From Verrucomicrobiota bacterium (GTDB lineage Bacteria > Verrucomicrobiota > Kiritimatiellia > Kiritimatiellales > Tichowtungiaceae): 21,346 nt of DNA. Location of the stretch: assembly GCA_020853375.1 (NCBI GenBank), contig JADYZA010000062.1, positions 1-21,346 on the forward strand. The letters are read 5' to 3'. The stretch's first letter is position 1; each line of letters starts with the position of its first letter. Below are positions 1 to 21,346 of this stretch, piece after piece. The notes beneath the pieces are model-generated. The model was not told the DNA's origin. It saw nothing but the letters and a program-made list of their open reading frames with translations, and made no database searches. The position numbers and the translations under genes are program-made.

Positions 1-2899
1 AAAGAATAAAGCGTGGTTCAAGTCCGGACGCATTCAGCAAGGCATAGAGCAGTACGGCGCGATCGGTGGTATTGCCATATCCTTCGCTCAATACTCGATC
101 GGCAGGTGTGACGGCGGATAGCGGCAGCGCGGCGAAGCCAGGCCCCGCATCGCGGACGGTGCGATCAACAAAGTTGCGCAGGACGGTTATTTTCTGACTG
201 CGGGTTTTGAGTTCTTTGGTCAGTTCGCGGGCCTTGGCTTTTACTAGTTTACTGTTTCCGGCGGCTTTGGTTAGCGTTTCGCGTATCTGGGAAGCATATG
301 TGGCGGGGTTTCCGCAAGAAAGCAGCACGGACGGTTTGAATGTCCAGCTCGGCGGGAGGCTATCTTCTTTTTTAACCAGATTGCGGTTTCGCACGGACCA
401 TTCATAAATGACAGTTCCATTGCCGCTTCGGGTGGACTGCTGAATAAGCGGATCGGTATTCCGGAAGTCCAGCTTCAGCTTGTAAGGAACCTCGACAGAG
501 ACGGTTTTCTCGGCGAGCGGATTATGTCCGGAAAAATATTCCACACTGGAAAAAAAAGGCAGGCCGCGATGGAGGCTGACTGTGCGATATTCGATGACAC
601 TGCCGACTTCGACGCCGGGCAGACTGGCCACCATGATTTTGTCCGCCGGATAACGCGGAGCCTCACTGGCCCACTTGGCATCCATGACATTGATCTCTTT
701 TTCGGGGTCGATATATTTAATGTTTCCATCCGGCGCAGTGACGGTGGCGCTGGCGAGGGCAACGCGCTCCCATGCCGGATTGAAGCTGAACTTAAGATCG
801 GAGAGCTGCTTTTTTCCGGCGTAGGTGAGCACCTGTTGGCGGACCGTACGCTCCTCTTTCCAGTTATTGGAATCGTAGAGTGTGTAGTGAACTGTTTCAT
901 CAAGCGTGGCGAGGTCAGCCTCGCTGGGGAACCCGGCGCGCTCGAGGATGACCCGTTTGCGGGCATTACGCTCGGAGGTTTTCAGATTCTGTTTAAGCGT
1001 CAGGTACTGCTTTGGAGTGAATTCCACGGTGCGCAACAGAATGTCGGCTCGGCTGATGAGTAGATCGTTCGTCGCGCGAACGGAGCGGGAAATATACAAT
1101 TCGGGCGTATCGACGGTTTCATAGGCAGGCAGCGCGGACGTGCGCAGTCCACTGCGGCTGAGGTTCAGTCTGACCGTTTCGGCGATACCACAGGTGACAT
1201 CGGTGTTGAGTGGATAGCGGCGGCGGTCAAGTCCGGTGCCGTCGCCAAGCATGCGCCCGAAAAGTCCAAAATGGTTGATGAGCGTCGGCACTTGCAATAA
1301 AGCGGACTTGTCTCCGAATGCCAGTGAGTTTTCAATTTCGAAATCGAGCGTGACAGACAGCGGTTCGGTGGTGTTGCGGACGTCTTCCGGCTTGATCGCC
1401 AGTTTCAGCAACCGGGCGTTTCCGCAGGCCTGTTTAAGACGGTCTTCAAAATAAGGAATCCGCTCTTCCGGCTTCAGCGCGGCGAGGCGCCCCCGATAGC
1501 TGGTGTCATTAATTCCATTGAAAGAAAGTACCGCCTTGGCGGTGATTCGGCGTGATTCGTCGAGCGAGGCATCAACGTCTATGGAAAGCAGATTTTTTTC
1601 GGGCGGCACAACCGGCGAGGTTTTCAGCGTTTCGCCTTTTTGGTTGGCAATCAGATAGCTCCGATTGGAGAGGTAGGCTGGCAACAGGTCGCGGGTGTTT
1701 TCATTGGTCGCATCCATCAGTTGCCAGCTTCCGTCCTCATTACGGACGGCAGTAATGGCGTGGTTGAACCACGGCTGGGGAACTTCGGGATCCTTTTTCG
1801 GACCGACATAGATGAGAACGGGGCAGGCGTCAAATCCAGCCAGACGAAGCATGGAGACCAGCAGGGCGGCCTTGTCGCGGCAGACGCCGTAGCGGTTATC
1901 GAAGGTCAGCGAAACATTGTGCGGCTCGTAACCGGGGGCGTCGTTTTCGATGGTTAAGCCCATGTAGCGCACATCCTGTGAGACGAAGCGGAAGATGGCA
2001 TTGATCTTATCCTGCCTTCCGGTAAGGCCCGCAGTCAGTTCTTTGATTTTGGCGGTCATGTTGGAATTCACATTTTCCAGCCGTGGTTTGGAAAGTTCCC
2101 AGTACCACTTCGACAGCGATTCCCAGTCTGGGATGGTGCTTAGAATCAGGCGCTGAACGACGGTATAGCGCTCGGGCATTTTTGGTTCCTCGAACATTTG
2201 AGGAACATCGCGGACTTCCCAGATGTAGCGGATGCGGTCGCCGCTTTTCTCTGTCCGGGCGGTGACGGTTCCGGGAACAGCGTCTTTGAGTTCAATGCGG
2301 GCCAGCGGCAACGCGGCGGGCGCATCGACTTCGTACACGGCATGGAGAATTGGAAAAGTCTCCTCGAGCGTGAAAAGATCGCTCCAAGTTCCCGGTACAA
2401 CAGTTTTTGTCTGGTCGCTGGCAACCGTGTAACGGAGGACGTCGCCGATTTCCAAATCCGGGATGGTCAGCTGGATTATTTTTTCGTTCGGATCGTAAAT
2501 ATTCGCTTCCATCTGTCCTTGGCTGATCGATTCGCGGCTTTGGGCCGTCAGATCAACCGAGACGAAACGTCCGTCAGGTTTCACAACCTCGGCGCGGACA
2601 AAACGCAGAGTGCCGTACGCGGTGCTGTAGCCGATGGCCGCGGTCGATTTTTCCTGTCGGCCTTTTTCGGTAAGAATCTTGTAGGCGACATCGCTGATCG
2701 ACTGGTATGTGCCATTGGTTTCGTAGCGCAGGCGGGTTTTGTCCTCAACCAGCACAACGTCGGCATCTGGAAATTTTGCATCCGATTTTACTGCGGCAGT
2801 AAGTGTTTCCCGCGCGATCAGTCTGGCGGAAAGGTCGATTTGTGCGGCGGCCAACCCGGCGTTCAGAATAAGCAAAGCGGTTAAAAGCAGTTTTTTCAT
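1..2899 (-). CDS. Secreted tandem DUF3857-transglutaminase-like protein (3' end beyond window)
   Basis: The minus frame is open without a stop from the ATG at 2899 to the window edge, giving at least 966 residues. GAGGA at 2903-2907 precedes the ATG. Residues 1-19 form a Sec signal peptide ending in AAAQ, so the product is periplasmic or surface exposed. A DUF3857-like beta domain (PDG at 108-110) leads into a transglutaminase core with a plausible Cys340-His380-Asp396 triad in the contexts GVCRDKA, WFNHAIT and LMDAT. The architecture then repeats: a second PDG at 723-725 and a second core that begins near the window edge, but there the Cys-equivalent position is Thr944 (GNTTDRA). Family members in Bacteroidota and PVC bacteria are mostly uncharacterised; they may be proteases or cross-linking enzymes. 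The substrate is unknown. The family call is firm, the function is not. Confidence 0.87.
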   Translation of the reverse strand, partial: MKKLLLTALLILNAGLAAAQIDLSARLIARETLTAAVKSDAKFPDADVVLVEDKTRLRYETNGTYQSISDVAYKILTEKGRQEKSTAAIGYSTAYGTLRFVRAEVVKPDGRFVSVDLTAQSRESISQGQMEANIYDPNEKIIQLTIPDLEIGDVLRYTVASDQTKTVVPGTWSDLFTLEETFPILHAVYEVDAPAALPLARIELKDAVPGTVTARTEKSGDRIRYIWEVRDVPQMFEEPKMPERYTVVQRLILSTIPDWESLSKWYWELSKPRLENVNSNMTAKIKELTAGLTGRQDKINAIFRFVSQDVRYMGLTIENDAPGYEPHNVSLTFDNRYGVCRDKAALLVSMLRLAGFDACPVLIYVGPKKDPEVPQPWFNHAITAVRNEDGSWQLMDATNENTRDLLPAYLSNRSYLIANQKGETLKTSPVVPPEKNLLSIDVDASLDESRRITAKAVLSFNGINDTSYRGRLAALKPEERIPYFEDRLKQACGNARLLKLAIKPEDVRNTTEPLSVTLDFEIENSLAFGDKSALLQVPTLINHFGLFGRMLGDGTGLDRRRYPLNTDVTCGIAETVRLNLSRSGLRTSALPAYETVDTPELYISRSVRATNDLLISRADILLRTVEFTPKQYLTLKQNLKTSERNARKRVILERAGFPSEADLATLDETVHYTLYDSNNWKEERTVRQQVLTYAGKKQLSDLKFSFNPAWERVALASATVTAPDGNIKYIDPEKEINVMDAKWASEAPRYPADKIMVASLPGVEVGSVIEYRTVSLHRGLPFFSSVEYFSGHNPLAEKTVSVEVPYKLKLDFRNTDPLIQQSTRSGNGTVIYEWSVRNRNLVKKEDSLPPSWTFKPSVLLSCGNPATYASQIRETLTKAAGNSKLVKAKARELTKELKTRSQKITVLRNFVDRTVRDAGPGFAALPLSAVTPADRVLSEGYGNTTDRAVLLYALLNASGLEPRFIL

Positions 2900-3036
2900 A
2901 AGTCCTCGGATTTTATCTGGCAGACATGCTAGCGGCAGACCGCGTAGAATACAATATTCATCCGTTAATCTTGCATCTCGAAGCAGAGCAAGGTAACTTT
3001 ATAGAGGGTTTTGAAATCAAATAACCGGAGGTATTT
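2900..3036. promoter_or_regulatory. Divergent upstream region between the transglutaminase-like gene and ceramidase-like gene A
   Basis: These 137 bases separate two start codons pointing away from each other, so promoters for both genes should lie here. I could not identify a convincing -35/-10 pair on either strand. The clear signals are the ribosome binding sites: GGAGG at 3027-3031 for the rightward gene and GAGGA (read leftward) at 2903-2907. No repeat or strong hairpin was seen. Confidence 0.4.
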
Positions 3037-4353
3037 ATGGTACCACTTACAACGCTCATGACGATTTTGCAGATCACCTTTTTTAAAGTTGATGTCACTC
3101 CACCGATTGGAGCTCAGCTGGCGTATGTTGAAAATAAGAAAGTCGACACTCCGGTTTTCATCCGTGGCATCATACTAGATGACGGCTCGGCCAAAACGGT
3201 GATTGTATCCTGCGATTTCATACATATTTGGGGACAAGCATGGTTTGATTGGCGCAAGGCCGTCGCGGATGCCGCTGGGATATCTGAGGATCGTGTTTTT
3301 CTGCACTCCATTCATCAGCATGACAGCGTGCGCATTGCGCCTCAATGGAACGAGTTTGACCGGAAATTCGGGAAAGAGGCGGTCAGCGAGGACTATTGCC
3401 GAGAAACAAAGGATAAACTACGCCAGTCAGTGGCCTCTGCGGTTACTGGGGAATGGCACCGTGTTAGTAAACTAATGACGGCGGAGCACCGATTGAGTGG
3501 CCTTGCATCAAACCGTCGGATTCTCGATGAAAATGGCAAGTGGATCGCATCGCGTGTCAGCATGTGTAACGACCCGAAGCTGAACGATCTTCCCGTTGGA
3601 ACAATTGATCCTCTTTTGCGCACCATCGCCTTTGCCGGGGAAGACGGGAAAATAATTGCGGCGATGCATTTTTACGCATCACATCCGATGGCTGCTTACC
3701 GCCGGGAAATGGTCAGTCAAGATGTGCCGGGAGTGGCGCTGGAATATGCCAAAAAGGAATTTGGGAAAGATACGTTCAACATGTATTTGAATGGTTGCGG
3801 AGGCAACGTAACGTTCGGGAAATATCACCTGGGCGATAAGGAAAAAAGTCTTGAGTTGATGGGCGGGCGGCTTGGGAAAGGCATTGTGGCAAATCTTAAA
3901 AATTTAAATGAGAAACCAATAGGAAAGTTATCTTTTGCCAATGCTGAATTTAAAATTCCTCTTAATCCGGAGATTACCGAGGAGGCCATGTTGAAGCGTG
4001 CTGAAAGCGGGATCGACGGCAAACCCGACGTGAATGGAATTTTAAGGCTCATCATTTTTAGAAACTGGCGACAGTGGCAAACCTGCTCAATTTCCAGGCT
4101 AAGCCTTGGCGATCAAGTCCATATGCTTTCATTGCCGGGAGAAATGTGTGTGGAATATCAACTGTATGCGCAATCGCTTGTGCCTGAGCAGTTTTTAGCC
4201 TGTGCCGCCTACGGCAATCTGACATATGACTACATCCCAACGGCTAAAATGTTCGCTGAAGGCGGTTATGAGCCGAATGAAAGCATCACCACTCCGGAGA
4301 TTGAGGGCATCATGAAAAAAGCAATTTATGATGTGCTGAAGGATATAAAGTAA
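3037..4353 (+). CDS. Neutral/alkaline ceramidase-like hydrolase, paralogue A
   Basis: This 438-residue protein matches the N-terminal catalytic fold of neutral ceramidases, zinc amidases that cleave N-acyl sphingosines. Landmarks in order are FKVDVTPPIG near residue 16, HSIHQHD at 90-96, HFYASHP at 211-217 followed by SQDVPG, NGCGGNV at 252-258, LPGE with Glu369, and YDYIPT then GGYE at 397-412. By analogy with the bacterial enzyme, the zinc ligands would be a His of 90-95, His216, Glu369 and Tyr399. It is shorter than classical ceramidases (over 600 residues), lacks the C-terminal Ig-like domain and has no signal peptide, so it probably acts in the cytoplasm on an unknown substrate. The start at 3037 is set by GGAGG at 3027-3031. 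The gene is AT-richer than its neighbours. Superfamily membership is likely; ceramidase activity is unproven. Confidence 0.75.
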   Translation: MVPLTTLMTILQITFFKVDVTPPIGAQLAYVENKKVDTPVFIRGIILDDGSAKTVIVSCDFIHIWGQAWFDWRKAVADAAGISEDRVFLHSIHQHDSVRIAPQWNEFDRKFGKEAVSEDYCRETKDKLRQSVASAVTGEWHRVSKLMTAEHRLSGLASNRRILDENGKWIASRVSMCNDPKLNDLPVGTIDPLLRTIAFAGEDGKIIAAMHFYASHPMAAYRREMVSQDVPGVALEYAKKEFGKDTFNMYLNGCGGNVTFGKYHLGDKEKSLELMGGRLGKGIVANLKNLNEKPIGKLSFANAEFKIPLNPEITEEAMLKRAESGIDGKPDVNGILRLIIFRNWRQWQTCSISRLSLGDQVHMLSLPGEMCVEYQLYAQSLVPEQFLACAAYGNLTYDYIPTAKMFAEGGYEPNESITTPEIEGIMKKAIYDVLKDIK

Positions 4354-4424
4354 GTCTAATGATACGACATAGCAAAATGTAACATTGCGCGATACAGTTA
4401 ATAAACAAAACGGAGATACTTATT

Positions 4425-5741
4425 ATGATGTCAGTAAAAACGCTCATGGTTGTCTTGCAGATAGCCTTTTTCAAGGTCGAGGTTACTCCGCCAATTGGGG
4501 CTCAGATGGCGTATGGCGTGAATAAGAAAATTGATACCCCAATTTTCATTCGTGGCATAGTGATCGATGACGGATATTCCCGGACTGTTATTGCATCATG
4601 CGATTTCATCTATATCTGGGGCCAATCGTGGTTCGATTGGCGCAAGGCCATCGCAGATGCGGCAGGAACGTCAGAAGACCGTGTTTTTCTACACTCCATT
4701 CATCAGCATGACAGCATGCGTATTGCTCCTCAATGGAACGAGTTTTACCGGAAGTTCGGAAAAGAAGCTGTTAGCGAAGAGTATTGCCGAAAGACTATGG
4801 AAAAATTGCGCCAAGCAGTGACTGCCGCAGTTAACGGGAAGTGGCAAGGTGTCACCAGACTCATGACGGCAGAGAATAGATTGAGCGGACTGGCATCAAG
4901 CCGCCGGATTCTCGATGAAAATGGCAAGTGGATCGCGTCGCGTGTCAGCATGTGTAACGACCCGAAGCTGAACGACCTCCCTGTTGGAACAATTGATCCG
5001 CTTTTGCGCACCATCGCCTTTGCCGGGGAAGACGGGAAAATAATTGCGGCAATGCACTTTTACACAACGCATCCAATGGCTGCTTATCGTCGGGAAATGG
5101 TAAGCCAAGATGTTCCAGGGGTTGCGCTGGACTATGCTGAAAAGGAATTTGGAAAAGGTGTTTTCAATATGTATCTGACCGGTTGCGGCGGAGACATAAC
5201 ATTTGGGAAGTATTATCTAGGGGATAAGGAAAAAAGTCTCGAAGTTCTCGGGGGAAAGCTTGGAAAGGGCATCGTTTATAACCTCCAGAAAGCAGATGAA
5301 AAGCCGATGGGGAAACTATCTTTTTCAAGTGCTGAATTTGAGATCCCTTTGAATCCGGAGATTACAGAAGAAGCTATGTTGAAACGTGCCGAAAACGGTG
5401 TGGACGGCAACCCTGACTTAGGTGGAATATCGCGGCTGATTATTGTCAGAAACTGGCAAAAATGGAAAAAATGTTCAGTTTCCAGGCTTAGCATAGGCAC
5501 GGATGTTCACCTGTTATCATTGCCCTCAGAAGTATGTGTTGAATATCAGCTTTATGCTCAGTCTCTTGTCCCGGAGAAGTTTTTAGCCTGCGCAGCCTAC
5601 GGTAACGGCACCTACCATTACATTCCAACGGCTAAAATGTTTAGTGAGGGCGGTTATGAGCCAAATTCAAGTATTACCACCCCCGAAATTGAAAGCCGCC
5701 TGAAGCAGGCGATTTACACTGTGCTAAAGGATATAAAGTAA
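4425..5741 (+). CDS. Neutral/alkaline ceramidase-like hydrolase, paralogue B
   Basis: This is a second 438-residue copy, aligning to the upstream paralogue without gaps. All putative zinc ligands are kept: HSIHQHD at 90-96, His211/His216 in HFYTTHP, Glu369 and Tyr399. The loop before Glu369 reads LPSE instead of LPGE, and NGCGGNV becomes TGCGGDI, so substrate preference may have shifted. It has no signal peptide. GGAG at 4412-4415 supports a start at 4425, with ATG 4428 an equally spaced alternative. It lies 71 bp after copy A on the same strand, so the two are probably co-transcribed. Two intact active sites suggest a dimeric pair or specialised isozymes rather than a decaying duplicate. The real substrate cannot be told from sequence. 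Confidence 0.75.
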   Translation: MMSVKTLMVVLQIAFFKVEVTPPIGAQMAYGVNKKIDTPIFIRGIVIDDGYSRTVIASCDFIYIWGQSWFDWRKAIADAAGTSEDRVFLHSIHQHDSMRIAPQWNEFYRKFGKEAVSEEYCRKTMEKLRQAVTAAVNGKWQGVTRLMTAENRLSGLASSRRILDENGKWIASRVSMCNDPKLNDLPVGTIDPLLRTIAFAGEDGKIIAAMHFYTTHPMAAYRREMVSQDVPGVALDYAEKEFGKGVFNMYLTGCGGDITFGKYYLGDKEKSLEVLGGKLGKGIVYNLQKADEKPMGKLSFSSAEFEIPLNPEITEEAMLKRAENGVDGNPDLGGISRLIIVRNWQKWKKCSVSRLSIGTDVHLLSLPSEVCVEYQLYAQSLVPEKFLACAAYGNGTYHYIPTAKMFSEGGYEPNSSITTPEIESRLKQAIYTVLKDIK

Positions 5742-5806
5742 GTCTAATTACCTGAAAAAGTTGCCTGAGGATGATGTCTCGATTCTTGACTGCCAAAACG
5801 GGCTGG

Positions 5807-5870
5807 AATCGGGACTTGCCCCGATGGCGATGCTCCGGTAACTTCCCCCGCTTTACGAAACGCGTCGCCA
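5807..5870 (+). other. Two adjacent hairpins upstream of the NYN gene
   Basis: The 193-bp gap between copy B and the NYN gene holds two self-complementary segments: ATCGGG (5808-5813) with CCCGAT (5820-5825), and TGGCGA (5825-5830) with TCGCCA (5865-5870). The stems share base 5825, so they would stack or compete for it. No T-run follows, so this is not a classical terminator. It could be a structured 5' leader or processing site; no known riboswitch class was recognised. Confidence 0.35.
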
Positions 5871-5934
5871 GTGCATTCTGTTGTCTGATTGAAACGGCGC
5901 CGCAGTAACCTCGAACCTAGAGAAAGGAAGAACC

Positions 5935-6567
5935 ATGTGGCTCTTCGGAACAGCAAAAAGCGTACTGGTGGTTGATACAGCCGCCGTACTGAAAACAAAA
6001 GGTGTGCGCGGACGTGCCGCGCCGCGTCAGCAACTCCAGATCCTGCGCGCACTATCCCGCTTCGTGCAGCGCGAGCAACTCAAAGTCACCGCCGTATTCG
6101 TTGGCGCCCCGCTTGAAAAAGCGCCGCACAACAAGGTCTTTGACGGAGTTCGCGTGCGTTACGCAAAAACGGAAGAACTGCTAAGCAAAGAACTTGGCAA
6201 AGCGCTCAAACAGGCCGGATCGAACGGCGTGCTTGTGACGGAAGATGTCGCGTTTGAAAACCGTGTGATCCGCTCCGGCGGCACCACACTGCGCGTTTCA
6301 ACATTCCGCAAACTGCTCGACGACGGCAATGAGCCGAACGAAGCCAACGGCGGAAACAGCGGCTACAACAACAACAACCGTCCGCCGCGCAACAACAATA
6401 ACAGCAATCGGCGTGACCGTGATCGCGGTCCGCGCCCGAACCGTGGTGCTGGACAGCCTTCTCAGCAACCGCGTCAGCGGCCTGCGGATGAAGAAGTTGA
6501 AGACGGTAACAATAACAACAACAGCGGTAGCGACGACATCAGCCAGATGATTGATCTGGTCGATTAA
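5935..6567 (+). CDS. NYN/YacP-like (PIN-fold) putative ribonuclease with disordered Asn/Arg-rich tail
   Basis: The 210-residue protein starts after AGGAAG at 5924-5929. Residues 8-128 resemble a YacP-type NYN domain: a strand ending in Asp14 (VLVVDTAAVL), a second strand TAVFVGAP at 52-59, then GVLVTEDVAFENRVIRSGG at 98-116 with Asp104. NYN/PIN proteins are metal-dependent RNases or RNA-binding proteins of the cytoplasm. The usual ETAD-type acidic cluster is not clear (KTEELLSKEL here), so catalysis is uncertain. Residues 131-200 are low-complexity Asn, Arg, Gly, Gln and Pro with several Asn runs encoded by AAC/AAT triplets, and the last ten residues form an acidic-hydrophobic tip (DISQMIDLVD). 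The basic, disordered tail fits RNA binding. A transcription terminator follows directly. Confidence 0.6.
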   Translation: MWLFGTAKSVLVVDTAAVLKTKGVRGRAAPRQQLQILRALSRFVQREQLKVTAVFVGAPLEKAPHNKVFDGVRVRYAKTEELLSKELGKALKQAGSNGVLVTEDVAFENRVIRSGGTTLRVSTFRKLLDDGNEPNEANGGNSGYNNNNRPPRNNNNSNRRDRDRGPRPNRGAGQPSQQPRQRPADEEVEDGNNNNNSGSDDISQMIDLVD

Positions 6568-6590
6568 AGCGGCCTCGAACAGGACACAGA

Positions 6591-6626
6591 ACGGCTTTTT
6601 TCAACCCTTGGAAAAAGCCGTTTTGC
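6591..6626. terminator. Bidirectional intrinsic terminator between the NYN gene and hpt
   Basis: ACGGCTTTTT (6591-6600) pairs with AAAAAGCCGT (6612-6621) around an 11-nt loop, and TTTTGCTTT follows on the plus strand. A and T runs inside the stem can serve both converging genes. The right arm plus tail closely resembles 17403-17421. Confidence 0.8.
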
Positions 6627-6627
6627 T

Positions 6628-7173
6628 TTATTCATCCAGAAACGTGACGCCAGCGATATGGGGCAGTTCGCGGTAGCGGTTGTCGTAATCAAGGCCGTAC
6701 CCGACGACAAACGAATCGCCGACGGAAAATCCCGCGTAATCCGCTTTGATGTTCACCGCCCGGCGGGTCTGTTTATCCAGCAGAACGCAGGTTCGTACCG
6801 AGCGGGCGCCGCGTTTCAAAAACAGTTCCTTCGCGAAGGCCAGAGTGCGTCCGCTGTCGAGAATATCATCCACACTCACCACATCCGCGCCGAGCAGGTC
6901 CTGATCGGTGTCGTGAGTGATTTTCACCGTGCCGCCGGATTCGGTTCCGCCGCCATAGCTGGAGAGCGTGATAAAATCGATGCGCGGATGAAGGTTATGC
7001 TTCGCACAGCCCCGCACCAGATCGGCCAGAAAAATAAAACTTCCGCGCAGAATGCCCAGCATGACGAGATTTTCGGCTTTGCAGGTTCCGGCGATCTCTC
7101 CGATCAGCTCATCAACCCGCTGTTGGATCATCTCTCTGGTAAACAGCACTTCATGAACGTGGTGAGGTCTCAT
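6628..7173 (-). CDS. hpt: Hypoxanthine phosphoribosyltransferase
   Basis: The 181-residue enzyme transfers phosphoribose from PRPP to hypoxanthine or guanine in cytoplasmic purine salvage. The PRPP-binding loop VVSVDDILDSGRTL (residues 98-111) carries the acidic pair Asp102-Asp103; here Asp replaces the commoner Glu. The conserved C-terminal block GDSFVVGYGLDY follows at 152-163, then RYRELPHIAGV. I chose the ATG at 7173 because GGGAAGGA (leftward) sits about 5 nt upstream; a GTG at 7197 would add 8 residues without a ribosome binding site. The gene converges on the NYN gene over a shared terminator and diverges from gltX. Length and motifs are normal for the family. Confidence 0.93.
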   Translation of the reverse strand: MRPHHVHEVLFTREMIQQRVDELIGEIAGTCKAENLVMLGILRGSFIFLADLVRGCAKHNLHPRIDFITLSSYGGGTESGGTVKITHDTDQDLLGADVVSVDDILDSGRTLAFAKELFLKRGARSVRTCVLLDKQTRRAVNIKADYAGFSVGDSFVVGYGLDYDNRYRELPHIAGVTFLDE

Positions 7174-7280
7174 TAAATCCTTCCCTATTGGTTGCACAGA
7201 ACCGACTCTAAGTTTAATACGTCCCAGATGGAATTCAAAATTGCCGGCGAGGTTAATGGTCGGTACATTCTTCTTGTCTT

Positions 7281-7308
7281 ACCAATAACTAATAACCAAT
7301 AACTAATA
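7281..7308 (+). repeat. Heptamer tandem repeat directly before gltX
   Basis: Four head-to-tail heptamers, ACCAATA and ACTAATA alternating twice, end 2 nt before the gltX ATG. They occupy the place where a ribosome binding site would be expected, and no purine-rich Shine-Dalgarno sequence is visible. Confidence 0.85.
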
Positions 7309-7310
7309 CC

Positions 7311-8615
7311 ATGACTATTCGCACTCGTTTCGCTCCCAGCCCGACCGGCCATGTCCATATCGGTAACATGCGCGCCGCGATTTTCAACTGGCTCTATGCC
7401 CGCCATACCGGCGGAGAGTTTCTGCTTCGCGTCGAAGACACCGACCGCGAACGCTCCACGCCCGAAGCCATCAAGACGCTTCTCGAAGCAATGGACTGGC
7501 TCGGACTGAATGTGGACGAAGCCCCGCTTTACCAGTCCACCCGGATGGACGCGCACCTCGCCGCCGCCGAAAGACTGCTGGCGACCGGTCATGCCTATAA
7601 AGAGGACAAGGGCGGAACCGGGCAGGGCGAATGCATCATTTTCAAAATGCCCGGCACCGACATCGAATTCACCGATTTAGTCAAAGGCACGCTCAAAAAA
7701 ACGGCCGCCGATATGGCCGACTTCGTGATCGTCCGCTCCAACGGAACGCCGGTTTTCCACCTCGCCAATGTACTCGACGATATTGAACAGAAAATCACCC
7801 ACGTTATCCGTGGCGACGACCACGTCGAAAACACCTTCCGGCACATCGCACTCTATAAAGCGCTCGGTGCGCCGGTTCCGGAATTCGCCCACCTCCCAAT
7901 GATTATCAACGCGCAGGGCAAACCCTATTCGAAGCGCGACGGCGACGCCTTTGTCGGCGACTTCCAAAGCAAAGGATTTTTTGGCGACGCGTTATTTAAC
8001 TATCTGGCGCTTCTCGGCTGGTCGCCCGGCGACGAACGGGAAGTGATGACGCGGCAGGAAATGATCGATGCGTTTGATCTGGTGACCGTCCGCTCATCGC
8101 CCGCTCAGATGGATTCGCGGAAACTGCTCTGGATGAACGGCGAATATATGCGCGCGATGAAACCGGCGGACTTTTCCGCGCTTTGCCGCAACGAGCTGTT
8201 CGCCGCAGGCGTGAAGCCAGGCTGTAGCGCCGATGCCGTGTTTGCGCTGATGCAGGAACGAACCAAACTGCCGTCGGAAATTGTTCCCGCCACCGCATTC
8301 TTTTTTAGCGACGATTTTGAATACGACCAGAAGGCCGTTGAGAAAAAACTGGCGAAGCCGGAGACTTTCCAGACCTTGGAAAAAATCGCCGGAATTCTCC
8401 AAACACTGGAAGCCTTCGACAGCGAAACCGTCAATAAAGCGTTGCACGACTTTGTTGAGCAGGGCGGGTTGAAATTCGGCGACGTTATGCCGCCGCTGCG
8501 TATTGCGGTTTCCGGTCAGCAGTCCGGCCCTGATCTAGCCCCAGTGCTGGCAATTCTTGGTAAAGAAACCGTTCTTGCCCGCATTCGCGGAACCATCGTC
8601 CGCTTCAACGTATAG
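7311..8615 (+). CDS. gltX: Glutamyl-tRNA synthetase, compact form
   Basis: This class I synthetase charges tRNA-Glu with glutamate in the cytoplasm. The HIGH-type signature is HVHIGN at residues 14-19 inside RFAPSPTGHVHIGN, and the KMSKS-type loop is KPYSKR at 204-209, followed by the conserved NYLALLGWSPGD. At 434 residues it is short (E. coli has 471). The missing part is the Cys-rich insert that normally follows the AY motif: here AYKEDKGG at 95-102 runs within about 12 residues into IIFKMPG, so the CxC...C zinc site is absent. The C-terminal anticodon-binding half looks complete. The ATG at 7311 is preceded by heptamer repeats and no Shine-Dalgarno sequence. A gltX identity is favoured over glnS because of the KR-type loop and the overall bacterial GluRS alignment. 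Confidence 0.93.
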   Translation: MTIRTRFAPSPTGHVHIGNMRAAIFNWLYARHTGGEFLLRVEDTDRERSTPEAIKTLLEAMDWLGLNVDEAPLYQSTRMDAHLAAAERLLATGHAYKEDKGGTGQGECIIFKMPGTDIEFTDLVKGTLKKTAADMADFVIVRSNGTPVFHLANVLDDIEQKITHVIRGDDHVENTFRHIALYKALGAPVPEFAHLPMIINAQGKPYSKRDGDAFVGDFQSKGFFGDALFNYLALLGWSPGDEREVMTRQEMIDAFDLVTVRSSPAQMDSRKLLWMNGEYMRAMKPADFSALCRNELFAAGVKPGCSADAVFALMQERTKLPSEIVPATAFFFSDDFEYDQKAVEKKLAKPETFQTLEKIAGILQTLEAFDSETVNKALHDFVEQGGLKFGDVMPPLRIAVSGQQSGPDLAPVLAILGKETVLARIRGTIVRFNV

Positions 8616-8624
8616 AAAAACGGT

Positions 8625-8659
8625 TCCCGGTTCCGGAGGTTTTCCGAGCCGGGATTTTT
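8625..8659. terminator. Bidirectional terminator between gltX and gspD
   Basis: TCCCGG (8625-8630) pairs with CCGGGA (8649-8654), with partial inner pairing of TCCGGA with TTTTCCGA. A T-run follows at 8655-8659 and an A-run precedes at 8616-8620, so both converging units are served. The right T-run overlaps the gspD stop codon. Confidence 0.8.
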
Positions 8660-10916
8660 ATTGAACCGGAACCGCGTTCGTCGGAACGAGATCAGTAGAC
8701 GTTTCTTCTTCGTCCGTCTTCTTGTTCTTCCGGTCTTTTTTCTTCTCGACCTTCTTTTCCGGCTCGTCGTTGCGGAGCGGACTTTGCGACCAGCCGCGCG
8801 GCCACTCGGTCTTTTTGGAGTCAGAGGCTTCGTAAACACGCTTAGCTTCTTTCTGAGCCTGTTCCGGAGTTGTCAGCACGTACGGTGTCAGAAGAACGAC
8901 CAGTTCGCTGCGGGAAGCGGAGTTGTTACGTGTGCTGAACAGCCATCCAAGCACGGGAATGTCTCCAAGGATTGGAATTTTGCTGGCGCTCTTCGAGTCG
9001 GACTTGCGAATCAAGCCGCCCAGCACAACGGTGGAGCGATCCTGCACGGCGACCGTCGCGGTGATTTCACGTTTGGAAACGATTGGAACTTTATTGCCGT
9101 CAATGGTCACCTCTCCACCGACATCATCAGCCGTCTGGGTAATTTCCATCACCACAAACCCCTGCGGGTTAATGTTTGGGGTGACGGTGAGCGTCATGCC
9201 GATGTTGCGGTATTGATAGGTGGAGCGGGCGCTGTATCCATTGTTGATTGTGCCGGTGCCGCTATTGATAGAAGACGAAATGACCGGACGTTCTTCGCCC
9301 ACGGTGATCTTCGCTTCGGTGTTGTCCGTTGTCAGCACGACCGGCGTGGAGAGAATTCGGGCATTGCTGTCCGACTTCGTGGCGTTGATCAGCGCCTTCA
9401 TATTGATATTCGGGAAAATTCCGTAGTAGCTGAGGCCGCCTCCTAAGGCGCCGACGGCATCATTGGAGCTCCCTAAGCTACCTCCGTTTAAACCGCCAAG
9501 CTGGCGTATCGGGGATACTTTAAGAATATCTTCTGTTATTGAGCTGACGCTGGTTCCGTTCGTAGTTGTTGTGGTCTTAGTACCAATTTTTTCCGTACCT
9601 TTTTGCGTGTCATAGACCCACTTGATTCCCGTGGATAAATCATCGCCGAGGCCAACACTTAGGATGACCGCTTCAATCATGACCTGTTCGAGCATGACAT
9701 CGAGGCTGGTGATGACCTGCTTGATCGCTTCAATGTCCGATTTGCGACCCATCAGGAGCAGGGAGTTCGAGCGTTCGTCGGAAAGAATTTTGGTGTCGGC
9801 GGAGAGGCGGCCAATCGCGCTTTTCGCGGCGGGGCTGATTTCTTTTCCGGTGGGCTCGACGGCGCGCTGGATAATTTCGTCGACCGTTTTGCTTCCTTCC
9901 ACTTTCCCGGCGCCGGGAGCTTTGGTTTTTTCGCTGGCTTTGGCCGCGCCGACGAATTCATTCAGAATGCCGGAAATTTCTTTTGCCTTGGCGAATTCAA
10001 GGTTGATGACTTCCACGATGACGGCTGGATCAACCGGTACATCCAGCACTTTGATGATGTTGTCAAAGAAGCCGAAGTTGGCGGCTTTGGAAAAGATGAT
10101 GAGAATATTGGTGCGGTCGTCGGAGACGACTTTGACTTCGCCTTGAATCATTTCGGTCTGCTGCTCCGCCGCGCCTTCGGCTTCCACGACGTCCGCTTTC
10201 GGAGCGCGGATGACACCGGGTAGGGTGCGCACGTTGCCGACGACGGTCTGTTCGCCTTTTTTGGTTTTGGCCGCTTCGACCAGCTCTTTGAGTTTCCCGG
10301 CGATGGTGGTGGCTTCGGCGTATTTGAGCTGGTAGATGCGCGGCTCAATTTTTTCGGCAGGCTGATCCACCATACTGACGAGTTCAACAATGCGGGCGAT
10401 GTTGGCGGAGGTGTCGGTGACCAGAACGCTGTTAATGCGGTCCATCGGTATGATTTTTCCGTACCCGTGGACGAGGTGCTGGATGAGCGGCTGAACATCG
10501 GCGAAGACAACGAAGCGCAGAGGAATCACTTGGGTGATGAGCACGTCGGCTTCAGTATATTTTTTGTCGGCATCAAATGGTTTGATTTCCATCCCTTCCT
10601 GCCGGGCGTTGGCGATCGGCACCACTTTCAGGAATTTGTCGCCCATTGGAACGAGCGCGACTCCGTTCATCGAGAGAACGGTTTCGATGGCCTGCTTGGC
10701 TTCGTTTTGCGTGAGCTGGCGGCCTTTCAAGGTGATACGGGCGCTGAGGTCGGCCTGTTTGATGATGGTGCGGCCTGTCCATTCGCGGTAAAGCTCGACG
10801 GCTTGTTCCAGCGGCGCGTCTTCAAAGCTGAGCGAGATCAGCTGTTCCTGAGCCTGCGCCGGTAACACGGACGCGAGCAGGGCGGCGGTCAGAATTGTAA
10901 TCCATGTTGTTTTCAT
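8658..10916 (-). CDS. gspD: Type II secretion system secretin GspD
   Basis: The 752-residue secretin forms the outer-membrane exit ring. A signal peptide (KTTWITILTAALLASVLPAQA) is followed by an N0 domain (ISLSFEDAPLEQAVELY), several KH-like N repeats (SVLVTDTSANIARIVELV; DRTNILIIFSKA; ERSNSLLLMGRKSDIEAI) and the C-terminal secretin domain ending in KIPILGDIPVLGWLF, the family hallmark. The last 40 residues are a charged Lys/Glu tail, perhaps a docking segment. I chose ATG 10916 because AGGA lies 8 nt upstream; ATG 10922 is only 2 nt from it. It is the last gene of the operon, 14 nt after the gspM/pilO-like gene, and ends at a terminator. A type IV pilus secretin is excluded by the GspG-K context. 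Confidence 0.93.
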   Translation of the reverse strand: MKTTWITILTAALLASVLPAQAQEQLISLSFEDAPLEQAVELYREWTGRTIIKQADLSARITLKGRQLTQNEAKQAIETVLSMNGVALVPMGDKFLKVVPIANARQEGMEIKPFDADKKYTEADVLITQVIPLRFVVFADVQPLIQHLVHGYGKIIPMDRINSVLVTDTSANIARIVELVSMVDQPAEKIEPRIYQLKYAEATTIAGKLKELVEAAKTKKGEQTVVGNVRTLPGVIRAPKADVVEAEGAAEQQTEMIQGEVKVVSDDRTNILIIFSKAANFGFFDNIIKVLDVPVDPAVIVEVINLEFAKAKEISGILNEFVGAAKASEKTKAPGAGKVEGSKTVDEIIQRAVEPTGKEISPAAKSAIGRLSADTKILSDERSNSLLLMGRKSDIEAIKQVITSLDVMLEQVMIEAVILSVGLGDDLSTGIKWVYDTQKGTEKIGTKTTTTTNGTSVSSITEDILKVSPIRQLGGLNGGSLGSSNDAVGALGGGLSYYGIFPNINMKALINATKSDSNARILSTPVVLTTDNTEAKITVGEERPVISSSINSGTGTINNGYSARSTYQYRNIGMTLTVTPNINPQGFVVMEITQTADDVGGEVTIDGNKVPIVSKREITATVAVQDRSTVVLGGLIRKSDSKSASKIPILGDIPVLGWLFSTRNNSASRSELVVLLTPYVLTTPEQAQKEAKRVYEASDSKKTEWPRGWSQSPLRNDEPEKKVEKKKDRKNKKTDEEETSTDLVPTNAVPVQ

Positions 10917-10930
10917 ATCCATTGTCCTTT

Positions 10931-11458
10931 TTAGATTTTCTTGCGGTAGGCGCAATCAATAACCATGGAACCTTTTAAAATCCGGTCGCGCTGGGCATCG
11001 GGCTGGGCGTTGAGCTGGAGTACTTCGAAACGGATGCCTTGTTTCTGGATGTCGTAAAGAAACTTCACCAGCGCGTCGAGCGTTCCTTCCCAGTTACAGC
11101 TGACACCGAGTTCTTACAGCGTGCCGGTCTGTTCCTCGCGGTAAGGCTGAGTGCGTACCAGATCCAGTCCGTGATCGTCGGCGGTGCGTTTGATCTGTTT
11201 GAGCAGTTCGGCGGTGACCGCGGTTTTTTCGTCGAAAAGCGGAAGCTGAGAGTGAAGCTCTTCCAGCCGCGCATTCCAGGAGTCTTGCCCGGCCAGAATG
11301 CGTTTGTGCAGTTCAATCTGGTGGAGCAGGCGGGCTTTGTCTGTTTTCATTTGCCGCTGTGCGTCAATGCGCGATCCGGCCAACCAGTAGGTAAGGCCAA
11401 AAAGGATGGCGGTGAGCGCAAACAATCCAAGCAGAGTTTCGCGTTTGGAGATTTTCAT
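10931..11458 (-). pseudogene. gspM: GspM/PilO-like assembly protein interrupted by an in-frame TAA
   Basis: The frame from ATG 11458 begins with a short cytoplasmic stretch, one membrane segment (TLLGLFALTAILFGLTYWLAG), then a coiled-coil and periplasmic part, as in GspM/PilO proteins that hold GspL in the inner-membrane platform. Codon 115 is TAA (11114-11116). The same frame then stays open for 60 more codons (ELGVSCNWEGTLDALVKFLY and on) to a second TAA at 10931, and these look like the normal C-terminal ferredoxin-like half. One base change from a Tyr codon would explain the stop. It overlaps gspL by 4 nt (ATGA), and gspD follows. Either it is a real nonsense mutation, a sequencing error, or read-through. 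The truncated 114-residue product would lose most of its periplasmic domain. Confidence 0.75.
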
Positions 11459-12858
11459 GGTTTGACCGCCTTTCCATCCTTTGGAAGTTCGGCCGTGATG
11501 GAGAAGGTGGAAACCCTGCGGTCTTTAACCATCCGGGTGCTGACCGGCTGGTCTTTGACGCCGGAGAAAATTTTTGAAGCGCCGAGATTCTGGAAAAAGT
11601 CATAGACCGCTTCGGCGCGTCCGCTGGAACCGCGCAGGCTGATGGCCTCGCCTTTTTTGTAGGTGAAGGAGGCCAGCTCAACGTCGTCGGGCAGCGCGGC
11701 GGTGACTTCCCGCAGACATTCAAGAGCGGAACGGGAACGGTCGGCATATCTTTCGAGCGAGAGCATTTCCTCGCGGGCGGCCTGTGCGGCGCGGGCCGGG
11801 CCTTCATAGCGGGCGGCTTCTTTGCGCACCCGATTGTAGGCGGCCTGCTGGAAGGAGAATACGGCTCCCGTGATGGTGATGACGGCCAGCCAGATGCTAA
11901 GCACGGTGATGGAGGCGATGGTTCCGACCTGGATGAGCCGCTTGCGGCGCTGCAGGTCAATCCATTCGCGCGGCACCAGCTCAGCGTGGTGCAGGCGGCG
12001 CTCGGCGGTGCGAAGAGCCAATCCTTCGGAAACGGGAGGAATCGAATCGAGTCTGTGGAGGTTGATTGAACCGCCGCAATGTTGTCTGAGCAGATCGACG
12101 AGTTTTTCCGGAAAATCCGACTCGCTCCAAATCTCCAGCGCGCAGCCGCTGCAACGGCCATATTCAGCTTCAAGCGAAAGCAGGGTGTAGCGCATTTCCT
12201 CGACGATTTCGTGCATGACAGCTTCGTCAGTAAAGTCGTGGAAAAGTTCCAAGGATCGGAAACAGACCGGTACGCCGTCATCCACCACGATCATCGAAAA
12301 TTCGGTGTGTTCCTCCAGAATCAGCACCACGCGGCCCTGACAGGGAACTTGTCCGTGAGCAATCAGCAGACTCCACCACGCCAGCACTTCGGCATCGAGG
12401 CTGCGGATGTAAACATTCTGCGCTTTGAAAAGGTCGCCCAGCGCGTCCACTGTTTTGCGTTGCGCGGCGACGGCCAGCACACGGGAATGATTTTCGCTCT
12501 GGTGGAGAACTTCGTAGGAGACGGTCAGTTGATCAACCGGGAAAGGCGATATCTGATCCATTTGCAGATCCACCATGCTTTTCAGTTCCTGCGGATTGGT
12601 GGAAGGCAGTTCAAGCATGCGCATCAGCAGTTGGGAAGAAGGCAGAGAAACGGTCACCACGCCACGGAAGTTCCGGCGGATTTCAGCAAGCACTTCGGTC
12701 GGGAAAAGCGGCGCATCGGCCTGCTGGAAAAATCCCGGCGGAACCGGCAGGGAGCCTTCACGGATTTTTTCCGTTCCCTTGCGGTTTTTACGCAGCACGG
12801 CCCACTCGACGATTTCGTCGGTGTAGTGAATGCCGGTTGTATGACTAAATAGAATCAT
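11455..12858 (-). CDS. gspL: GspL-like inner-membrane platform protein (PilM-PilN-like fusion)
   Basis: The 467-residue protein links the cytoplasmic ATPase to the pseudopilus in the type II secretion inner-membrane complex. Residues 1-300 form an actin-like PilM/GspL domain (SLPSSQLLMRMLELP; DLQMDQISPFPVDQLTVSYE; the Ser-Leu-Asp-Ala segment at 153-156). One membrane helix spans about 308-333 (VGTIASITVLSIWLAVITIT), and a coiled coil plus PilN-like periplasmic domain follows (LPDDVELASFTYKKGEAISL). It starts at ATG 12858, overlapping the gspK stop by 4 nt, and its own stop overlaps the next ATG by 4 nt, so it is translationally coupled on both sides. The gene lies between gspK and gspM as in classical operons, which decides gspL over separate pilM and pilN. 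Confidence 0.85.
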   Translation of the reverse strand: MILFSHTTGIHYTDEIVEWAVLRKNRKGTEKIREGSLPVPPGFFQQADAPLFPTEVLAEIRRNFRGVVTVSLPSSQLLMRMLELPSTNPQELKSMVDLQMDQISPFPVDQLTVSYEVLHQSENHSRVLAVAAQRKTVDALGDLFKAQNVYIRSLDAEVLAWWSLLIAHGQVPCQGRVVLILEEHTEFSMIVVDDGVPVCFRSLELFHDFTDEAVMHEIVEEMRYTLLSLEAEYGRCSGCALEIWSESDFPEKLVDLLRQHCGGSINLHRLDSIPPVSEGLALRTAERRLHHAELVPREWIDLQRRKRLIQVGTIASITVLSIWLAVITITGAVFSFQQAAYNRVRKEAARYEGPARAAQAAREEMLSLERYADRSRSALECLREVTAALPDDVELASFTYKKGEAISLRGSSGRAEAVYDFFQNLGASKIFSGVKDQPVSTRMVKDRRVSTFSITAELPKDGKAVKP

Positions 12859-13865
12859 TCAGACACTTTTCCCTCAACCCAGAATAGAGGACGAGCCGCC
12901 TTTTCGCCCAGCACAAAAGGGAAGATACAGGAGATTTTACTCCGTACGCCGCCCACTTCTCCAATGGAGGTGATCGAAACATATTCCGGCGTAAGCGTGA
13001 AAAGGTTTGGCAGTTTCATGGCGGCTAGGTCTTTCGCGTCGATCCCGTCGTCGGCAGTGCCTTCTTTTCCATCCGGTCCGAGCCGCAACTCAAGAATTGC
13101 ATCAATCATTCCGTCGGAAATTTTCAGGCTGTTGAGTACGTTCGTTCCGGCGCTGTTTGGGTTGATCAGCCCGCTGCCCCACGTGGTGAGAAGATTCGCA
13201 ATGCCGGTGATGGGTTGATCCGTTTCTTTGCCGGGTGGTGTGCCGTAGAGAATTTCCGTCGTCCAGCCTTTGATCAGCAACAACTCATCCACCGTGTCGA
13301 TGGGCGCATTTTTACATTTATAGCCGCGCTTCCGGTAGAACGGATCGTCCGACTCCGCTCCGTTAAGGGTGTGAAGATCATCTTCATCCTGCCAGTCGTC
13401 CAGACAGTCGAGCAGGGTGTCCCATTCAGTGTTTGGAATACCGGCCTGTTCGAATAACAAACGCCATTCCTCGCGTTCCATTTTTTTAACGCACCGTTTG
13501 CCGTTTTCATAATCGATATGCAGCGTCACCGTGCCGTCGCCAAGATTTTCAGTGAAGTTCACCGGAAGCCCGGCGGCGATTTTGGCCGCCTCGTTCCGCC
13601 AGGGCTCGTCATAAACGATCTGTTCGCCGGGCATTTTTTTCTTATCCTCGAACGCGAGCATGAGTTTCGCCAGCTCGACACCTGCCAGCGCCAGCTGATC
13701 GGCTTTAAACCGTTTGCGTTGCAAGGTCATCATCTTCGCTTCCAGCTGCATCTCAAAGGCGAACATGCTGACAATCAGAGAAATGATGATGAGAATCCAC
13801 AGCACCACCACCAGCGCGCTGCCGCGCTTCATTTCGGATTTCTGATTACCGGTTGCCGATTGCAT
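12855..13865 (-). CDS. gspK: Type II secretion minor pseudopilin GspK
   Basis: GspK caps the pseudopilus tip with GspI and GspJ. The 336-residue length is much larger than other pseudopilins and typical of GspK. The N-terminal helix GSALVVVLWILIIISLIVSMFAFEM follows a short basic leader (MKRG) and lacks the usual Glu5, a known GspK trait. The segment LDDWQDEDDLHTLNGAESDD near the middle is the acidic, metal-binding type region of the family, followed by the helical TVDELLLIKGW. Two starts are possible: ATG 13865, which includes 11 residues encoded by heptamer repeats, or ATG 13832, giving the normal leader MKRG. Neither has a clear ribosome binding site; coupling from gspJ, ending 3 nt upstream of ATG 13865, favours the first. 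Confidence 0.9.
   Translation of the reverse strand: MQSATGNQKSEMKRGSALVVVLWILIIISLIVSMFAFEMQLEAKMMTLQRKRFKADQLALAGVELAKLMLAFEDKKKMPGEQIVYDEPWRNEAAKIAAGLPVNFTENLGDGTVTLHIDYENGKRCVKKMEREEWRLLFEQAGIPNTEWDTLLDCLDDWQDEDDLHTLNGAESDDPFYRKRGYKCKNAPIDTVDELLLIKGWTTEILYGTPPGKETDQPITGIANLLTTWGSGLINPNSAGTNVLNSLKISDGMIDAILELRLGPDGKEGTADDGIDAKDLAAMKLPNLFTLTPEYVSITSIGEVGGVRSKISCIFPFVLGEKAARPLFWVEGKVSE
13835..13862 (-). repeat. Degenerate heptamer repeat at the gspK start
   Basis: On the plus strand CGGATTT, CTGATTA, CCGGTTG and CCGATTG follow each other at exact 7-bp steps (consensus CNGATTN). The array lies between the two candidate start codons of gspK and is translated if ATG 13865 is used (residues SATGNQKS). 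Confidence 0.65.
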
Positions 13866-13868
13866 AAT

Positions 13869-14531
13869 TTACCGTGCTTCTGAAATGTTATTGGTGACGG
13901 GCGGGCCGAGTGGAATTTCGATGATCTGGCGGAACTTCACCGGTTCATCACCTTTTTTCGCAGGCTCAGTGTAGAGCGTAATTTCAACCAGACCGGGAAT
14001 GGCGTTGCTATATTCCCAAGTGTCTTTCCAGCCTTCCTCGCCTTGCTTGGTGTCGTACACTTTGCAGCTCAGTCCTTTGATGTTTTCGCTGACAAACCAG
14101 CTCTTCTTTTCCACCGTTTCTTCATCGGCAAGATAGGGCCATGCCTTGACGACCAGCCCTTCGATCCCATCGTCATTCTCACCGGCGCCAACTTGAACTC
14201 GGTGCAGGCCGTGAGAGAAAATATCTTCGCCCGGAGGAATAAACGCGCTGCTGGCCGTTACCCAGCTGATGGTGTGTTCGCCTTCGCCAGCGGAATTATT
14301 TTCAATCCGGAATCCACATTGTTCCTGTGAGTTCGTCAGCATCACCATCGACCGTAGAGCGGATGACAGTTGGCCCAGCACGAAATCGCCGTGATGCATC
14401 CGGTCCATCACGACCCGCGCGCCGCTCCACGAGCGTGTCACCGTCGAGAACAGTTGTCCGGCCACCGTCATGGCGATCGCAAGGATCACGACGGCGATCA
14501 TCACTTCAAGTAATGTGAAGCCGCGTTTCAA
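13869..14531 (-). CDS. gspJ: Type II secretion minor pseudopilin GspJ
   Basis: This 220-residue pseudopilin belongs to the tip complex with GspI and GspK. After the leader comes G-FTLLEVMIAVVILAIAMTVAG, a type III signal cleaved and N-methylated by the prepilin peptidase, with Glu5 present. The rest is the beta-rich domain (KGLSCKVYDTKQGEEGW). I place the start at TTG 14531: it has AGGAGGAG 2 nt upstream, gives the standard leader MKRG, and overlaps the gspI stop by 4 nt (TTGA), matching the other junctions of this operon. A longer TTG start at 14561 would overlap gspI by 34 nt with no advantage. Size and place between gspI and gspK support GspJ. Confidence 0.88.
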   Translation of the reverse strand: MKRGFTLLEVMIAVVILAIAMTVAGQLFSTVTRSWSGARVVMDRMHHGDFVLGQLSSALRSMVMLTNSQEQCGFRIENNSAGEGEHTISWVTASSAFIPPGEDIFSHGLHRVQVGAGENDDGIEGLVVKAWPYLADEETVEKKSWFVSENIKGLSCKVYDTKQGEEGWKDTWEYSNAIPGLVEITLYTEPAKKGDEPVKFRQIIEIPLGPPVTNNISEAR

Positions 14532-14929
14532 GGCTCCTCCTGTTGCGGGATATACCGCCAAACGGTGACTTCCTCAAAACTTTCGCGTCCGCGGTCTGAC
14601 CAGCTTACGCGGGTGCGGACGGTGTAAAGCCCTTTGCGGTATTCATCTTCCGGTTCGATAATTTCACGTTCCCAGCGATATCCTTTTTCATCACCAAAGG
14701 TTCCTGATTGAATTTCCGTATCAAGTTTTTCGCGGGGTAACGGGTTTTCCGCTTCGACCTGCTGAATGAGCCGCTGCGCGGTGCCGTAGCGTTGTGATTT
14801 GGAGATGATGGCCAGACAGCGCGCCGTCGCCAGCAAAAGTACGCCGGAGCCAATGCCGAGAATCACCACGGCCAGTAGGACTTCGATCAGTGTCAGTCCT
14901 TTTTTCCAATGGTTGGAATTTTTGTTCAC
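14528..14929 (-). CDS. gspI: Type II secretion minor pseudopilin GspI
   Basis: The 133-residue protein has leader MNKNSNHWKKG followed by LTLIEVLLAVVILGIGSGVL, a class III prepilin helix with Glu5, then a compact beta domain (YTVRTRVSWSDRGRESFEEV). The start is a GTG at 14929, fixed by a 4-nt overlap with the gspH stop (GTGA). In T2SS, GspI nucleates the tip complex with J and K. Its length and position in the H-I-J-K order support the call; sequence alone would not separate it from other minor pseudopilins. A TTCCAA-N3-TTGGAA palindrome lies inside the leader codons. Confidence 0.85.
   Translation of the reverse strand: MNKNSNHWKKGLTLIEVLLAVVILGIGSGVLLLATARCLAIISKSQRYGTAQRLIQQVEAENPLPREKLDTEIQSGTFGDEKGYRWEREIIEPEDEYRKGLYTVRTRVSWSDRGRESFEEVTVWRYIPQQEEP
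14904..14918. repeat. TTCCAA-TGG-TTGGAA palindrome in the gspI leader
   Basis: Perfect 6-bp arms around a 3-nt loop, embedded in the codons for SNHWK of the prepilin leader. It belongs to the same small family as 17393-17409. Confidence 0.55.
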
Positions 14930-15447
14930 CGTCCGGCCTCCGCGACGGTTGTTTTTCCGGAGATTGGATTGCAGATGACGGTTGAGTGCCGGTCGTCGCC
15001 TGCGCTGAATGTCACTTTGAATCCGTCGTTCATCCCGGCGGCGTAGAAATTAACGTTGTTGGTTTCGCCTGCGCTCACTTTTGAATCGGCAAGATTTTCG
15101 AACGAGCTGATTTTGATGTCCTCCGGCAGCTTACGGGAAGCTTCCGGACTGGCAACATTAGTTCCGCGCAGAAGAACCATTCGATTTTTCTCAAAGCGGA
15201 GTGTGCAGGTTTCCTGCTGGAGAATCGAAAGACTGCGGGCGTAGCGCGCCATCCGGACTGTGGAGCGAACGGCATCCGTCATCTGAGTGGATTTAAAGGT
15301 ACCCTTGAATTTCGGAATAACCACACCGGCGGCAATCAGGGTGATTACAACCACCAGCATCACCTCAATCAACGTGAACCCACGGGCGAAAGATGAAGTA
15401 TGAAAGATGAAGTATGAAAGAGGTTTTTTCATTTTTTCTGAATTCAT
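14926..15447 (-). CDS. gspH: Type II secretion minor pseudopilin GspH with repeat-expanded leader
   Basis: The 173-residue protein carries the prepilin motif G-FTLIEVMLVVVITLIAAGVV (cleavage after Gly23) and a C-terminal GspH/FimT-type domain (VRMARYARSLSILQQETCTL). GspH sits below the tip complex in the pseudopilus. Its leader is 23 residues, against about 6-10 in its neighbours; the extra part (PLSYFIFHTSSFA) is encoded by heptamer repeats. ATG 15447 is the first start after an in-frame TGA; ATG 15432, giving MKKPLSY, is an alternative. No close ribosome binding site is seen; AGGAAGAGAAGG lies about 25 nt upstream. The gap to gspG is 31 nt. Confidence 0.85.
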   Translation of the reverse strand: MNSEKMKKPLSYFIFHTSSFARGFTLIEVMLVVVITLIAAGVVIPKFKGTFKSTQMTDAVRSTVRMARYARSLSILQQETCTLRFEKNRMVLLRGTNVASPEASRKLPEDIKISSFENLADSKVSAGETNNVNFYAAGMNDGFKVTFSAGDDRHSTVICNPISGKTTVAEAGR

Positions 15448-15469
15448 CTTTCATCGTTCATAATTCATC
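15391..15469 (-). repeat. Facing heptamer arrays forming an inverted repeat around the gspH start
   Basis: On the plus strand AGATGAA and GTATGAA alternate twice at 15391-15418, and ATTCATC, TTTCATC, GTTCATA, ATTCATC follow at 15442-15469. The arms 15392-15418 and 15443-15469 are complementary at 23 of 27 positions around a 24-nt loop. In the mRNA the gspH ATG 15447 lies in one arm and ATG 15432 in the loop. Confidence 0.85.
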
Positions 15470-15478
15470 CTTCTCTTC

Positions 15479-15856
15479 CTATTCCCAGTTATTGAATTCT
15501 TTGCCTTCCGGTGACTTGCATGACAGGTCGAAGCCGATACCGTGAGAGCCGGGTTTTGCAAAAATAAATGGCTGTTTCCAAGGATCGTTCAGTTCGCTCG
15601 GTTTAATGTACGGGCCATTGCCGTCTTTTTGGACGGTGAGGTCGTTCAGGCTGTCGGGCAGACGAAGGTTATCCATTTCAAAACTTTGAATGGCGGCTTC
15701 AATGGATTTCAGGCTGGCTTTGGCGGCGACATCGTTGGCTTTGCCAACCTTGCCCGTGATCTTCGGAACAGCGATGCCGACGATGATGCCGATAATGACG
15801 ATCACGAGCATGATTTCGATCAGGGTGAAACCACCTTTGGATTTACGATTTTTCAT
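15479..15856 (-). CDS. gspG: Type II secretion major pseudopilin GspG
   Basis: The 125-residue major pseudopilin polymerises into the periplasmic piston. Leader MKNRKSKGG precedes FTLIEIMLVIVIIGIIVGIAVPKI, the canonical helix with Glu5 and the Pro kink, followed by AKASLKSIEAAIQSFEMDNLRLPDSLNDL and the C-terminal PYIKPSELNDPW...GIGFDLSC block typical of GspG. AAGGAGA about 6 nt upstream fixes ATG 15856; this is the strongest ribosome binding site of the pseudopilin genes, consistent with high demand for the major subunit. It lies 18 nt after gspF. Confidence 0.95.
   Translation of the reverse strand: MKNRKSKGGFTLIEIMLVIVIIGIIVGIAVPKITGKVGKANDVAAKASLKSIEAAIQSFEMDNLRLPDSLNDLTVQKDGNGPYIKPSELNDPWKQPFIFAKPGSHGIGFDLSCKSPEGKEFNNWE
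15836..15856 (-). repeat. Short heptamer-like run at the gspG start
   Basis: TTTGGAT, TTACGAT and TTTTCAT (plus strand) occur at 7-bp steps, the last containing the gspG ATG. It encodes the leader residues MKNRKSK. With three degenerate units, chance cannot be ruled out, but the site matches the other arrays in being at a start codon. Confidence 0.4.
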
Positions 15857-15874
15857 TTGGAGTCTCCTTCTTAA

Positions 15875-17116
15875 TTAAACGCCCAAGCCGCTGGTCAGGT
15901 TGAATACCGCCATCAACATACTGATGGCCACAAATCCGATGATAATGGCGATGCCGAGGATCAGCACCGGTTCCATTACAGTGGTCAGCACCTTAATGCT
16001 GAAGTCGAGTTCGCTGTCGTAGCGCCGAGCAATGTTTTTCAGTGCGCCGGGCAGGTCGCCAGTCTCTTCGCCGACGGCCAGCATATCGGTGAGCAGTTCC
16101 GGAAATATCTTTCCAGCCGCCAGCGGTCCGGCAATGCTGGAACCGTCGGTGACACGGGTGCGAGCTTCCGCGATTTCTCCGGCAATCACATCATTACCGA
16201 CGGTTTCCTCGGCGATCGTCAGCGCTTTAAGGATCGGTACGCCGTTCCGAATCAGAGTTTCCAATGTTCGGGCAAAATGGGCCAAGGCGTTGGCCGTGAT
16301 GATTTGGCGAATAACCGGCCATTTAAGCTGGCGCGTATGCCACCACAATCTTCCAGCCGGGGTCTTGATCCATTTGCGCAGGGAGATGATTCCAAAGGTC
16401 GTTGCAATCAGAATAAGCCATCCGTATTTAATAAGCGCATTGCTGAAAGCCATTAGGATGCGGGTGGGCAAGGGCAGGGTTCCGCCCAGTTCGTCAAAAA
16501 TCGGGGCAAAGCGCGGTACAATAAAAACCATTAACCCAACCACCGAGACCATACCAATGGTCAGCACAATGGCCGGATAGATCATCGCAGTGATCACTTT
16601 GCCGCGGGCTTCCTGCACCCGCTCATAATGGTGACAAAGTCCTTCGAGCGCTTCGGCGAGAGCGCCGGAGGCTTCACCGGCGCGCACCATGCTAATGTAG
16701 AGTTGAGGAAAGGTGTCAGGGTAGATTCTCAACGCGTCCGAAAGGGAGCTTCCCTGAACCACCTCGTCGCGTAAACGACGAATAATCTGCGCCTTGATGT
16801 CGTCGCCTTTGCGTTGCGCCAAGGTGTGTAGAGCTCGACCTAATGTCATGCCGGAAGCCAGCAGATCGGCCATTTCACGCGAAAAAAGCAGCATGTCGCG
16901 CGCGCCCATTTTGTTTTTTTTTCTCAACCCAGACTCAAACCTGAACCGTTTTTTGATCGTGTTGGCGGGGCTTTTCGCGGTTGTTTGATCCAACGAAAGG
17001 GCCATCAGCCCCTTCTGCTGAAGCATTTGCATGGCGGTTCGGCGGTCGGCGCTTTCGAGAGTACCATCCACCCGTTTGCCATCCTCGTTCCGTGCGATAT
17101 ATTTGAAAGCAGGCAT
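15875..17116 (-). CDS. gspF: Type II secretion inner-membrane protein GspF
   Basis: The 413-residue polytopic protein is the core of the inner-membrane platform and contacts the GspE ATPase. It begins MPAFKYIARNEDGKRVDGTLES, the usual GspF N-terminus, has two T2SSF domains (first from GARDMLLFSREMADLLASGM, second from HFARTLETLIRNGVPILKAL) and three membrane segments (MVSVVGLMVFIVPRF; YGWLILIATTFGIISL; VLILGIAIIIGFVAISMLMA). The start at 17116 matches the family; extending upstream to 17281 would add 55 unrelated residues and overlap the divergent gene. It is the first gene of the operon here; the ATPase gene that usually precedes it is missing. No good ribosome binding site is visible. Confidence 0.93.
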   Translation of the reverse strand: MPAFKYIARNEDGKRVDGTLESADRRTAMQMLQQKGLMALSLDQTTAKSPANTIKKRFRFESGLRKKNKMGARDMLLFSREMADLLASGMTLGRALHTLAQRKGDDIKAQIIRRLRDEVVQGSSLSDALRIYPDTFPQLYISMVRAGEASGALAEALEGLCHHYERVQEARGKVITAMIYPAIVLTIGMVSVVGLMVFIVPRFAPIFDELGGTLPLPTRILMAFSNALIKYGWLILIATTFGIISLRKWIKTPAGRLWWHTRQLKWPVIRQIITANALAHFARTLETLIRNGVPILKALTIAEETVGNDVIAGEIAEARTRVTDGSSIAGPLAAGKIFPELLTDMLAVGEETGDLPGALKNIARRYDSELDFSIKVLTTVMEPVLILGIAIIIGFVAISMLMAVFNLTSGLGV

Positions 17117-17189
17117 AAAACAGATTTGTATTTTGTGGTTATAAAGCGGCAGGATATTAGCCGGAGTTTTTGAAAAAAAGGAGTTTTTT

Positions 17190-17768
17190 ATGCGTCTCGC
17201 ACCACTTTTAACCATAGGTCTGTTTCTGCTCACCGTCAGTTGTTTAAACGCACCGAAGGAAAAGGCGATTACAATTGTCAATGCCGCCGCAGTCGATGCG
17301 CCGTTGCTGGAGAGCCTTCGCGCCTTTGCAGAAAGAGAGCTTCACGTTCCCGTCCGAACAGTGGAAAACCCCAAATTGGCTGGCGGGAAGAATTTCCAAG
17401 CTTTGGAAAAGGCCGTTTTGCATGTCAAAACCGACGCTGATGTAACGCTGATTATACTGGCCGGATTCAACGATGAACCGAGACATTTGGCTGTGTTTCC
17501 TGAAAAAGGCTTCGCGGTAGTCAATACGTTGCCGCTTTATACGGCTGATTCCGAAAAATTCGCCCGTCGCCTGGAACGGCAGATCATGCGTGCCGCCGCA
17601 TTCAGTTTCAGTTTGCCGCCGACGCCGGATCCGTTTTGCGTCACCCGTGACTATCGGTCACTAGATGATCTTGATTCCATGGGGCGTAATTTTTCCCCGC
17701 CGTGGCAAGTCCGGTATGCAGAAGAAGCTCTAAAGCGCGGTCTTCTTCCGTATGATCCGAATAAATGA
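17190..17768 (+). CDS. Putative lipoprotein, archaemetzincin-like fold without zinc ligands
   Basis: The 192-residue product starts at ATG 17190 behind AAAGGAG (17177-17183). Residues 1-17 are a lipoprotein-type signal ending TVSC with lipidation possible at Cys18, so it is probably membrane-anchored in the periplasm. The mature part starts with strand ITIVNAAAVDAPLLESLRAF. Near the C-terminus DPFCVTRDYRSLDDLDSMGR (147-166) resembles the segment of archaemetzincins (M54) after the HExxHxxGLxHC site, where CxM and an LD-rich stretch precede CxxC. At the matching spacing residues 134-145 read RAAAFSFSLPPT, so every expected zinc His, Glu and Cys is absent, and the final CxxC aligns with SPPW at 169-172. 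The homology is my inference from spacing; a pseudo-enzyme or binding role is possible. It is divergent from gspF and followed by a terminator. Confidence 0.6.
   Translation: MRLAPLLTIGLFLLTVSCLNAPKEKAITIVNAAAVDAPLLESLRAFAERELHVPVRTVENPKLAGGKNFQALEKAVLHVKTDADVTLIILAGFNDEPRHLAVFPEKGFAVVNTLPLYTADSEKFARRLERQIMRAAAFSFSLPPTPDPFCVTRDYRSLDDLDSMGRNFSPPWQVRYAEEALKRGLLPYDPNK
17393..17409. repeat. TTTCCAA-GCT-TTGGAAA palindrome in the lipoprotein gene
   Basis: Perfect 7-bp arms around a 3-nt loop inside coding sequence (residues NFQALEK). The right arm plus flank (17403-17421) matches the terminator region 6608-6626 at 18 of 19 bases. Confidence 0.6.
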
Positions 17769-17802
17769 AAAATGCGGACAAGTGCTATTAAGCGAATGGT
17801 TT

Positions 17803-17842
17803 AACGGTAAATATTCGCAAGCTTTCGGCTTGACCGTTTTTG
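17803..17842 (+). terminator. Intrinsic terminator after the lipoprotein gene
   Basis: Outer arms AACGGT (17803-17808) and ACCGTT (17833-17838) enclose an inner hairpin CAAGC-TTTCG-GCTTG (17818-17832), with T-rich bases to 17842. It separates the lipoprotein gene from the mre operon. Confidence 0.65.
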
Positions 17843-17859
17843 TTTAAGCAGGCAATTAT
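17830..17859 (+). promoter_or_regulatory. Candidate promoter of the mre operon
   Basis: TTGACC (17830-17835, 5 of 6 to the -35 consensus) is followed after 18 bp by AATTAT (17854-17859, 4 of 6 to the -10). It overlaps the end of the preceding terminator and lies about 50 bp before the mreB ATG. It is weak evidence only. Confidence 0.3.
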
Positions 17860-17890
17860 GAAGCACTTAATGAGATTTTTACGCTTTTGA

Positions 17891-18943
<1,053 letters not shown>

Positions 18944-19003
18944 GGTGCGGATTCCTGTTTTTCGTCCCTCCGGGTTCTCTGAAATAAGGACCGGAATGGG
19001 TCT

Positions 19004-19834
19004 ATGGTTGTAAAGAGAAGCTTTTTTAAATGGGCAACAGCACTAATAGCATTGCTGTTGCTTCTCAATTTACCGGACGGTTGCACCGCCCGGGTCAAGG
19101 GGATTTTCAAAGACAGCATCACACCGCTTCAGCGTGTGTTTCTTAAAAGCAGTCAGAGCCTTAAGGAAGGTGCCGATGCCATGCGTGGCTTTGGCGGATT
19201 GCTGGAGAAAAACAACCGTCTTTCCGAGGAAGTTATCTATCTTCAGGCCAAACAGGTTGAGTTGGAAAACCTCGACCAGGAAAACCGCCACCTTCAGGAT
19301 CAGCTCGATTTCTACCGGAAGCAAAAACACACCCTTATTCCCTGTCAGGTGACGGCCCGCACGATTAACGGTTGGTGGCAAAGTGTCCGGTTGGACAAAG
19401 GTCGGGTGCAAGGGGTTGAAGCGAATCGTGCCGTAATTTCGCCTGATGGTTTGGTTGGCAGAACGGCCTCTGTTTCCCTGTATACGGCCGATGTTCTTTT
19501 GCTTTCCGATCCCGCCTGTAAAGTTTCCGCCCGTGTGAGCCGCACCGGTTCCTTCGGTCTGGTGACCGGTCGGGGTGTGAATGCGCAGGGATATCCAGTC
19601 TCACGGATGCAGTTCATCCATAAAGACGCTCCCGTACAGGTTGGTGATGCGGTGGTGACATCAGGGCTCGGCGGTGTTTTTCCGAAAAACATTCTGATTG
19701 GATATATCGAAAGCATTAGCACGGAAGAAGCCGGCCTTTATCAAGTGGCGGACATTATTCCAAAGGCTGTAACCGAGCTGATCGATGTCGTGTTTGTTGC
19801 CGGGGAAGAAGAAAATGCGGAGGCGGAAGAATGA
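19004..19834 (+). CDS. mreC: Rod shape-determining protein MreC
   Basis: The 276-residue bitopic protein links MreB to PBP2 from the periplasmic side. A membrane helix at about 9-26 (WATALIALLLLLNL) is followed by a coiled coil at about 55-105 (LLEKNNRLSEEVIYLQAKQV) and the two-barrel MreC domain (INGWWQSVRLDKGRVQGVEA; DAVVTSGLGGVFPKNILIGY). The C-terminus is acidic (AGEEENAEAEE). It begins 60 nt after mreB, behind AAGGACCGG, and overlaps mreD by 4 nt. Confidence 0.95.
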   Translation: MVVKRSFFKWATALIALLLLLNLPDGCTARVKGIFKDSITPLQRVFLKSSQSLKEGADAMRGFGGLLEKNNRLSEEVIYLQAKQVELENLDQENRHLQDQLDFYRKQKHTLIPCQVTARTINGWWQSVRLDKGRVQGVEANRAVISPDGLVGRTASVSLYTADVLLLSDPACKVSARVSRTGSFGLVTGRGVNAQGYPVSRMQFIHKDAPVQVGDAVVTSGLGGVFPKNILIGYIESISTEEAGLYQVADIIPKAVTELIDVVFVAGEEENAEAEE

Positions 19835-20337
19835 GCCGCCGTTTCATCACTTTGTTGTTAATCGTTGGAACGTTGATTCAAACCGTTCTGCCGACATGGG
19901 GAACATTTGGCTCTCTGGAGATGCCAGTTTTGACCGGCCTGCTTATTTGTATCGCTTTGCGCACAGACCGCGCGGAGATGTTCTATGCGGCTGTGCTCAC
20001 CGGATTGCTGCACGACTCGTTCTGTCCGGCACCGCTGGGCCTTTCGATTCCATTTTTCACGGTTGTTGCCATGAGCGTTCATTGGATTCGCGACGAGGTT
20101 TTCGGCGATCTGCCGTCAACTTACGTCGTGATGGGCGCTGTGGCCGCGGTTTTCGAGACGTTGTATTATGGACTGTCTTTTTCTTTAAGCGGACTGCGGC
20201 CGGTGTCTATGGGACTGCTGGCATTACGTCTGGTCGGCGGATTGCTGGCCGGAACCGTGGTTGTGCCGCTAATCGCGATGATTGTACTGAAAATACACCA
20301 ATCAAACAGGAGTAGCCGGAAAACGGTATTTCTCTAA
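19831..20337 (+). CDS. mreD: Rod shape-determining protein MreD
   Basis: The 168-residue integral membrane protein has about five hydrophobic helices (LLLIVGTLIQTVLP; VLTGLLICIAL; AAVLTGLLHDSFC; VMGAVAAVFETLYYGLSF; LVGGLLAGTVVVPLIAMIVL). The TGLLHDSF segment after helix 3 is typical of MreD. The start overlaps the mreC stop by 4 nt (ATGA), and mrdA begins right after its stop codon. Size, topology and place decide the call, since MreD is poorly conserved. Confidence 0.9.
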   Translation: MSRRFITLLLIVGTLIQTVLPTWGTFGSLEMPVLTGLLICIALRTDRAEMFYAAVLTGLLHDSFCPAPLGLSIPFFTVVAMSVHWIRDEVFGDLPSTYVVMGAVAAVFETLYYGLSFSLSGLRPVSMGLLALRLVGGLLAGTVVVPLIAMIVLKIHQSNRSSRKTVFL

Positions 20338-21346
20338 ATGCATATCCGCTCTGCAACATCCCGTGCCTATATTCCGCGCATCTATCTTCTGATGGGCGGA
20401 ATGGTGTTTGCCTTCTTAGTGCTCGGCTTTTCTCTCTGGCGTCTACAGGTAGCCAAAGTTTCACAGTTTGAAAACCGCCAGCAGATACAAAGTTTGCGAC
20501 GGGTTCGACTTCCGGGCATTCGCGGAAAAATCTATGACCGCAACGGACTTTGCCTGGCCGACAACCGTCCGATTTATTCGATTGCGTTGTTTCTTGAGGA
20601 TGTCCGGTGCGCCGGGCCGTGGTCGCGCACGATCGATAAAGCCATGCAGGTCATGGGGAGCGTGGCGACTGTGACGGGTTTGAAGCCGGGCGTGTCCCGA
20701 GACGATATATGGAAACATATCCGCCTGCGTCTGCCGCTTCCGCTGGTGCTTTGGCGCGACATAAATCCGACAGTGATCGCCCGTTTGGCGGAACAAGGTC
20801 ATGAGATTCCCGGTGTGGATATTTACACGCAGGCAACACGCGTCTATCCGTACAGTCCATACACCTCGCATCTGCTCGGCTATGTCGGACGAACCGATCC
20901 CGATGCGATGAGCGAGGAAGAAAATTATTCCTATTATCTGCCCGATATGACCGGACGTTCCGGTCTTGAAAAACTTTTTGATCCGTTCCTGCGCGGCGAA
21001 GCAGGTGGCATGCTGGTTCAGATTGATGTTTCCGGTTATCGGCACGGCGAACTGGCCCGCCGGACACCAAAACCCGGTGGTGATCTGCGGCTGACGTTGG
21101 ATATGGAGATTCAGCTGCTCGCGCATAAAGCGCTTGGCGCTCATCGCGGTGCGGTCGTGGTTCTTGATCCGAATAATGGAGATGTTCTTGCCATGCTCAG
21201 CGCACCGGGGTTTGATGCGAACCGGTTTGTTCCCTACATCAGTACGGCGGATTGGAAAATTCTGAGCGAAGATTCCGCCAAACCGTTACTGAACCGTGCC
21301 GTGGCCGGGGTTTATCCGCCGGGCAGTACGTTCAAGCCTTTGGTCG
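20338..21346 (+). CDS. mrdA: Penicillin-binding protein 2 (elongation transpeptidase), 3' end beyond window
   Basis: The first 336 codons are present. A short cytoplasmic tail and one membrane helix (LLMGGMVFAFLVLGFSLWRL) precede the PBP dimerisation domain: RLPGIRGKIYDRNGLCLADN, then RVYPYSPYTSHLLGYVGR and GRSGLEKLFDPFLRGEAG. The transpeptidase domain starts at about 270 (GAVVVLDPNNGDVLAMLS), and the SxxK motif STFK has its Ser at 330, six codons before the edge. PBP2 cross-links lateral-wall peptidoglycan with RodA. The ATG follows the mreD stop without a gap, so translation is coupled. The mre context favours PBP2 over the division enzyme PBP3. Confidence 0.95.
   Translation, partial: MHIRSATSRAYIPRIYLLMGGMVFAFLVLGFSLWRLQVAKVSQFENRQQIQSLRRVRLPGIRGKIYDRNGLCLADNRPIYSIALFLEDVRCAGPWSRTIDKAMQVMGSVATVTGLKPGVSRDDIWKHIRLRLPLPLVLWRDINPTVIARLAEQGHEIPGVDIYTQATRVYPYSPYTSHLLGYVGRTDPDAMSEEENYSYYLPDMTGRSGLEKLFDPFLRGEAGGMLVQIDVSGYRHGELARRTPKPGGDLRLTLDMEIQLLAHKALGAHRGAVVVLDPNNGDVLAMLSAPGFDANRFVPYISTADWKILSEDSAKPLLNRAVAGVYPPGSTFKPLV

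Follow-up and report, generated by a model that had tools for sequence, protein, structure and literature searches.

Unrelated repeat-built hairpins recur in the leaders of gspH, gspI and gspJ and are absent at gspG across related genomes

Introduction

Between gspG and gspH lies a hairpin built from two opposing arrays of seven-base repeats, and it encloses the candidate start codons of gspH, raising the question of whether the structure controls this one gene or belongs to something more general. A preliminary description of the locus had proposed that it masks gspH initiation, or acts as a thermometer-like or processing element between gspG and the minor pseudopilins. Heptamers are a common class of bacterial repeats, including before start codons (PMC4679880, PMC4692102 and PMC6749651). 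We analysed the window (the whole stretch of DNA under study, 21,346 nucleotides) alongside more distant relatives and a genus sample of 14 genomes, labelled G000 to G013, of which G000 is the window's own; genes were called with a purpose-built caller. At the gspH leader position, most relatives in the sample have hairpins of other, unrelated sequence, and what was supposed to be a single regulator becomes a testable general pattern, in which minor pseudopilins may be a gene class whose discarded leader serves as a landing site for palindromic repeats. With filled and compact sites and several unrelated hairpins in one operon, the locus offers a natural experiment for testing whether operons recruit mobile repeats as dosage elements.

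The operon and its hairpin

On the minus strand of the window, Pfam matches give the gene order gspF (T2SSF), gspG (T2SSG), three prepilin ORFs and gspK (T2SSK); the three prepilin ORFs match the N-methylation motif alone, and their names gspH, gspI and gspJ come from gene order. The gene for the major pseudopilin, gspG (15479..15856), has a leader junction without an inverted repeat. Behind it lies the gspH-like ORF (14926..15447), named from that place, with an expected G^F cleavage at about 15379/15378. The gspI-like prepilin gene (14528..14929) and the gspJ-like one (13869..14561, its listed ORF start uncertain and its called start a TTG three codons before the prepilin motif) follow across compact junctions of 26 nt and 5 nt, both without a hairpin, and a single, unpaired CAATCNN-type heptamer array (13829..13866, minus strand) encodes the GspK leader. 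In general GspG is needed in larger amount than GspH, and the residues before the G^FTLIE cleavage site should be removed by prepilin peptidase and so be missing from the mature protein.

The hairpin between gspG and gspH is real. Its two inverted 27-nt arms (15392-15418 and 15443-15469) form 23 Watson-Crick matches across a 24-nt loop (15419-15442), which bears out the arm and loop geometry first described, and the best inverted repeat extends the arms to 15388-15418 and 15443-15473, with 26 of 31 positions complementary and one G-T pair. In the mRNA, repeat and fold together place the 5' arm (15443..15473, minus strand), an NNATGAA heptamer array, immediately behind gspG, and the 3' arm (15388..15418, minus strand), a TTCATNN heptamer array, in frame with gspH ahead of G^FTLIEV, where it would be translated in the GspH leader (..SYFIFHTSSF..). 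Because this leader should be cleaved off by prepilin peptidase, the mature pseudopilin would be untouched by the repeat. The loop contains an in-frame ATG at 15432-15430 (MKKP..) and the stem another at 15447-15445, so one candidate gspH start does lie in the stem and the other in the loop, as had been stated; a third in-frame ATG at 15468-15466, after the purine-rich GGAAGAGAAGG, opens only an in-frame minicistron of 5 codons plus stop within the 5' arm (15451..15468, minus strand, with its TGA at 15453).

Scored in 153-nt windows at steps of 50, this hairpin has the top score of the 21 kb window (18.5), and the maxima of 20 dinucleotide shuffles of the whole window were at most 13.5. The predicted minus-strand (mRNA-sense) fold of 116 nt reaches -32.2 kcal/mol (z -4.18, equalled by 0 of 200 shuffles), and a plus-strand fold of 141 nt has a z of -3.23 (equalled by 1 of 200). 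The stem predicted for the minus strand is A/T-rich; in it the ATGAA and TTCAT pentamers are paired and most variable two-base spacers form internal loops. An Rfam search of the hairpin returned no match above gathering score; 11 of the 12 sub-threshold matches were microRNA hairpins, and the best of the 12 reached 27 bits (E 0.0076) with cut-offs of 60-135 bits.

A dispersed palindromic repeat

Judged from its sequence, the hairpin is a single copy of a palindromic repeat that is dispersed in the genome and in which two inverted NNATGAA arrays surround a short middle. The array pattern RNATGAANNATGAANNATGAA has 25 matches in the window's own genome (14 in forward and 11 in reverse orientation, grouped in 18 arrays on 13 contigs), where the reversed control pattern has none; it matches in 13 of the 14 genus genomes and in 21 of 43 order genomes, a count that takes in the genus, with the control pattern matching once each in two genomes outside the genus. 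All 16 distinct close array pairs, taken from the loci collected with duplicates removed by loop sequence, run ATGAA-first and none TTCAT-first, so the polarity of the element is fixed. Nine copies (L310-L318, from 5 genomes) share a core of 46-47 nt, GGGTCTGCGAC...GAGTTCC, flanked by ATGAA and TTCAT arrays, and the window copy has a different, shorter middle. This core with its flanking arrays may be a structured RNA or a small mobile element in its own right. At L230 and L233, TTCAT-type array pairs with a closely similar middle lie upstream of a gene that is apparently shared by G008 and G013, which makes some copies look old and stable.

The NNATGAA type is one of many repeat-unit families that occur in these genomes. 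When eight periods were tried, period 7 yielded more arrays than any other in all three genomes sampled, the G000 contigs in this sample having mostly been chosen for holding arrays, and period-7 arrays were intergenic in 19 of 23 cases in the G000 sample, 6 of 12 in G007 and 4 of 11 in G009. A strict genome-wide detector found arrays paired in 6/12 cases in gsp operons, 14/40 between genes and 2/13 within genes, a count that does not discriminate and for which the G000 sample was partly picked for arrays. Genes for Y1-type transposases (PF01797) were present in all 14 genus genomes, with two or more in 12 of them and 3 in G000.

The same junctions in related genomes

At the gspG-gspH junction the 14 genomes hold several unrelated repeat families, assigned by eye: TTCATNN arrays in G000, G002 and G010; CAATCNN arrays in G007, G013, G006 and G001; GGAATNNT octamers in G004, G012 and G003 and, in decayed form, in G009; and GAA..TTC-type repeats in G008 and G011, leaving G005 with no array. 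The window's own hairpin sequence was seen by eye in G002 and, by family, also in G010 among the 13 relatives. The families at the gspH, gspI and gspJ leaders are likewise unrelated to one another. Besides arrays, the gspI and gspJ leaders hold GTAG-tagged pairs (G004, G006) and TTTTTCCAA..TTGGAAAAA-type palindromes (G009 among them). The GTAG pair GTAGACGAGGCTTCCAGCCTCG.. fills the gspI leader of G004 and G006, recurs genome-wide with a spacing of about 54 nt, and has a match in 10 of the 14 genus genomes.

We took the best inverted-repeat score in the 153-nt window ending at the prepilin motif as a common measure, with cut-offs of 9 and 11 that were set after a first look at the data. A score of at least 9 was reached at 0/14 gspG, 12/14 gspH, 11/14 gspI and 8/13 gspJ junctions (31/41 for gspH to gspJ), and a score of at least 11 at 0, 10, 7 and 6 junctions, respectively. 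Against shuffles, p was at most 0.05 at 0 gspG, 12 gspH, 9 gspI and 8 gspJ junctions; among the 31 hairpins, those not significant were gspI of G002 (p 0.11) and gspI of G009 (p 0.09). When the region was instead bounded by the preceding stop codon and the motif, p was at most 0.01 at 0/13 gspG, 11/14 gspH, 8/14 gspI, 6/13 gspJ and 3/9 gspK junctions. Scores of at least 9 were likewise found at 3 of 9 gspK junctions, a sample that covers 9 of the 14 genomes and includes some positions taken from a loose motif. Period-7 arrays were detected at 5 of the 14 gspG junctions, and an inverted pair at none. RNA-fold z-scores at the gspH junctions were modest (median -1.67). G002 has Ns in gspG and gspH, and gspJ and gspK were not found on the gsp contig of G012, whose gspJ is likely on another contig (L300).

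Spacer lengths mostly separate filled from compact sites. Junctions with a hairpin measure 86-162 nt, except for one of 269 nt in G002, whose gspG is interrupted by Ns, and 7 of the 10 hairpin-free gspH, gspI and gspJ junctions are compact (gspH 57 nt in G005; gspI 26 nt in G000 and G005; gspJ 5 nt in G000 and G005 and 11 nt in G003 and G009); the other three are long without a hairpin (G002 gspJ, 86 nt; G012 gspI, 233 nt; G009 gspH, 88 nt). The reading frame is kept across this range, with gspJ spacer lengths equal to 2 mod 3 in 13/13 and gspI spacers in frame in 12/14. The repeats are thus likely to be in-frame insertions in the leader. On a tree of GspF to GspJ, with 14 rows and types assigned by eye, we counted a minimum of 9 switches of repeat type at gspH and likewise at gspJ, and the count of 12 at gspI is an overcount arising from two placeholder labels. 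G000, G007 and G004, which group together at 92% support with their branching unresolved, each have a different family at gspH.

Other prepilin genes and other spacers

Other genes with a prepilin motif in the same genomes, taken from regions around PF07963 matches with five of the listed single PF07963 places left out, scored at least 9 in 10/106 cases and at least 11 in 6. Leaving out L300, apparently gspJ of G012 by its motif, gives 9/105 against 31/41 at gspH to gspJ (Fisher p 3e-15), a test that treats junctions as independent while the gspH, gspI and gspJ counts of one genome are not. A narrow-filter search of the initially collected regions had found no other prepilins there. Among prepilin genes that follow another prepilin gene, 6/40 scored at least 9, four of these being terminator-like by eye. 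At six loci (L267, L282, L286, L289, L293 and L297) we observed a late gene of another minor-pilin operon with a long leader and a single unpaired heptamer array, mostly of the GTCAGAG/GTCAGGA type.

Among co-directional spacers of 60-200 nt outside the gsp operons, 49/184 scored at least 9 and 28 at least 11, with the background windows anchored on the start codon and the gsp windows on the prepilin motif; this background rate is raised because the G008 and G013 regions were partly chosen for arrays and because terminators are included. With any spacer length, five samples gave a fraction of 0.09-0.17 for co-directional junctions at 9 or above, and a sixth, made up of gsp regions, gave 0.30.

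Known repeats and operon hairpins

In E. coli, protective hairpins at operon boundaries lie behind the gene whose product is required in excess, and frequently within the ORF that follows (PMC5927463). The gsp hairpin resembles this malE-malF type, as described there, in standing without a U tract behind the gene needed more and in reaching into the next ORF, and several hairpins per operon are known in that system too (menBCE). A stable hairpin without a U tract is what the predicted fold gives between gspG and gspH. Unlike the malE-malF type, the gsp hairpins are built from different dispersed repeats in close relatives.

Rickettsia palindromic elements are inserted in frame into protein genes and translated (PMC10969869). 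We found the same arrangement here, palindromic repeats in frame with and translated as part of the host ORF, but the gsp repeats sit in leaders that should be cleaved off and are tandem short-unit arrays or REP pairs rather than one family. Many of the TAACTGA heptamers of Beggiatoaceae lie just upstream of start codons, with one inverted case among 170 sets (PMC4679880). Like these, the gsp repeats have 7-nt units, here NNATGAA rather than TAACTGA, arranged head-to-tail and dispersed in the genome; theirs are direct copies of one fixed heptamer, and the gsp units are degenerate, form inverted pairs and belong to several families. The preliminary description knew of no case of heptamers in such a role; heptamers beside start codons have been described, there as direct repeats with that single inverted case. 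GTAG REPs are present in the PVC group (PMC3733652). The tagged pair at the gspI leader of G004 and G006 is of this kind, and the PF01797 genes found in every genus genome are putative RAYT transposase genes, but the window element is made of tandem heptamers and shows no GTAG tag at its arm ends (15388-15473). Among open-licence papers we came across none that describes repeat hairpins in the leaders of pseudopilins, their lack at gspG, or heptamers in Kiritimatiellota.

Maintenance of the hairpins

We suggest that the hairpin is a dispersed palindromic repeat residing in the cleaved gspH leader and kept since it lowers minor-pseudopilin output, an account that we regard as evenly poised between right and wrong. 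Unrelated palindromic repeats would have filled the gspH, gspI and gspJ leaders again and again; the 3' half of the repeat would be translated as the GspH leader and then removed by prepilin peptidase; and within what is presumably a single message, an RNA hairpin behind gspG probably reduces how much of the minor pseudopilins is made and may, like the malE-malF hairpin, shield the gspG message. That the hairpin is useful is favoured by the contrast between gspG and gspH to gspJ, by the contrast with other minor prepilins, and by unrelated repeats giving the same structure in the same place; the more open ribosome-binding stretch predicted at gspG than at gspH to gspJ also speaks for this account. 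Recurrent unrelated hairpins at gspH to gspJ and none at gspG are consistent with a processing element, as had been proposed between gspG and the minor pseudopilins, or with a dosage element. Counter to this explanation, the window genome itself has no hairpin at gspI and gspJ.

The strongest competitor, to which we give a considerable chance short of even, is that repeats simply survive harmlessly in the leaders of low-abundance pseudopilins, that the hairpin is useless, and that gspG is spared since a hairpin would hurt a highly expressed gene. Neutral persistence of this kind is consistent with the dispersal of the elements in the genome, with the transposase genes of all 14 genomes (as a matter of presence only), and with the high turnover of repeat types at gspH and gspJ. 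It also accords with G005, which has no hairpin at gspH to gspJ, and with G009, which has at most a weak one (gspI 9.0, p 0.09), both of which suggest that the hairpin is dispensable. Exact pairing shows no sign of being maintained, as the spacer dinucleotides of paired arms are not more complementary than shuffled ones (0.30 against 0.37, 48 pairs). Predicted ribosome-binding accessibility at gspI and gspJ is the same with a hairpin (0.39, n=19) as without (0.38, n=8), and the difference of these genes from gspG therefore cannot be put down to hairpins, so we rejected the hairpin as the cause of lower gspI and gspJ start accessibility. Against neutral persistence stand the prepilin genes that follow another prepilin gene, whose leaders are also cleavable and hold single arrays, and which have inverted pairs in just the 6 of 40 cases given above; the other spacers of 60-200 nt, too, fall well below gspH to gspJ. 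Tolerance of the leader alone as a cause is weakened in the same way, by other prepilin genes where inverted pairs are rare. On this evidence we place selection on dosage slightly ahead of neutral survival in the leader.

Distribution beyond the genus

In a second family of the order, tested at 16 loci of the 24 order-mates with a match, the gspH junction scored at least 9 in 8/16 cases (at least 11 in 4) and the gspG junction in 0/16, so that 0 of the 30 gspG junctions examined (14 from the genus and 16 from the second family) carried a hairpin. The best 80 of 208 relatives listed were mostly Kiritimatiellota, Verrucomicrobiota and Omnitrophota, and hairpin-like arrays were seen before prepilin-motif genes in other Kiritimatiellota, in Verrucomicrobiota and in one Omnitrophota (L126, L132, L136, L160, L163 and L176). 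Across this wider sample, 46/265 motif sites scored at least 9, a set that pools genes of different types, includes a few loci from already counted genomes and leaves out L116-L118 and L195. Inverted 7-, 8- and 9-mer arrays precede pseudopilin-like genes in some records outside the genus; at L136 we observed inverted nonamer arrays of the ACAGGATTA type before such a gene, so units longer than 7 or 8 occur as well.

A broader form of dosage selection would hold that the operon selects a hairpin and not a sequence, with 7-mer arrays, 8-mer arrays and REP pairs recruited and replaced while GspG stays high and GspH to GspJ low, and that the practice extends beyond the genus. The translated but discarded prepilin leader would then be the landing pad that enables palindromes to be recruited. 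We offer this reading tentatively, and with more doubt than belief.

Start codons, temperature and termination

A regulator specific to gspH, in which the hairpin hides the gspH start until it is opened by temperature or a bound factor, is very unlikely. In its favour, the fold is strong on the minus strand, and for both window ATGs, the one in the stem and the one in the loop, the predicted unpaired probability at 37 C stays below one half (0.46 and 0.36). Inspection by eye puts an in-frame ATG in the loop of 10 of the 12 gspH hairpins, with that of G012 in the 5' arm and that of G002 unclear because of Ns; called starts fall in the loop in 7 of the 12, in the 5' arm in 3 and upstream in 1, with 1 uncalled, and the hairpin-free gspH of G005 likewise received no called start. 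In the 16 nt ahead of the called start, predicted accessibility is lower at gspH (mean unpaired 0.45, n=12), gspI (0.39, n=14) and gspJ (0.37, n=13) than at gspG (0.60, n=14; p 7e-5), as it is in the start codons themselves (0.57 at gspG against 0.41, 0.41 and 0.30 at gspH, gspI and gspJ; p 0.02).

Masking of starts nevertheless fails as a common theme, and was rejected as such, because in 17/19 gspI and gspJ cases the entire hairpin comes after the called start; the proposal of gspH start masking keeps the loop ATGs in its favour. The sequence of the window hairpin, common to G002 and by family to G010 alone among the 13 relatives by eye, also argues against a regulator of gspH, and so does temperature: from 10 to 55 C the predicted unpaired probability moves from 0.38 to 0.47 for the stem ATG and from 0.33 to 0.51 for the loop ATG. 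With so flat a predicted response we rejected an RNA thermometer, and the thermometer-like behaviour raised in the preliminary description finds no backing in the folds. A stable structure between gspG and the minor pseudopilins stands from that description; its specificity for gspH does not, the arms being a dispersed repeat.

Least probable of all, and very unlikely, is that the junction of gspG and gspH holds a transcription terminator or attenuator. The stem does come directly after the gspG stop codon, but it is A/T-rich, and the minus strand shows no U tract after the 3' arm (GCCCGTGGG..). A terminator scan had no entry at the hairpin, but it takes loops of 3-8 nt and is blind to a 24-nt loop.

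Other features of the window

We observed a different heptamer array (ACCAATAACTAATA x2, 7281-7308) at 7275-7314, whose end is separated by two bases from an ATG at 7311; the ORF with this ATG presumably encodes a protein resembling glutamyl-tRNA synthetase. Two adjacent ORFs of 438 aa (3037-4353 and 4425-5741) have near-parallel translations and are apparently a tandem duplication, and a further ORF at 5935-6567 has an asparagine/arginine-rich low-complexity tail.
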